Positions 1 through 61,082 of a DNA stretch of 61,082 bases are shown here, piece by piece. A program made the translations under genes and the position numbers. Numbering within the stretch: position 1 is the stretch's first letter; each line of letters begins with the position of its first letter. A model generated the notes under the pieces. It saw nothing but the letters and a program-made list of their open reading frames with translations. It was not told where the DNA came from and did no database searches. Source of the stretch: Micavibrio sp. (GTDB lineage: Bacteria > Pseudomonadota > Alphaproteobacteria > Micavibrionales > Micavibrionaceae); the NCBI GenBank assembly GCA_026989265.1, contig JALSJP010000019.1, positions 1 through 61,082 of the forward strand. The letters run 5' to 3'.

Positions 1-297
1 GGTGAAAGCAAAGCTAAGCCCGCTATATTCGGAGCTAAGCCTGCGCCCGCTGCGGTTGAGCCTGTTAAAGAAGAACCAAAGATTGAGCCTCCTAAAGTTG
101 AAACGCCAGCAGCTGAGCCAAAAGTTGAAAGCAAAGCTAAGCCCGCTATATTCGGGGCGAAGCCAAAAACAGAAGAGCCGCCAGCAATACCACCCGCCGA
201 AAAACCAGACGACAAGCCAAAGGCTGATATTGGGAAAAAGCCTGCCATATTTGGCAAAAAACCTGAGGCTTCCGATGAAAATGATGACCAAGATTAA
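1..297 (+). CDS. C-terminal tail of a KPAIFG-repeat, Pro/Lys/Glu-rich protein (partial)
   Basis: Reading frame 1 is open from the window edge to a TAA at 295-297, giving 98 residues of a protein that starts upstream. The sequence is low-complexity (Pro, Lys, Glu, Ala) and contains the motif KPAIFG three times, twice as AKPAIFGAKP and once as KKPAIFGKKP, ending in an acidic tail (ENDDQD). There is no globular domain in the visible part. The next gene starts inside its last codons in another frame, so the two are probably co-transcribed. A longer open frame in +2 covers the same DNA, but its first 90 residues are an out-of-frame reading of these repeats. Function unknown; a disordered, possibly envelope-spanning tail is a guess. 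Confidence 0.7.
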   Translation, partial: GESKAKPAIFGAKPAPAAVEPVKEEPKIEPPKVETPAAEPKVESKAKPAIFGAKPKTEEPPAIPPAEKPDDKPKADIGKKPAIFGKKPEASDENDDQD

Positions 298-1036
298 AAC
301 CTCAGAAAAGGGCAGCGTGTTCTTCTATATCATTCTTGCAATTGTGCTTTTTGCTACTCTTGCATTTACCGTATCGCGCGGAATGAGGGGCAAGCAAACA
401 AGCGCAATGAGCGAGCGCAAGGCAGAAATAATTGCTAGCGATATACTAAGCTATACTCAAAAACTATCGCAAACCGTTGACAGGCTTCGCCGTAATGGTT
501 GCTCCGAAAGCGAGCTTAGCTTTTCTTACGATTCAGATGGCGATAATAATTACCAAGATAGCGGAGATACATATTATAATGCAAACGCGCTAACTGATTT
601 ATCATGCCATGTTTTTCACCCATTAGGCGGAAATATTAAATTTATTAAAATCCCTGAAATCCCAGTGTCAGAGCTTAATAGCGGTGACTCTTTATATAAT
701 ATAACAGGGAGCTTAAGAACTTCACTTGGTGATGCCACGCAAAATGAGCTTGCTATAATGATAATATCAAATGCTAGCAACACCACATGGACATCGCCAG
801 AATATCCAAATATGCGTCTTTTATGTGAGAAGATAAATAATCTTTTGGGTAATTCATTCAGCACGAATGGAAGAAATATTCTAACCGCAGGAAATCACTC
901 AACGCTTACTTTGCCGCAATTTGATGGAACTTACAGCGGCGGGCAAGCCATAGTTTCAAGCAATAACACCGCTTGTTATAGTGATATATCTGGCAGCAAT
1001 AGATTTATATTCTATCATGTTTTGATTGTTAGATGA
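275..1036 (+). CDS. Pilin-like single-pass membrane protein, unknown function
   Basis: A 253-residue protein. The start is ATG 275, with GAGG at 265-268 placed 6 nt upstream, overlapping the preceding gene by 23 nt. The N terminus is short and basic (MKMMTKIKTSEKG), followed by a hydrophobic helix (about residues 14-32, SVFFYIILAIVLFATLAFTV) and a coiled polar segment, the layout of type IV pilins and pseudopilins. The Gly-Ser before the helix could be a prepilin peptidase site, but the usual Glu at +5 is absent. The rest is Ser/Asn-rich, with four cysteines that could form disulphides outside the inner membrane. The assignment rests on architecture only. It converges with the Fic-like gene, with 3 nt between the stops. 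Confidence 0.6.
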   Translation: MKMMTKIKTSEKGSVFFYIILAIVLFATLAFTVSRGMRGKQTSAMSERKAEIIASDILSYTQKLSQTVDRLRRNGCSESELSFSYDSDGDNNYQDSGDTYYNANALTDLSCHVFHPLGGNIKFIKIPEIPVSELNSGDSLYNITGSLRTSLGDATQNELAIMIISNASNTTWTSPEYPNMRLLCEKINNLLGNSFSTNGRNILTAGNHSTLTLPQFDGTYSGGQAIVSSNNTACYSDISGSNRFIFYHVLIVR

Positions 1037-1039
1037 TAT

Positions 1040-1957
1040 CTAAACCTTACTATACCAAGTGGCGCGCGCACGCCCATGGCGCATAAGATATCCACCATCA
1101 ACAAGCTCAACAAGGCGCAGTTTCAATGTTGAACGTTTGCCGCGTGTAAGGCGCTCAATCTCTTTCATGCTAAGGCGATCATGCTTGTTAAATAATTTTA
1201 GAATTTTAGTCGATAATTCGGGCATATTCACAATTTCTGCACTGCCTTTTTCAATGCGAGATTGCAGCTTATCTTTTTGATCTTTTAATATGCCAAAGAA
1301 GAATTCAAGCCATACATCCCAATCAATTTTTCCCGTCGCCAAAGTTTTTTGTGTATGTTGCAAGGCTTTATAATACTCGTCTGCTTTTTCGTTCAATATA
1401 TCATCTAAAGTACTGTAAGGAGCGTAGCTATAACCCGCCTTAAACATAAGCAGGATAATAAGCATCCGCGCGAGCTTCTGATTGCCTTTTTCAAACGGGC
1501 AGAACTGCAAATACATGGCGGTAAATATCGCGATAATAAATAATGGGTGGAACTCTTCTTCCTCAAAAGCCTTTTCTGTCCAATCCATCAGCCGCGGCAT
1601 TAGGCTGCGCACTTCGGCGGGCGAGGCAACATTAAGCGAGCCAAGAATTTTATCGTCTTTTATTATATCTAAAAGCACGGATTCTTCTTTGTAAATGCTG
1701 ATTTGCTTTGATCCAGTAAAGGCGGCATGCAAGCGACATAGCAAATCTACATCTAAAGGCTGGTCATGCCAGCTATTAGCTATCTCTTTGAAATTGCGAC
1801 CAAAGCTTGAAACATCGCCGAGTAATTGCAAGGATGTTGTATGATTTTCAAGCGCACCCCACGCACCCTTGAACTCATCAACTTCACTGACAAGTTTTAG
1901 CATTTTGGGAGTAATTTTTACGTTTTGCAATCCTAACATATAGCCGACTATAGCCAT
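1040..1957 (-). CDS. Fic-fold protein with degenerate catalytic motif and C-terminal winged helix
   Basis: A Fic-family protein of about 305 residues. Fic enzymes transfer AMP or related groups using HPFx(D/E)GNGRxxR. Here the matching segment (about residues 150-165) reads CPFEKGNQKLAR: the catalytic His is Cys, the acidic residue is Lys and GNGR is GNQK, while the Pro-Phe, Gly-Asn and last Arg remain. The C terminus (about the last 60 residues) looks like a winged-helix DNA-binding domain, common in Fic proteins that act as regulators. I chose ATG 1957; a TTG at 1975 in the same frame would add six residues. No clear ribosome site is seen for either. It lies 35 nt downstream of argS on the same strand. 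AMPylation is unlikely as written. Confidence 0.75.
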   Translation of the reverse strand: MAIVGYMLGLQNVKITPKMLKLVSEVDEFKGAWGALENHTTSLQLLGDVSSFGRNFKEIANSWHDQPLDVDLLCRLHAAFTGSKQISIYKEESVLLDIIKDDKILGSLNVASPAEVRSLMPRLMDWTEKAFEEEEFHPLFIIAIFTAMYLQFCPFEKGNQKLARMLIILLMFKAGYSYAPYSTLDDILNEKADEYYKALQHTQKTLATGKIDWDVWLEFFFGILKDQKDKLQSRIEKGSAEIVNMPELSTKILKLFNKHDRLSMKEIERLTRGKRSTLKLRLVELVDGGYLMRHGRARATWYSKV

Positions 1958-1992
1958 AGAATTAGTGTAGATCAATCAGATATATCTAAAAT

Positions 1993-3729
1993 TTACATCC
2001 GTGCGGGGATTTCAATTCCAAGTAGGTTTAGGATAAGCGATAATTGCTTATATGTTTGTTGGCATAGGGCAAGGCGACTAAGTTTTAATATCTCATCTTT
2101 TTCGGATAAAATATGACAGTTACCGTAGAAGGAGCTAAATTCCTGCGCGAGTTTAAATGCATAATCACATAGTATATGCGGAGCATAAAGCTTCATAGCG
2201 TTATCAAAATGATCGGGCAATTCGCTTAATAATAATGCTAAACCCCTATCACTATTAGTTATTTTAAGCTCTTCGCAAGCAATATCATTTTGAGCATCTG
2301 CCTTTTTAAGTAGGGACTTAATCCTCACCGTTTGATAAAGCAGATACGGGCCTGTCTTGCCCTCAAAGGAAGTCATGCGGTCAATATCAAATATATAATC
2401 TGCGCTGCGGTTATTTTGAAGATCAGCGAATTTAAGCGCGGCAATTGCAACTTTATTTGCTATATCATCGCGCTCATTATCATCCATATCCTTGGCAAGT
2501 GCAGCCTCATCAAGGCGGATTTGCGCTTTTTCTATCGCCATAGAAATAAGTCCTTCTAATCTCATAACCCCGCCATCGCGCGTTTTAAATGGCTTGCCAT
2601 CAGCCCCGTTCATAGTGCCAAAACCTGCATGTATAAGCTCTATGCTATCTTGCGGAGCAATGCTAGATTTGCGAGCAGCGCGAAATACTTGTTCAAAATG
2701 CAAGGCTTGGCGCTGGTCTACTACATAGATAATCTTTATTGGATTATGGCTTTTAATGCGCTCAATAATAGTGGCAAGATCAGTTGTGCCATACAAAACC
2801 GCACCATCAGATTTCAGCAAAATAAGCGGCGGAAGCTCTTTTTTATCATCATCGTGCGCCACAGGAACTATTAAAGCGCCCTCACTTTCAACAGCAATAT
2901 TTTTAGACTTTAAATCCTCAATCATGTCTTTAATAAAAGGATGAGCATCGGACTCGCCCTTCCATTCATCAAAATGCACTCCCAGCGCATCAAAATTATT
3001 TTTCATGCCTTTAATGGAGACATCTATAAACTCGCGCCAACGATTGGTGTAATAATTATTACCATCTTGAAGTTTGCGAGTAGCCTCCCGCGCTAGAGCC
3101 ATACGATTTTTATCTTCCTTACAAGCAGCGGAGGCTTTGGGATAAATTTTGGCTAACATCTCCATAGTAATCTCGCCGTCAAAGCCCGTTAAATCAAGCT
3201 CGGATAAGATCATTCCCATAGGCGTACCCCAATCGCCCATATGTACGTCTCCAATAGCTTCATAACCAGCGTGCAAACACATACGGCGCAAAGAATCACC
3301 AATGATAGAGCTGCGCAAATGCCCAACATGCATGGCTTTTGCAACATTTGGGCCGCCATAATCAAGGATGATTGTTTGGTTTGGCTCTACAGATAAAATG
3401 CCAAAACGTACGTCTTTTATAAGGTTTTTAAGATGCGTCGCTATGTACGTGTCTTTAAGCGTTATATTTATAAACCCCGCCCCGCCTATGGATATGTCTT
3501 CAAATATATCTTTATTATCAGTATTTTGATTTACCTGATCTATGATATTTTTCGCTATCTCACGTGGATTTTTACGAGCAATTTTCGCGCAAGCCATTGC
3601 GCCGTTACATTGGAATTGCGCCGCTTGCCCTTGCCCTGATATTTGCACGCGCGCATGCTCGGTGGGCAAACCTAATGCTTTAAAAGCCTTGCACATAATA
3701 AGGGTTAATTCTTGTGATAATGAACCCAT
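1993..3729 (-). CDS. argS: Arginyl-tRNA synthetase
   Basis: Class I synthetase of 578 residues that charges tRNA-Arg with arginine. The N-terminal Add1-like domain is followed by the HIGH signature in GPNVAKAMHVGHLRSS (about residues 127-142). A canonical KMSK is absent; the equivalent loop reads FKTRDGGVMRL, as in many bacterial ArgRS. The C-terminal DALR anticodon-binding domain ends with the family-typical LLGIEIPARM. Length matches the usual 550-590. It follows the PEBP-family gene with a 3-nt gap, and gyrB lies just before that, so the three may share a transcript. Confidence 0.97.
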   Translation of the reverse strand: MGSLSQELTLIMCKAFKALGLPTEHARVQISGQGQAAQFQCNGAMACAKIARKNPREIAKNIIDQVNQNTDNKDIFEDISIGGAGFINITLKDTYIATHLKNLIKDVRFGILSVEPNQTIILDYGGPNVAKAMHVGHLRSSIIGDSLRRMCLHAGYEAIGDVHMGDWGTPMGMILSELDLTGFDGEITMEMLAKIYPKASAACKEDKNRMALAREATRKLQDGNNYYTNRWREFIDVSIKGMKNNFDALGVHFDEWKGESDAHPFIKDMIEDLKSKNIAVESEGALIVPVAHDDDKKELPPLILLKSDGAVLYGTTDLATIIERIKSHNPIKIIYVVDQRQALHFEQVFRAARKSSIAPQDSIELIHAGFGTMNGADGKPFKTRDGGVMRLEGLISMAIEKAQIRLDEAALAKDMDDNERDDIANKVAIAALKFADLQNNRSADYIFDIDRMTSFEGKTGPYLLYQTVRIKSLLKKADAQNDIACEELKITNSDRGLALLLSELPDHFDNAMKLYAPHILCDYAFKLAQEFSSFYGNCHILSEKDEILKLSRLALCQQTYKQLSLILNLLGIEIPARM

Positions 3730-3732
3730 GAA

Positions 3733-4263
3733 TTAACGCCCATATTTGGCGGTGATGCTGGCTTTTTCTATTGAATGAGCATTTAGAAAATAGCCAACCA
3801 TTGCGCCGCTTGCATTCTCATCAATATCAAGTTTCTCAACGTCAAGAGCATGAAGAGTGAAAATATAGTTATGAGGCGCGTTGCCTTCGGGCGGGCAGGC
3901 CCCGCCAAAACCAGTGCTTCCAAAATCTGTGCGGCTTTCAATTGCGCCATTAGGCATAGACGCGTCACTATCAAGTGATTTCACATTAGCAGGAATATTA
4001 AACACAACCCAATGCCACCAGCCGCTACCTGTTGGCGCATCGGGGTCATAAAGGGTAACGGCTAGGGATTTTGCTCCCTCAGGCACGCCCTCCCATGAAA
4101 GCTGCGGTGATTTATTATCACCGACACAGCCAAAGCCATTAAATACTTGCGCATTAGAAAGCTTTTGACCTTCCTTAATATCAGTGCTTTGCAAAGACAT
4201 TTGTGCAAATGCTGGCGCAATAGAAACAAAACAAAACAATGTTAGTATAGTTAATAATTTCAT
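3733..4263 (-). CDS. YbhB/YbcL-type PEBP family secreted protein
   Basis: A 176-residue phosphatidylethanolamine-binding-protein homologue (Raf kinase inhibitor-like, YbhB/YbcL branch). Residues 1-20 are a clear signal peptide ending APAFA-Q, so it is exported to the periplasm. Family hallmarks are visible: SPQLSWEGVPEGAKSLAV, the DPDAPTGSGWWHWVVFNIP segment that forms the anion-binding pocket, and GGACPPEGNAPHNYIFTLHAL. The ligand is not known for most bacterial members. It sits between gyrB (9 nt after the gyrB stop) and argS. Confidence 0.9.
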   Translation of the reverse strand: MKLLTILTLFCFVSIAPAFAQMSLQSTDIKEGQKLSNAQVFNGFGCVGDNKSPQLSWEGVPEGAKSLAVTLYDPDAPTGSGWWHWVVFNIPANVKSLDSDASMPNGAIESRTDFGSTGFGGACPPEGNAPHNYIFTLHALDVEKLDIDENASGAMVGYFLNAHSIEKASITAKYGR

Positions 4264-4272
4264 TTTACCCCC

Positions 4273-6756
<2,484 letters not shown>

Positions 6757-6871
6757 TCATTCTTCAGTGTTTTTACTAACATTTCTGTATAGCATAGCTA
6801 TTTGCCTAAATATAGGGAAAAGCTAGTTTTTAATTTGATTTTACAAGAAGTTTCTGTCTTTACTCTTTAGC

Positions 6872-7957
6872 ATGAGAAAAGCAATTTTTAAACATATTCG
6901 GGCGCATTACAAAACCATGCAGGGCTATAGCTCTGCTGGAATGGAATCGGGTAAGAATCAGGGTGTAATATACCTAAATGCCAATGAAAACCCTTATGAA
7001 ATAGCGGGTCTAGAGGGGCTTAATCGCTATCCCGAGCCACAGCCCTTGGCATTACTGGAAGCTTATGCGCAAAATTATGGGGTTGATAATTCGCAAATTG
7101 TAATGACGCGCGGCGCGGATGAAGCACTTGTCATTTTAACAAAGATATTTTGTGAGCCTAATGCGGATAAAATATTAATAAGCACCCCAACTTTTGGCAT
7201 GTACGCGGTTGATGCAAATGCTATGCCCGTAGGCGTGTTGGACGTTCCATTAATCAAAGAAAATGGCACATTTGCGCTTGATAAAGATAATATTATAGAG
7301 CAAGCCACTAATGCCGATAACAATATCAAAATACTGTTTATTTGCTCGCCTAATAACCCAACGGGAACAAGCTTTGCCCATGAAGATATAATTGATATTT
7401 GCGAGGCATTAGAAGGACACTGCGTTGTTGTTCTCGATGAAGCATACGCCGAATTTTCTAAAACAGGGAGCATGGCTCTTGATTTAGATAGTACGCCTAA
7501 CCTTATTATATTGCGCACTCTTTCAAAGGGGTATTCACTTGCAGGCATGCGCATGGGTTGCATGCTTTGCGGTGATGAGGATTTTATAACTTTAGTGCGC
7601 ACCAAAGCCATGGATGCATATCCATTGCCAATAATGAGCATAGAAGCCGCATTCCACGTACTTTCACCCGAGATAAAAGAAGTCGTTCATGAAAATATCG
7701 AAAAGATTTTAGGTGAGCGTGAGCGCATGGAAAAGGAATTAAAAAAGTCTAATAAGATAAATCATATTTATCCATCTGATGCTAATTTCCTGCTTATTGA
7801 GCTGGATAATGCAAAGGAATTTTGCGAATATATGGAAGAAAACAATGTAATTCTTCGTGATTTTTCCTCCAAAGCGCAGACTAAAAACTGTATCCGCCTT
7901 TCTATCGGCACAAAGGAAGAAAATGACAAAGTGCTTGAGCTGCTTCAATCTTTTTAG
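6872..7957 (+). CDS. hisC: Histidinol-phosphate aminotransferase
   Basis: Class I/II PLP-dependent aminotransferase of 361 residues that converts imidazole-acetol phosphate to histidinol phosphate. Visible family features are LNANENPYE near the N terminus, SPNNPTGTSF, VVLDEAYAEF, the PLP-Lys motif TLSKGYSLAGMRMG (Lys near residue 221) and the C-terminal RLSIGTKEEND. Length fits HisC (about 350-370). Stand-alone gene divergent from gyrB; hisN and hisF-hisE are elsewhere in this window, so the histidine pathway is dispersed. Substrate choice is by motif, and related aromatic or cobalamin-pathway aminotransferases are less likely. Confidence 0.92.
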   Translation: MRKAIFKHIRAHYKTMQGYSSAGMESGKNQGVIYLNANENPYEIAGLEGLNRYPEPQPLALLEAYAQNYGVDNSQIVMTRGADEALVILTKIFCEPNADKILISTPTFGMYAVDANAMPVGVLDVPLIKENGTFALDKDNIIEQATNADNNIKILFICSPNNPTGTSFAHEDIIDICEALEGHCVVVLDEAYAEFSKTGSMALDLDSTPNLIILRTLSKGYSLAGMRMGCMLCGDEDFITLVRTKAMDAYPLPIMSIEAAFHVLSPEIKEVVHENIEKILGERERMEKELKKSNKINHIYPSDANFLLIELDNAKEFCEYMEENNVILRDFSSKAQTKNCIRLSIGTKEENDKVLELLQSF

Positions 7958-8016
7958 TTGCCTGCCGCCCTTGCTAAATAAATGCACACATATGTCTACA
8001 GCTAATAGTATCTGTT

Positions 8017-8060
8017 AATTGTGGATAAATGATGTTACCATCAAATTTATACCACAAATT
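8017..8060. repeat. Imperfect inverted repeat containing a perfect DnaA box
   Basis: The left arm (AATTGTGGATAAATGATG) and right arm (CATCAAATTTATACCACAAATT) form an imperfect dyad in the hisC to chemotaxis-receptor gap. The left arm contains TGTGGATAA at 8019-8027, the complement of the DnaA consensus TTATCCACA. One box alone is not an origin. It could be a dyad operator or a weak terminator after hisC. Confidence 0.35.
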
Positions 8061-8164
8061 ATTTCTCTCGAGTAAACCCCAAAATTAAAATAAAGCAGGC
8101 GCAAGTAATGCGTTTTAGCCGCCAGAAAAGTAATTATAGACAAGTAATTAAAGGAACTAAAATC

Positions 8165-9910
8165 ATGATGAATAATATAACAATTAAAAATAAACTAATC
8201 ATACTTTCTGTATGTAATATAATTTTGCTAATAAGTTTGGCTCTTTTATCTGTTTATGGTTTTAGCTCAATAGGTAAGAAGTTAAGTGCGGTTGCCCATA
8301 AAGATATTCCACTAACGAAAATAGTGTCTGAAATTACAATAAATCAGTTGGAACAAGCCGTTATTTTTGAACGTGCAAATGGGATAGCAGTTCAGATGAG
8401 CTCTGACCTAGCGTTACGAGGTGATTTTAAAAAGCAATGGAAAGCTTTTAATAAAATAGACAAAAAGGTTCAAGAGGAAGTCATTGCGGCAGAAGATTTT
8501 GTTAAGAAAATCATAAAAGGCAATAAGAATGGAAAAAATATAAAAGAATTTGAAAATATACTTTCTTTATTAAAAGTCATAGAAAAGCACCATAAAATAT
8601 TCAGCAATGACGTGATAAAAACTTTTAAATATCTTGGCTCTGGTCGTTTTTCAGAAGCAAAAAAATTAGTTCATATCATTGAAAAAGAAGAAAAGCAGCT
8701 TAATGAGGAACTAAAAGCCCTCTTAGCTGAAATTGAGCATTTCACTGAGAAAGATGCGCTATCTGCTGAGGCACTTGAGAAAAACATGATTAAACTTATT
8801 GTGTTTATTTCTATCATTGGCGCGATAGCTGGTTTAGCTCTTTCCACTGTTATTACACATTCAATAATAGTGCCGTTAAGAGTTTTGCAAAAATCTATGG
8901 ATAGCCTTGCAAATGGCGATTTGGACACGCATATACCAGATAATGTAAAAGTTGGACAGCTGCATTTCATGGCTCTGTCATTGATAAATTTCCGTGAAAA
9001 ATTACTAGACCAGCGTAGGCTATCTGAAGAGCAACAAAAAGCTCAACAAGTGCAAATTGAGCGTGCCAAAACTTTAGAAAAACTAACTGATGGGTTTAAG
9101 TTAAGCACCTCTGAATTGATTGAGCAATTAGCTGCGGCGACGACCGAGCTTGAAGCTACTGCGCAGTCAATGAGCTCTATTGCTGAGGAAACAACAGCGC
9201 AATCAGGCTCAATGTCAAATGTCTCGCAAGCAGTTGGTGGAAATATTAATACAGTGGCAGCGGCAACCGAAGAAATGGTTGCTTCAGTTCAAGAAATTTC
9301 ACAACAAATAGGTCGCTCAAGTGAAGTTGCGGGCAACGCCGTTGAAAAGGTTGAACATACTAACACAACAATTGAAAGACTAAGTGGCGCTGCTGATAAA
9401 ATTGGTGAAGTTGTTGGTTTAATCAATGATATTGCTGAACAAACTAACTTACTTGCTTTAAATGCAACTATCGAAGCTGCGCGCGCTGGTGATGCTGGTA
9501 AAGGCTTTGCTGTTGTTGCATCTGAGGTTAAAGCTCTAGCCGCACAAACGGCGAAAGCAACTGAAGAAATCGGTGAGCAGGTAAGCGCGATGCAGGGCAT
9601 AACAACCGAAGCCGTTGACGCGATAAATGATATCCGCACAACTATTCAAGAAATTAGTGAGTCATCCACTACTGTCGCATCGGCTATGGAGGAGCAAAAT
9701 GCCTCAACATCCGAAATAGCGCGTAGCACTCAATTGTCGGCAACTAGTATGGCTGAACTTGAAGGTAATGTTTCAAATGTTAATGCTGCCTCAAAAAATA
9801 CAGGCGATGCAGCGGATCAGGTTCTTGAAGCATCTAGGGAGCTTGCTTCACAAACTAATAGCTTGAAAGAAAATGTAGCGGAGTTCTTAACTAAAGTAAA
9901 AGAAGCTTAG
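8165..9910 (+). CDS. Methyl-accepting chemotaxis protein
   Basis: 581-residue transmembrane chemoreceptor. The start is ATG 8165 because AAGGA at 8151-8155 lies 9 nt upstream; an earlier ATG at 8108 would put 19 charged residues before the first helix. TM1 is about residues 10-32, then a mostly helical periplasmic sensor (about 33-207), TM2 (about 208-233), a HAMP domain (about 234-288) and a cytoplasmic signalling coiled coil. The hairpin tip carries the conserved [21 protein letters not shown]. There is no C-terminal NWETF-type CheR tether. No che genes are nearby, so the partner cluster must lie elsewhere. Ligand unknown. Confidence 0.95.
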
Positions 9911-9957
9911 TTTAAACATGTAATATATAACATGTAAATTAATATGTGCATAAGTTC

Positions 9958-9986
9958 TTGACTCTGCTTTAAACTATAGCTATAAG
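9958..9986 (+). promoter_or_regulatory. Strong sigma-70-type promoter for rho
   Basis: TTGACT at 9958-9963 and TATAAG at 9981-9986, separated by exactly 17 bp. Transcription would start near 9993, leaving a leader of about 160 nt before rho. Motif match only. Confidence 0.6.
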
Positions 9987-10029
9987 AAAAATATCTTGAG
10001 GAAAAATCCATAAATTTTTTGGTATAAAA

Positions 10030-10119
10030 ATGCTGAATAGTTCGGCTCAGGATAAAGCAATTATAAGTTATTTTGCTTTTCCTAATAAAAACAAGGTTAT
10101 GAGTTTCCTTTCATTATAA
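10030..10119 (+). other. Possible rho leader peptide (29 codons) with an overlapping hairpin
   Basis: Inside the rho leader an ATG at 10030 opens a 29-codon frame that stops at TAA 10117-10119. Within it, AAAGCAA (10054-10060) and TTGCTTT (10073-10079) can form a 7-bp stem followed by T residues, an attenuator-like arrangement. E. coli rho also has a leader peptide (rhoL) and autoregulation by premature termination. No strong ribosome site is visible upstream, so translation is uncertain. Confidence 0.3.
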
Positions 10120-10153
10120 ATCAACTAATCGTTAATTAAATTATGAGTCTTTC

Positions 10154-11410
10154 ATGAATTTACAAGAATTAAAAACCCGCTCCCCCGCTGAATTACTTGC
10201 TTTCGCAGAAGAGCTTGAGGTTGAAAATTGCAATACAATGCGCAAACAAGATATTATGTTTGCTGTTTTAAAACAATTGGCTAAACAAAATGTTCCTATA
10301 TCTGGCGTTGGCGTTTTAGAAGTGCTGCAAGATGGCTTTGGCTTTCTCCGCTCTCCTGAGGAAAATTACCTTCCAGGCCCTGATGATATTTATGTATCAC
10401 CATCACAAGTAAGGCGCTTTGGTCTTCGCACTGGTGATATTGTTGAGGGCGAGATACGCGCACCCAAGGATTCAGAGCGTTATTTTGCACTACTCCGCGT
10501 TGGCTCTATTAGTAATGAGCCGCCAGATAAATTGCGCCATCGCATAAATTTTGATAATTTAACACCGCTTTATCCAGATCGTAAAATCAAGCTTGAAATT
10601 GATGACCCTACGAAAAATTCTAATTTGCAGCGTATTATTGAGCTAACTTCTCCTATTGGTTTTGGACAGCGCGCATTGATCGTCGCGCCTCCGCGCACTG
10701 GTAAAACAGTTATGATGCAAAATATTGCAACATCTATTGCCATTAATCACCCTGATGCATATTTAATCGTTCTTCTTATTGATGAACGCCCTGAAGAAGT
10801 TACAGATATGGCGCGCAGCGTACAGGGCGAGGTTGTATCATCTACTTTTGATGAACCAGCCCAGCGTCATGTCCAAGTCGCGGAAATGGTAATGGAAAAG
10901 GCAAAGCGCCTTGTCGAGCATAAGCGCGATGTCATTATCTTGCTTGATTCAATAACTCGCCTAGCGCGCGCTTATAACACGGTTGTTCCTTCATCTGGTA
11001 AAGTATTAACTGGCGGAGTGGACGCGAACGCCCTGCAACGCCCGAAGCGTTTCTTTGGCGCGGCGCGTAATATAGAGCAAGGAGGAAGCCTAACTATTAT
11101 TGCCACGGCTTTGATTGAAACAGGATCACGTATGGATGAGGTTATCTTTGAAGAGTTCAAAGGAACTGGTAACTCTGAAATTGTTCTTGATCGTAAAATT
11201 TCTGACAAGCGCGTATTTCCTGCTATTGATATTCAAAAATCAGGAACTCGTAAGGAAGAGCTTTTGGTTGATAAAGAGACATTGCAAAAAATGTGGGTGC
11301 TACGCCGCATTCTTAATCCGATGGGAACTGTTGACGCTGTTGAATTCTTGCTTGGTAAGATGAAACAAACTAAGAATAACGATGAGTTCTTCTCTAGCAT
11401 GAATCAGTGA
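10154..11410 (+). CDS. rho: Transcription termination factor Rho
   Basis: 418 residues, the standard length (E. coli 419). Rho is the hexameric RNA helicase that ends untranslated transcripts. The N-terminal Rho_N helical domain ([19 protein letters not shown]) is followed by the cold-shock-like RNA-binding domain ([20 protein letters not shown]), Walker A ([12 protein letters not shown], about residues 178-189), Walker B ([16 protein letters not shown]) and the Q/R-loop region ([20 protein letters not shown]). It converges on moeB with no gap: its TGA ends at 11410 and the moeB stop begins at 11411. It is expressed from its own promoter after a long leader. Confidence 0.98.
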
Positions 11411-12499
11411 TTATTTAAGGCATTTGCTATATTCTACCCATTTTTCATAGCCGCCGCTTATATTTGTTAGTTTTGTAAAACCCTTTTCTTTAAGCAATAT
11501 GGCTGCTTGCTTGCTTCTTATTCCAGCAAGGCAATAAATAGCAATATCTTTGTCTTTACCTATATTGGGAGTTTCCCCCTTATTTATAGATGAAAGGGGC
11601 AGGTGATAAGCTCCGTCTATATGACCTAAATCCCATTCATTTTGCTCTCTAACATCAAGTAGGGTGTATTTATCTATATCCTTGATTAATTCTACGGTTG
11701 ATATTTCACTTATATTTTCATTAGATTTATTGTTAAGCATTATATGATCCTTATCTTTGTTACAAACGGGGCATTTGGGGTCTTTTTTAATTGATAATAT
11801 ACGGTTTTCCATGGAATGCATATCAATAATCCATAACTTGCCAATTAATGGTTTAAAGCTCTGATGATCTACTATCAGCTTTATTGCCTCCATGGCTTGC
11901 GTAGCTCCGATAATGCCTGCAACTGCGCCAATAACGCCAGCCTGTGCGCAATTAGCTATGTGTTTTTCGGGGGCTTTGGGAAACAGGCACCTATAACATG
12001 GAGCATTATCTTCATTAGCGTTAAATACTGATACTTGCCCGTCAAACCCCAAAATAGAGCCATAAATAAACGGCGTATTCGTTTTCACAGCGGCATCATT
12101 TATTAGATATTTTGTCGCAAAATTATCGCTTCCATCAATGATTATATCAAAGCGATTAAATAATATTTCGATATTCTCACTGCTAAGCTCTTTGGCAAAG
12201 GCTTCTATTTTTATATCAGGGTTTAAAGAGCTAAGCTCCTTCGCGGCGATTTCTGCTTTATTTTGCCCGATGTGATGAGTTTTGAACAAGACTTGACGCT
12301 GCAAATTTGTTTCATCAACTTCATCAAAATCAATAATGCCTATATGACCAATGCCTGCCGCAGAAAGATATAGCAAAGCAGGACAGCCTAGCCCTCCTGC
12401 CCCCACAACAAGCACTCGAGCATTTGATATTTCCCCCTGCCCATCTTTGCCAATTTCGGGCAAAATTATTTGGCGCTTATATCGTTTTTGATTATCCAT
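11411..12499 (-). CDS. moeB: MoeB/ThiF-type adenylyltransferase fused to rhodanese
   Basis: 362-residue E1-like enzyme that adenylates the C-terminal glycine of a sulphur-carrier protein (MoaD or ThiS). The N-terminal ThiF/MoeB domain has the nucleotide loop VVGAGGLGCPALLYLSAAG, the RQVLF arginine motif and zinc cysteines CYRC and CPVC. From about residue 265 there is a rhodanese domain with active-site Cys in AIYCLAGIRSKQAA, so it probably also carries the sulphur. Its ATG overlaps the lptE stop by one base (TAATG), indicating translational coupling. Whether the partner is MoaD or ThiS cannot be decided from this window. Confidence 0.9.
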   Translation of the reverse strand: MDNQKRYKRQIILPEIGKDGQGEISNARVLVVGAGGLGCPALLYLSAAGIGHIGIIDFDEVDETNLQRQVLFKTHHIGQNKAEIAAKELSSLNPDIKIEAFAKELSSENIEILFNRFDIIIDGSDNFATKYLINDAAVKTNTPFIYGSILGFDGQVSVFNANEDNAPCYRCLFPKAPEKHIANCAQAGVIGAVAGIIGATQAMEAIKLIVDHQSFKPLIGKLWIIDMHSMENRILSIKKDPKCPVCNKDKDHIMLNNKSNENISEISTVELIKDIDKYTLLDVREQNEWDLGHIDGAYHLPLSSINKGETPNIGKDKDIAIYCLAGIRSKQAAILLKEKGFTKLTNISGGYEKWVEYSKCLK

Positions 12500-12990
12500 T
12501 ATCTTTTTAGATATAGACCTATTTGTATCTCGATTTGGCGGGCAAGATCATCAAGAGTATTTTCCCTCATATTCTTTGCGGACACGCGCGTAGCAAACTC
12601 ACTTGTTAAAACGTTATAACTAGAAATTGCCTTAAGATGGCGGGTTAATATAGCCTCACCACTTTGCTGGTCTATAAGATTAATTCTTGTGCTTAATTTT
12701 AATTGCGTGCGCGTAGTGTTCGCATTTTTGGTTATATCAAGATTTGTGGTGCTTTCCTGAACTGGTGACACATTCAAGATGTATCGAGCATTAATAGGGC
12801 GGGCATTAGGATAAAATCTATCAATTAGCGCATTTCGTAAATACTGCCCTTCATAATCTGGGATATTTGAAATCTCTATATCCGCAAGCTTTGCGCTTGT
12901 ACTTGGATTAGAGCTATATATAGGCTCGAAACCACAAGCTGATATTAGCAAAAGACTTAAAAGAAGAAATGTTTTTTTCATTATATTCAT
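12499..12990 (-). CDS. lptE: LPS-assembly lipoprotein LptE
   Basis: 163-residue outer-membrane lipoprotein. The signal sequence ends in the lipobox LISAC (Cys about residue 19), followed by GFEPIY, typical of alphaproteobacterial LptE. LptE plugs and stabilises LptD during insertion of lipopolysaccharide at the cell surface. It starts inside the leuS stop (ATGA overlap), the usual leuS-lptE arrangement in this class, which supports the call where sequence conservation is low. An in-frame Met at residue 4 is an alternative start. Confidence 0.87.
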
Positions 12991-15548
12991 CCTATCACTA
13001 TGTTGACTATTCGTTTAGGTACGTAAATAAATTTGCGCAAATTCTTGCCTTCCATGGCTTTTTGCACTTTTTCTTCGGCGAGAGCAATTTCCTGCGCCAT
13101 TTTTTGGTCAGCATTGGTCGGTAATGTGATGGTAGCGCGGACTTTTCCGTTGATTTGTACTGCTATAGTCACGCTATCAGATACTATCAGGCTTTCATCA
13201 TAAGATGCCCATGGCTCATTAATTAATGAATTTTTATGACCAATATTAGCCCATAATTCTTCTGCCAAATGCGGCATTATTGGGTTAATCATAATTATAA
13301 AAACATTCACAGCCTCTGATAAAGCAAATTGATCGCCGTCATCGACGGGCTTAAAAGAAGTAAAGCCATTGTAAAACTCGCGCAGCAACGCTACCGCCTT
13401 ATTCATTGCAAAATCTTCGATAGCAGCGCTAACGCCCTTAATGGTTTTATGGGTCAAGCGGCGCATATGTTTTGCATTATCGGATAAATTGCTCTCATCA
13501 CCTTTTTGAAGGTCAAGCGCGGTAATCGCAGCGTAGGCTTTATTAATAAAACGCCACGCTCCTTCAATTCCGCTTTCTGTCCACTCTAAATCGCGTTCAG
13601 GCGGGGAGTCGGAAAGTATAAACAGCCGCGCCGCGTCCGCTCCGTATTTATCCATAATTTCTTCAGGGTCAATGACATTTTTCTTGGATTTTGACATTTT
13701 AATGATTGCGCCAATAGTAACGCTCGCGCCAGTTTCAATATGAACCCAGTCCCCTGCTTCATTTTTGATTGCATCGGTGGGAAATATCCATTTACCGTTT
13801 TCATCCTTATAAGTCTCATGCGTAACCATGCCTTGAGTAAATAGCCCGCTAAATGGCTCATTACTTTCAACAAAGCCGCAATCACGCATGGCTTTGGTGA
13901 AAAACCGTGCATATAAAAGATGGAGGACTGCATGTTCTACCCCGCCGATATATTGATCTACTCCGCCATCTTTAGGCAGCCAATAAGCCGCCTTATCCTT
14001 GTCAACGGGAAGATTCTCATTCTTAGGGTCGCAGTATCTAAACTGATACCAGCTGCTTTCAAAGAATGTATCGAATGTGTCAGTCTCACGGCGAGCTGCC
14101 TTACCGCAAGTTGGGCAGCTCACGTTTTTCCACGTTGGATGATTATCAAGCGGGTTGCCTGCTTTATCAAAGCTAACATCTTTGGGCAGAGTAATGGGGA
14201 GTTGCTCTTCTGGCACGGGAACAGCTCCGCAATCCTCGCAATAAATTATAGGAATAGGACAACCCCAATAGCGTTGGCGCGATATTCCCCAATCACGCAA
14301 GCGATATTGCGTAGTGCCAAACCCTGTGCCACTTTCCTCGCATTTAGATATTACCGCAGCTTTCGCATCTTTAATGCTCATACCATCAAGAAACTGTGAG
14401 TTAGCAAGCACTCCATCACCAAGATAGGCTTGCTTATCAATATTCAAATCATCTTTATTATCTGGAATGACAACGGGCATAATCGGCAAGTCATATTTAG
14501 TAGCAAATTCAAAATCGCGCTGATCGTGGGCGGGAACGCCAAATACCGCGCCTGTGCCGTAATCCATTAGGATAAAATTGGCTATATATATAGGAATTTC
14601 ATGTCCTAATAATGGATGAGTAGCCTTAAACCCCGTGTCAAAGCCAATTTTCTCGGCTTGCTCAATCGCGGCTTCAGATGTTCCTTGCGCTTGGCAACTT
14701 GCGATAAATTCATCATAGCCATCTTTGCCATCTGCCAATGTCTTAGCCATGGGGTGATCGGGCGCAAGAGCAATAAATGACGCGCCAAACAGTGTGTCAG
14801 GGCGGGTTGTGTAGACCTCGACTTGACCATCAGAGCCAATAATATCCCATTTAAACTGCAAACCAACGGATTTCCCAATCCAGTTTGATTGCATGGTGCG
14901 GACTTTTTCAGGCCATTTATCAAGCCTATCAAGGGAGGATAAAAGCTCCTCCGCGTAATCGGTGATTTTCAAAAACCATTGGTTAAGTTTGCGCCGCTCA
15001 ACGGGCGCGCCCGTGCGCCAGCCGCAACCATCTATAACTTGCTCATTCGCTAGCACGGTATTATCAATAGGATCCCAATTAACCACGGATTCCTTGCGGT
15101 AAGCTATCCCGCGCTCAAGGAATTTAAGGAACATGCGCTGCTCATGCGCATAGTATTCGGGATCACAAGTGGCGAACTCTCTTGACCAATCAATAGAAAG
15201 CCCCATGGCTTTGAGCTGCTCTCTCATAGATGCGATATTTTCATGTGTCCATTTGGCTGGATGCTCGCCGCGCTCTATCGCTGCATTTTCGGCAGGCAAG
15301 CCAAACGCGTCCCACCCCATTGGATGCATAACATTAAAGCCCTGCGCATTTTTATAACGCGCAACAACATCACCAAGCGTATAGTTACGCACATGCCCGA
15401 CATGCACTCGCCCTGATGGATAGGGAAACATCTCCAGCACATAATATTTAGGCTTATCGGAGTTTTCCGATACTGCAAAGCTATCATTATCCGCCCAAAT
15501 TTTGCGCCACTTGGCTTCGGTTGCCTTAATATTATAACGCTCACTCAT
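12987..15548 (-). CDS. leuS: Leucyl-tRNA synthetase
   Basis: 853-residue class I synthetase (E. coli 860). The HIGH motif is in [15 protein letters not shown] (near residue 40) and KMSKSKKNV (near residue 620) is intact. Between them lies the CP1 editing domain ([21 protein letters not shown]), with its threonine-rich motif, and a zinc-type insert with [10 protein letters not shown] and [16 protein letters not shown]. The C-terminal anticodon-binding and extension domains are complete. It follows the DUF3576 lipoprotein by 6 nt and overlaps lptE by 4 nt, so the three form a tight operon with moeB. Confidence 0.98.
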
Positions 15549-15554
15549 GATATA

Positions 15555-16109
15555 TTAATCCGCCAAATGAGAAATACGCAATTGCCGCGCGCGCGTTAGG
15601 ATAGCGTCCTCTAATTTACGGGCAGTATCTTCGGATACATTAGCATCGCGCCAAACGCCGCGTTTAAGCTCTTGACGGAAAGTGCGTACGCGAATTCCAT
15701 CGGCTTTAAGCTCGCGCTCCATAACAAAAGCATTAATCTTTACGCGCTCATTAGGAGTTTTCGGGTCTGTGTACCAATCGGTTAAAATAACGCCGCCGAA
15801 CGGATCGGCGCTAGCTAGTGGCATAAAGGACACGGTATCAAGCGTAGCGCGCCACAGAAAACTGTTTACGCCCATATCGCCCTGAGCAGAACTTGATTTA
15901 TTTTTACCTTTGCCGCCAAAAACTTTCATACCCTCTTTGCCAAATATAGAGTCTTTAGAATATATCTTATTTCCATCATTATTAGCCTTACGATTGGCAC
16001 TGGTTGGATATTTTGCCTCTGTCTTCATACCGCTACAAGCCGATAGGCTGAATGCTGCGCCAATTAAAAGAATAGATACGTTAAAAAACTTATTATTGAT
16101 TTTCATCAT
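15555..16109 (-). CDS. DUF3576-type lipoprotein
   Basis: A lipoprotein of about 184 residues. ATG 16109 is chosen because GGGA lies about 9 nt upstream; the longer frame would begin at a TTG (16124). The signal peptide ends LSACSG, a lipobox, so the mature protein is membrane-anchored. The C-terminal domain (NSFLWRATLDTVSFMPLAS, FGGVILTDWY, ELKRGVWRDA) matches what I know as DUF3576, an alphaproteobacterial family of unknown function usually found upstream of leuS, as here. It may serve outer-membrane assembly given lptE in the same operon, but that is inference. Confidence 0.85.
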   Translation of the reverse strand: MMKINNKFFNVSILLIGAAFSLSACSGMKTEAKYPTSANRKANNDGNKIYSKDSIFGKEGMKVFGGKGKNKSSSAQGDMGVNSFLWRATLDTVSFMPLASADPFGGVILTDWYTDPKTPNERVKINAFVMERELKADGIRVRTFRQELKRGVWRDANVSEDTARKLEDAILTRARQLRISHLAD

Positions 16110-16237
16110 TATTTTATATCCCAAAATTTATGCTTAATTACCTAATAGTTAGCACGCAGATATTATATGAACAAGAGAAGTTTACAGCTAATTTTTTAGG
16201 GCTTTGCTCTCATCCTGCGGGTGCTCCGTAAGTCAAA

Positions 16238-16972
16238 CTACCTAATATTTGCTGGCTGCATTGTTTTTAGGAGCTTTTTTTGCTCAAAACTTGTCATGTT
16301 AAGCTTATCTACATATTGACCATAAAGCTTATATCCACCAAATTTATAAAAATAAACTTCTCTCTCTGCAGATTTGTAATAGTAGCTACCACCTTGATTT
16401 AAGATAAATCCCACAAGTTCTTTGTAAGTATTAAGGAACTTACCTTGCATCTTAAAATATCTATTTGATTTTTCTTGAAACTCACTGATTTTCTCGTTCC
16501 ATAGTTTTTCCAATATTTCATGGTCAGATATTTCAATGCCCTGCTTTATTTCAATATATTTTTTCTGTGCATTTTCAATATTAGAAGCCATTTTAGCGTA
16601 ATTTTGATTAAGGTTATCCATTGCGGCTTTCATATCACCTGTAAATTCTTTGCTATAGCGCGTTGTTTTGAATCTTTCAGGTTTTATATGAGCGGATAAT
16701 TTCTTTTGGTAAACAAAATCTGTACTTGCATAAACCCATAAAGAAGCCAGCAAGTTGTCATAAAGCTTATCTAGTTTTTCCACTTGATATGTGCTTGTAA
16801 CCTTAGAAGAAAATATTTTAGGAATAGGCTTTGCAGCCATGTCTTTGCTTTTTCCCTGCTTTTTCTCTTGAGAGTATCCACCCTTATACCCTTGCGCATC
16901 TGCAGATGATGGCGCAAATATAAAAGATAAAAAGAAGCTAGCTATAACAATAATTTTAAATATCTTATACAT
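16238..16972 (-). CDS. Secreted protein of unknown function
   Basis: 244 residues with a signal peptide (about residues 1-26, ending SADA-Q), then a short Lys/Gly-rich linker and a mostly alpha-helical, charged body with many Lys, Tyr and Gln (for example NLNQNYAKMASNIENAQKKY). I do not recognise a family. No cysteine or membrane helix lies in the mature part, so a soluble periplasmic or surface protein is likely. It is flanked by the DUF3576 operon and the divergent rluA. Confidence 0.7.
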   Translation of the reverse strand: MYKIFKIIVIASFFLSFIFAPSSADAQGYKGGYSQEKKQGKSKDMAAKPIPKIFSSKVTSTYQVEKLDKLYDNLLASLWVYASTDFVYQKKLSAHIKPERFKTTRYSKEFTGDMKAAMDNLNQNYAKMASNIENAQKKYIEIKQGIEISDHEILEKLWNEKISEFQEKSNRYFKMQGKFLNTYKELVGFILNQGGSYYYKSAEREVYFYKFGGYKLYGQYVDKLNMTSFEQKKLLKTMQPANIR

Positions 16973-17058
16973 ATATGCATTCTTACATGTTGTTTGATTT
17001 TTTTCAACTTATGAAATAACTTAGCATATAAATTTTATCATTATTAAAAAGGTAAGAA

Positions 17059-17733
17059 ATGAGCTTTCCTCGCAAACCACCAGCAGATTTTACTTATGAT
17101 CCACCAAATGATCCACTTGATATTATATATAAGGATAATTATTTCATCGTCCTTTCAAAGCCAGCTGAGCTATTAAGTGTTTCAGGGCGCAAGCAAGAGC
17201 ATAAAGATTGCCTAGAGACCAGAGTTCAGCAAGAATACCCCCAAGCAAGAATAGTTCACCGCCTTGATATGAGCACATCGGGGCTTATGATCATGGCTCT
17301 TGACGCTGATACGCACCGTAATTTAGGGCTTCAATTTGAGCGCAGGAAGACAGAAAAGATATATATTGCAAGGGTATGGGGTCATGTTAAAGAAAATAAA
17401 GGTCATATAGATTTGCCTCTTATTTGTGATTGGCCAAACAGACCATTGCAAATGGTAGATCATGAGAATGGCAAACCTTCACAAACTGATTGGGAAGTAA
17501 TAAGCCGTGAAAATGGTGTAACGCGCATAGCTTTGTATCCTATAACAGGGCGTACCCATCAATTACGCGTTCATATGGCAGAAATAGGTCACCCAATTTT
17601 GGGCGATGATTTTTATGCGCATGAGCAGGCATTCAGGGCAGAAAGCAGATTACAACTTCACGCCCATAAGTTAATGGTTTATCATCCAGATGGTGGCGCA
17701 AAAATATGGTTTGAGTCCCCATGCTCTTTTTAA
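17059..17733 (+). CDS. rluA: Dual-specificity pseudouridine synthase RluA
   Basis: 224 residues, close to E. coli RluA (219). The catalytic motif is RIVHRLDMSTSGL, with the Asp nucleophile. Long stretches match RluA rather than RluC or RluD: LLSVSGRKQEHKDC, WGHVKE, DLPLICDWPNRPLQ and PITGRTHQLRVHM. There is no S4 domain, also as in RluA. The known RluA makes pseudouridine at 23S rRNA 746 and tRNA position 32. Possible promoter elements TTCAAC (17003-17008) and TATAAA (17027-17032) lie upstream, and AAGGT precedes the ATG. It converges with ispE. Confidence 0.92.
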   Translation: MSFPRKPPADFTYDPPNDPLDIIYKDNYFIVLSKPAELLSVSGRKQEHKDCLETRVQQEYPQARIVHRLDMSTSGLMIMALDADTHRNLGLQFERRKTEKIYIARVWGHVKENKGHIDLPLICDWPNRPLQMVDHENGKPSQTDWEVISRENGVTRIALYPITGRTHQLRVHMAEIGHPILGDDFYAHEQAFRAESRLQLHAHKLMVYHPDGGAKIWFESPCSF

Positions 17734-17786
17734 AGTATTTTATCTTTAACAAATTTGGTTAACAAATTCCGCTGGCGTAGCCCTCA

Positions 17787-18680
17787 TTAATACCGTTCTG
17801 GTCGATTTAGATATCCTGTTTTAACCCACCAGTCTGGATTTTCTTGGCAGATTATTTCGGCAGCTAATTCTGCGCCTTTTATATTTTCGAACAAGCCAAA
17901 GCAGCTAGCTCCCGAGCCACTCATACGAGAAAAAAGGCAAGTATTTTGCGCATTAAGTGCATTTATTACATTGCCTATCTCAGGGATTAATTTAGAGGCA
18001 GGCTTAAATAAATCATTATCGGTAATTTCTAAGAATTTCACCAAATCAAAGACAGTATTTAATATTTTTGGTAGCTTAGCATTGCCCTTTTTAAACTCAC
18101 CATCATAAAGCAGAAAAATATCTTGAGTAGCACAAGAAATCATAGGATTTATAAGCACTATTGGGACTTCTTGCATTATCGGCGCGGGTGATAATATATC
18201 GCCAATGCCGCGCATAATGGCTGGTCTGCAATATTGGCATACGGGGACATCCGCTCCCAATTTTGTCATTAGCGGCAATATATAATCAGCGTCATGAGCC
18301 AAACTCCAAAATTCCTGCAACCCCCAAATCGTGGACGCCGCATCAGAAGATCCACCGCCAATTCCTGAGGATATTGGAAGGTTTTTATCTAATGTTATTT
18401 TAACATTAGGATTATTACCTGAAATTTGAGCCAAGGATTTTGCAGCTTTTGCAACAAGGTTATTTTGAATATCTACCTGCAAATCTTTTGCAAATTCGCC
18501 CTTTACATGGAATGAAAACTCCGAAGATTTCTCAATTGTAATATAATCGCCAATATCTGCGAATACCACAAGCGAGTCCAGCGTGTGATATCCATCACTT
18601 AGCTTACCTGTAATATGCAGAAATAAATTGACCTTTGCAGGCGCAAAAACCTTGATTGAGCGCTGCTTGTTTTTGCTCAT
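17787..18680 (-). CDS. ispE: 4-diphosphocytidyl-2-C-methyl-D-erythritol kinase
   Basis: 297-residue GHMP kinase that phosphorylates CDP-methylerythritol in the MEP isoprenoid pathway. Motifs are APAKVNLFLHITGKLSDGYH near the N terminus, the ATP-binding LPISSGIGGGSSDAAST, and the C-terminal SRMSGSGASCFGLF. Length fits the family (280-300). It overlaps the TPR gene upstream by 4 nt, so the two are translationally coupled. Confidence 0.95.
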   Translation of the reverse strand: MSKNKQRSIKVFAPAKVNLFLHITGKLSDGYHTLDSLVVFADIGDYITIEKSSEFSFHVKGEFAKDLQVDIQNNLVAKAAKSLAQISGNNPNVKITLDKNLPISSGIGGGSSDAASTIWGLQEFWSLAHDADYILPLMTKLGADVPVCQYCRPAIMRGIGDILSPAPIMQEVPIVLINPMISCATQDIFLLYDGEFKKGNAKLPKILNTVFDLVKFLEITDNDLFKPASKLIPEIGNVINALNAQNTCLFSRMSGSGASCFGLFENIKGAELAAEIICQENPDWWVKTGYLNRPERY

Positions 18681-20302
18681 TTTAATATGCCAGATACTAG
18701 CTTGCTTTTTATTTCTTCTATCTGCTTGCTGTCTTTGGAGTTATTAACCGCGCGTCGCCATTGAAATTTAGCCTCTAACTTACGACCAACTTTCCAATAA
18801 GCATCGCCCAGATGATCATTCACTGTTGGATCATAAGGCAATAATAAAGCTGCTTGCTCTAACACAGATACGGCATTTTTATAGTCTTGTGTGCGATACA
18901 TTACCCAGCCAAGTGAATCTGTTATATATCCATCAGAGGGGCGTAATTTCACTGCTTTTTTAATCATGGCCAATGACTCTTCTAGGTTGACCCCTTGATC
19001 CGCCCAAGCATATCCAAGGTAATTAAGTATATATGGATGATCGGGCTGAAAGCTTAAAGCTGCTTTTAGCTCTTTTTCCGCATAACTCCATTTATCAAGC
19101 TGTTCATATGCTATGCCGCGCACATAATGTAAGTGCCAATAATTTTTAGGTATAGTCCCGCCAAGTTTTTCTATGGCTTTATCGTAAGCCTTCAAAGCTA
19201 GCCCGAAATTGCCTTGCCCCCTATGAATATCACCTATTTTAATAAGAGTATCAGTATTTTGAGGTAGAGCTTCTAGTAAAGCCAAAGCCTTATCATGGCG
19301 CTTTGTATCTTCATATATATCAATTATTTCATATTGCGCATTGATATATTCTTCATCACTTCTAGATATGGAGTTATAATAATCTATTGCCGCTTTATAT
19401 TGTTTATGTTTAACGCTTATATTCGCGAGTAAGAATTTCGAGCTATTGATATCAGGATCAAGATATAGGGCTATATTTGCAAATACGCGCGCGCTTTCGT
19501 CATTTTGCTCATTATTTAATATAGTTGCAATATCGTGAAATGCTTTTGCCATGCCATTATTTGCAGTTGTTATCTTATTAAATAGCAGCTTGGTTTTACC
19601 TTGCTCTAGATTTGCAATTTTATCTTGTACGCTTTCATATTCTGGAATTTCTTTTAGCACAATCTTATATAGTTTTAATGCTTTGTCTTTAACCCCAACA
19701 TGCCCGTATAGATCAGCAATTCTTTCCAGCTCTCCAATATTTGGGTTGTCTATTTTCAAAGATTTATCAATGATTTTTTCTATTTCTGTATAGTCATCCA
19801 AGAAATCAGAGATTAAAATCCCGTGATAAAGCTGCGCTGTACTATTTACAAGATTTGCTATATTGAGTTTTCCTTGAGCAGCATCAAGCCACCCTCTTAC
19901 AAATGGTTCAACAAATTTAGAAGTAGCGTCATCAGGCATGGAATTAATTAAGCTATTAGCTTGCTCATAATTAGCTTTTTTAAAAGCTTCGGCTATCAAA
20001 AATATTTCTAAAATCGCATTTGGGTCTCCTGAGTTTTGCTCTTTTACACGCTTAGCAAGCCTTATTGCAGCGTCAGTATTTCCCGCCCCCATAGATAAAA
20101 TCATAGAGCGCTGCAAAATATTATCGGGAGTAATATCAGCATTTAATAATTTATTTGTAAATTTATTGGCATTACTCCAGTCATGATTGGATTGGGCAAA
20201 ACGGCTTGCAAGATAATTACCTGCTTGCAGGTCAGCGGCAAAGCCTTTGGCTGGTAATAATCCCACAGCGCATAAAGCAGTAATTAAATAAAAATTCTTC
20301 AT
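18677..20302 (-). CDS. Exported tetratricopeptide-repeat protein
   Basis: 541 residues with a signal peptide (about 1-22, ending GFAA-D), then TPR-type helical repeats throughout. The clearest are in the second half, for example NYWHLHYVRGIAYEQLDKW, HPYILNYLGYAWADQGV, GYITDSLGWVMYRTQDYKNA and PTVNDHLGDAYWKVGRKLEA. Such proteins are scaffolds; this type sits next to ispE in many alphaproteobacteria, but its role is not established. It follows the ETF-QO gene by 20 nt. Confidence 0.88.
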   Translation of the reverse strand: MKNFYLITALCAVGLLPAKGFAADLQAGNYLASRFAQSNHDWSNANKFTNKLLNADITPDNILQRSMILSMGAGNTDAAIRLAKRVKEQNSGDPNAILEIFLIAEAFKKANYEQANSLINSMPDDATSKFVEPFVRGWLDAAQGKLNIANLVNSTAQLYHGILISDFLDDYTEIEKIIDKSLKIDNPNIGELERIADLYGHVGVKDKALKLYKIVLKEIPEYESVQDKIANLEQGKTKLLFNKITTANNGMAKAFHDIATILNNEQNDESARVFANIALYLDPDINSSKFLLANISVKHKQYKAAIDYYNSISRSDEEYINAQYEIIDIYEDTKRHDKALALLEALPQNTDTLIKIGDIHRGQGNFGLALKAYDKAIEKLGGTIPKNYWHLHYVRGIAYEQLDKWSYAEKELKAALSFQPDHPYILNYLGYAWADQGVNLEESLAMIKKAVKLRPSDGYITDSLGWVMYRTQDYKNAVSVLEQAALLLPYDPTVNDHLGDAYWKVGRKLEAKFQWRRAVNNSKDSKQIEEIKSKLVSGILK

Positions 20303-20322
20303 AGACTATAATTCCTTAATTT

Positions 20323-21951
20323 TCACATGTTTGGATAGTTAGGGCCGCCGCCGCCCTGCGGTACGCACCAATCAATATTTTGCGATGGGTCTTTTATATC
20401 ACAAGTCTTACAATGCACGCAATTTTGAGAATTTATTTGCAAGCGCGGCTCTTGCCCGCTTTCTTCGATTATCTCGTAAACTCCAGCGGGGCAGTATCGC
20501 TGCGCTGGTTCACCATATTTAGGCAAATTCACCTCAATAGGAATTTTCGGATCTTTTAGTTTTAAGTGGCATGGCTGGTTTTCCGCGTGATTAGTGTTAG
20601 ATAGCTGCACCGATGTTAGTCTATCAAATGTAATTACCCCATCTGGCTTTGGGTAATCTATGGGCTTATGCTTTGATAACTCCTCTAGCTGCGTATGATC
20701 GGCATGGTTTTTAAGCGTATGGGAACGCTTACCCCCTGTAATCGTTTCAATAAATGCATTTATAAGCCCCGCGAGCAAGCCTTTATGAAAGCCCGCCCTA
20801 ATATTGCGGACGGATTTAAGCTCATCCCACAGCCAAGTGTCTTTTAGGTTATCGCTATAGCTAGAGCATTCTACCCCATAATCTTGTAGATTATCATATA
20901 TGCTTTCCGCTGCGACCATGCCCGATTTCATGGCCGTATGATTGCCTTTTATCTTGGGGACATTTAAAAATCCTGCCGTGTCACCTATTAATAACCCCCC
21001 CGCAAAAGTGAGCTTTGGCAGAGATTGAAACCCGCCTTCGACTAGTGTACGCGCTCCGTACGCTATGCGCTTACCGCCTTCTAATAATGGTTTAATAGAT
21101 GGATGAGTTTTAAAACGCTGCATCTCATCATATGGCGATAGATACGGATTTTTGTAATCAAGCCCTACCACAAAGCCGATAGATACAAGGTTATCTTCCA
21201 TATGGTAAATCCATGAACCGCCGTAAGTCTTGCTATCCATAGGCCACCCAATGCTATGCTTGCATAGCCCTTGCTTATGCTTATCGGGGGAGACCTCCCA
21301 TAGCTCTTTTATCCCAAGTCCGTAGGTTTGCGGATCGCTATTTGCTCTAAGGTCATATTTATCTATCAAAATTTTAGTTAGTGAGCCGTGGCAACCCTCG
21401 GCAAATATAGTTTGGCGAGCGAAAAGCTCCATCCCTGCTTCGAATAAATCAGTCTTGTTACCATGCTCATCAAGCCCCATATCACCCGTAGCAACGCCAA
21501 TAACCGCGCCCGCGTCATTATAAAGAATTTCAGCAGCTGCAAAGCCAGCAAATATCTCAACCCCAAGGCTTTCCGCGTAGTTAGATAGCCAGCGACATAG
21601 ATTACCAAGCGATATAATATAGTTACCCTTATTATGCATTTGCGGCGGGATGGGCATTGGAAAAGCCATTTTCTTGGTTAAAAATGTGAATTTATCCTTG
21701 GTCGCCGCACAAGTAAGGGGTGCGTTTTTATCCTTCCAATCAGGAATAAGCTCATCTAAAGCTCTAGGCTCAAACACTGCGCCAGACATGATATGTGCGC
21801 CAACTTCCGAGCCTTTTTCCAATATGCATACATTGATATCGCTATTAAGCTGTTTCAGCCTTATCGCGCATGACAAGCCAGAAATGCCCGCGCCTATAAT
21901 AACAACATCATATTCCATGTTTTCTCTATCTGATCTTATAGAATTTGGCAT
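20323..21951 (-). CDS. Electron-transfer-flavoprotein:ubiquinone oxidoreductase
   Basis: 542-residue membrane-associated FAD/4Fe-4S enzyme that passes electrons from ETF (fatty-acid and amino-acid oxidation) to ubiquinone. The FAD-binding N terminus reads VVIIGAGISGLSCAIRL. The C-terminal iron-sulphur domain has CPAGVYE and CVHCKTCDIKDPSQNIDW, giving the four cluster cysteines. I kept ATG 21951 because the preceding RENMEYDVV resembles the usual RES-MEYDVV of the family; ATG 21918 is possible. It is divergent from the glycosylase-like gene. Confidence 0.96.
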   Translation of the reverse strand: MPNSIRSDRENMEYDVVIIGAGISGLSCAIRLKQLNSDINVCILEKGSEVGAHIMSGAVFEPRALDELIPDWKDKNAPLTCAATKDKFTFLTKKMAFPMPIPPQMHNKGNYIISLGNLCRWLSNYAESLGVEIFAGFAAAEILYNDAGAVIGVATGDMGLDEHGNKTDLFEAGMELFARQTIFAEGCHGSLTKILIDKYDLRANSDPQTYGLGIKELWEVSPDKHKQGLCKHSIGWPMDSKTYGGSWIYHMEDNLVSIGFVVGLDYKNPYLSPYDEMQRFKTHPSIKPLLEGGKRIAYGARTLVEGGFQSLPKLTFAGGLLIGDTAGFLNVPKIKGNHTAMKSGMVAAESIYDNLQDYGVECSSYSDNLKDTWLWDELKSVRNIRAGFHKGLLAGLINAFIETITGGKRSHTLKNHADHTQLEELSKHKPIDYPKPDGVITFDRLTSVQLSNTNHAENQPCHLKLKDPKIPIEVNLPKYGEPAQRYCPAGVYEIIEESGQEPRLQINSQNCVHCKTCDIKDPSQNIDWCVPQGGGGPNYPNM

Positions 21952-22027
21952 GCAGCTATTTCTTTCTTTATTTTTAGCAATAGTTATTCTACCCTATTTT
22001 TTTGATAAAAGTAAGGGATTTACCTTG

Positions 22028-22843
<816 letters not shown>

Positions 22844-22885
22844 AGCTGGACAGTAGCATTATATTTGTGTATTCATCCTTGCATT

Positions 22886-24751
22886 ATGAACATATTGACG
22901 GTCGGAAAGAAAAGTGCGCAGCTTTGCGTTAGCACTTTAATGATGAGCATTATTCTGTTGCCCGCTGGGGCGGCGGAAAGCGTTCCTGTGCCTGCATCTA
23001 AGCCAGTTATTATTGATGGATTATATGTGCCTATCCCGTCTAAAAAACCTACATATAACAGCTCTAATACCGATTCTATATCAGCTAGACAATCAAAATT
23101 ATATGCAGCCATATTCAAAGCTCAAGCCTTAGGAAATATGGATAAAGCCGATATTTTATTGGATAAAATAAGTGACACGCGCTTAATTGGTCATGTGCTT
23201 TCTCAACGTTATATGCACTCATCATATCGCTCAAGCTTTGATGAGCTGCAAAATTGGATGGAGTTATATGCGGATAACCCAAATGCGGGAAAAATCTACA
23301 AGCTTGCACTGTCCAAGCAACCATCTGATAGCATTTTAGAAATAACAAAGCCCCGCAATGGCAGGTTATTACCTCAAATTAATGAACCAACAATTTACTA
23401 TCCTAAAATCTATATAAGCAAAATTTCCAGAGATGCTAATCAGGCAAAATTGGTTAAGTCATTGTCTCGCAAGGTTAAATCTCTTATTCGCTCGGGAGAG
23501 AGCTTAGAAGCATTGGATTATTTCCAAAGCTCAACAACTCGTGATTTTATGGATGACATAGAGCAAGATATCCTTCAAACAAGAATTGCAGCAGGCTTTC
23601 TATATGGCAGAGATTTTGAAAATGCTTATAAATTATCGTCTGAAATTTCTGATAGATCGGGCTTATATGTTCCAAAAGCTGCTTGGGTAGCAGGGCTGGC
23701 GGCGTGGCAACAAAAGAAATTTGACCGGTCTGCATTTTATTTTGATATAGCGGGAAAATCGCCTTATGCGTCTGGCTGGCTTTCATCTGCTGGGTCATAT
23801 TGGGCTGCTAGAAGTTATAAACACGCGGGAAATCAAGATAAATCCATTGCTGCGCTTGAAAATGCAGCTAAGCATTCGCGGACATTCTATGGTCTTATGG
23901 CAACACAAAGCTTGGGCAATGGCTTTGGCTTTGATTGGACAATGCCAAAATATTCACCGTCTCATGAGGCGTTAATTCTTGAAAATCCAGCAGGAAAACG
24001 CACATTTTCTCTTGTCGCCGCGGGGCAATATGATTTAGCAGGATCAGAATTATTGCGCCTTAATTACAAAGGCAATGCACCCTTGCGCCGCGCTGTTCTT
24101 GCTTATGCCGCGCATGTAGGTTTACCTAGCGTTGCAATGCGTCTTGGTAATATGGTGCGTCGCCCTAATGGCGGGCATTATGATGGCGCTTTATATCCAG
24201 TTACTCAATGGTCACCAAAAAATGGCTATGATATAGATTCTGCGCTTATCCACGCTATTATGCGCCAAGAATCACGTTTCAACCAAGCTGCATATAGCCA
24301 TAGCGGCGCGATAGGGCTTATGCAGATAATGCCTAAAACCGCACAATATGTCGCAAGTAATAATGGTTATACTCAAAATATAAATTCTTACAGCCTTCAC
24401 TTTCCTGAAATTAATATAAGCATAGGGCAGGATTACCTTGAATATTTGCTTAAATCCCGCGCGGTAGGCGGTGATATTATATCTATGCTTGTCGCCTATA
24501 ACGCAGGGCCAGGGAATTTGGCAAAATGGCGCTCTCGCATGGGTGGGAATAATGATGCTCTATTATTTATCGAGATGATACCAGTAAAAGAAACCCGCAA
24601 TTATGTTGAGCATGTTCTTTCAAATTATTGGATATACCGCCATCGCGCAGGTCTAGGCTCGCCAAGTCTAGCCGCTCTTGCAGGCGGGAAAGCCTCGATC
24701 TATGCTAATATCATGCAATCTGACTACCCTTATAAGCTAGCTGCTAATTAG
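22886..24751 (+). CDS. Soluble lytic murein transglycosylase (Slt-type)
   Basis: About 621 residues from ATG 22886; the longer frame starts at a TTG. A hydrophobic signal sequence (ending PAGAAES) sends it to the periplasm. The N-terminal two thirds is a helical superhelix like the U-domain of Slt70. The catalytic SLT domain near the C terminus has ALIHAIMRQESRFNQAAYS, with the catalytic Glu in RQESRF, then GAIGLMQIMPKTAQ and MLVAYNAGPGNLAKW. It cleaves peptidoglycan glycan strands to 1,6-anhydro ends. It converges with hisN. Confidence 0.94.
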   Translation: MNILTVGKKSAQLCVSTLMMSIILLPAGAAESVPVPASKPVIIDGLYVPIPSKKPTYNSSNTDSISARQSKLYAAIFKAQALGNMDKADILLDKISDTRLIGHVLSQRYMHSSYRSSFDELQNWMELYADNPNAGKIYKLALSKQPSDSILEITKPRNGRLLPQINEPTIYYPKIYISKISRDANQAKLVKSLSRKVKSLIRSGESLEALDYFQSSTTRDFMDDIEQDILQTRIAAGFLYGRDFENAYKLSSEISDRSGLYVPKAAWVAGLAAWQQKKFDRSAFYFDIAGKSPYASGWLSSAGSYWAARSYKHAGNQDKSIAALENAAKHSRTFYGLMATQSLGNGFGFDWTMPKYSPSHEALILENPAGKRTFSLVAAGQYDLAGSELLRLNYKGNAPLRRAVLAYAAHVGLPSVAMRLGNMVRRPNGGHYDGALYPVTQWSPKNGYDIDSALIHAIMRQESRFNQAAYSHSGAIGLMQIMPKTAQYVASNNGYTQNINSYSLHFPEINISIGQDYLEYLLKSRAVGGDIISMLVAYNAGPGNLAKWRSRMGGNNDALLFIEMIPVKETRNYVEHVLSNYWIYRHRAGLGSPSLAALAGGKASIYANIMQSDYPYKLAAN

Positions 24752-24760
24752 GGGCATTCT

Positions 24761-25540
24761 TTAATAAGGTGATTTCAGTATCATATAGCTTATTTCTGAC
24801 CAAAGATTAGGATCACCAAGAGCCAAGACTTTCCCCGCAGATTTTAACGTCAAAGGATCACCGCGCCAATCTGATATATGCCCGCCTGCTCCCGTGATTA
24901 TAGGCACAAGCGCGGCAAAGTCATAAGGTGATAGATTTTGCTCAAACGCCACGTCCATAAAGCCGCTAGCTATTAGTCCATACATATAGCAATCACCGCC
25001 CCACACCATATTTGATGTTCCGCACTCGAATATCTCATAAGCGCGGTCATACTCACTTAATTTATCAAACATCATAGGGGTAGTCGCACCGATGCATGCT
25101 TTGTCAATACTATCACATTTACGGGTTTGAACGCTCTTACCGTTCATGGTGGTTGGTAAGCCATCAATGCCTAACCAGCGTTCTTTTAATATTGGCTGGT
25201 CTAATATTCCAAGCTTTGGGGTATCGCCATCACATAGAGCAATTAATGTTCCAAAAGTAGGTCTGCCAATCATAAAGCTTTTTGTGCCATCAATTGGATC
25301 AATAACCCATGTAAGCCCGCTCTTGCTTGGGATAGGGTTATATTCTTCGCCATAAATACCATCATCAGGGCGATGCTTCGCCAGAAATTCCCGCAAGGCT
25401 TGCTCAACCTCAAGGTCAGCCACTGTAACAGGGCTGTTATCCTCTTTTTTATCAATATTAAACGGCTTTCGGTAATATTTTTTAATAATTTCGCCTGCAA
25501 TATCCGCCATGCTATTGGCAAGTGCTATAAATTCCTGCAT
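24761..25540 (-). CDS. hisN: Histidinol-phosphatase, inositol-monophosphatase family
   Basis: 259-residue metal-dependent phosphatase of the FIG/IMPase fold. Metal ligands are visible in YGEEYN and WVIDPIDGTKSFMIG, and the C-terminal motif is LSPYDFAALVPIITGAGGHISDW. The SFMIGRPTFGTLIAL segment is typical of HisN-type rather than SuhB-type members. With hisC and hisF-hisE in the window, histidinol-phosphate is the likely substrate, although inositol phosphates cannot be excluded. Confidence 0.85.
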   Translation of the reverse strand: MQEFIALANSMADIAGEIIKKYYRKPFNIDKKEDNSPVTVADLEVEQALREFLAKHRPDDGIYGEEYNPIPSKSGLTWVIDPIDGTKSFMIGRPTFGTLIALCDGDTPKLGILDQPILKERWLGIDGLPTTMNGKSVQTRKCDSIDKACIGATTPMMFDKLSEYDRAYEIFECGTSNMVWGGDCYMYGLIASGFMDVAFEQNLSPYDFAALVPIITGAGGHISDWRGDPLTLKSAGKVLALGDPNLWSEISYMILKSPY

Positions 25541-25588
25541 ATATACTTCCTCAAACTTAAAAACTTGAGCCTATTATAGTCAAAGCAA

Positions 25589-25665
25589 TTTGCTTTTGCA
25601 CTAGGCGCAAGGAATGAAGTGTATAATAATACACGAGTGACGAAGTAACGACGTGTAAATGCAAA
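25589..25665 (+). repeat. Palindromic leader element, copy 1 (upstream of alaS)
   Basis: Outer arms TTTGCTTTTGCAC (25589-25601) and GTGTAAATGCAAA (25653-25665) are near-perfect inverted repeats. In the centre GTGTAT (25619-25624) pairs with ATACAC (25629-25634) across a 4-nt loop. The element ends 11 nt before the alaS ATG. A second copy with the same plan and shared ACTAGGC precedes radA. Confidence 0.65.
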
Positions 25666-25676
25666 GGGCTAAGGCT

Positions 25677-28316
25677 ATGAAGACAGTCAATGATGTTAGA
25701 AGTGAATTTTTAGGTTTCTTTGAAAAAAAAGGTCATGAGGTTGTGCAATCATCCTCGCTTGTTCCGCATAATGACCCGACATTAATGTTTGTAAATTCAG
25801 GTATGGTGCAGTTTAAGGATGTTTTTACGGGCAAGGATAAACGCCCATATAGCCGCGCGACCTCAGCGCAAAAATGCGTTCGCGCTGGCGGTAAGCATAA
25901 CGATTTGGAAAATGTAGGCTATACTGCGCGTCATCATACTTTTTTTGAAATGATGGGTAATTTCTCATTTGGTGATTATTTCAAAGAAGAAGCCATAGAG
26001 TTCGCTTGGGATCTTATAACCAAAAATTTTGCCCTTCCACCTGAAAAACTATGCGTAACTGTTCACTCTTCCGATGAAGAGGCAGCAGCAATCTGGAAGA
26101 AAATAACGGGCTTTTCTGACGATAAAATTATCCGCATTTCTACCGATGATAATTTCTGGCGCATGGGTGATACTGGTCCTTGCGGTCCTTGCACTGAGAT
26201 ATTTTATGACCATGGCGAGCATATTTGGGGCGGCCCTCCAGGAAGTGCAGAAGAAGACGGCGATAGATTTATCGAGATATGGAATAATGTTTTCATGCAA
26301 TATGAGCAGGTGGACGCGGATACTCGCATAGATTTGCCCGCGCAAAGCGTTGATACTGGCATGGGGCTGGAGCGCATAGTAGCCACATTAATGGGCAGCA
26401 ATAACAATTATGATATTGATATTATGCGTTCATTAATCGAGCATAGTGCAGAGCTTACGGGCGTTGACCCTGATGGTGATATGGCGGCTTCTCACAAGGT
26501 GATAGCCGATCATTTGCGCTCATGTGCTTTCTTGTTGGCTGATGGGGTTATGCCTAGCAATGAGGGGCGTGGCTATGTATTGCGCCGTATTATGCGAAGG
26601 GCTATGCGTCATGCTCATCTTTTGGGCGCAAAAGATCCTGTAATGTATAAATTATTCCCAACTCTTATTTCTAAAATGGGAGAAGCTTATCCCGAGCTTA
26701 TCCGAGCGCAAAGCCTCATCACTCAAACGCTTGAGACCGAGGAAAATCGTTTTAAAACTATGCTTGATCGCGGCATTAAAATGCTTGATGAGGAAACTTC
26801 TAAAATTGAAAGCGGCGCAAAATTTTCTGGCGCTGTGGCATTTAAATTATACGATACATATGGCTTTCCTTTGGATTTAACTCAAGATGCGCTTAGAGCA
26901 AAGGAAATCGAAGTTGATACAGATGCATTTGACACGGCAATGGCAGAGCAAAAAGCAAAAGCCCGCGCCGCATGGTCAGGCGCAGGCGGCGAGACAACCG
27001 AAGCTCTATGGTTTGATATTTTTGATGAGTGCGGCGCGACTGAGTTTTTGGGCTATGATAAGGATAAAGCCGAGGGCAAAATTTTGGTGATTGTTAAGGA
27101 TGGCAAGCGCGCCAAAAGTCTTAAATTAGGCGAAGAAGGCATAATCATTACCAACCAAACACCATTTTATGCCGAAAGCGGCGGTCAAGTGGGCGATTCG
27201 GGTGAGCTTATATCTGCTAGCGGCACAAAGTTTCAAGTCACCAATACCCTTAAACCTCTCCCCTCCCTTAGTGCGCATTATGTGAATTGCATGGAGGGTG
27301 AAATCGCTATAGGTGATGCGGTTGTAATGAACGTTAATACCAAGCGTCGCGCGATGATTAAAGCCAACCACTCCGCTACGCATTTATTGCATAAAGCATT
27401 ACAGCAAGTTTTGGGCGATCATGTTACCCAAAAAGGGAGCTTACAAGATGATAAGCGCACCCGCTTTGACATTGCGCAGCCCGTTGCAATCACGGCAGAG
27501 CAGATCGCCGAAGTTGAGGATATTGTAAACGCTCAAATCCGCGCCAATAGTGAGGTTATTACCCGCATCATGAGCATTGATGAAGCGCGGGAAAGCGGCG
27601 CTATGGCTCTATTTGGTGAGAAATATGATGATGAAGTGCGCGTTGTTTCAATGGGCGGCGATACTCCATTTTCTATCGAGCTTTGCGGCGGCACTCATGT
27701 TAAACGCACAGGCGATATTGGCTTGCTTAAAATTACATCCGAAGGCGCGTTATCTTCTGGAATTCGAAGAATTGAGGCTGTCACAGGCGTTAATGCTCTT
27801 GAATATCTAAACTCACAGGCACATATTTTGCATGAGGCAAAACTCCTGCTTAAGACCAGTGAGGCGGACTTCCTCCCCTCTCTAAGCGCTCGGATTATAG
27901 AAAATAAAGCACTTGAAAAAGAAGTGGCAAAACTCCGCAAAGAAGTTGCCCTTGGCGGTGGCTCTAATGATAGCTCTGATAACATTAAGGAAATCGCAGG
28001 CGTTAAATTCACTGGTCGCGTTTTGGCAGGCTTCCCGCCCAAAGATTTAAAGCCTATGGCAGATGATCTAAAGGCTAAGCTTGGCTCTGGCATTGTGGTG
28101 CTGGTGGCTACTAATGAGGATAAAGCCTCTATCGTTGTCGGCGTTACCGATGATCTAACCGCCAAAATAAGTGCGGTTGATCTTGTGCGCGTGGGGGCGG
28201 GCGTTCTTGGCGGAAAAGGCGGCGGCGGTAGAGCTGATATGGCGCAAGCTGGTGGCTCTGATGTATCTGCTGCTAATGACGCTCTTGAGGCTATAGAGAA
28301 ATCTCTGGCTGGCTAG
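25677..28316 (+). CDS. alaS: Alanyl-tRNA synthetase
   Basis: 879 residues from ATG 25677 ([20 protein letters not shown], the typical N terminus), with AAGG just upstream; an ATG at 25659 would add six residues. Class II catalytic core: [21 protein letters not shown] and [19 protein letters not shown]. The editing domain has [11 protein letters not shown] and CGGTHV zinc/editing residues, and the C-Ala domain ends with [19 protein letters not shown]. It charges tRNA-Ala, and the window's only tRNA gene is a tRNA-Ala 465 bp downstream on the other strand. Confidence 0.98.
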
Positions 28317-28335
28317 GGTCATAACCATATTTTAA

Positions 28336-28806
28336 TTGGTGCACTGCCCAGCTACGCTTCCCAGCACACTCAGATTTTCTAAGCTCGCTATTGCTCACAA
28401 TAAAATCTGGTGGACCCTAGCGGGATCGAACCCCCATTCGCTCCGCGAATGCTTTTTAATAACAGCGGTGGACTCCAAACAGACCAGTCGAAACATTTTA
28501 CAGATAGATGACTTGTTGCAAATTGGTGCACTGCCCAGCTACGCTTCCCAGCACACTCAGATTTTCTAAGCTCGCTATTGCTCACAATAAAATCTGGTGG
28601 ACCCTAGCGGGATCGAACCCCCATTCGCTCCGCGAATGCTTTTTAATAACAGCGGTGGACTCCAAACAGACCAGTCGAAAGATTTTACAGATAGATGACT
28701 TGTCGCAAATTGGTGCACTGCTCAGCTACGCTTCCCAGCACACTCAGATTTTCTAAGCTCGCTATTGCTCACAATAAAATCTGGTGGACCCTAGCGGGAT
28801 CGAACC
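28336..28806. repeat. 187-bp tandem repeat (about 2.5 copies) carrying tRNA-Ala 3' ends
   Basis: Unit starts (TTGGTGCACTG) fall at 28336, 28523 and 28710, giving a period of exactly 187 bp. The copies are nearly identical; I see single-base differences such as AACATT/AAGATT, TTGTTGCA/TTGTCGCA and CTGCCCAG/CTGCTCAG. Each unit contains the last 25 nt of tRNA-Ala including CCA (28408-28432, 28595-28619 and, in the real tRNA, 28782-28806). Before this segment, on the minus strand, the two extra copies have a perfect 7-bp hairpin (CATTCGC GGA GCGAATG) and GGGGG instead of the tRNA-Ala body, resembling the long variable arm and T-stem of a class II tRNA. Open frames through the repeats do not look like real genes. 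Confidence 0.9.
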
Positions 28807-28857
28807 GCTGACCTCCTCGCTGCCAGCGAGGCGCTCTCCCAGCTGAGCTAAGGGCCC
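28782..28857 (-). tRNA. tRNA-Ala(GGC)
   Basis: 76 nt, cloverleaf by eye. Acceptor GGGCCCT pairs with AGGGTCC (one G-T pair); discriminator A and CCA are encoded. The D arm is AGCTCAGCTGGGAGAGC, the anticodon stem CCTCG/CGAGG with loop CTGGCAG gives anticodon GGC, and the T arm is AGCGG TTCGATC CCGCT. Its last 25 nt are repeated twice downstream. The leader has two perfect hairpins. Confidence 0.95.
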
Positions 28858-28873
28858 CCTTATAAAACAAGAG

Positions 28874-28905
28874 CGTGGCAAATGCCACGAGCCATAGTCA
28901 TGGCT
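28874..28905 (-). promoter_or_regulatory. Two adjacent perfect hairpins in the tRNA-Ala leader
   Basis: CGTGGCA-AA-TGCCACG (28874-28889) is directly followed by AGCCAT-AGTC-ATGGCT (28890-28905). Both lie 17-48 nt upstream of the mature tRNA 5' end. They could be processing structures or a dyad operator; no T-run follows in either direction. Confidence 0.5.
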
Positions 28906-28991
28906 TTGAATTAATAATTTATCGCAAGCCAAAATAATGACTTTAAAAAGTTACAGTATAGATATGCGATTCTAACAGTTTTTTCAAGTCA

Positions 28992-29024
28992 TAAAAAAAG
29001 CCCCGCATAATTAAAGGCGGAGCT
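28992..29024 (-). terminator. Rho-independent terminator after the Bax-inhibitor-1 gene
   Basis: On the minus strand GCTCCGC pairs with GCGGGGC across a 10-nt loop, followed by seven T residues. It lies about 20 nt after the stop of the Bax-inhibitor-1 gene. Confidence 0.85.
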
Positions 29025-29043
29025 AATATTTCTTTAAATATAA

Positions 29044-29742
29044 CTAGCGTTGCTGCATCAAATTCAGAATATGTGTGAACATGATAACAAAGCTGATATA
29101 AAGGCTAAGCGCCGCCGACCATGCCATGCGGCTATTGATTTCAGAGCCGTTAGACGGGTGATACATGCGTTTTGTATTTTGAGTTTCCCACGCGGTAAGC
29201 CCAGCCATAACAAGCACGATACCAACGCTAATCATTGTTTCTACGCCACTTGAAAAGCCAACAAACATACCAATAACTGATACGACTATAAGACCAATAA
29301 GCGCCATGATACAAAATGAGCCAAGCGCGGTTAGATCTTTTTTCGTGGTATATCCATATATACTAAGTCCAGCGAACATGGCCGATGTTATAAAAAAGGC
29401 ACGCGCGATATCTGCTCCTGCGAAGGCAAAAGCAATTGTTGAAAAGCTAATTCCGTACAAGACGCTCACTCCTACGAAGGCCATTTTCAGCTTACCTGAT
29501 GACATAGTCGCAGGGTTAAAGCCGAACCAAATGATTGCAAGAGGCGCGAATAAAACGACATATTTTTGAGGGCCGCCAAGAAACAGCATCATAAGATCAG
29601 GAGAGCTGCTTACTATCCATGCTGTGATTGCAGTAACAAGAACGCCTATAGTCATGCGGTTATAAACGCTTTGCATGTGCGTGCGAAGACCAACATCAAT
29701 TTCAGTATTGCTTTGCGTGGTTGAATAACGATCTGTTTGCAT
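29044..29742 (-). CDS. Bax inhibitor-1/YccA family membrane protein
   Basis: 232 residues from ATG 29742, chosen because GGAG sits 8 nt upstream; the longer frame starts at a TTG. Seven hydrophobic segments follow a polar N terminus. The typical beginning VGLRTHMQSVYNRMTIGVLVTAI and the final segment (YISFVIMFTHILNLM) match the YccA/YbhL group. Family members are pH-sensitive calcium-leak channels or modulators of the FtsH protease; the role here is inferred from family only. Confidence 0.93.
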   Translation of the reverse strand: MQTDRYSTTQSNTEIDVGLRTHMQSVYNRMTIGVLVTAITAWIVSSSPDLMMLFLGGPQKYVVLFAPLAIIWFGFNPATMSSGKLKMAFVGVSVLYGISFSTIAFAFAGADIARAFFITSAMFAGLSIYGYTTKKDLTALGSFCIMALIGLIVVSVIGMFVGFSSGVETMISVGIVLVMAGLTAWETQNTKRMYHPSNGSEINSRMAWSAALSLYISFVIMFTHILNLMQQR

Positions 29743-29836
29743 TTTAAAATCTCCTATCAAAAATCCATCCGTTCTTATATACCTAATTTTATCACATTTC
29801 AAAGCTTTTCACGAAATTTATTGATAATTATTATTA

Positions 29837-30928
29837 TTAGTTACGCCTTTGCATAGTAATCCATGGGTTTTTGCGGGTTGATTTATCGCGCGTTTGCTCG
29901 GAAAAGCTGTCATCCTTATTTACAGGGGCTAGGTTTGATTCGTCAGGAATTGGCGTGTTAGTCACCTCTGATATTGCCTTAATGCGCTGCTTTATTGGCG
30001 GGTGAGTGGCGAACATTCCCATAAATGGCTTTTGATTTTCGATACACATCATTGCAATATCATCCGTAGCCATTGTTATGCGGTCGCGCCCCGATATCCT
30101 CATGAGCGCGCGCATCATTGCCTCGGGATTCTTGGTCATAGCAATCGCGCCAGCGTCAGCCATATATTCACGCCGCCTTGATAGAGCAAAACGCATAAGC
30201 AATGTCGCTAGATACCCAAGCCATAAAATCACAGCTATAATTATTATCATAATAAAAGCCGAGCCATTATTATTGCCACTCCTGCGTCTGCCATAAAACA
30301 GGCTGTAGCGCAGGTTGCTCCAAGCAAGTTGAGACAAAAATCCGAATAATCCAGTAAATATTATTGTAACGATAAGCAAGCGTACATCGCGATTTTGGAT
30401 ATGGGTTAGCTCATGCGCTAGCACTCCTTCAAGCTCATCTTTGGATAGGCTATTCATCAATCCGCGCGTTACCGTAATGGCAAAGTTGCTTTCGGTTATA
30501 CCACTAGCAAAAGCATTACGGGCGTGGGTTTCTATGATCTCTAAATGGGGCATTTTCATGCCTTGAGATATGCATAGATTTTCCAGCAAGTTATAAAGCT
30601 CTGGCTCTTCGTTTCTGCTAACAGGATTGGAATGCGCCAATTTACGGATCATGCTGGTGTTAAAAAACCATGCGATCAAAAACCAAATAACTACGCCGGT
30701 AATGATTAATGGGAAAAACTCATATATGGTTTTATTGGCAGAGATAGCCATCATTTCAAAGTTATTTGAGTTATGTCCTAAGCCATTAGAGGTTAGCGCC
30801 CCGCCCAGCATAAATGCTATCGCCCAAAACACTCCCAAAATAAGCACAGGGTAAAATATTAACAGCAATACGCAGCGTATGTTATTATTCCATATATGTG
30901 TACTTAACCCAACTGTGGTGCTAACCAT
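29837..30928 (-). CDS. M48 family membrane zinc metalloprotease (HtpX-like)
   Basis: 363 residues. Two N-terminal membrane helices (about 18-42 and 70-90) precede the catalytic domain with the zinc motif HELTH (in LEGVLAHELTHIQNRD), a further helix pair after it, and the third ligand Glu in RREYMADAGAIAMT. The C terminus is longer and more polar than in HtpX. It follows lemA by 4 nt. LemA plus M48 protease is a recurrent pair thought to handle membrane protein quality; substrates unknown. Confidence 0.92.
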   Translation of the reverse strand: MVSTTVGLSTHIWNNNIRCVLLLIFYPVLILGVFWAIAFMLGGALTSNGLGHNSNNFEMMAISANKTIYEFFPLIITGVVIWFLIAWFFNTSMIRKLAHSNPVSRNEEPELYNLLENLCISQGMKMPHLEIIETHARNAFASGITESNFAITVTRGLMNSLSKDELEGVLAHELTHIQNRDVRLLIVTIIFTGLFGFLSQLAWSNLRYSLFYGRRRSGNNNGSAFIMIIIIAVILWLGYLATLLMRFALSRRREYMADAGAIAMTKNPEAMMRALMRISGRDRITMATDDIAMMCIENQKPFMGMFATHPPIKQRIKAISEVTNTPIPDESNLAPVNKDDSFSEQTRDKSTRKNPWITMQRRN

Positions 30929-30932
30929 TACT

Positions 30933-31496
30933 TTAGAACTTCACTTCGGGAGGTTTTTGTACAAGCGCTGCTTCAGCTTCGTCAAGCTCGAAAAACTCTT
31001 CTTGTGTGAAGCCAAAACTGTTTGCAATTAAAATAGCGGGGAATTGCTCGGTCGCGGTATTATATTCTGACGTTGCATTATTGAAGAATCTCCGCGCCGC
31101 CGCGATTTTATTCTCAATATCGGATAGCTCATTCATTAATTTTTGAAAATTTTGATCGGCTTTTAGGTCAGGATAGTTTTCTGCTACGGCTAATAGCCCC
31201 ATTAACGCGCCGCCAAGTACATTTTCTGCGGCGACCCGCTCACCGCCAGCGGCTTTTGCTGCTCCTACGCCTGCTCTTGCCTCGGTCACATTTTCAAATA
31301 TTTGCTTTTCATGTGAGGCATAGCCCTTAACTGTTTCCACCAATTGAGGCACAAGATTATAGCGTTGTTTTAGCTGCACATCTATATCAGAAAAAGCATT
31401 TTCACGCGTTTGACGCAGCGCAACAAGGCGGTTATAGATCATTACAAACAGCCCGATTATCGCGCCAATTATTGCTAATATTATCCAAAATTCCAT
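30933..31496 (-). CDS. LemA family protein
   Basis: 187 residues: an N-terminal membrane helix (about 4-22) and a four-helix LemA domain with the conserved RQTRENAFSDIDVQLKQRYNLVPQLVETVKGY, split here as RENAFSDIDVQLKQRYNLVP, and the terminal NSFGFTQEEFFEL-DEAEA. It is coupled with the M48 protease downstream. Function is poorly known; presumably an accessory protein of the protease. Confidence 0.93.
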   Translation of the reverse strand: MEFWIILAIIGAIIGLFVMIYNRLVALRQTRENAFSDIDVQLKQRYNLVPQLVETVKGYASHEKQIFENVTEARAGVGAAKAAGGERVAAENVLGGALMGLLAVAENYPDLKADQNFQKLMNELSDIENKIAAARRFFNNATSEYNTATEQFPAILIANSFGFTQEEFFELDEAEAALVQKPPEVKF

Positions 31497-31510
31497 GACT
31501 CAATCTCCTT

Positions 31511-32125
31511 TTATTTACAAGACTTTATAAATTCCTCAACCTTGCTCGGGCATTTTACACCGCGAGAGCTTTCAACGCCAGAAGAAACATCAACAGCATT
31601 TGGTGATAATATTTCAATGGCTTGCCCAATATTTTCAGGGGTTAGACCTCCAGATAGCATCCAAGGCTTGGAAAACTCGAAGCCCTTTAGTAATGACCAG
31701 TCAAAACTTTGCCCTGATCCACCTGTTTTACTATCAAATAACAGCCAATCAACTATATTCTCATAAGGCTTTGATTTTTCAATATCTTTGATATTATTTA
31801 CAGGGAATGCCTTGATAATGGGCAGGGCGTATTTTTGTTTGATTTGCGTCACTCTTTCCAAGCTTTCACTGCCGTGAAGCTGTATAATATCAATGGGAGC
31901 ATAGCCCAAAACATTACTTAATTCTTCATCGGTTGGATCAACAAACAGACCAACGCTACGCACGCCAGTAGGAAGGGTAAGGGCTAGCTCTTTGGCTGTA
32001 TCAATATCTATATTACGCGGGGAAGGCGGGTAGAACACAAAGCCGATAAACCGCGCTCCCGAATTTATCGCAGCTTTTAGGGTGTCAGGAGTTTTTATGC
32101 CGCAAATTTTTACTTGAACCACCAT
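31511..32125 (-). CDS. trpF: Phosphoribosylanthranilate isomerase
   Basis: 204 residues from ATG 32125, which begins directly after the pyrF stop; a longer frame runs back through pyrF. TIM-barrel enzyme of tryptophan synthesis. Motifs: VKICGIKTPD with the catalytic Cys, GFVFYPPSPRNI, IIQLHGSE, LLFDSKTGGSGQSFDW and LSGGLTPENIGQAIE, then VDVSSGVESSRGVK. No other trp genes are in the window. Confidence 0.95.
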   Translation of the reverse strand: MVVQVKICGIKTPDTLKAAINSGARFIGFVFYPPSPRNIDIDTAKELALTLPTGVRSVGLFVDPTDEELSNVLGYAPIDIIQLHGSESLERVTQIKQKYALPIIKAFPVNNIKDIEKSKPYENIVDWLLFDSKTGGSGQSFDWSLLKGFEFSKPWMLSGGLTPENIGQAIEILSPNAVDVSSGVESSRGVKCPSKVEEFIKSCK

Positions 32126-32126
32126 G

Positions 32127-32819
32127 TTAAAGGCTATCCAATATATCTTGCGCCGCAATTGCAGGGTTTTGGGCGCTTGTAATCGGTCTGCCAATTACAA
32201 GGTGGGTTGCGCCTTTGTTAAGGGCGCATTTAGGGGACATGACCCGTTTTTGATCGCCGATATCTGCTCCCGATGGGCGAATACCGGGTACTATGAGCGC
32301 AAATTCATCATCGCAAGCCTTGCGCAATAACTCTATTTCATGGGCGGAGCATACTACGCCGTCAAGCCCTGATTCTTTTGCGAGGACGGCAAGTTTTTCT
32401 ACTTGCGCGGATATATCACTTTGATAACCGATCTCTTGAACCGCTTTTTCATCAAGGCTGGTAAGCAAGGTCACTGCTAGTAATTTAGTCTCACTACCAC
32501 AAGCTTCCTTGGCGGCGATCATCATATCTCGCCCGCCCGAGGCATGGACATTCAAATATGCGGGGGCAAAATTATTACATATTCCGCGAACCGCGCCCGC
32601 AACGGTATTGGGGATGTCGTGGAATTTCAAATCTATGAAAAGCTTGGCATCAGGGCAGGATTCTAAAACTTTTTCTATGCCTTGATGTCCGAAATTATTG
32701 AAAAACTCAAGACCAAGCTTAATCCCGCCTGTAACAGGGGCGATAGAAGCCGATAGCTCGCAAGCGCGATCTAAATCATTAGTATCAATGGCGCAAAATA
32801 TTTTTGGTTGTGATGTCAT
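32127..32819 (-). CDS. pyrF: Orotidine-5'-phosphate decarboxylase
   Basis: 230-residue TIM-barrel enzyme making UMP. Catalytic DxKxxD-type motif in LFIDLKFHDIPNTVAGA, with the N-terminal FCAIDTNDLDRA and C-terminal VPGIRPSGADIGDQKRV and GATHLVIGRPIT. It overlaps the upstream LapA-like gene by 4 nt and abuts trpF. The order ihfB-lapA-pyrF-trpF is common in alphaproteobacteria. Confidence 0.96.
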   Translation of the reverse strand: MTSQPKIFCAIDTNDLDRACELSASIAPVTGGIKLGLEFFNNFGHQGIEKVLESCPDAKLFIDLKFHDIPNTVAGAVRGICNNFAPAYLNVHASGGRDMMIAAKEACGSETKLLAVTLLTSLDEKAVQEIGYQSDISAQVEKLAVLAKESGLDGVVCSAHEIELLRKACDDEFALIVPGIRPSGADIGDQKRVMSPKCALNKGATHLVIGRPITSAQNPAIAAQDILDSL

Positions 32820-33130
32820 GTTGTTTCTATAGATTTTGATGGTGTTAGATTATCTTTAAGTTTTAGGCGGGTAACTTCTTTTTCCAGCAGCTTGATGTCT
32901 TTCCTTTGTTTGCGCCTTTCTTTTCTAAGCTTACCAGCATTAAGCCAGACAATCACTCCACCAATTATAAAGCCAAAAGCCATAGCGGATAATATTACCG
33001 CATAAATAGGCAATGTGATGGAATCATGCACAGGCGACCACGTGAAGTCAAGCTCGCTGCGATTAAGTATGGCGAGAAGGGAAATAAATATTGTTATGAT
33101 AAGCCCAATAATAAAGCGAAGAACAGCCAT
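32816..33130 (-). CDS. LapA-domain (DUF1049) inner-membrane protein
   Basis: 104 residues with two membrane helices (about 4-24 and 41-66) and a basic C-terminal helix that looks like a short coiled coil (RKQRKDIKLLEKEVTRL). This matches the LPS-assembly protein A family. Overlaps pyrF by 4 nt and ihfB by one base, so translation is coupled. Confidence 0.82.
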   Translation of the reverse strand: MAVLRFIIGLIITIFISLLAILNRSELDFTWSPVHDSITLPIYAVILSAMAFGFIIGGVIVWLNAGKLRKERRKQRKDIKLLEKEVTRLKLKDNLTPSKSIETT

Positions 33131-33411
33131 TACTCACCATTTAGTTTTTCGCGCAATGCCTTGCCTGTTTTGAAGAATGGTAATTTCTTTGCATCCACTT
33201 GAACAGTTTCACCAGTGCGAGGATTGCGCCCAATGCGCGCATCGCGGTGCTTTACAGAAAATGCGCCAAAGCCGCGAAGCTCCACACGATCACCATTAGC
33301 AAGTGCGTCTGCAATGCCATTGAAAACAGCATCTACAATTTTTTCTATATCACGCAAATATAAATGAGGGTTGAGCTCAGCTAATCTTTGTATTAACTCG
33401 GATTTTGTCAT
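33130..33411 (-). CDS. ihfB: Integration host factor subunit beta
   Basis: 93-residue DNA-bending protein of the HU/IHF fold. N terminus [17 protein letters not shown] is IhfB-like; the DNA-binding arm reads [17 protein letters not shown] with the intercalating Pro. It forms a heterodimer with IhfA, not seen here. Located after rpsA, the usual arrangement. Confidence 0.95.
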
Positions 33412-33527
33412 ATCAATTCAATATCCTTTAAATTTTGTATGTCTATAGATTGCATTATAGATTTGCGCTCGTCAAGCAAACTCATTGATAAAACACAATT
33501 TTTTTATTGGATAAGCCCCAAGGCAAT

Positions 33528-33556
33528 AAAAAAGCCGACAAATTATGCCGGCTTTT
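33528..33556 (-). terminator. Rho-independent terminator after rpsA
   Basis: On the minus strand AAAGCCG pairs with CGGCTTT across an 11-nt loop, followed by T residues. It lies about 25 nt after the rpsA stop and separates rpsA from ihfB. Confidence 0.85.
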
Positions 33557-33578
33557 AAGAATTATTTGGTAAGGATAA

Positions 33579-35291
33579 TTAATCCTTACTCTTGCTTCCT
33601 TGTAAGGCAGCACCAAGAATATCACCAAGTGAAGCTCCGCTTTCTGTAGAACCAAAGTCCTTCATTGCTTGCTTATCTTGATCCATTTCATGCGCCTTGA
33701 TAGATAAGGTCACCTTGCGGGCTTTTCTATCAGCAGTTAGAATTTTCGCATCGACTTTTTCTCCAACAGCAAAGCGATCAGGGCGTTGCTCTGAGCGTTC
33801 ACGTGAAAGATCAGACTTCTTGATTGTGCCAGTAACATTATCATTAAGTGTCACTTCAACCGATCCGCCAGTGATTTCTGATATAGTACAAGTCACAACC
33901 GCGCCTTTTACAATATCTTGCATCGAACCTTCATATGGGTCTTTTGTCAGAGCCTTGATGCTAAGAGCTACGCGCTCACGCTCAGGGTCTAGCTCAAGGA
34001 TTTTAGCTTTAACAACTTTACCTTTTTCAAAGTCTTTCAGAATATCTTCGCTTTGATCTTCCCAAGAAATATCTGATAGGTGAACCATACCGTCAATTTC
34101 TTCTGTTAGACCAACAAATAAGCCAAATTCTGTGATGTTACGGATTTCTCCTTCGATCTCATCACCAACTTTGCTGTTTGCTGCAAATTCTGTCCATGGA
34201 TTTTCTTGACATTGTTTCAAACCAAGTGAAATGCGGCGTTTTTCCATGTTGACCTCAAGAACAACCACTTCGACTTCTTGTGAGGTAGAAACGATTTTAC
34301 TTGGGTGAACATTTTTCTTTGTCCAAGACATTTCAGAAACATGAACAAGACCTTCAACACCATCCTCAAGCTCAACAAATGCGCCGTAATCAGCGATATT
34401 GCTAATGCGTCCAGTAAGTTTTGTGCCTTCTGCATATTTCTCCGCAACACTCTCCCAAGGATCAGAGCCAAGCTGCTTGATACCAAGTGATATGCGCTGA
34501 GTTTCTTCGTTGAAACGAATAACTTGAACGTCAACGCTTTGACCAATTTCAAGAACTTCTGATGGGTGGTTAACACGTTTCCAAGAAATATCGGTAACAT
34601 GCAATAGACCATCAACACCGCCAAGATCAACGAACGCGCCGTAATCTGTGATGTTTTTAACAACGCCTTCAAGAACTTGACCTTCCGATAGGTTCTTAAG
34701 AATATCTCCGCGTTGTTCTTGACGTGACTCTTCTAAGATAGAGCGGCGAGAAACAACGATATTTCCGCGGCTTCTATCCATTTTAAGAACATGGAATGGC
34801 TGCGGTGTATCCATTAACGGAGTGATATCACGAATCGGGCGAATATCAACTTGTGAACCTGGTAGGAACGCAACCGCGCCACCAAGATCAACAGTAAACC
34901 CGCCTTTAACACGACCAAATATAGTCCCTGTTACGCGCTCACCTTTTTCATGAACCTTCTCAAGCTCAATCCAAACTTCTTCTCTACGTGCTTTTTCACG
35001 AGATAATACAGATTCGCCGTTTCTATTTTCCATGCGTTCAACATAGACTTCAACAGTGTCTCCGATTTTTATTTCAGGGTCTTCACCTGGTTTTGAAAAC
35101 TCGAAACGAGGAACGCGACCTTCGGATTTTAAACCAACATCAACGATAACATGATCGTCTTCTAATGCGATTATAACGCCCTTAACAACACTTCCTTCGA
35201 ATTTTTCATTTTTTCCTATAGTTTCGCCGAGTAGAGCTGCGAACTCTCCTGCGTCTTCTCTATCAATTAAATTTGCGGCAATTTTAGCCAT
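33579..35291 (-). CDS. rpsA: 30S ribosomal protein S1
   Basis: 570 residues from ATG 35291, with AAGGA about 9 nt upstream; an earlier TTG is unlikely. It contains six S1 RNA-binding domains, most clearly GQVLEGVVKNITDYGAFVDL, GTKLTGRISNIADYGAFVEL and GDEIEGEIRNITEFGLFVGL. The protein binds mRNA on the 30S subunit and is needed for initiation on weakly structured leaders. It lies between cmk and ihfB, the conserved order, and has its own terminator. Confidence 0.98.
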   Translation of the reverse strand: MAKIAANLIDREDAGEFAALLGETIGKNEKFEGSVVKGVIIALEDDHVIVDVGLKSEGRVPRFEFSKPGEDPEIKIGDTVEVYVERMENRNGESVLSREKARREEVWIELEKVHEKGERVTGTIFGRVKGGFTVDLGGAVAFLPGSQVDIRPIRDITPLMDTPQPFHVLKMDRSRGNIVVSRRSILEESRQEQRGDILKNLSEGQVLEGVVKNITDYGAFVDLGGVDGLLHVTDISWKRVNHPSEVLEIGQSVDVQVIRFNEETQRISLGIKQLGSDPWESVAEKYAEGTKLTGRISNIADYGAFVELEDGVEGLVHVSEMSWTKKNVHPSKIVSTSQEVEVVVLEVNMEKRRISLGLKQCQENPWTEFAANSKVGDEIEGEIRNITEFGLFVGLTEEIDGMVHLSDISWEDQSEDILKDFEKGKVVKAKILELDPERERVALSIKALTKDPYEGSMQDIVKGAVVTCTISEITGGSVEVTLNDNVTGTIKKSDLSRERSEQRPDRFAVGEKVDAKILTADRKARKVTLSIKAHEMDQDKQAMKDFGSTESGASLGDILGAALQGSKSKD

Positions 35292-35403
35292 AATGGTATT
35301 CCTTTCAGTATTCAAATTAGTGATTACGCACCCTCGATCTTTGCAAGGGTATAATAACCACTATGTTTAGGAGATATTATCGCTAATGCGCATAAGCTCT
35401 ATT

Positions 35404-36060
35404 CTAACCAAATGCTTTTTTCGCATAGGTTAAGGCAGTTTCCAACATTTTAGCCTCGCTAAGATTAGAGCTATCAATGATAACGCAATCCGCTGCAGGC
35501 TTTAGTGGAGCTACCTTACGGTTAGAATCACGAGCGTCACGCGCACGCATATCCTCTAAAACGGCTTCATATGTAACGCTTAATCCTTTGGATTGCAACT
35601 CTTTCATGCGCCTATTTGCACGAATCTCGCATTTTGCGGTGATATAGAGCTTTAACGGGGCGTTTGGGCATATAATTGTGCCAATATCGCGCCCATCTAA
35701 AATCGCGCCATTAAATCCAAATGGCGGAGAATTTGCAAAATCTCGCTGCATATCTGTAAGGAAATCCCGCACTGATTGAATGCTCGCCACCTTCGAGGCA
35801 GCGTCTCCTATTTCTTCTGTCCTTAAATCAGGATTAGATAGAGGGCTTGCATTATGTAAATTGCCCTTAAGGGCTTTGCATCCATATAAAGCGTCACCTT
35901 CATTTGCAGGATTCTTACCTTGCTTTAAAACTTCAAAGGCAACGGCTCTGTATAATGCCCCTGTATCCATATGGGCGAAGTTAAGCTCTTTGGCTAAATT
36001 CCTTGATAAAGTGCCTTTTCCGCTTGCCGCAGGGCCGTCTATTGCTATAATATTTTTCAT
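35404..36060 (-). CDS. cmk: Cytidylate kinase
   Basis: 218-residue P-loop kinase phosphorylating CMP and dCMP. P-loop GPAASGKGTLSRNLAKEL, then HMDTGALYRAVA, DGRDIGTIICPNA and RDARDSNRKVAPLKPA. Located downstream of aroA and upstream of rpsA. The 59-bp gap before it holds a near-perfect parS. Confidence 0.96.
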   Translation of the reverse strand: MKNIIAIDGPAASGKGTLSRNLAKELNFAHMDTGALYRAVAFEVLKQGKNPANEGDALYGCKALKGNLHNASPLSNPDLRTEEIGDAASKVASIQSVRDFLTDMQRDFANSPPFGFNGAILDGRDIGTIICPNAPLKLYITAKCEIRANRRMKELQSKGLSVTYEAVLEDMRARDARDSNRKVAPLKPAADCVIIDSSNLSEAKMLETALTYAKKAFG

Positions 36061-36092
36061 AATAAGCCTTAAATATATCCGTAAAACTACAA

Positions 36093-36108
36093 TGTTTCAC
36101 GTGAAGCA
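36093..36108. promoter_or_regulatory. Near-consensus parS site
   Basis: TGTTTCACGTGAAGCA differs from the parS consensus TGTTTCACGTGAAACA at one position. It lies between aroA and cmk, about 8 kb from the nearest perfect site. Confidence 0.6.
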
Positions 36109-36119
36109 TAACAAGAACA

Positions 36120-37448
36120 TCACCCGATATCTGCGCCTAAATCATTCATTAACTCTATAAAATCAGGGAAACTGGTTTTTATTGGGCTTGCATCATCAAT
36201 TTGGATTGGTTCATTTGAGGCGCATCCAAGCACCAAAAAGCTCATGGCTATGCGGTGGTCAAGCGCAGTTTCAATGCATACCCCGCCTTTTGGAGCTTTG
36301 CCATTGCCGTGTATAATGAGGCTATCTTCGCCCATTTCAAGGTCAACTCCGCAAGCCTTCAAACCATTTGCCATCATAAGCAATCGGTCGCTTTCTTTGA
36401 CTCGTAGCTCTTTTAAGCCTGTCATTTTTGTTGTTCCTTGCGCGAGGGCAGCGGCAACCGCCAATATAGGGAACTCATCAATCATAGAAGGCACGCGGCT
36501 TTTAGGAACTGTAATTCCTTTTAGCGGGTTTTTAGAGCTAGCAATAATTGTTGCCACTCGCTCACCTGCTTGGGTTTGGATATTCTCATAGCGCAAATCC
36601 GCGCCCATTTCTTGCAGCGTTATGAATACACCATCGCGCCGCGGATTAATTCCAACATTAGGCAATGTGATTTCCGAGCCTTTTGTAATAAGAGCGGCAA
36701 CTACAGGAAAGGCGGCAGAGCTTGGATCTGACGGCACATCTATGGCGCAGCCTTGTAATTCCTGATGTCCTTGCAAATGAACCGCTGACGCTCCGCCCTT
36801 AAGCTCTTCCACCTTAACATCTACCCCGAAATGGCGTAGCATATTCTCGCTATGATCTCGCGTTGGGTGAGTTTCAATTATAGTCGTAATGCCCGCAGCA
36901 TTTAAGCCCGCTAGCATAATTGCGGATTTTACCTGAGCGGAGGCAACGGGCAATTTATACTCAATGGCAAGAGTATTTTCCGCGCCCTTTACGGTTAAGG
37001 GCAAACGGTCATTAGAGCGCGATAAAAACGTTGCCCCCATCTTCTCTAATGGCTTTATAACCCTGCCCATCGGGCGTTTTACAAGCGAAGCATCACCTGT
37101 AAAAGTTGCTGTGATATTATGACCACCAACAAGCCCCATTAAAAGCCGCGCCGAAGTGCCGCTATTGCCCATGTCTAGCACTTGGCTTGGCTCTTGCAGC
37201 CCGCCAATTCCAACGCCATGAACGCGCCACAGCCCGTCATCTCCATGAGATATTTTTGCGCCCATTGCGCGCATAGCCTGCGCCGTATGAAGTACATCTT
37301 CACCCTCTAGCAAGCCGCTAATTATTGTCTCACCAATGGCAAGTGCGCCAAACATAATCGCGCGATGAGATATAGATTTATCCCCCGCCACGCGGGCATG
37401 ACCATTTAATGAAGTGCATTTTCGGGAGGTTAAGGCGTTTGAGTTCAT
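36120..37448 (-). CDS. aroA: 3-phosphoshikimate 1-carboxyvinyltransferase (EPSP synthase)
   Basis: 442-residue shikimate-pathway enzyme joining shikimate-3-phosphate and PEP. The motifs belong to the class II group described for Agrobacterium CP4: GDKSISHRA, SAQVKSA, RDHSENML (RxHxxE) and NPRRDG, rather than E. coli-type sequences. PMGRVIKPLEKMGA, EFPILAVAAALAQG and KESDRL complete the active site. Such enzymes often tolerate glyphosate, an inference from family. It heads the cmk-rpsA group. Confidence 0.96.
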   Translation of the reverse strand: MNSNALTSRKCTSLNGHARVAGDKSISHRAIMFGALAIGETIISGLLEGEDVLHTAQAMRAMGAKISHGDDGLWRVHGVGIGGLQEPSQVLDMGNSGTSARLLMGLVGGHNITATFTGDASLVKRPMGRVIKPLEKMGATFLSRSNDRLPLTVKGAENTLAIEYKLPVASAQVKSAIMLAGLNAAGITTIIETHPTRDHSENMLRHFGVDVKVEELKGGASAVHLQGHQELQGCAIDVPSDPSSAAFPVVAALITKGSEITLPNVGINPRRDGVFITLQEMGADLRYENIQTQAGERVATIIASSKNPLKGITVPKSRVPSMIDEFPILAVAAALAQGTTKMTGLKELRVKESDRLLMMANGLKACGVDLEMGEDSLIIHGNGKAPKGGVCIETALDHRIAMSFLVLGCASNEPIQIDDASPIKTSFPDFIELMNDLGADIG

Positions 37449-37488
37449 AGATTTTAATTACACTCATACATAATAAAGCGCAAATGAT

Positions 37489-39666
37489 TTATGATGAAAA
37501 GCTATCTAAATTGCCATTATAATTATGAACAAACTCAACAAAATCATCAACAGGTACAGGGCGAGAATAACGGTAGCCCTGCACTTCGTCGCAATTATGG
37601 TCTAGCAAGAACTGCTCATGCTCTTTAGTTTCAACGCCTTCTGCAATTACCTTAAGATCTAGGGAATGCCCAAGGTTAATAATGGTTTTAGCAATAGAGG
37701 CATTATCCTTATCATTTAATGCATTTCTGATAAATGACTGGTCAATTTTCAGGCGATCAATCGGGAATTGACTTAAATATGACAAAGATGAATAGCCCGT
37801 TCCGAAATCGTCAATCGCTAGCTCTACCCCTAAAGCGTGGAGATTGCTTAATATATGGACAGTATGCTGTATGTCATCCATGAACACGCTTTCGGTAACT
37901 TCAAGCTCAATCATATGCGAGTCAATGCCCGTTTCATCAAGTATATTTGAAAGATCGGCGCATATATCACCATGCATGAATTGGTTGCCCGATACATTAA
38001 CGGCAAATCGTATGTTTATACCGTGCTTTTCCTTGCAATATTGCGCGGTGCGGCAAGCTTTATTAAGAACCCATGTACCTATTGGAACAATTAATCCCGA
38101 TTGCTCGGCAACAGGAATGAATTGAGCGGGGGATATGAACTGCCCGCCATTCTTGCTGTTATCTGGCTTCCACCAACGCAATAGAGCTTCCGCGCCAATA
38201 ATTTTTCCAGTTTTTAGGCATAGTTGAGGCTGGTAATAGAGTTGCAGCTCATCTTTTTCCAAAGCGCTACGCAAGTCTCGTAGCATTTGGAAGCGCTCTT
38301 GCACCGCGCGATCAAAGTCTTCAGAATATTCTTTTATAGTGTCGCGACCCTCTTCTTTTGCACGATTAAGTGCAATATCAGAATTTTTAAGAACTATGTC
38401 AGGCTCCGCGCCATCATCGGGGAATGTAGACACACCAACGGATGCGCGTACTTGGAATTCTTCATTAAACACCTTGAATGGTTCAGCGCGTATCACGCCC
38501 AAAGCGCGCTTTGCTATGTCCATTGCATTTAGGTTGTTGCCAGATAATGGCATCATTATTGCGTATTCATCCTCACCAGTTCTTGATACCATCGCGCTAT
38601 CAGGCAAGGAGGCGCGCAGCCTTTTTCCAACAGAGCGTAATATCGCATCACCAACATTATGTCCCATGGAATCATTTATGTCTTTGAAATGGTCTAAATC
38701 TATGGTGATAACGGCAAAGCGCTCAATTACTTCATCGCCATTTTCTGCTCCAAAATTACCAAGATTTTTTATGAATAATGATCTATTTGGCAGCCCCGTA
38801 AGCGTATCATAATAAGCTAGCCTATGGATTTTATCTTCAGCGGTGCTTTTAAGGTGGTTTATATTTTCTGCATTTTGAGCAATAAGTTTTTGCGATAGCA
38901 TAATTGCAGCGCCCACCTCATCTGATGCACTATATGGTGATTTAGCAATGGTCGGATCTTCAGGGTTTTTAAATGCGGCAATAAGGTTTGAGTGCATGAA
39001 TAATATTGGCTCTAGCAGCCATTTGCCAAGGGCTATCATCAAGACATTAGTCACAAGCAATGACAATATAATCATGATCTTTATACTGTTAAATATATAT
39101 TCTGATACTGCATTTTCTACTGCGCTTGAATCTATTTGTGCAATAATTATAAATGTGCTTTGTATGTCCGCGCCTTTCAAAATAACCTCATAAATAGAGC
39201 CGTCAGAACTTCTGTATGTTGCATCAAGGTTATCTGGCTTTGCCATAAGGTGGGTGTAATTGCCATAATTTTTTATAAGGCTATATTGATAAGAATATAC
39301 CGAAAGCCCTGTAATATTAGTGGTTTTAAGAAGTCTGGATATATGTTTATCTTCAAAAGGAGAACTTCTAGTATCTCTTTTTGTTGGGTCAATAATAGAG
39401 GATATAGCGCCCTTAGATTGTTCTTTTAATGCCATAAGCTTATCTTGGCGCTTCTTTTCTATTCCGCCTAAATTAAGCACCAAAGTTTGGATAAGCATGA
39501 TGGTCATAAATGCGGTCAAAGCTATGCGCCAGCTTACTTTGCTGCGCCATATTTGAGTTGGTGATGATACAAATATGCTGTTAAATGTTGATGGGGATTT
39601 GCCATCAACATTTTCATGCTGATTGGTTTTAGCTTTGCCCTTATTAAGCCCTAACACAGAATCCAT
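37489..39666 (-). CDS. Membrane GGDEF-EAL protein with degenerate GGDEF site
   Basis: About 725 residues from ATG 39666; a GTG at 39681 would add five. Two membrane helices (about 47-67 and 195-217) flank a periplasmic sensor, followed by a HAMP-like linker, a GGDEF domain and an EAL domain. The diguanylate-cyclase signature reads GEDEY in place of GGDEF, so c-di-GMP synthesis is doubtful. The phosphodiesterase domain keeps GAEALLRWW, the loop-6 IDDFGTGYSSLSYL and IKTIINLGHSL-type residues, so it is likely active and the GGDEF may be regulatory. Confidence 0.93.
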   Translation of the reverse strand: MDSVLGLNKGKAKTNQHENVDGKSPSTFNSIFVSSPTQIWRSKVSWRIALTAFMTIMLIQTLVLNLGGIEKKRQDKLMALKEQSKGAISSIIDPTKRDTRSSPFEDKHISRLLKTTNITGLSVYSYQYSLIKNYGNYTHLMAKPDNLDATYRSSDGSIYEVILKGADIQSTFIIIAQIDSSAVENAVSEYIFNSIKIMIILSLLVTNVLMIALGKWLLEPILFMHSNLIAAFKNPEDPTIAKSPYSASDEVGAAIMLSQKLIAQNAENINHLKSTAEDKIHRLAYYDTLTGLPNRSLFIKNLGNFGAENGDEVIERFAVITIDLDHFKDINDSMGHNVGDAILRSVGKRLRASLPDSAMVSRTGEDEYAIMMPLSGNNLNAMDIAKRALGVIRAEPFKVFNEEFQVRASVGVSTFPDDGAEPDIVLKNSDIALNRAKEEGRDTIKEYSEDFDRAVQERFQMLRDLRSALEKDELQLYYQPQLCLKTGKIIGAEALLRWWKPDNSKNGGQFISPAQFIPVAEQSGLIVPIGTWVLNKACRTAQYCKEKHGINIRFAVNVSGNQFMHGDICADLSNILDETGIDSHMIELEVTESVFMDDIQHTVHILSNLHALGVELAIDDFGTGYSSLSYLSQFPIDRLKIDQSFIRNALNDKDNASIAKTIINLGHSLDLKVIAEGVETKEHEQFLLDHNCDEVQGYRYSRPVPVDDFVEFVHNYNGNLDSFSS

Positions 39667-39681
39667 TCCCCACACACTCAC

Positions 39682-40033
39682 TAGATTATTTGTTTTTTTA
39701 TAAAAACTTCGACTATAGTATATACTGGTAATTATTAATAATATCTTTAGATTCTATAACAAATCGGCAAATTGTCCATAATTTTTTGATTATAAATTAT
39801 GACCCTAGACTAGCAATTATTGTGTTTTCTAGAGTATCTGAAACAAATTTTTGCCCCTAGATACTGTTAGCTAACAACGCCTATTGTTATACCTAAACTC
39901 ACATTTTTTCAAGTGTAAATATAGCTTATTATCTGCCAAACTTCGTCATTCCAGCACACATTTACATATCCAGCGAGAGCCTATTAAGAAAATACCATTG
40001 ATTGGAAACCCTAACTATATTACATTTCCAAAC
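39682..40033. other. 350-bp AT-rich gap between the GGDEF-EAL gene and hisF
   Basis: No convincing gene. It contains a 10-bp palindrome AGTATATACT (39717-39726) and three CTAGA-type words (about 39805-39860). It must hold the promoters of the two divergent transcripts, but I cannot pick clear -35/-10 pairs. An in-frame extension of hisF reaches back to 39884 but has no family similarity. Confidence 0.5.
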
Positions 40034-40795
40034 ATGTTAAAAACCAGAATAATTCCATGTTTAGATGTCGCAAATGGTCGCGTAGTCAAGGGCGTTAACT
40101 TCGTTGACCTTATCGATGCCGGCGACCCTGTTGAACAAGCCAAGCTTTATAACGCGGCGGGAGCGGACGAGCTGTGCTTCCTTGATATCACCGCCACATC
40201 TGATAACCGCGATACTATATATGACGCCATTCGCAGGACTGCCGATGAGGTGTTTATCCCGCTCACCGTTGGCGGAGGCGTGCGCGAGCTAACCGATATA
40301 CGCAAATTACTAGAAGCAGGCGCGGATAAAATCGGCATTAACTCGGCGGCGGTGTGTGACCCTGAATTTGTGCGCAGGGCTTCTGATAAATGCGGCTCTC
40401 AATGCATTGTTGTTGCCATTGATGCCAAAGCCAAAGAAGATGGCGGGGACGGGTGGGAGATATTCACCCATGGCGGGCGCAAAGCAACGGGCATTGACGC
40501 GGTGGAATGGGCGGTACGAATGGCAGATTACGGCGCGGGCGAGCTGCTCCTTACCTCAATGGATCGCGATGGCACGCGCCAAGGCTTTAATATCGAACTC
40601 ACCCGCACTATCGCGGACGCGGTAAGCGTTCCCGTGATTGCCAGCGGCGGGGTAGGCAATCTCCAACATCTCGTAGACGGCGTAGTAAAGGGACACGCAA
40701 GCGCAGTTCTCGCCGCCTCTATCTTTCATTTTGGGGAATACAGCATTGCGCAGGCAAAGCAAGCCATGAAAGACGCAGGGATTCCAGTTAGATGA
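40034..40795 (+). CDS. hisF: Imidazole glycerol phosphate synthase subunit HisF
   Basis: 253 residues from ATG 40034 ([20 protein letters not shown]), the family-standard start. TIM-barrel cyclase that works with the HisH glutaminase; HisH is not in the window. Catalytic Asp residues are in PCLDVANG and [15 protein letters not shown], and phosphate loops in [11 protein letters not shown] and [12 protein letters not shown] is clearly higher than around it (57-65% in two 60-base lines I counted, 40% in a metA line). Overlaps hisE by 4 nt. Confidence 0.97.
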
Positions 40796-41136
40796 ATAAT
40801 CACATATTAGACCAGCTTTATGAAGTTTTGCAGGCGCGGAAAAATGCTAGCGGGGATAGTTCATATGTCGCTAGCCTATATGAAAAAGGCTCGCCCAAAA
40901 TTGCGGAGAAAATCCTCGAAGAAGCACAGGAATTTATTGACGAGGCTCTATTACTCGATAAAAATCCCGATAATCCGCAAGCGCAAAATAATATCCGCAG
41001 CGAAGCCGCCGACCTGCTCTTTCATATTATGGTAATGCTATCTCACCATGACATTCCGCCCAATGATATATTTGATATACTCGAAAACCGCGCTGGCATT
41101 TCAGGGCATGATGAGAAAAATTCCCGTAATAAATAA
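40792..41136 (+). CDS. hisE: Phosphoribosyl-ATP pyrophosphohydrolase
   Basis: 114 residues of the MazG-like all-alpha fold, second step of histidine synthesis. Metal-binding acidic helices are visible in [18 protein letters not shown] and [14 protein letters not shown], typical of HisE. Its ATG overlaps the hisF stop (ATGA), indicating coupling. HisI is not nearby. Confidence 0.94.
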
Positions 41137-41203
41137 TTTTGTTGCATATTCGCAAATATCACTTTATATTACATGACATAATAATCAGCATTAGGTTTGA
41201 AAT

Positions 41204-42343
41204 ATGCCAGTAGCATTAAGAAAAGGCGATATTTATGATCGCTTAAGCAAAATTGACCCAACAATAATCACTATTGATGAGGTGGTTGAGCAAGCCGTGC
41301 GTGAGCTTACATTGCATGTTGGAATTGTTAATATTATGCCTGATGCCGCGCTTTTCGCAACAGAGCGACAATTTGTTATGCCGTTGCATTATGCCGCAAG
41401 TGGAATAAAAATTATACCTCATTTTATTTCACTTGATGGTGTTGAGCGCGATGACGGCTCAAAAAAACAAGGCGACATAAATTACAAAAAATATGTCGAA
41501 GAAAACTACATTACATTTGATAAAGCAAAAGAAGATGGTCTTGATGCATTAATCATAAGCGGCGCAAATTTCATAGGATCAGATTTAAGAACAGCGGATT
41601 TTTATAACCCGTTAGCAGAAGTTATTGAATGGTCTGGTAGTGACAAAGGCACAACATCTGCGCTTCATTCTTGCCTCGCATCTCACGCATATATGAGCAT
41701 TGTGCACAATATTACTCGTGAGAAAATGCCCGAAAAACTTTGGGGAGTTTATGGTCATGAAGTTAAAGATGAAAATCACCCATTAACTCGTGGTATGGAT
41801 AGTTTTTTCTACATACCTCACTCGCGCTGGAATAAAATCACAGAACAGCAATTCCAAGATGCTGGTATGAATATTCTAATCGACAGCAAAAAAGCAGGCG
41901 TTCATATGGCAACAAGCCCTGATGGCTTGCGCTCTGTTCTATGGCAGGGACACCCTGAATATGAAAAAATAAGCCTGCTATTGGAATGGACTCGTGATTT
42001 AGGTCTTACACAAGATAGAAGGCTTAATGGCGAGCCAATAGATTTATCACCCTTTCCTCATAAATATTTACGAAAAGAGGGGGCGAGCTTAGCAGAGGAG
42101 CATCGCAAAAAAGTCGAGCAAGGCGAATATTATAATCAAATAAAAAAAGGTACTTTGCCTCCAGCAACCAGAAATAAAATAGCCGAGCATACTCCAAATA
42201 GATGGACCTCATCCTATCGCGCCCTTATGTCTAATTGGGTGGCTGCCGTGTATGATAAAACCCATATAGACCGCCATAAACCATTTGAAGATGGTGTTAA
42301 TCCAGATGATGTATTTAACCTTAATGATGATGAGCCATCTTAG
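41204..42343 (+). CDS. metA: Homoserine O-acyltransferase, MetA type
   Basis: 379-residue enzyme of the MetA/HTS fold that activates homoserine (succinyl or acetyl donor) for methionine synthesis. Motifs: ELTLHVGIVNIMPDAALFATERQF, split here as LHVGIVNIMPDAALF; the nucleophile Cys in SALHSCLASHAYM; WGVYGHEV; IPHSRWNKI; and LWQGHPEYEK. It is longer than E. coli MetA (309) because of a C-terminal extension of about 60 residues. Acyl-donor choice cannot be read with confidence. No SAM riboswitch is seen in the 67-bp gap upstream. Confidence 0.9.
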   Translation: MPVALRKGDIYDRLSKIDPTIITIDEVVEQAVRELTLHVGIVNIMPDAALFATERQFVMPLHYAASGIKIIPHFISLDGVERDDGSKKQGDINYKKYVEENYITFDKAKEDGLDALIISGANFIGSDLRTADFYNPLAEVIEWSGSDKGTTSALHSCLASHAYMSIVHNITREKMPEKLWGVYGHEVKDENHPLTRGMDSFFYIPHSRWNKITEQQFQDAGMNILIDSKKAGVHMATSPDGLRSVLWQGHPEYEKISLLLEWTRDLGLTQDRRLNGEPIDLSPFPHKYLRKEGASLAEEHRKKVEQGEYYNQIKKGTLPPATRNKIAEHTPNRWTSSYRALMSNWVAAVYDKTHIDRHKPFEDGVNPDDVFNLNDDEPS

Positions 42344-42885
42344 TTACTGAGTTCAGGGCAATATCTTGAGCTAACACCTTCACTTGATATATTTAGTAAT
42401 ACATTACTCAAGTCACCAAGAAATATATAAGTATTTGGTGTTTTTCTAAGTGTTTCAATGGATTTCTTACTTAAATTTTCAGGATTAACAAAGCGGTATT
42501 TATGCCCCTTATGAGTTATATCATAGTGACTAGTTTTAAGACTATCAGCATCAATCCCAAGCTCACCAAGCTTTTCTTTAAGCTCTTCAAACCCCCCAAT
42601 ATTCTTAAGATTTTTAATATAGTCAAGATCGGCAAGGGCTTTAAAAATTCGAATATCAGATTCGTTTAATTCAGGCTTTTTTCTCATATTTTCAAAATAC
42701 TGCTGATATTCACCATCATTATTAACGCCGTCAATAGGCAATCTAAGGCTAGCAAGCTTACTCAAATCAATTTCAAAATTTAATGGATCTATTGATGAGT
42801 TAAAGAAAAAATGCTTTTTAAAAAAGACCGTCGCCTTACTAAATTCCCCGACAAGCATGGTTGTATTTTCTGTTGCTTTAGACAT
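42340..42885 (-). CDS. Unknown 181-residue protein
   Basis: Starts at ATG 42885 behind a good ribosome site (AGGTGAG). Soluble, mixed charge, no signal peptide or membrane helix. No recognisable motif; the centre is helical (LADLDYIKNLKNIGGFEEL) and the C-terminal part may be beta-rich (HYDITHKGHKYRFVNPENL). Its stop overlaps the end of metA by 4 nt on the other strand, and parB begins upstream of it in the same direction. Function unknown. Confidence 0.65.
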   Translation of the reverse strand: MSKATENTTMLVGEFSKATVFFKKHFFFNSSIDPLNFEIDLSKLASLRLPIDGVNNDGEYQQYFENMRKKPELNESDIRIFKALADLDYIKNLKNIGGFEELKEKLGELGIDADSLKTSHYDITHKGHKYRFVNPENLSKKSIETLRKTPNTYIFLGDLSNVLLNISSEGVSSRYCPELSN

Positions 42886-42958
42886 TTGTCACTCACCTTT
42901 ATACCTTAATATATGAATATTAATTTAACATATCAAGGGCGCATTGGGAAGAAGTAAA

Positions 42959-43930
42959 TTAACCATCAAGCTTATTATTTGGGAAATGCGCAAGACGGTG
43001 TAGGATTTCATCGAGCTGATCAAGCGATTTAAACTCAACAGAGAGCTTGCCGCTATGACCGTCCGCACTATCAATGCTCACATTCATGCCAAGGGCGTTG
43101 CTAATGTCTTTTTCAAGGGCGAGCGTATCTGCATCCTTGAATGTTTTTGACATAATAGCAAGATCATCACGCTTAGCTCTAGGGCGTTTTTGCTGCTCTA
43201 CACCTTTTTTATCTGCCGCGAATTTCTCGGTTTGACGTACGCTAAGCCCTTTAGAAATCACTTGATCAGCAAGGTTTTGCGGATCTTCTGCCGTGATAAG
43301 CGCGCGCACATGCCCCATAGAAAGCTCACCTGTGCTTAAATATGATTGAACCATGTCAGGCAAAGTTAAAAGCCGCACCATATTCGTAATATGAGAGCGA
43401 GATTTCCCCACGGCTTTGGCAAGGCTTTCTTGCGTCTGATCGTAATCTTCAAGCAATTTTCGGTATCCCAAAGCCTCATCAATCGGGTCTAAATCCTCGC
43501 GCTGTAAATTCTCGATAAGGGCAATTTTGAAGGCTTCCAGCTCATTTATCTCTAACACAACCACAGGAAGATTATGTAGCCGTGCTTTTTGTGAGGCGCG
43601 CCAACGACGCTCCCCCGCTATAATCTCATAATTACCAATGCTTTCAGGGTCTTCACGCACCAATAAAGGCTGTAAAACACCATATTGTTTTATCGATTCG
43701 GCAAGCTCATCAATGCTGTTTTCATCAAATAAACGGCGCGGCTGGAAACGAGAGGGATATAGCTGCTCTATTCCAACATTCAGGCGTTTTTTACCGCTAT
43801 CTAAGGCATTATCAGGGGATATATCAGGGATATCTTGAATTTTTTCTTCAATAATAGCATTATTTTCATTCTCATCAAATAATGCATTAAGCCCTAAGCC
43901 TAGCCCTGATTCTGTGTCGTTATCCATCAT
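42959..43930 (-). CDS. parB: Chromosome-partitioning protein ParB
   Basis: 323-residue CTP-dependent clamp that loads at parS. N-terminal ParB/Srx domain with LYPSRFQPRRLFDENSI, YGVLQPLLVRE and the CTP motif AGERRWRASQKA; then the helix-turn-helix region (TQESLAKAVGKSRSHITNMV, MGHVRALI) and a C-terminal dimerisation domain (VEFKSLDQLDEIL). Four perfect parS sites lie within 5 kb. rsmG is 37 bp upstream; parA, normally between them in alphaproteobacteria, is absent. Confidence 0.97.
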   Translation of the reverse strand: MMDNDTESGLGLGLNALFDENENNAIIEEKIQDIPDISPDNALDSGKKRLNVGIEQLYPSRFQPRRLFDENSIDELAESIKQYGVLQPLLVREDPESIGNYEIIAGERRWRASQKARLHNLPVVVLEINELEAFKIALIENLQREDLDPIDEALGYRKLLEDYDQTQESLAKAVGKSRSHITNMVRLLTLPDMVQSYLSTGELSMGHVRALITAEDPQNLADQVISKGLSVRQTEKFAADKKGVEQQKRPRAKRDDLAIMSKTFKDADTLALEKDISNALGMNVSIDSADGHSGKLSVEFKSLDQLDEILHRLAHFPNNKLDG

Positions 43931-43967
43931 ATAATCCCCTTTTTACAACTATTAAATACAATAAAAA

Positions 43968-44591
43968 TCACAAGCGCACAAGATTGCTTATAGATAAAAT
44001 TTTAGCAGAGCCATCAGTTATGCTTTTAGCGGTTTTACAATCAAAAGAATAGCTTTTTTGTGCCTCCGATATTTCCTCATCCGCGCGGCTTCCCTTCATA
44101 AAACACAGCTCTAAATCCTTGTTATTTTCCGCCCAAGGCATGCAATATTCAAGTAAATTACTTAATGAAGATAACGCCCGAGCCGTTACAAAATCAGGAA
44201 TAAACGCATCACTAATATTTTCGATTCGCTGCGTATATATAGTAACGGGGGTCGATGTTTCACGTGAAACAGTGCGCATAAACTGGCATTTGCGCTCATC
44301 CGATTCGACTAGATGCGTATCGATATCTGGGCGCATAATAGCAATCACAAGGCCGGGAAAGCCGCCGCCACAGCCAAGATCAGCGTAGCTTTTCACATCA
44401 TCGCCAATAAAATTTACGATCTGAGCGCTATCTAGAAAATGCCGATGCCAAGCGTTTTCTATCGTATTATTACTCACAATATTAATCGCTTTTTGCCATT
44501 TCAGCAAAAGTGCGTGATATATCTCCAGCCGCTCAAAAGCCTCGTCAGATATTTCGATTAGCTCTCTAAAATCATCTTTGGTATAAATCAC
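43968..44591 (-). CDS. rsmG: 16S rRNA (guanine-527-N7)-methyltransferase
   Basis: 207 residues (GidB). The SAM-binding motif is [19 protein letters not shown], followed by [19 protein letters not shown]. Overlaps mnmG by 4 nt. A perfect parS lies inside and supplies the VSRET residues just after motif II. The C-terminal portion is short but complete. Confidence 0.95.
44256..44271. promoter_or_regulatory. parS site within rsmG
   Basis: Perfect 16-bp palindrome TGTTTCACGTGAAACA, the consensus ParB-loading sequence. About 330 bp from the parB start. Confidence 0.93.
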
Positions 44592-46474
44592 TTTTTACCA
44601 CCTTTCTTAACATGGCGCAGCAATGATATAACTGCGGCTGGCGTAACCCCCGCAATGCGCGACGCCTCCCCCAAAGTCGCGGGCGATACATGAGCAAGTT
44701 TTTGCCGTACCTCATTCGAAAGACTTCCAATATCATCATAGTTCAAACCCTTAGGCAGCAGCAAATTCTCATCCTTTTTAAATGCAGCGATATCCGATTC
44801 GTGACGTTCCATATATCCCGCATATAGAGCGTCTATCTCAAGCTGTTCGCGGATTTCGGGCGATATATCTTTAAGCTCTGCCCAAATCTTGGCAAGGTCA
44901 TTCCATGATATATCACGATATGACAGCAAATCAGATATAGAGCGCCGCGCCCCATCTTTATTGACGCGCACGCCTTTAGATTCCAGCTCATTTGGGGTTG
45001 CTTGAGTTTCTTTAGTAAACTTCCGCGCAGCCTTTAATGCCTTGAATTTTGCTTGCCATATATTCGCACGCTCCGCCCCAACGCATCCAGCCTCAATCCC
45101 AAGGTCAGTAAGCCTTTGGTCTGCATTATCAGAGCGCAAGCGCAAGCGATATTCCGCGCGGCTTGTAAACATTCTATATGGCTCTGGCGCGCCCCTAGTG
45201 GTTAAATCATCAATCAAAACGCCGATATAAGCCTGAGTGCGGTCAAGCGTGAAAACCTCTGATGTTTCACGTGAAACACCCCCATTTATAGCCCCAGCTT
45301 GCTTTGCCGCATTAACGCCCGCGATCAAGCCCTGAGCCGCCGCTTCCTCATATCCCGTAGTGCCATTGACCTGCCCAGCAAAGAATAACCCGCCCACTCG
45401 CTTGGCTTCCAGCGTTTTCTTCAAATCCCGCGGATCAATATAATCATACTCAATCGCATAGCCCCATTCTATGACCTTAACATCTTCTAACCCCTTGATA
45501 GAATGCAAAAAAGCATCCTGCACGTCTATCGGAAGTGAGGTCGAAATGCCGTTAGGATAGACCGTATAATCATCCAGCCCCTCAGGCTCTAGGAATATCT
45601 GATGCCTCGGCTTATCAGCAAAGCGGTTAATTTTATCCTCAATTGACGGGCAATATCGCGGGCCGCTAGATTTAATTTTCCCCGAATATATAGGCGAGCG
45701 CTCAAGATTATCTTGAATAATCCTATGGGTTTCCTCATTCGTATGGGTGATATAGCACGAGATTTGCGGCACTGTAATTTCATCATTCATATATGAAAAC
45801 GGAGCAGGTATATCATCGCCCAGCTGCTCTTCCAAAATATCCCAATTTATTGTCCGCCCATCAAGCCGCGCGGGAGTGCCAGTTTTAAGCCGCCCAAGCG
45901 GGAATCCCAAACGCTCCAAAGTCTTGGCAAGCCCGATTGACGGCTCTTCACCCACCCGCCCCGCAGGCTTGGTATCCTCACCAATATGGATAAGCCCACG
46001 CAGAAATGTCCCCGTAGTTATAATCACGCTATGCGCACTATACTCCGCCCCTTGCGTAGTTTTAAGCCCGCAAATCTCGCCCAAATCATCAAGGATAATA
46101 TCATCCGCCTCACCCTCGATAAGGGTTAAATTGGGGTAATTACCAAGGATATCTTGCATAGCTTGCAAATATAATTTCCGATCCGCCTGAGCGCGAGGAC
46201 CTCTAACAGCAGGGCCTTTTGAGGCGTTCAGGATACGAAACTGAATGCCAGAGCGATCAATTACCCGCGCCATAACCCCATCGAGAGCGTCAATCTCACG
46301 CACTAAATGCCCTTTACCAAGCCCGCCAATCGCAGGATTGCAAGACATAGCGCCAATGCTGTCAAGCCTATGGGTTAGCAGCGCAGCTCTAGCCCCAGTG
46401 CGCGCCGCCGCCGCCGCCGCTTCGCAACCAGCATGACCTGCTCCCACTACTATTACATCAAAATCCATAGTCAT
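44588..46474 (-). CDS. mnmG: tRNA uridine-5-carboxymethylaminomethyl modification enzyme MnmG
   Basis: 628-residue FAD enzyme (GidA) that with MnmE installs the cmnm5 group on wobble U34. N-terminal FAD loop [17 protein letters not shown], then [33 protein letters not shown] and the C-terminal helical MnmE-binding domain. Overlaps rsmG by 4 nt. It contains a parS (VSRET, about residue 400), in a loop after [14 protein letters not shown]. Confidence 0.98.
45263..45278. promoter_or_regulatory. parS site within mnmG
   Basis: Perfect TGTTTCACGTGAAACA palindrome in the coding sequence, read as VSRET. Confidence 0.93.
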
Positions 46475-46772
46475 TATTTGCCCATCTATTCATCTGGAAC
46501 AGCTTCATTCATATCCTAAAATACTAGTCGTCACTCATTCATTGTCCAGATAAAATATGAGCAACTATATAAAAACTATCCGCGATTTATAACGGTTTTT
46601 GCGCTCTATTGCTAGAGGTTAATGCTATATTGGTTTAGGTTACGAAGTGCCCATAGGGTGAAAATACTACACTATAACTTAACATCTCCGTTACCACCTT
46701 AGCATCTCCGAGAAATCAAGATCCATAGCCATAGCCCCCCAGTCAAGCGGAGGATGCTTATGGTGCGTTATA
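46475..46772. other. 298-bp gap between mnmE and mnmG
   Basis: No gene seen. TTAACATCTCCG (46679-46690) is repeated as TTAGCATCTCCG (46699-46710), one mismatch, exactly 20 bp apart, as expected for two half-sites on the same DNA face. The mnmG promoter must lie in the left part, but no clear -35/-10 pair stands out and no intrinsic terminator for mnmE is obvious. Confidence 0.45.
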
Positions 46773-48110
46773 TCACTTACCGATACAAAAATCACGGAAT
46801 ATAACGTCGAGCAGCTCTTCCACGTCAACGCGCCCAGTTATCCGCCCTAAATGACGGACAGCCAAACGCAAATCCTCGGCGCTAAGCTCAGGCAGGGGGG
46901 CGTTTAAGCATCTATCAAGCGATGCGCGGCAATCCAGCAAAGCATCTCTATGGCGTTTGCGAGTAATAGCAGGGGAGTCGGACGCTCCAATCAATGATTT
47001 AATCATAATGGTTAGGGAGTCCAAAAACTCGGCTATGCCCTGATTTTTTGCCACTGATATAGCTAAAGGATTGGATGGATGTTGCAGCATAATCCCTTGA
47101 TCTGACTTATTTATAAGCGCAATGCTGTTATCAAGCTTCTCTAGCTCAAGGCTATGTTTATCAAGCTCCAAGCTTGTCCCATCATATAATATAACGCGGA
47201 TATCAGCGTCATTGGCGATTTTCATAGCACGCCTAATACCTTCAGATTCTATCGTATCTTGAGCCGTGCCGCCAATCTGATCGGGGCGCAAACCCGCCGT
47301 ATCTGATAATATAACGGGATATCCGCTAATATCGAGATGCGCCTCTATAACATCGCGGGTAGTCCCCGCAATCTCAGAGACTATAGCAATATCGCGCTGC
47401 GCCAACGCATTTACAAGGCTGGATTTTCCAGCATTTGGCGCGCCAATAACGGCAATATGAATGCCACCGCGCAAGCGCTCCCCCCGCCTATTATCATTAA
47501 GGTGAACGCCTATTTCGGCTTTCAAAACCTCGATTTGTGGAGTTATGCGCGGCAAAATCTCATCTGGTAAATCTTCATCAGGGAATTCTATTTCCGCCTC
47601 GACATATGCCAAAATCTTGGTCAAACGCTCCGCCCAACCTTCATAAATATCCGCTAATGCTCCTCCCATTTGGGATAATGCTTGCGATTTTTGCATTTGA
47701 GTTTCGGCATGTATAAGGTCGGCAATGGCTTCGGCTTCGGTTAAATCCATCTTACCATTTTCAAAAGCCCGCCTTGTAAACTCCCCCGCTTCCGCCATTC
47801 TGTGACCATCTAGCGAGCCTAGAGCGTCCAAAACCCCGTCAATGACTGCTATCCCGCCATGCAAATGGTATTCAACAACGTCTTCGCCCGTATAGCTATT
47901 CGGAGCTTTGAAGGCAATTACAAGAGCATTATCCAATGTTTCACGTGAAACAGGGTGTTTCAATTCCCTAAGTAGCGTTTGTCTGTATTTTATATTCGAT
48001 TCGCTTGTTATCGTTTTGAAACTGTCAAGCGCCCTGCTTCCTGATGCGCGGATTACCGCCACTCCCGCGCGTCCATGCGCACTTGCCAAAGCGTATATAG
48101 TGTCGCTCAT
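46773..48110 (-). CDS. mnmE: tRNA modification GTPase MnmE
   Basis: 445 residues (TrmE). Formyl-THF-binding N-terminal domain (MSDTIYALASAHGRAGVAVI), helical domain, and an inserted G domain with GAPNAGKSSLVNAL, AGTTRDVIEAHL, DTAGLR and NKSD. Ends with the invariant C-terminal FCIGK. Partner of MnmG. A parS is read as VSRET at about residues 54-58. It overlaps the upstream small gene by 4 nt. Confidence 0.97.
   Translation of the reverse strand: MSDTIYALASAHGRAGVAVIRASGSRALDSFKTITSESNIKYRQTLLRELKHPVSRETLDNALVIAFKAPNSYTGEDVVEYHLHGGIAVIDGVLDALGSLDGHRMAEAGEFTRRAFENGKMDLTEAEAIADLIHAETQMQKSQALSQMGGALADIYEGWAERLTKILAYVEAEIEFPDEDLPDEILPRITPQIEVLKAEIGVHLNDNRRGERLRGGIHIAVIGAPNAGKSSLVNALAQRDIAIVSEIAGTTRDVIEAHLDISGYPVILSDTAGLRPDQIGGTAQDTIESEGIRRAMKIANDADIRVILYDGTSLELDKHSLELEKLDNSIALINKSDQGIMLQHPSNPLAISVAKNQGIAEFLDSLTIMIKSLIGASDSPAITRKRHRDALLDCRASLDRCLNAPLPELSAEDLRLAVRHLGRITGRVDVEELLDVIFRDFCIGK
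47937..47952. promoter_or_regulatory. parS site within mnmE
   Basis: Perfect TGTTTCACGTGAAACA palindrome in the coding sequence, read as VSRET. Confidence 0.93.
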
Positions 48111-48364
48111 TTATCGTCCTGTTTATCATCCGCACTATCAACGCCCATCTGTGACCAGAACATTTTCTGCATATCGCCCAAGCCCTGTATAGTGGTAGGC
48201 ATCCAAGTCTTAACCATCTCCTCGGGGCTTAAATTCCGGATATTATCTTGCATCTTTTCCTCAAGCTCTTGCATGAGTTTTTCCTGCATTGGCGCAATAT
48301 TCGGCAAGCCTATAAAGGCGCGCGCTTCCTCGGGAGTGCATTCGATATCAAATTTGAATTTCAT
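48107..48364 (-). CDS. Small DUF6489-like protein
   Basis: 85 residues, start MKFKFDIECTPEEARAFIGLP, which matches the small alphaproteobacterial family I know as DUF6489, often next to mnmE. Helical and acidic at the end. Its stop overlaps the mnmE start by 4 nt, so the two are coupled. Function unknown. Confidence 0.8.
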   Translation of the reverse strand: MKFKFDIECTPEEARAFIGLPNIAPMQEKLMQELEEKMQDNIRNLSPEEMVKTWMPTTIQGLGDMQKMFWSQMGVDSADDKQDDK

Positions 48365-48460
48365 GTTATAAGATCCTTATATGTGAGCAAGCTTGATAAT
48401 ATATTAATTTTATAACATAAGCCAGTGCCTAGGGTCTAGGGGGCTTAAGATCACCACATA

Positions 48461-48498
48461 AAAAAGACCACCCAGCATTGAAAGCAAGATGGTCTTTT
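48461..48498 (-). terminator. Terminator after the parS-bearing secreted gene
   Basis: On the minus strand AAGACCATC pairs with GGTGGTCTT (one G-T) followed by a T-run. It lies about 25 nt after the stop at 48521. On the plus strand the run after the stem is shorter. Confidence 0.8.
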
Positions 48499-48520
48499 CC
48501 ATATGAAGAATACTGCATTT

Positions 48521-48991
48521 TTATTTTATATACGCGGTCACGCTTAGAATATGCTCTTTTTGGCATTTGCGAAATGCAGCAATAGAGTGAGCGGTTCTAG
48601 GGCTGATATTTGCTTGTATGTCATGCCTATTATAGCTTGTCTGATTTGGGGAAACAGCAAAGCGGGCGCCGAGTATTATGCCTAGTGCAGCAACTTTACC
48701 AGCCATGCGCTGGCTTCTATCCGTAGTAGCATTCGGGGGGGTATGTTGTTCTGATTGGAGCAGAGATTTACACATATTAGCTACGGAAGAGGAGGGAATA
48801 TGAATGGTATTTGGCGATGTTTCACGTGAAACATCATATCCAACTGACGCGCTATATTTGTCATATGACCACGCGCTGCCAATTGAAGGAAGCAGAAAAA
48901 ATGCCAATATAGGCGCAATATTTTTTACGCGAAATGTCAAAAAATCCGATATATTACTATCTTTCTTGATATTTAAATCTATAAAAGTCAT
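48521..48991 (-). CDS. Probable exported protein carrying a parS site, unknown function
   Basis: 156 residues. Start supported by GAGGT 8 nt upstream and by a terminator just after the stop. N terminus is polar for about 24 residues, then hydrophobic (IAPILAFFLLPSIGSAWS), which could be an uncleaved anchor or a long signal peptide. The rest is Ser/Ala-rich, with two Cys. A perfect parS is read as VSRET near residue 54. No family recognised; the ORF may have been kept partly because of the parS. Confidence 0.6.
   Translation of the reverse strand: MTFIDLNIKKDSNISDFLTFRVKNIAPILAFFLLPSIGSAWSYDKYSASVGYDVSRETSPNTIHIPSSSVANMCKSLLQSEQHTPPNATTDRSQRMAGKVAALGIILGARFAVSPNQTSYNRHDIQANISPRTAHSIAAFRKCQKEHILSVTAYIK
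48818..48833. promoter_or_regulatory. parS site within the small exported-protein gene
   Basis: Perfect TGTTTCACGTGAAACA palindrome, fourth perfect site in 4.6 kb. Confidence 0.93.
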
Positions 48992-49244
48992 TCTTTCTAC
49001 CTCACATGCAACAGAGGGATGTTGCTGGTTTTTTGTTTTTCACATGCCTTCTTTGTGCATATGTCTATACTTTAATCAGACCACAGAAGATGTGTTATGG
49101 CAAGTATTATCGTTTTGATTTTATTTGGATTTTTATGTTATTTTTCAAGCAAATAATCTGAAAATTACTAACAAATTTTACATAAATCATCAAAGAAGGA
49201 TGTTTTTATCATCCACTTGACTGAGTTTTTCAACATTTTAGAGG

Positions 49245-49466
49245 TTATTTGCTAAATACAACTTTAACGCCGCGTTTTTTAAAATAGCTCTGCATGCGCT
49301 TGCGCCCTTCACGGTTGCTTTGCACAAGTCGGCAAGTGTCGAAGATGGCTTCTTTTGCCCCAGCACCCTTTATGGCGACTTTAAGATTTTTAATATGTAG
49401 GTCAATATCTTCATTATCGTTTTGCATGGATGAGTATATAGCTTCAGTAGCCTGTTCTATTGACAT
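49245..49466 (-). CDS. Small conserved-looking protein of unknown function
   Basis: 73 residues, soluble, with acidic N-terminal helix (EQATEAIYSSMQNDNEDIDL) and a basic end (NREGRKRMQSYFKKRGVKVVF). AGGAAAG is correctly placed upstream of the ATG. A weak hairpin (49198-49214) lies after the stop. The basic C terminus could bind nucleic acid; that is a guess. Confidence 0.6.
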   Translation of the reverse strand: MSIEQATEAIYSSMQNDNEDIDLHIKNLKVAIKGAGAKEAIFDTCRLVQSNREGRKRMQSYFKKRGVKVVFSK

Positions 49467-49547
49467 TATATTCTTTCCTCTTCGCTATATTTAAAAATAA
49501 ATATATAATATATAATTGCAAATGAATATAGCGGAAAAACAATAAAT

Positions 49548-51476
49548 ATGTGCGGAATTACTGGTCTTTATAGCTTTGATCCTCGCCCTGATAGCAATGC
49601 CTTGCAGGCAAATATTACGGCGATGAATGACGCTATTTTTACTCGGGGGTCTGATAGCTCTGGCATTTGGCTGGATAATGAGCTTCCTCTTGCATTTGGT
49701 CATCGCAGATTATCTATTTTGGATTTATCCCCCGCAGGGCATCAGCCAATGAAATCCAGATCTGGTCGTTATGTGATTACCTATAATGGTGAGATTTATA
49801 ACTTTAGGGAACTCCGCCAAGATCTAGAGCATGATTTCCAAGGAGGTAGCGATACAGAAGTTTTATTAGCCGCCATTGAGGCTTGGGGCATTAAAAAGAC
49901 ATTGGATAAAATCAATGGAATGTTTGCTTTTGCGCTTTGGGATCATAAAAATAACTCTCTTTATATAGCGCGCGATGCTATGGGTAAAAAGCCGCTATAT
50001 ATTGGCTGGGCAGGAAGCAGCCTTGTGTTCGGCTCAGAGCTAAAAGCCATTCATGCTCACCCCGATTTTAATCCTGATATTGATCGTGACAGCCTATGCT
50101 CTTATATGCGCTTTGGCTATGTCCCCGCTCCTATGTGTATCTACAAACAAGTATGGCAACTGCCTGCGGGGGGTATGATGGCAATTGATATGTCTATGCT
50201 GCGCGCTGGTCAGGATTTAAAGCCATTAATGGAAAGCCATTACTCTCATAAAGGCGCACTTATAAAAGCGCGTGAAAACCAGATTACACATGATAATGTT
50301 ATAGGAGAGTTTGAGGGGCTATTATCAACTTGTGTTAATGATCGCATGATATCAGATGTGCCGCTGGGAGCATTTTTATCGGGCGGAATAGATAGCTCTA
50401 TCATTGTGGCATTAATGCAAAAGCAAGCAAGCTCTCCTGTTAAGACTTATACTATAGGATTTGAAGATGCGGGATTTAACGAGGCTATCCACGCCAAAAA
50501 AGTTGCCGCTCATATTGGAACAGATCACCATGAGCTATATTTAAGCGCGAAAGATGCGCTTGATATTGTGCCTGATTTGCCGCAAATATATGATGAGCCA
50601 TTTGCCGATATGTCGGCTATACCTACCTATTTAGTATCAAAATTCGCACGGCAAAGCGTTACAGTTGCCTTGTCTGGTGATGGCGGTGATGAGATGCTCG
50701 GCGGATATAACCGCCACATATCCGCCCCTAAAGCTTGGAATATTGTAAATAATCATATCCCCGCGCCGTTGCGCTCTCCTTTTGCCAAGGTGATTAGGGC
50801 TGTGTCAACTTCATCATGGGATAAGATGCGCCCTAATCGCCCGCAATTTGGCTCTCACATGCATAAATTCGCTGAAATCATGGGCAAGCAATGCGAGGCA
50901 GACATATATATGAGCCTTGTTAGCAATTGGCAAAGCCCTAAAAACCTTGTGCGCGGCGGTCATGAAGAGCTTATCCCGCTTGTTGATCCTGATATGCAAA
51001 TTGAGGATTTAAGCTTTGCGGAAACCATGATGTATTGGGACACTATATCTTATCTTAATGGTGATATCTTAACCAAGGTTGATCGCGCTAGCATGGCGGT
51101 AAGCCTTGAGGCGCGCGCTCCGCTGCTTGACCTACGCATATATGAATATGTTTGGAGGCTTCCAATTGAATATAAAATCCGTGATGGAAAGGGCAAGTGG
51201 CTGCTTCGCCAAGTTTTGAAAAACCATGTGCCTGATGAGCTGTTTAATCGCCCGAAACAAGGCTTTAGCGTGCCAGTAGCAGATTGGCTACGCGGGGAGC
51301 TGCGCGAGTGGGCGGAAGATTTGCTAAATGAGAAAACATTAAAAGAGCAAGGCTTGCTTGATTATCGGCAAGTCAGGGAAATTTGGGCGCAGCATCAAAA
51401 AGGCAAAGGAAACCATGCGAATAAACTCTGGACGGTGCTAATGTTCCAAGCTTGGCATAAGAAATGGGTAGGGTAA
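49548..51476 (+). CDS. asnB: Asparagine synthase (glutamine-hydrolysing)
   Basis: 642 residues. The N-terminal class II glutaminase starts MCGITGLYS with catalytic Cys2; HRRLSILDLSPAGHQPM and YNGEIYNF follow. The synthetase domain has the ATP loop LSGGIDSSIIVALM and ALSGDGGDEMLGGYNRH. This longer type is frequent in surface-polysaccharide loci, and a GT4 glycosyltransferase follows after 7 nt. It could serve asparagine synthesis or amidate a sugar acid. Confidence 0.93.
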   Translation: MCGITGLYSFDPRPDSNALQANITAMNDAIFTRGSDSSGIWLDNELPLAFGHRRLSILDLSPAGHQPMKSRSGRYVITYNGEIYNFRELRQDLEHDFQGGSDTEVLLAAIEAWGIKKTLDKINGMFAFALWDHKNNSLYIARDAMGKKPLYIGWAGSSLVFGSELKAIHAHPDFNPDIDRDSLCSYMRFGYVPAPMCIYKQVWQLPAGGMMAIDMSMLRAGQDLKPLMESHYSHKGALIKARENQITHDNVIGEFEGLLSTCVNDRMISDVPLGAFLSGGIDSSIIVALMQKQASSPVKTYTIGFEDAGFNEAIHAKKVAAHIGTDHHELYLSAKDALDIVPDLPQIYDEPFADMSAIPTYLVSKFARQSVTVALSGDGGDEMLGGYNRHISAPKAWNIVNNHIPAPLRSPFAKVIRAVSTSSWDKMRPNRPQFGSHMHKFAEIMGKQCEADIYMSLVSNWQSPKNLVRGGHEELIPLVDPDMQIEDLSFAETMMYWDTISYLNGDILTKVDRASMAVSLEARAPLLDLRIYEYVWRLPIEYKIRDGKGKWLLRQVLKNHVPDELFNRPKQGFSVPVADWLRGELREWAEDLLNEKTLKEQGLLDYRQVREIWAQHQKGKGNHANKLWTVLMFQAWHKKWVG

Positions 51477-51483
51477 GCTGAAA

Positions 51484-52584
51484 ATGAAAATACTATATAT
51501 ATTCGATGCAAGTGACTGGGAAAGCCGTATGGAGGTTGCTAACAAGGCAAAGAGCAACGGTCATGACGTTGTTATCGGGCTTATTAATGGTGATAAAAGC
51601 TCGAATGAGTTTAGGGTTATTCCATTAAATAGCAGTAAAAATAATATAGGCATATTATCATCACTAAAGCTGGTTAAGGATATAAATACACTGATTATCC
51701 GTGAAAAGCCCGATATTTTGCACGCAGTAACCTTGAAATATGGATTTATGAGCGGTATAGCTGCATTTCCATTCAAAAACATGCATAAAATCTATACATT
51801 GGCGGGGCTTGGGTATTTATTTCGCGGAGGCGGGGTTAAATCCACGATTTTAAGAGCTATTTTAAGGATTCCTTTGACTATTATCTTAAGGCGCAAAAAT
51901 ACTACGCTTATATTTCAAAACCAAGATGATCTTGATTTAATGGTTAAGCTCAAATATGCGAGCCGTGAAAACTCCGTACTAATCAAAGGATCGGGCGTTT
52001 ATCTCGATAAATTTACTCCTATCCCTAGCGATAATAATAGCAACCCTATAATTTTAATGCCAACCCGCCTTGTTCATGAAAAGGGTATATCTGTATTTAT
52101 AGAGGCAGCGCGGATTTTGAAAAACCGTGGGGTTAATGCTCGTTTCCAAATTGCAGGAGGCGAGACAAAGCATAACCCGCGCGCTATATCTGCGGATGAG
52201 ATGAGGGAAATGACCAGCGGCGGCTCGGCTACGTGGCTAGGGCGAGTGGATGACATGCCAGATTTATTATCCAAAGCCACGCTCATTGTCTATCCATCAT
52301 ATTACGGTGAGGGCATTCCGCGCGTGCTTTTGGAAGCTTGCGCCGCGGGCAGGGCGATTGTTACAACCAATCATGCAGGTTGCCGCGAGGCGGTAGAGCA
52401 TGGACGCAATGGCTTACTTGTACCTGTGAAAAATGCTAACGCTACCGCTGATGCTATCTATGAATTGCTCAACAACCTTAGTAAGCGCAAAGCCATGGAG
52501 ATTGAAAGCCGCAAACTCGCCGAAGAAGAATTTGATATTTATATAATTGCAGAAAAAACAACAAAGCTGTATGATACAGACTAA
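51484..52584 (+). CDS. GT4-family glycosyltransferase
   Basis: 366 residues, two Rossmann domains. The C-terminal half has LMPTRLVHEKGISVFIEAA, SATWLGRVDDMPDLLSKATL and the donor-binding EGIPRVLLEACAAGRAIVTT with GCREAVEHGRNGLLVP. N-terminal domain is also glycosyltransferase-like (LHAVTLKYGFMSG). Acts at the inner-membrane face on a lipid- or LPS-linked glycan; sugar unknown. Co-directional with asnB. Confidence 0.92.
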   Translation: MKILYIFDASDWESRMEVANKAKSNGHDVVIGLINGDKSSNEFRVIPLNSSKNNIGILSSLKLVKDINTLIIREKPDILHAVTLKYGFMSGIAAFPFKNMHKIYTLAGLGYLFRGGGVKSTILRAILRIPLTIILRRKNTTLIFQNQDDLDLMVKLKYASRENSVLIKGSGVYLDKFTPIPSDNNSNPIILMPTRLVHEKGISVFIEAARILKNRGVNARFQIAGGETKHNPRAISADEMREMTSGGSATWLGRVDDMPDLLSKATLIVYPSYYGEGIPRVLLEACAAGRAIVTTNHAGCREAVEHGRNGLLVPVKNANATADAIYELLNNLSKRKAMEIESRKLAEEEFDIYIIAEKTTKLYDTD

Positions 52585-52602
52585 CCCTTAAGGAAATATA
52601 TC

Positions 52603-53187
52603 GTGGCAAGTACAAAGCAAAACCATTATTTAGCAGGGAAATTATTACTAGCTATGCCGAGCATTGGTGATCCGCGCTTTCATAGAGCTGTGATTTTCAT
52701 CTGCGCTCATGATGAGGAGGGCGCAATGGGGCTGGTTATTAACCAAAAAAATCCTGATATTGAATTTAGTGAATTAGTTGGGCAGTTAAAATTTGAATCC
52801 GATATAAAAATCAATTTTGATGAGCTTAACCTGCCTGTTATGTGCGGCGGGCCTGCGGAATCTGCTCGCGGCTTTATGCTGCACTCTAATGACTTTATCC
52901 GTGATGAGACCATGAAAGTTGATGATATATACGGGGTTACAGGAACTGTTGAGGCATTGAAAGAGGTTGCTCTTGGCGCAGGACCAAAGGATATTATTTT
53001 TGCTTTGGGTTATGCGGGATGGACTTCAGGGCAGCTTGAAGAGGAAATACAGCAAAGCGCGTGGCTTGTAGTTGATCCAGATCATGAGCTTGTTTTTGCA
53101 GGCGATCACGAGGATAAATGGATTCGCGCTATTAATAAGCTTGGCATTGATCCTGCTATGTTATCTAGTTTGTCTGGTAGTGCTTAA
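52603..53187 (+). CDS. YqgE/AlgH family protein
   Basis: 194 residues, starting at GTG 52603 with AAGGAA upstream. Motifs: LAGKLLLAMPSIGDPRFHRAV, FICAHDEEGAMGLVINQ, VMCGGPAESARGFMLHS and FALGYAGWTSGQLEEEI. Family function is unsettled. It follows the GT4 gene by 18 nt and converges with ilvA. Confidence 0.94.
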   Translation: MASTKQNHYLAGKLLLAMPSIGDPRFHRAVIFICAHDEEGAMGLVINQKNPDIEFSELVGQLKFESDIKINFDELNLPVMCGGPAESARGFMLHSNDFIRDETMKVDDIYGVTGTVEALKEVALGAGPKDIIFALGYAGWTSGQLEEEIQQSAWLVVDPDHELVFAGDHEDKWIRAINKLGIDPAMLSSLSGSA

Positions 53188-53189
53188 AT

Positions 53190-54401
53190 TTAAATAGCCC
53201 TTACTGCATTCACGCAAAACCCTGCATTTCCCAGTATAGAGATAATTTCACTTACATGCTGCTTATCGCGAGCCTCTATAACAACATCAAGCTCTGCTTG
53301 CTTAAGAGACACTGTTTGCATCATGCGTTGGTGAATAACTTCGATAACATTAGCGCCGCTTTCACCGATGATGCGTGATATATCCGAAAGTTGCCCTGGT
53401 GTATCGTCAATTTCAAAGCGTAAGCGCGTTATGCGTCCATCTCTAACAAGTCCGCGCATTATTAATGTTGAAAGTGTGCGCGAGTCTATATTGCCGCCGC
53501 TAACGACCATCCCCACTTTTTTGCCTTTTAGCAAATCTTTGTTTTTCTTTATCACGGCAAGGGCTGCTCCCGCTGCGCCTTCTACTACTAGTTTTTCATC
53601 ACTTATTAAATCAAATATTGCCTCTTCTATTTCTGTTTCTGTGGCAGAAAAAATATGATCTACTAATTTATCTATGATTTTAATATTTGCTTTTGATGGT
53701 TCTTTTACCGCGATGCCTTCCGCCAAAGTTGGTTTGCCGCCAGTAAATTCACGATTTTCGCGCGAAGCGAGTACAGCGTCAAAATGCTCTGCTTGTGCGC
53801 CTATTACCATTATATCTGGATTTATTCCCTTAACCGCAGTAGCAACGCCAGCAATAAGCCCGCCGCCGCCAATAGGAACAACAAGCACATCAAGGTCTGG
53901 AATTTGCTCCATAATCTCAAGCCCTAACGTGCCTTGCCCTGTGGCAACAGCCATATCGTCAAATGGGTGAATAAAGGTAAGGTTGCGCTCTTTTGCAAGG
54001 CGCATAGTCTCGTCAACTGATGCGTCAAAATTATCTCCATATAAAACAACATCAGCCCCGAAATCCTTTGTGCGTTTAATTTTATTAAATGGAGTGCCGT
54101 TAGGCATAACGATTGTAGAGGCTATGCCAAGACGCGAAGCGTTATATGCTACTCCTTGCGCATGATTTCCCGCACTACATGCAATCACGCCACATTTACG
54201 TTGCTCTTCATTCAAGGATAAAAGCTTATTAAGTGCGCCGCGCGCTTTAAAGGCATTGGTATGTTGCAAATTTTCAAGTTTTAAATACAGATCAATGCCT
54301 AAATTTAAAGATAAGCGCGAGGCTTTTACTGTTGGCGTTTCAATTATCGAGTCTTTAATTCTCGCATGCGCAGTTAATACATCATCAAATGTAAGGCTCA
54401 T
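53190..54401 (-). CDS. ilvA: Threonine ammonia-lyase (short form with ACT domain)
   Basis: 403-residue PLP enzyme deaminating threonine to 2-oxobutanoate. PLP-Lys in NAFKARGALNKL, SAGNHAQGVAYNASRLG and the phosphate loop PIGGGGLIAGVATAV. From about residue 325 a single ACT domain (RFEIDDTPGQLSDISRIIGE) replaces the two regulatory domains of long IlvA. Probably isoleucine synthesis; a catabolic role is possible. Confidence 0.93.
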   Translation of the reverse strand: MSLTFDDVLTAHARIKDSIIETPTVKASRLSLNLGIDLYLKLENLQHTNAFKARGALNKLLSLNEEQRKCGVIACSAGNHAQGVAYNASRLGIASTIVMPNGTPFNKIKRTKDFGADVVLYGDNFDASVDETMRLAKERNLTFIHPFDDMAVATGQGTLGLEIMEQIPDLDVLVVPIGGGGLIAGVATAVKGINPDIMVIGAQAEHFDAVLASRENREFTGGKPTLAEGIAVKEPSKANIKIIDKLVDHIFSATETEIEEAIFDLISDEKLVVEGAAGAALAVIKKNKDLLKGKKVGMVVSGGNIDSRTLSTLIMRGLVRDGRITRLRFEIDDTPGQLSDISRIIGESGANVIEVIHQRMMQTVSLKQAELDVVIEARDKQHVSEIISILGNAGFCVNAVRAI

Positions 54402-54437
54402 TGCTTTAATATCCTTATTTATATGTTGAGGTTGCTA

Positions 54438-54824
54438 TTAATTCTCTTTATCTAATGGAATCCAAAATGGCTTTTCGCTCTGTGGCTTTGGTATTTCCAT
54501 GTTACATCTATCATAAATTTCTTCCATTTCCTTAAATTTATCTGATTCAAAGAAAACTGTCGCAATTTCCATTTCTTCACTAAATTTTATAGCAGTTTTT
54601 TTGGTTTTAACATCTAAAGCCGTAGCTTCTATAGCTTTATATTCCTCAATTTTAATTTTTGCTTTGCGGTCAAAACGTTTAATTTTGCGCAAATCATCCC
54701 TGCTGCATTTTCTTTCATAGTCTTGCTCTCCCCATTCAGGTGGATCGCTTTTCTTGGCCGTATAGTCAATAGCAAGTGCAGAATTTGGTAGTATTAATAA
54801 TAAAATGAGCAAATATTTATACAT
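54438..54824 (-). CDS. Exported small protein, unknown
   Basis: 128 residues from ATG 54824 with a signal peptide (about 1-18, ending NSALA-I); the longer upstream frame has no support. Mature part is charged, with Cys in KCSRDDLRKI and RCNMEIPKP that could form one disulphide. No family recognised. Confidence 0.6.
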   Translation of the reverse strand: MYKYLLILLLILPNSALAIDYTAKKSDPPEWGEQDYERKCSRDDLRKIKRFDRKAKIKIEEYKAIEATALDVKTKKTAIKFSEEMEIATVFFESDKFKEMEEIYDRCNMEIPKPQSEKPFWIPLDKEN

Positions 54825-55087
54825 TTTCGTATGACTTTCGCGTTTTATACATAAAAAACATCTGGTGATATAATAAAAATGGAAAAAACCAGTAATATTT
54901 GATAGATTATACATGTGATGGCTTTAAATTCAATTTTATTGATATTTAAATTTTGCAATTCGATAAGATTTGTAGCTAAGCCTTTAGCATCCATCACTCC
55001 TTTAAATAATCGCTCTGATTATCTAAAACCCTCCACCACTTCCAATAGTTTATTACACTTAACTCTAACCGCAGAGGACATGTATCT

Positions 55088-55840
55088 ATGGCTAAAAAAT
55101 CTCGTAAATCAAGAAATGTTTCTTACTCCAATAAAGAAAATATAGTTCATCCGCAATCATTCAAAAATGATGGCTGGCATCCGCTAAGTGAAGAAATCGA
55201 CGGGCGCAGGGATCAAAAATATGTGAAAAATATTAAGCCGCGCTCTGAAGGGCAAGCGACATTAATACAAGCGATTAAGGATTACAGCCTAACACTTGCC
55301 GTTGGGCCTGCTGGAACTGGCAAGACATATTTGGCTATTGCCGCAGCAGTTGAGGCTCTTGAAAAAGGCGAGGTGGAGCGTATAGTATTATCCCGCCCCG
55401 CAATGGAAGCAGGCGAGTCCCTTGGCTTCTTACCAGGTGATATGCAAGAGAAAATGGCGCCATATCTTCGCCCTTTATATGATTCGCTAGGGGATCGTTT
55501 GGGCGGCAAAAAAGTGAAAAGCCTTCTTGATGATGGGAGCATTGAAATTGCGCCAATAGGATTTATGCGCGGACGTACGCTCAATAATTCATTTGTGGTT
55601 ATTGATGAGGCGCAAAACTGTACTTATGGTCAATTAAAGATGATATTATCAAGGCTTGGCTGGCATTCGACCATGGTTGTTACGGGCGATCCTGCTCAAT
55701 CAGATTTGCTTGATGGTATTTCAGGACTTAGTCAGGTTAGTGAAAAGTTAGAGCTGCTTGATAATGTCGCTGTTTGTAATTTGGGCAGTAGCGATATTGT
55801 CCGCCACCCCCTTGTTGCTGAAATGCTGGGTGTATTGTAG
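55088..55840 (+). CDS. PhoH-like ATPase
   Basis: 250 residues. P-loop AVGPAGTGKTYLAIAAAVEAL, RIVLSRPAMEAGESLGFLPGD and Walker B FVVIDEAQNCT, with VVTGDPAQSDL. The short form lacks PIN or KH domains and resembles the separate PhoH-like group. AGAGGA precedes the ATG. RNA-related activity is suspected for the family. No ybeY or ybeX neighbour here. Confidence 0.93.
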   Translation: MAKKSRKSRNVSYSNKENIVHPQSFKNDGWHPLSEEIDGRRDQKYVKNIKPRSEGQATLIQAIKDYSLTLAVGPAGTGKTYLAIAAAVEALEKGEVERIVLSRPAMEAGESLGFLPGDMQEKMAPYLRPLYDSLGDRLGGKKVKSLLDDGSIEIAPIGFMRGRTLNNSFVVIDEAQNCTYGQLKMILSRLGWHSTMVVTGDPAQSDLLDGISGLSQVSEKLELLDNVAVCNLGSSDIVRHPLVAEMLGVL

Positions 55841-55996
55841 CTAAAGGGGTTTTACCACGAAGTGCTGCGTAGAAGTGAAAGCTGGGATATAGTGATATAA
55901 TAGCAAAGGCTCTGAATAGCCCCTAGATTTATAGACGCCGTGCAATTACAAAATGAAGCAATAAGGTTTAAAAAGCACTATATAATTTATGTTCGC

Positions 55997-56734
55997 CTAA
56001 ATCATAGCCATGCCGCCATTTACATGGATGGTTTGCCCCGTTACATATCCAGATTCCAAGCTAGCAAGATAGCTAGCGGCGGCGGCGATATCCTCGCTTG
56101 CTCCCATTTTTTTAGCGGGGATATTAGCATTTATCGCAGCTTTTTGATCATCTGTTAGCGCGTCTGTCATAGCTGTCGCGATAAAACCTGGTGCGATGCA
56201 ATTAACGGTAATTCCGCGACTTGCGATTTCTGCTGCCATGGATTTTGACCAGCCGATCATGCCTGCTTTTGATGCAACATAGTTACATTGCCCCGCATTT
56301 CCAGTAACGCCAACAACCGAAGATATGTTGATTATGCGCCCAAAGCGACGCTTCATCATGCCGCGCTGCACTGCTTGGGCTAGTTTGAACGGAGCGGTTA
56401 GGTTGACATTCAGCACATCTTGCCAATCACTATCACTCATGCGCATAGAAAGCCCATCACGCGTAAGCCCCGCATTATTCACAAGAATGTCAATTTGCCC
56501 CATGGCAGAATCCGCGCGTTTAACAAGGTCTTTAATGGCTTCATCACTTGATAAATCCGCGCAAAGCACATGAACATTGCTTTTAAGCTCTGCTGCTAAT
56601 GCATTTAATTTTTCCTCATTGCGCCCTGATATTGCGATTACCGCCCCTTGAGAATGCAAAGCCCGAGCAATAGCCCCGCCAATTCCACCAGTTGCGCCAG
56701 TTATAAGTGCTGTTTTTCCTGTTAAATCGAACAT
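55997..56734 (-). CDS. fabG: 3-oxoacyl-[acyl-carrier-protein] reductase
   Basis: 245-residue short-chain dehydrogenase of fatty-acid elongation. NADP loop LITGATGGIGGAIARALHSQG, NNAGLTRDGL, catalytic Ser-Tyr-Lys in INISSVVGVTG and CNYVASKAG, and the C-terminal GYVTGQTIHVNGGMAMI typical of FabG. Stand-alone; no fabD or acpP next to it. Confidence 0.94.
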   Translation of the reverse strand: MFDLTGKTALITGATGGIGGAIARALHSQGAVIAISGRNEEKLNALAAELKSNVHVLCADLSSDEAIKDLVKRADSAMGQIDILVNNAGLTRDGLSMRMSDSDWQDVLNVNLTAPFKLAQAVQRGMMKRRFGRIINISSVVGVTGNAGQCNYVASKAGMIGWSKSMAAEIASRGITVNCIAPGFIATAMTDALTDDQKAAINANIPAKKMGASEDIAAAASYLASLESGYVTGQTIHVNGGMAMI

Positions 56735-56850
56735 ATTTTATTAACCTTTTTAATATATATTTTAACTATGGTTTTTAAACATTATAAATAGACTTGTAAA
56801 GTAGATAGGAATTAAGTACAAAAAATCATTAGGAAGGCTGTAAGGCGAAT

Positions 56851-57411
56851 ATGACTGCGTTTTGTATAAGAGGGCAATTTTCTAGGGCTGCATCGCAAAG
56901 CTCAAACCATCATGGCGGCCCTGTCATAAAAATGCAAGAAGCCATTTTCCATCAAATATTAGAGCCAATCCACCAAACTATGATTAACGATCCGGTTTAT
57001 GCTGATATTGAAATAAACATAAACAAGCAAGTCAAAGAGCTTCGTCAAATATGTAGCGAAGTGCAAACAAGTCATGAAACAGATGATTATATCCTCAAAT
57101 TAGGGCGTAATGAGCTTTTAAATATCTTGCAAAATGTTTTAGAAAATACAAAAAATGCATCAGGCGGCGCTATTGCTATGGAAGGTAATGACCTTATTGC
57201 ATTATCAAATTTAACCGATATCATTCGCGGCGATGCAAAGATTTATCGTGAGTTTATGAAAGCGCCATTAATAGCCGAGGCGCTTAACCAAGTTGCAGAT
57301 AATATTGATGAAGCCCAATCAAGGCTTTGGAAGCCCGGTATTAGGCGTGATTACAGCTATATTCCAAGCATTCACGGTAATCCGCTAGAAATCAGTGAAC
57401 GTTCAAAATGA
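56851..57411 (+). CDS. Unknown 186-residue helical protein
   Basis: Soluble, no signal peptide. ATG 56851 has AAGGCG upstream; a Met at residue 28 is an alternative start. Helical throughout (INKQVKELRQICSEVQ; NELLNILQNVLENTKNASG), with a C-terminal RLWKPGIRRDYSYIPSIHG. I do not recognise it. It lies between fabG (divergent) and radA (174 bp downstream). Confidence 0.6.
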   Translation: MTAFCIRGQFSRAASQSSNHHGGPVIKMQEAIFHQILEPIHQTMINDPVYADIEININKQVKELRQICSEVQTSHETDDYILKLGRNELLNILQNVLENTKNASGGAIAMEGNDLIALSNLTDIIRGDAKIYREFMKAPLIAEALNQVADNIDEAQSRLWKPGIRRDYSYIPSIHGNPLEISERSK

Positions 57412-57498
57412 AAATTATAGTTGCTTGATAACTTAAATATCCCTTTAAATATATCACTCGCTAATTTACTATCCCATACAAGTAGTCGTTCCAATTTG

Positions 57499-57567
57499 TT
57501 TTTGTACTAGGCATGAGGATCGTAAGCGTATTCTTATACGGTATCAATGAATAACAACGTACAAAAA
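57499..57567 (+). repeat. Palindromic leader element, copy 2 (upstream of radA)
   Basis: Outer arms TTTTTGTAC (57499-57507) and GTACAAAAA (57559-57567) are a perfect 9-bp inverted repeat. CGTAT/ATACG (57527-57540) form a central hairpin with a 4-nt loop. Shares plan and ACTAGGC with the copy upstream of alaS; ends 18 nt before the radA ATG. Confidence 0.65.
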
Positions 57568-57585
57568 TTAAGTGGGATTACGAAT

Positions 57586-58971
57586 ATGGCTAAAGCTCAG
57601 AAATCATATATATGCCAATCTTGCGGAGCGGTTACTTCGCGTTGGGCGGGTAAATGCGAGTCCTGCAATGAGTGGAACACCATTCAAGAAGAGCAAACCG
57701 AAGGCTCTGTCCCCAAGGGGCTTGGCGGTAAGCAAAAGGGCAATATCATTGATTTTGTCGATCTTAAGCATGACACAAGCAAGATATATCCGCGCCTTCA
57801 AACTAGGATTGCAGAATTTGACCGCGTTACTGGCGGCGGACTTGTACCGGGTTCTGCGATATTAATTGGCGGTGACCCTGGCATTGGTAAATCAACGCTG
57901 CTATTGCAAGCTGTATGTGCGCTGAATGCTAATAATGTGTCTTGCGTTTATATCTCGGGCGAGGAATCCACCGATCAAATACGTATGCGCGCTAATCGGC
58001 TTGGGCTAGGGGATAGCTCGGTTAAGCTTGCAAGCGCAACTAACGTACGGGACATTTTAGCGTCCGTAAAATCCGCGCCGAAAAGCGTACAGCTACTAGT
58101 TATCGATTCTATTCAAACCATGTATATTGATTCAATTGACAGTGCACCTGGTACGGTAACTCAGGTACGCAGCTCTGCTCAAGAAATTATACGTATGGCA
58201 AAAAACCGTAATATATCGGTAATTTTTGTCGGGCATGTTACTAAAGACGGCACAATTGCAGGCCCAAGGGTTTTGGAGCATTTGGTGGATACAGTTATGT
58301 ATTTCGAAGGCGATAGAAGCCACCATTTCAGGATATTGCGAGCAGTTAAAAACCGCTTTGGCCCTACTGATGAAATTGGCGTGTTCGAGATGGCGGAGCA
58401 AGGCTTAATCGAGGTTAAAAACCCATCTGCTTTGTTCCTATCACAGCGCCATGAAGGCGTAGCGGGAAGCGCAGTCCTCGCCGCTCTTGAGGGTACGCGC
58501 CCGCTATTAGTGGAGGTGCAAGCTCTTGTCGCGCCCTCATCATTAGGTACGCCGCGAAGGGCAGTGCTTGGGTGGGATCATAACCGCCTTGCTATGATCG
58601 TCGCGGTTTTAGAGACAAGATGTTCAATATCGCTATCTTCACATGATATATTTTTAAATATAGCAGGGGGCATACGCATTAACGAACCCGCCGCAGATCT
58701 AGCCGTTGCCGCCGCCCTTATCAGTGCAATTAGTAACGTTGCCCTGCCAAGTGATATGGTGTTTTTCGGTGAAATCGGGCTAGCAGGGGAGGTTCGCCAA
58801 GTCTCACAGCCAGAATTACGCCTCAAGGAATCATCTAAGCTCGGCTTTGAACGCGCCACAATCCCGCAGTTAAATAAAAAAGCTGCAAAGAAAAATAGCG
58901 CGATTATTGTAAAGGAAATAATACATATACGTGAATTATCAGAATCACTGGTTTCTATTGCGGCGCAATAA
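57586..58971 (+). CDS. radA: DNA repair protein RadA
   Basis: 461 residues from ATG 57586 (MAKAQKSYICQSCG), the family-typical start; an upstream ATG lies inside the palindromic leader. Zinc finger CQSC...CESC, Walker A GGDPGIGKSTLLLQAV, the RadA motif KNRFGPTDEIGVFEM, and a C-terminal Lon-like domain (RINEPAADLAVAAALISA). Branch-migration helicase in recombination. Overlaps the convergent Smr gene by 27 nt. Confidence 0.96.
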   Translation: MAKAQKSYICQSCGAVTSRWAGKCESCNEWNTIQEEQTEGSVPKGLGGKQKGNIIDFVDLKHDTSKIYPRLQTRIAEFDRVTGGGLVPGSAILIGGDPGIGKSTLLLQAVCALNANNVSCVYISGEESTDQIRMRANRLGLGDSSVKLASATNVRDILASVKSAPKSVQLLVIDSIQTMYIDSIDSAPGTVTQVRSSAQEIIRMAKNRNISVIFVGHVTKDGTIAGPRVLEHLVDTVMYFEGDRSHHFRILRAVKNRFGPTDEIGVFEMAEQGLIEVKNPSALFLSQRHEGVAGSAVLAALEGTRPLLVEVQALVAPSSLGTPRRAVLGWDHNRLAMIVAVLETRCSISLSSHDIFLNIAGGIRINEPAADLAVAAALISAISNVALPSDMVFFGEIGLAGEVRQVSQPELRLKESSKLGFERATIPQLNKKAAKKNSAIIVKEIIHIRELSESLVSIAAQ

Positions 58972-59505
58972 CACGTACAGCGCACCATCTCCGCCATGAT
59001 TAGAGCGAGCAGATTCGACCTTTAAAATATATCGCTCTAGCGGCGCATCTATAAGCCAATCAGGTGTTTTTTGCTTTAAAATGCCAGTACCTTTCCCTAG
59101 ACCTTGACGATCACGATCACCCTTTCCTGTAATAACAAGTACACATCGTTTTCCACTAGCATGGGCGCGTGGAATGAAGGAAAGCAACGCGTCATAGGCT
59201 TGATTTTGTGTCATTCCATGAAGATCAAGTCGAGCATCAATCTTCATTTGCCCGCGTTTAAGGCGCGTATGTGTTCTGTGATCCACTTCATTGCTTTTAG
59301 GGGTTTCATTGTTGCTGTACGTGTCTTTCGTTATGGCATTATATGTATGATTTTGTGGTTTAGTGTTTTTTGCTGTTGTTTGTTTTTTATAAATATTAAC
59401 TTCATGGCATTTTTCTAGTGGTAAAATATCTTTTACCACTTCTGTCCATAGATCATTGTCCGTTTCTTTTGCCACGCTATAGCCTTTTTTATCTTTATCG
59501 TTCAT
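58945..59505 (-). CDS. Smr-domain protein
   Basis: 186 residues. A polar linker of about 90 residues precedes the Smr domain with LDLHGMTQNQAYDALLSFI, LVITGKGDRDRQGLGKGTGI and SNHGGDGALYVLLRR. Smr domains are nucleases acting on nucleic acid structures or stalled-ribosome mRNA; this short type is common in alphaproteobacteria. The 3' end overlaps radA. Confidence 0.9.
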   Translation of the reverse strand: MNDKDKKGYSVAKETDNDLWTEVVKDILPLEKCHEVNIYKKQTTAKNTKPQNHTYNAITKDTYSNNETPKSNEVDHRTHTRLKRGQMKIDARLDLHGMTQNQAYDALLSFIPRAHASGKRCVLVITGKGDRDRQGLGKGTGILKQKTPDWLIDAPLERYILKVESARSNHGGDGALYVLLRRNRNQ

Positions 59506-59553
59506 GATGTTACTTACTGTAAATTAACATTAAATGTGTATTTTTAATATATT

Positions 59554-60330
59554 ATGATAAAACAAAATAATAAAATACTTTATATAATATTTGTTGCAAT
59601 GGTTTTTATTTATGCTTACCCAGTGATGGCAAGCATAAATAAAAATCAGGTAACCAAGAAAGAACAAGCTGTATTTGCCTTTTTTCGTGCATTAGGCAGC
59701 GCGCCTGATTATGATTATTGGATAAAATCAAAACCAACATATAAATCCCTACCGACAAAAAATCAGGAAAATTATTTGCTAAATGAGACGCTGCGCTTAG
59801 GTGGGGGATATGGCTCTTTTGATCAAGATATCGATCTTTTAGAATTAAAAATTAATGTTTCAGCGATATATAGCCCTGCTGTGGATGGAAAGAAACCTAG
59901 AATCTTGTTTGAATTTTTTAAGAGCTCAAGAAACTATACTCCAACATTTAATTATCCATACGGCGATGAGATTCTATCTCTAGTTATAAATAAATTAGCA
60001 CTTTATTCCGATATGGAATTAAATGAAAAACAAAATGAAGCCGTATTGAAAAAAATACCCTATGAGGATAAATATTTTGACGCAACTTTGATTGTCCATG
60101 TTCGTGTAGATAAGGCTAATTATAAAAAACCCATTAAAACAAAGCCCGTTAAGCAATGGCTTATGGTCGGAGAAATTGCATATCTAAGATGTGATGTAAG
60201 CTCTTATGAAACTGGTAGGAAATATATGTTATGGGATTATGTTGCGCCATGGCATGAGGAGGTGTTTCGCATGAAAAACATGCCAGAAGAAGGGAAATAC
60301 CCTCACCCATTTGACCTTTTCAAAGATTAG
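59554..60330 (+). CDS. Exported protein of unknown function
   Basis: 258 residues with a signal peptide (about 1-25, ending PVMA-S). Mature protein has a Tyr/Lys-rich body with probable beta strands (LLELKINVSAIYSPAV; TLIVHVRVDKANY; MVGEIAYLRCDVSSYE). No family identified with confidence. It ends 10 nt before the GT25 gene, so they may be co-transcribed. Confidence 0.7.
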   Translation: MIKQNNKILYIIFVAMVFIYAYPVMASINKNQVTKKEQAVFAFFRALGSAPDYDYWIKSKPTYKSLPTKNQENYLLNETLRLGGGYGSFDQDIDLLELKINVSAIYSPAVDGKKPRILFEFFKSSRNYTPTFNYPYGDEILSLVINKLALYSDMELNEKQNEAVLKKIPYEDKYFDATLIVHVRVDKANYKKPIKTKPVKQWLMVGEIAYLRCDVSSYETGRKYMLWDYVAPWHEEVFRMKNMPEEGKYPHPFDLFKD

Positions 60331-60340
60331 ATTATTAGCA

Positions 60341-61082
60341 ATGAATGCAATAACTCAACTTCCTATATTTATTATCAATATGCCCAAAGACACAAAAAGG
60401 CGTAGCTCAATCACGGCTCGGCTCAAACATTTAGAGCTAAAAGCTAGCTTTATTGAGGGCGTAGATGGTCTTGCAATGAGCGATCAAGATATTGATTTAG
60501 TTTATGATAGCACAAAAAGAAAACGTTATTTTGGTCGCGATATGACAAAGGGAGAAATTGGCTGTTTACTTTCTCACCGCAATATTTTTACTAAAATGGT
60601 GGATGAGCAAATCCCTGTTGCGGTTATTCTAGAAGATGATGTGATTTTTGAACCTGATTTCAAGCAAGCATTAGCGGCTATATCTGACTCATCTATGAAA
60701 TGGGATGTTATCCGTTTTTTAGGCAGCAAGAAAATATATAAACGCGGATGTCGCAAGATAGCAAAACTAGGGAACACGCGTTACCAATTCGCTCGTCTGC
60801 CAACTGCTCCTGGCGGCGCGCATGGCTATATGCTAACGCTAGAAGCTGCAACGATCATGCTTAAACATATGCAAAGAAGCTGGGTTCCTATTGATACATT
60901 GCAGGGCAGGTGTTGGGAGACGGGGCTTGAGACGTTGGTCTTGTACCCCGCGCCGCTATATCCTGACCCAAATGAAGAAACAACGATAGGCAATGACATT
61001 CGTTTTGATAAAACGGTTAAGCTAACGGGGCTTGCGCGTACATTATATCCACTGACACGTACATGGTTTAAACTATGCGAAA
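60341..61082 (+). CDS. GT25-family glycosyltransferase (partial, runs off the window)
   Basis: 247 codons are open from ATG 60341 to the window end. Motifs of the LOS/LPS beta-galactosyltransferase family: PIFIINMPKDTKRRSSI, GEIGCLLSHRNIFTKM and the acidic metal-binding VILEDDVIFEPDF, then GGAHGYMLTLEAA. The C terminus lies outside. It probably adds a sugar to lipopolysaccharide, acceptor unknown. Confidence 0.88.
   Translation, partial: MNAITQLPIFIINMPKDTKRRSSITARLKHLELKASFIEGVDGLAMSDQDIDLVYDSTKRKRYFGRDMTKGEIGCLLSHRNIFTKMVDEQIPVAVILEDDVIFEPDFKQALAAISDSSMKWDVIRFLGSKKIYKRGCRKIAKLGNTRYQFARLPTAPGGAHGYMLTLEAATIMLKHMQRSWVPIDTLQGRCWETGLETLVLYPAPLYPDPNEETTIGNDIRFDKTVKLTGLARTLYPLTRTWFKLCE

Follow-up and report, generated by a model that had tools for sequence, protein, structure and literature searches.

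A tandem array behind a Micavibrio tRNA-Ala gene is a member of a widespread class of tRNA-linked repeats fitted to their hosts

Introduction

A widespread class of tRNA-linked repeats is fitted to the tRNA genes behind which its members lie. A tandem array with two full units, behind a tRNA-Ala gene in a 61,082-nucleotide stretch of Micavibrio sp. DNA (the window), belongs to that class and is ordinary for the branch found in its family. Each unit carries, besides a direct copy of the tRNA 3' end, a short antisense copy of the T-stem; this segment, absent from an earlier note on the same DNA, is the most informative feature we found. Our best reading is that the array represents a new branch of tRNA-linked repeats that would spread between tRNA genes and be re-fitted to each host, by a mechanism that we infer from the comparisons below. 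The source organism is placed in the family Micavibrionaceae, whereas NCBI places the genus name Micavibrio under Bdellovibrionota.

Repeats of similar plan are known from Escherichia coli, where 22 tRNA-linked repeats (TLRs) in ten loci repeat, without change, 18-19 bp from the 3' end of the tRNA or 5S gene that precedes them; members lie directly downstream of a tRNA or rRNA gene, in one to five copies per locus (PMC8144298, citing Rudd 1999). Another trait used to define the class is transcription and processing along with the upstream RNA. According to the same source, TLRs were first described in 1978 and had no known function by 2021 apart from three 5S-linked members, which are transcribed and bind Hfq and CsrA in vitro; a role once reported for one TLR was retracted (PMC8144298).

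Results

Two full units and part of a third follow tRNA-Ala(GGC)

The host gene, tRNA-Ala(GGC), occupies 28782-28857 on the minus strand (ARAGORN, and Rfam RF00005 at 61.5 bits), and the array starts directly after its CCA. Read along that strand, the tRNA is followed by unit 1 (28595-28781), unit 2 (28408-28594) and the first 74 bp of a third unit (28334-28407), which comprise spacer only and are delimited by sequence and by the array limit of Tandem Repeats Finder (TRF) at 28334. Each full unit is 187 bp long and runs through a spacer, an antisense T-stem segment, a linker, a hairpin and a tail copy; repeat comparison and TRF show the two to be 99% identical. The earlier note had proposed a period of exactly 187 bp, which stands, and three units starting at 28336, 28523 and 28710, which do not. 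TRF reports 2.5 copies of period 187 over 28334-28806 (98% matches, score 925), and in a repeat comparison of the window 28334-28520 and 28521-28707 are 99% identical, whereas the third register, 28708-28894, reaches only 67% because the tRNA side there is the real tRNA. The window therefore holds two full units and part of another, not three, as counted in the assembled sequence. An artefact is the least probable of the explanations we weighed: the source assembly is a draft of 34 contigs, but elements of the same kind occur in 37 genomes, and more than one tail copy is present at 7 of 72 sites, in six genomes, as well as in complete E. coli genomes.

All parts of the units lie on the minus strand. 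The tail copies (28595-28619 in unit 1, 28408-28432 in unit 2) are direct copies of tRNA positions 52-76, a start that holds across the whole element set described below. They begin 166 and 353 nt past the CCA, with 0 mismatches over the 22 nt compared, in agreement with the earlier description of units on the 3' side of the tRNA that include its last 25 nt with CCA. The antisense segment, ACCGCTG, is the complement of tRNA positions 48-54; it lies at 28650-28656 in unit 1 and, with the same letters at an offset of 187 bp, at 28463-28469 in unit 2. Between antisense and tail, the GC hairpin (7 bp, loop of 3) occupies 28622-28638 in unit 1 and 28435-28451 in unit 2. Its letters (CATTCGC-GGA-GCGAATG) and the GGGGG ahead of the T-loop are as first described, and with the adjoining A-run it is terminator-like on the plus strand in both units.

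The extra copies had been regarded as chimeras rather than functional tRNAs, and ARAGORN and Rfam concur, each predicting one tRNA only and none at the copies. Folding of the 448-nt array alone is no better than that of shuffles (z 0.16), and the same holds for a 69-nt piece on either strand. An alanyl-tRNA synthetase gene (PF01411, 712 bits) converges on the array, its end at 28316 adjoining the partial unit, and a Bax-inhibitor-like gene flanks the other side. Elsewhere in the window, at 22135-22167, the hexamer TGCTCC is repeated in 5.5 perfect copies within an open reading frame.

Elements of the same plan lie behind tRNAs of 13 isotypes

A search of the window genome with the unit recovered a relative behind tRNA-Val(TAC) that ends in a tRNA-Val tail, not a tRNA-Ala tail; these two are the only ones among 30 tRNA genes examined (32 tRNA matches in total) to have a tail copy. 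Across 104 family genomes, the hairpin pattern CATTCGC-N(2-4)-GCGAATGG, which demanded no tRNA, gave 20 matches in 9 genomes (one palindrome, matched on both strands, accounts for two). Every match follows either a tRNA gene or a tRNA 3' half, and an automatic test detected a tail copy in 16 of the 20. A double-tail pattern with an unconstrained spacer matched in 54 of the 104 genomes, many matches being ordinary neighbouring tRNAs and others the module.

Further elements were found with a covariance model built from 41 of them. Nearly all inspected matches above about 35 bits were elements, those below about 33 bits were mostly tRNA-like background, and two matches at 33.8 bits were elements. 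The resulting working set numbers 72 distinct elements; it covers 37 genomes in 17 genera and tRNAs of 13 amino-acid isotypes with 21 anticodons, and is a lower bound drawn from the retrieved loci among the model matches listed. Excluded were units containing N, those with the first tail copy more than 170 nt away or with more than 5 mismatches over 22 tail nucleotides, and three loci without a whole tRNA (L090, L092 and L205). Two of these, L090 (G115 C10) and L092 (G018 C5), have the element behind a tRNA-Leu 3' half; the half starts near the anticodon loop, and no 5' half lies upstream. The arrangement looks as if integration of an island at the anticodon loop had displaced the tRNA 3' end.

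This survey counters the idea that the array arose independently as a local event, since modules of the same plan occur behind 13 isotypes in 37 family genomes and in other families. It also bears on the idea that replication slippage simply duplicated the tRNA 3' end in tandem at this one place, without a wider family. The two units of the window are tandem and 99% identical, as slippage would leave them; a module with tRNA-specific antisense nevertheless recurs across the family and beyond, which refutes slippage as the whole story and makes it highly improbable as an explanation.

Several loci have a structure of their own. The tRNA-His element of G115 C97 (L199) is a composite in which two unlike hairpins follow one another. 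Hairpins of the second type also occur behind Leu and Pro tRNAs of the same genus; one core was possibly inserted into another. In G013 C4 (L204), an unrelated insert separates the units, whose two tRNA-Ala tail copies are 293 bp apart. A decayed unit relative at G004 C30 1044-1122 (L040) ends in a tRNA-Val-like tail at a locus where no tRNA is called.

The antisense segment follows the host tRNA

Outward from the tRNA, the usual order is CCA, spacer, antisense segment, AT-rich linker (of the type TTTTTAAAA), GC hairpin, G run, and tRNA position 52 to CCA. The hairpin mostly has 5-9 bp and a loop of 3-4, and is weak in 2 of 49 elements (L146 and L157). Over the 72 elements the direct copy has a sharp start, with identity to the host of 1.00 at position 53, 0.99 at 52, 0.58 at 51 and 0.35 at 50. 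The antisense matches the complement of the host tRNA at rates of 0.97 (position 49), 0.99 (50), 0.94 (51), 0.97 (52) and 0.93 (53 and 54); beyond position 54 it tapers in the T-loop (0.83, 0.76, 0.69), and at position 48 the match falls to 0.40-0.42. Some elements retain a longer recognisable stretch of the tail in the antisense (CAATCGGG-TGA-ATCGAACCGAC). Since positions 49-51 lie mostly outside the direct copy, the antisense seems to be fitted to the host tRNA gene itself rather than to the direct copy.

Because the antisense was placed at the best match in each unit, its rates were judged against shuffled, foreign and reversed controls. The best antisense 9-mer (positions 57-49) has at least 7 matches in 62 of the 72 elements, compared with 11 of 72 for the reversed, uncomplemented 9-mer; the other 10 elements have only 5 or 6 of 9. 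In a 7-mer test of 49 elements, the match to the own tRNA averaged 5.55 of 7 versus 4.52 for foreign tRNAs, a difference reached in 0 of 10,000 permutations. Both the tail copy and the antisense are specific to each tRNA.

Cores are shared between tRNA genes of one genome and within genera

Linker and hairpin are more similar between elements of the same genome behind tRNAs for different amino acids (0.267, 69 pairs) than between elements of different genera behind tRNAs for the same amino acid (0.136, 197 pairs), a difference matched in 0 of 2,000 permutations. Sharing of cores between tRNAs is clear by eye in G056 (Asp, Arg), G029 (Arg, Met, Ser) and G018. Similarity is highest where two genomes of one genus have an element behind the same isotype (0.493, 24 pairs), and descent within genera therefore plays a part.

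Three genomes, that of the window, G010 and G007, have the module at the syntenic site between the Bax-inhibitor gene and tRNA-Ala. It is missing there from G009, G011 and G003, which belong to the same genus; in G001 the site is cut by a contig end. Among 23 hand-picked tRNA-Ala loci, a tail copy is present in 4, one (L052) has spacer and antisense only, and one (L060) is cut by a contig end. In the 14 of 18 same-tRNA pairs within a genus whose cores exceed 0.6 similarity, the antisense is conserved at 0.88, the core at 0.82, the spacer at 0.62 and the downstream flank at 0.55 (0.86, 0.73, 0.60 and 0.54, respectively, for all 18 pairs). In all 18 the antisense is tied to a T-stem strand that is itself unchanged.

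Other alphaproteobacteria and E. coli

At the class level, the covariance model matched 8 of 385 genomes at E <= 1e-7, four of them from four other families, and a pattern demanding GAAC matched in 15 of the 385, some matches being ordinary tRNA pairs. At least 7 of 9 antisense bases are present at 9 of 11 distinct tail-copy loci, 8 of which have at least 8, although these loci had been pre-selected for part of the match, not the T-stem part, by the GAAC pattern or by model R1, which was trained on antisense-bearing elements. The antisense fails at L235 (6 of 9) and L247 (5 of 9). At the latter (G231 C1), tRNA-Leu(TAA) is followed by a 90-bp tandem array whose tail copies lack antisense, another kind of tRNA-tail array. 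A contig pattern scan flagged 11 of 54 stretches as tRNA-linked, one of which (Lentisphaerae) is of another make. In a limited survey of the literature we recognised nothing on such elements outside enterobacteria or on an antisense T-arm, a weak negative.

The earlier note had likened the array to the rtT repeats of E. coli, and the likeness extends beyond the tail copy. Of 12 tRNA-borne sites with a tail copy in 13 K-12 stretches, four (lysV, lysQ, proK and the tyrT-tyrV spacer) carry at least 8 of 9 antisense bases. The antisense of lysV and lysQ spans tRNA positions 49-61, ending exactly at 49, that of proK spans 48-56, and that of the tyrT-tyrV spacer reads GAACCTTCGA. At tyrV and one arg site 7 of 9 bases match, which about 9% of shuffles reach, and the remaining 6 of 12 sites have 5 or 6 of 9. 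For the 5S-linked repeat at rrnB, the longest 5S antisense found was 8 nt. The unit behind the 5S rRNA there (L314) contains GGATTTGAAC, which reads like an antisense T-loop from a former tRNA host; it may be a leftover of such a host, and at 10 bases chance is possible.

The count of copies across strains that the earlier note called for was made for E. coli. At proK, zero, one or two units were found in three strains. Two of them, identical over the roughly 400 bp aligned, differ by exactly 168 bp, the length of one unit; the third carries two. Of the pair, the strain that is one unit short retains spacer and antisense, as L052 does, and the pair therefore favours tandem gain or loss over fresh insertion. 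Of the 25 strains listed from an even sample, 11 have a proK span of 383-385 bp instead of 551, and annotated RtT features at tyrTV number from none to four among the 25 strains listed.

Candidate mobilisers do not track the elements

Gene presence does not track element content for any of three candidate mobilisers, a reverse transcriptase, a Y1 transposase or a tyrosine recombinase. No RVT_1 match was found in the window genome; the domain is present in 3 of 10 element-bearing genomes, absent in the other 7, and present in 5 of 10 genomes without strong model matches. The single Y1 transposase match of the window genome (19.8 bits) is below the cut-off; one of the 10 element-bearing genomes and one of the 10 others exceed it. 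Every one of the 20 genomes in the two groups has tyrosine recombinases. G037 and G039, which hold five and three elements, have only two each, the number expected for XerC and XerD.

These data weigh on the reading of the elements as attL/attR scars, or as a minimal att module of a tRNA-integrating tyrosine-recombinase element. A direct repeat of the tRNA 3' end that is bounded in the T-arm is indeed the usual trace of an integrase. Against this, the first tail copy lies 59-165 nt from the CCA in all 72 elements (the set being limited to 170), no larger gene-bearing version was met within 3.5 kb, cores are common to several isotypes whereas tyrosine integrases are site-specific, and in G037 and G039 the recombinases amount to the XerC/XerD number. 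The window tail copies are 187 bp apart, and the earlier observation that no integrase is nearby holds: the three PF00589 matches of the genome lie on C3, C5 and C30, with none on the window contig, C19. We consider the att reading improbable. The third recombinase of the window genome (G000 C5 52025-52522) lies about 0.8 kb from a tRNA gene (C5 53310-53392), possibly as part of an integrated island. Integron attC sites have the core GTTRRRY. As a source of the inverted arms they were rejected, because the T-loop GTTCRA misfits that consensus and antisense positions 49-51 match the tRNA yet lie mostly outside the direct copy.

Possible terminator features on the two strands of the module

In 33 of the 72 elements the antisense is directly followed, on the tRNA strand, by a T-run (5 or more T in 8), where 8.7 are expected at random positions. 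On the reverse strand, 32 of the 72 have a terminator-like site formed by the hairpin and the A-run of the linker, where 20 shuffles gave a mean of 2.8 and a maximum of 6; the rate of 0.44 compares with 0.08 behind 73 copy-less tRNAs. From these letters, the module may be a two-faced terminator that borrows the tRNA's own T-stem strand. More broadly, it might be a functional RNA that is conserved because it works: the antisense would pair with the T-stem 5' strand of the host and, with the frequent U-run, act as a terminator or folding switch. In a further part of the same reading, the GC hairpin and A-run would terminate transcription arriving from the opposite side.

Beyond the T-run and reverse-strand counts, this functional reading draws on the better conservation of antisense and core than of flanks, on the coincidence of the antisense boundary with the end of the T-stem, on 36 cells of the hairpin and inner stem in which both sides are changed, versus 11.3 in shuffles, and on the three transcribed, Hfq- and CsrA-binding 5S-linked repeats of PMC8144298. 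Other results run against it. In a strict scan the forward strand is terminator-like in 8 of 72 elements, not above shuffles (mean 5.1, maximum 12), forward terminators being rare in the family (0.14 behind the 73 copy-less tRNAs). Neither of two covariation measures for the hairpin and inner stem exceeds shuffles (pairs changed on both sides, 5 versus 4.0; pair types, 19 versus 16.7). By a crude count, the downstream gene is not convergent more often behind tRNAs with a copy (30 of 71) than behind those that lack one (42 of 78), which gives no support to protection of convergent genes as the role. The E. coli units printed lack a U-run after the antisense, and a working RNA leaves unexplained both the tail copy and the way in which each site comes by its matching antisense. 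Folding of the whole tRNA plus unit does not discriminate: the acceptor pairs with the distal tail in 69 of 72, but shuffled controls are nearly equal (mean 0.89 versus 0.92), and the folding argument was therefore dropped. We regard a functional module as rather unlikely, and we favour spread with re-fitting, roughly twofold, over a purely functional reading.

Discussion

We hold with moderate confidence that the array is a two-unit member of a small, non-coding, tRNA-linked repeat class that spreads and is re-fitted to each host. The linker-hairpin core would spread from tRNA gene to tRNA gene within a lineage and, at a new site, the tail copy and 5-9 nt of antisense would be taken from, or re-fitted to, the new host tRNA. 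Copying would probably proceed via host replication, repair or recombination, with the universal GTTC of the T-loop as the likely contact point; host machinery is proposed because genomes with elements need no reverse transcriptase, Y1 transposase or more than two tyrosine recombinases. Later, as the unit-number alleles of E. coli suggest, the array would grow or shrink by whole units through recombination between identical tails. The copies are not predicted to be tRNAs, and the tRNA itself remains intact.

Several findings weigh against spread. We saw no insertion event, donor, or circular or RNA intermediate. The pairs most alike in core are those with the same tRNA in the same genus (0.493), pointing to descent within genera, and concerted evolution could account for the likeness of cores inside one genome. 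Selection acting on an old element would also fit the finding that antisense and core are better conserved than the flanks. Weak antisense, with 5-6 of 9 bases, occurs in 10 of 72 family elements, at 2 of 11 loci of other families and at 6 of 12 E. coli sites.

A bolder generalisation, which we offer tentatively and with more doubt than belief, is that TLRs form one proteobacteria-wide class of minimal, protein-less elements that live solely behind stable-RNA genes and are re-targeted at each move by copying the host tRNA twice, the tail directly and the T-stem 5' strand in antisense. If this is true, the target would itself supply the guide-like segment, and we know of no bacterial repeat that is fitted to its target in this way. 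With the same plan now seen behind tRNAs of 13 isotypes in a lineage far from E. coli, what was a curiosity becomes a comparative problem: what copies the T-stem, why copying ends at position 49, and whether tRNA folding or termination is affected by the RNA. Testable examples exist in E. coli K-12 at lysV, lysQ, proK and tyrTV, and unit numbers vary by strain. In annotation, such copies could be mistaken for att sites or broken tRNAs.

Among known systems, REP/RAYT and IS200/IS605-type elements are short, dispersed, hairpin-bearing and non-coding, as are the elements described here, which differ in being tied to tRNA 3' ends and in carrying a tail copy. Islands and prophages that integrate into tRNA genes leave attL/attR direct repeats of the tRNA 3' end, and the elements share that duplication; they differ in having no integrase or cargo between the copies, a short distance, an antisense segment, and similar cores on several isotypes.

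In plan, the window class appears closest to the E. coli TLRs. Both lie directly behind a tRNA gene (TLRs also behind 5S rRNA) in one to several units, each unit ending with the 3' end of the host gene, and in both a hairpin-rich core is common to different hosts. At lysV, lysQ, proK and the tyrT-tyrV spacer the TLRs have an antisense T-stem as in the window class, whereas at the remaining 8 of the 12 tRNA-borne sites 5-7 of 9 antisense bases match. The tail copy starts near position 59 in TLRs and at 52 in the family elements, tail identity is 18-19 bp in TLRs versus 25 bp in both window copies, and the printed TLR units, unlike many family elements, have no U-run after the antisense. The core sequences are unrelated. 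In the window, Rfam RtT (RF00391) has no match at its 45-bit gathering score, nor when E values as high as 10 are allowed, while the E. coli tyrTV stretch gives four, at 133-138 bits; for other TLR cores we know of no Rfam model. By sequence the array is thus excluded from RtT, and its likeness to the E. coli repeats is one of plan.
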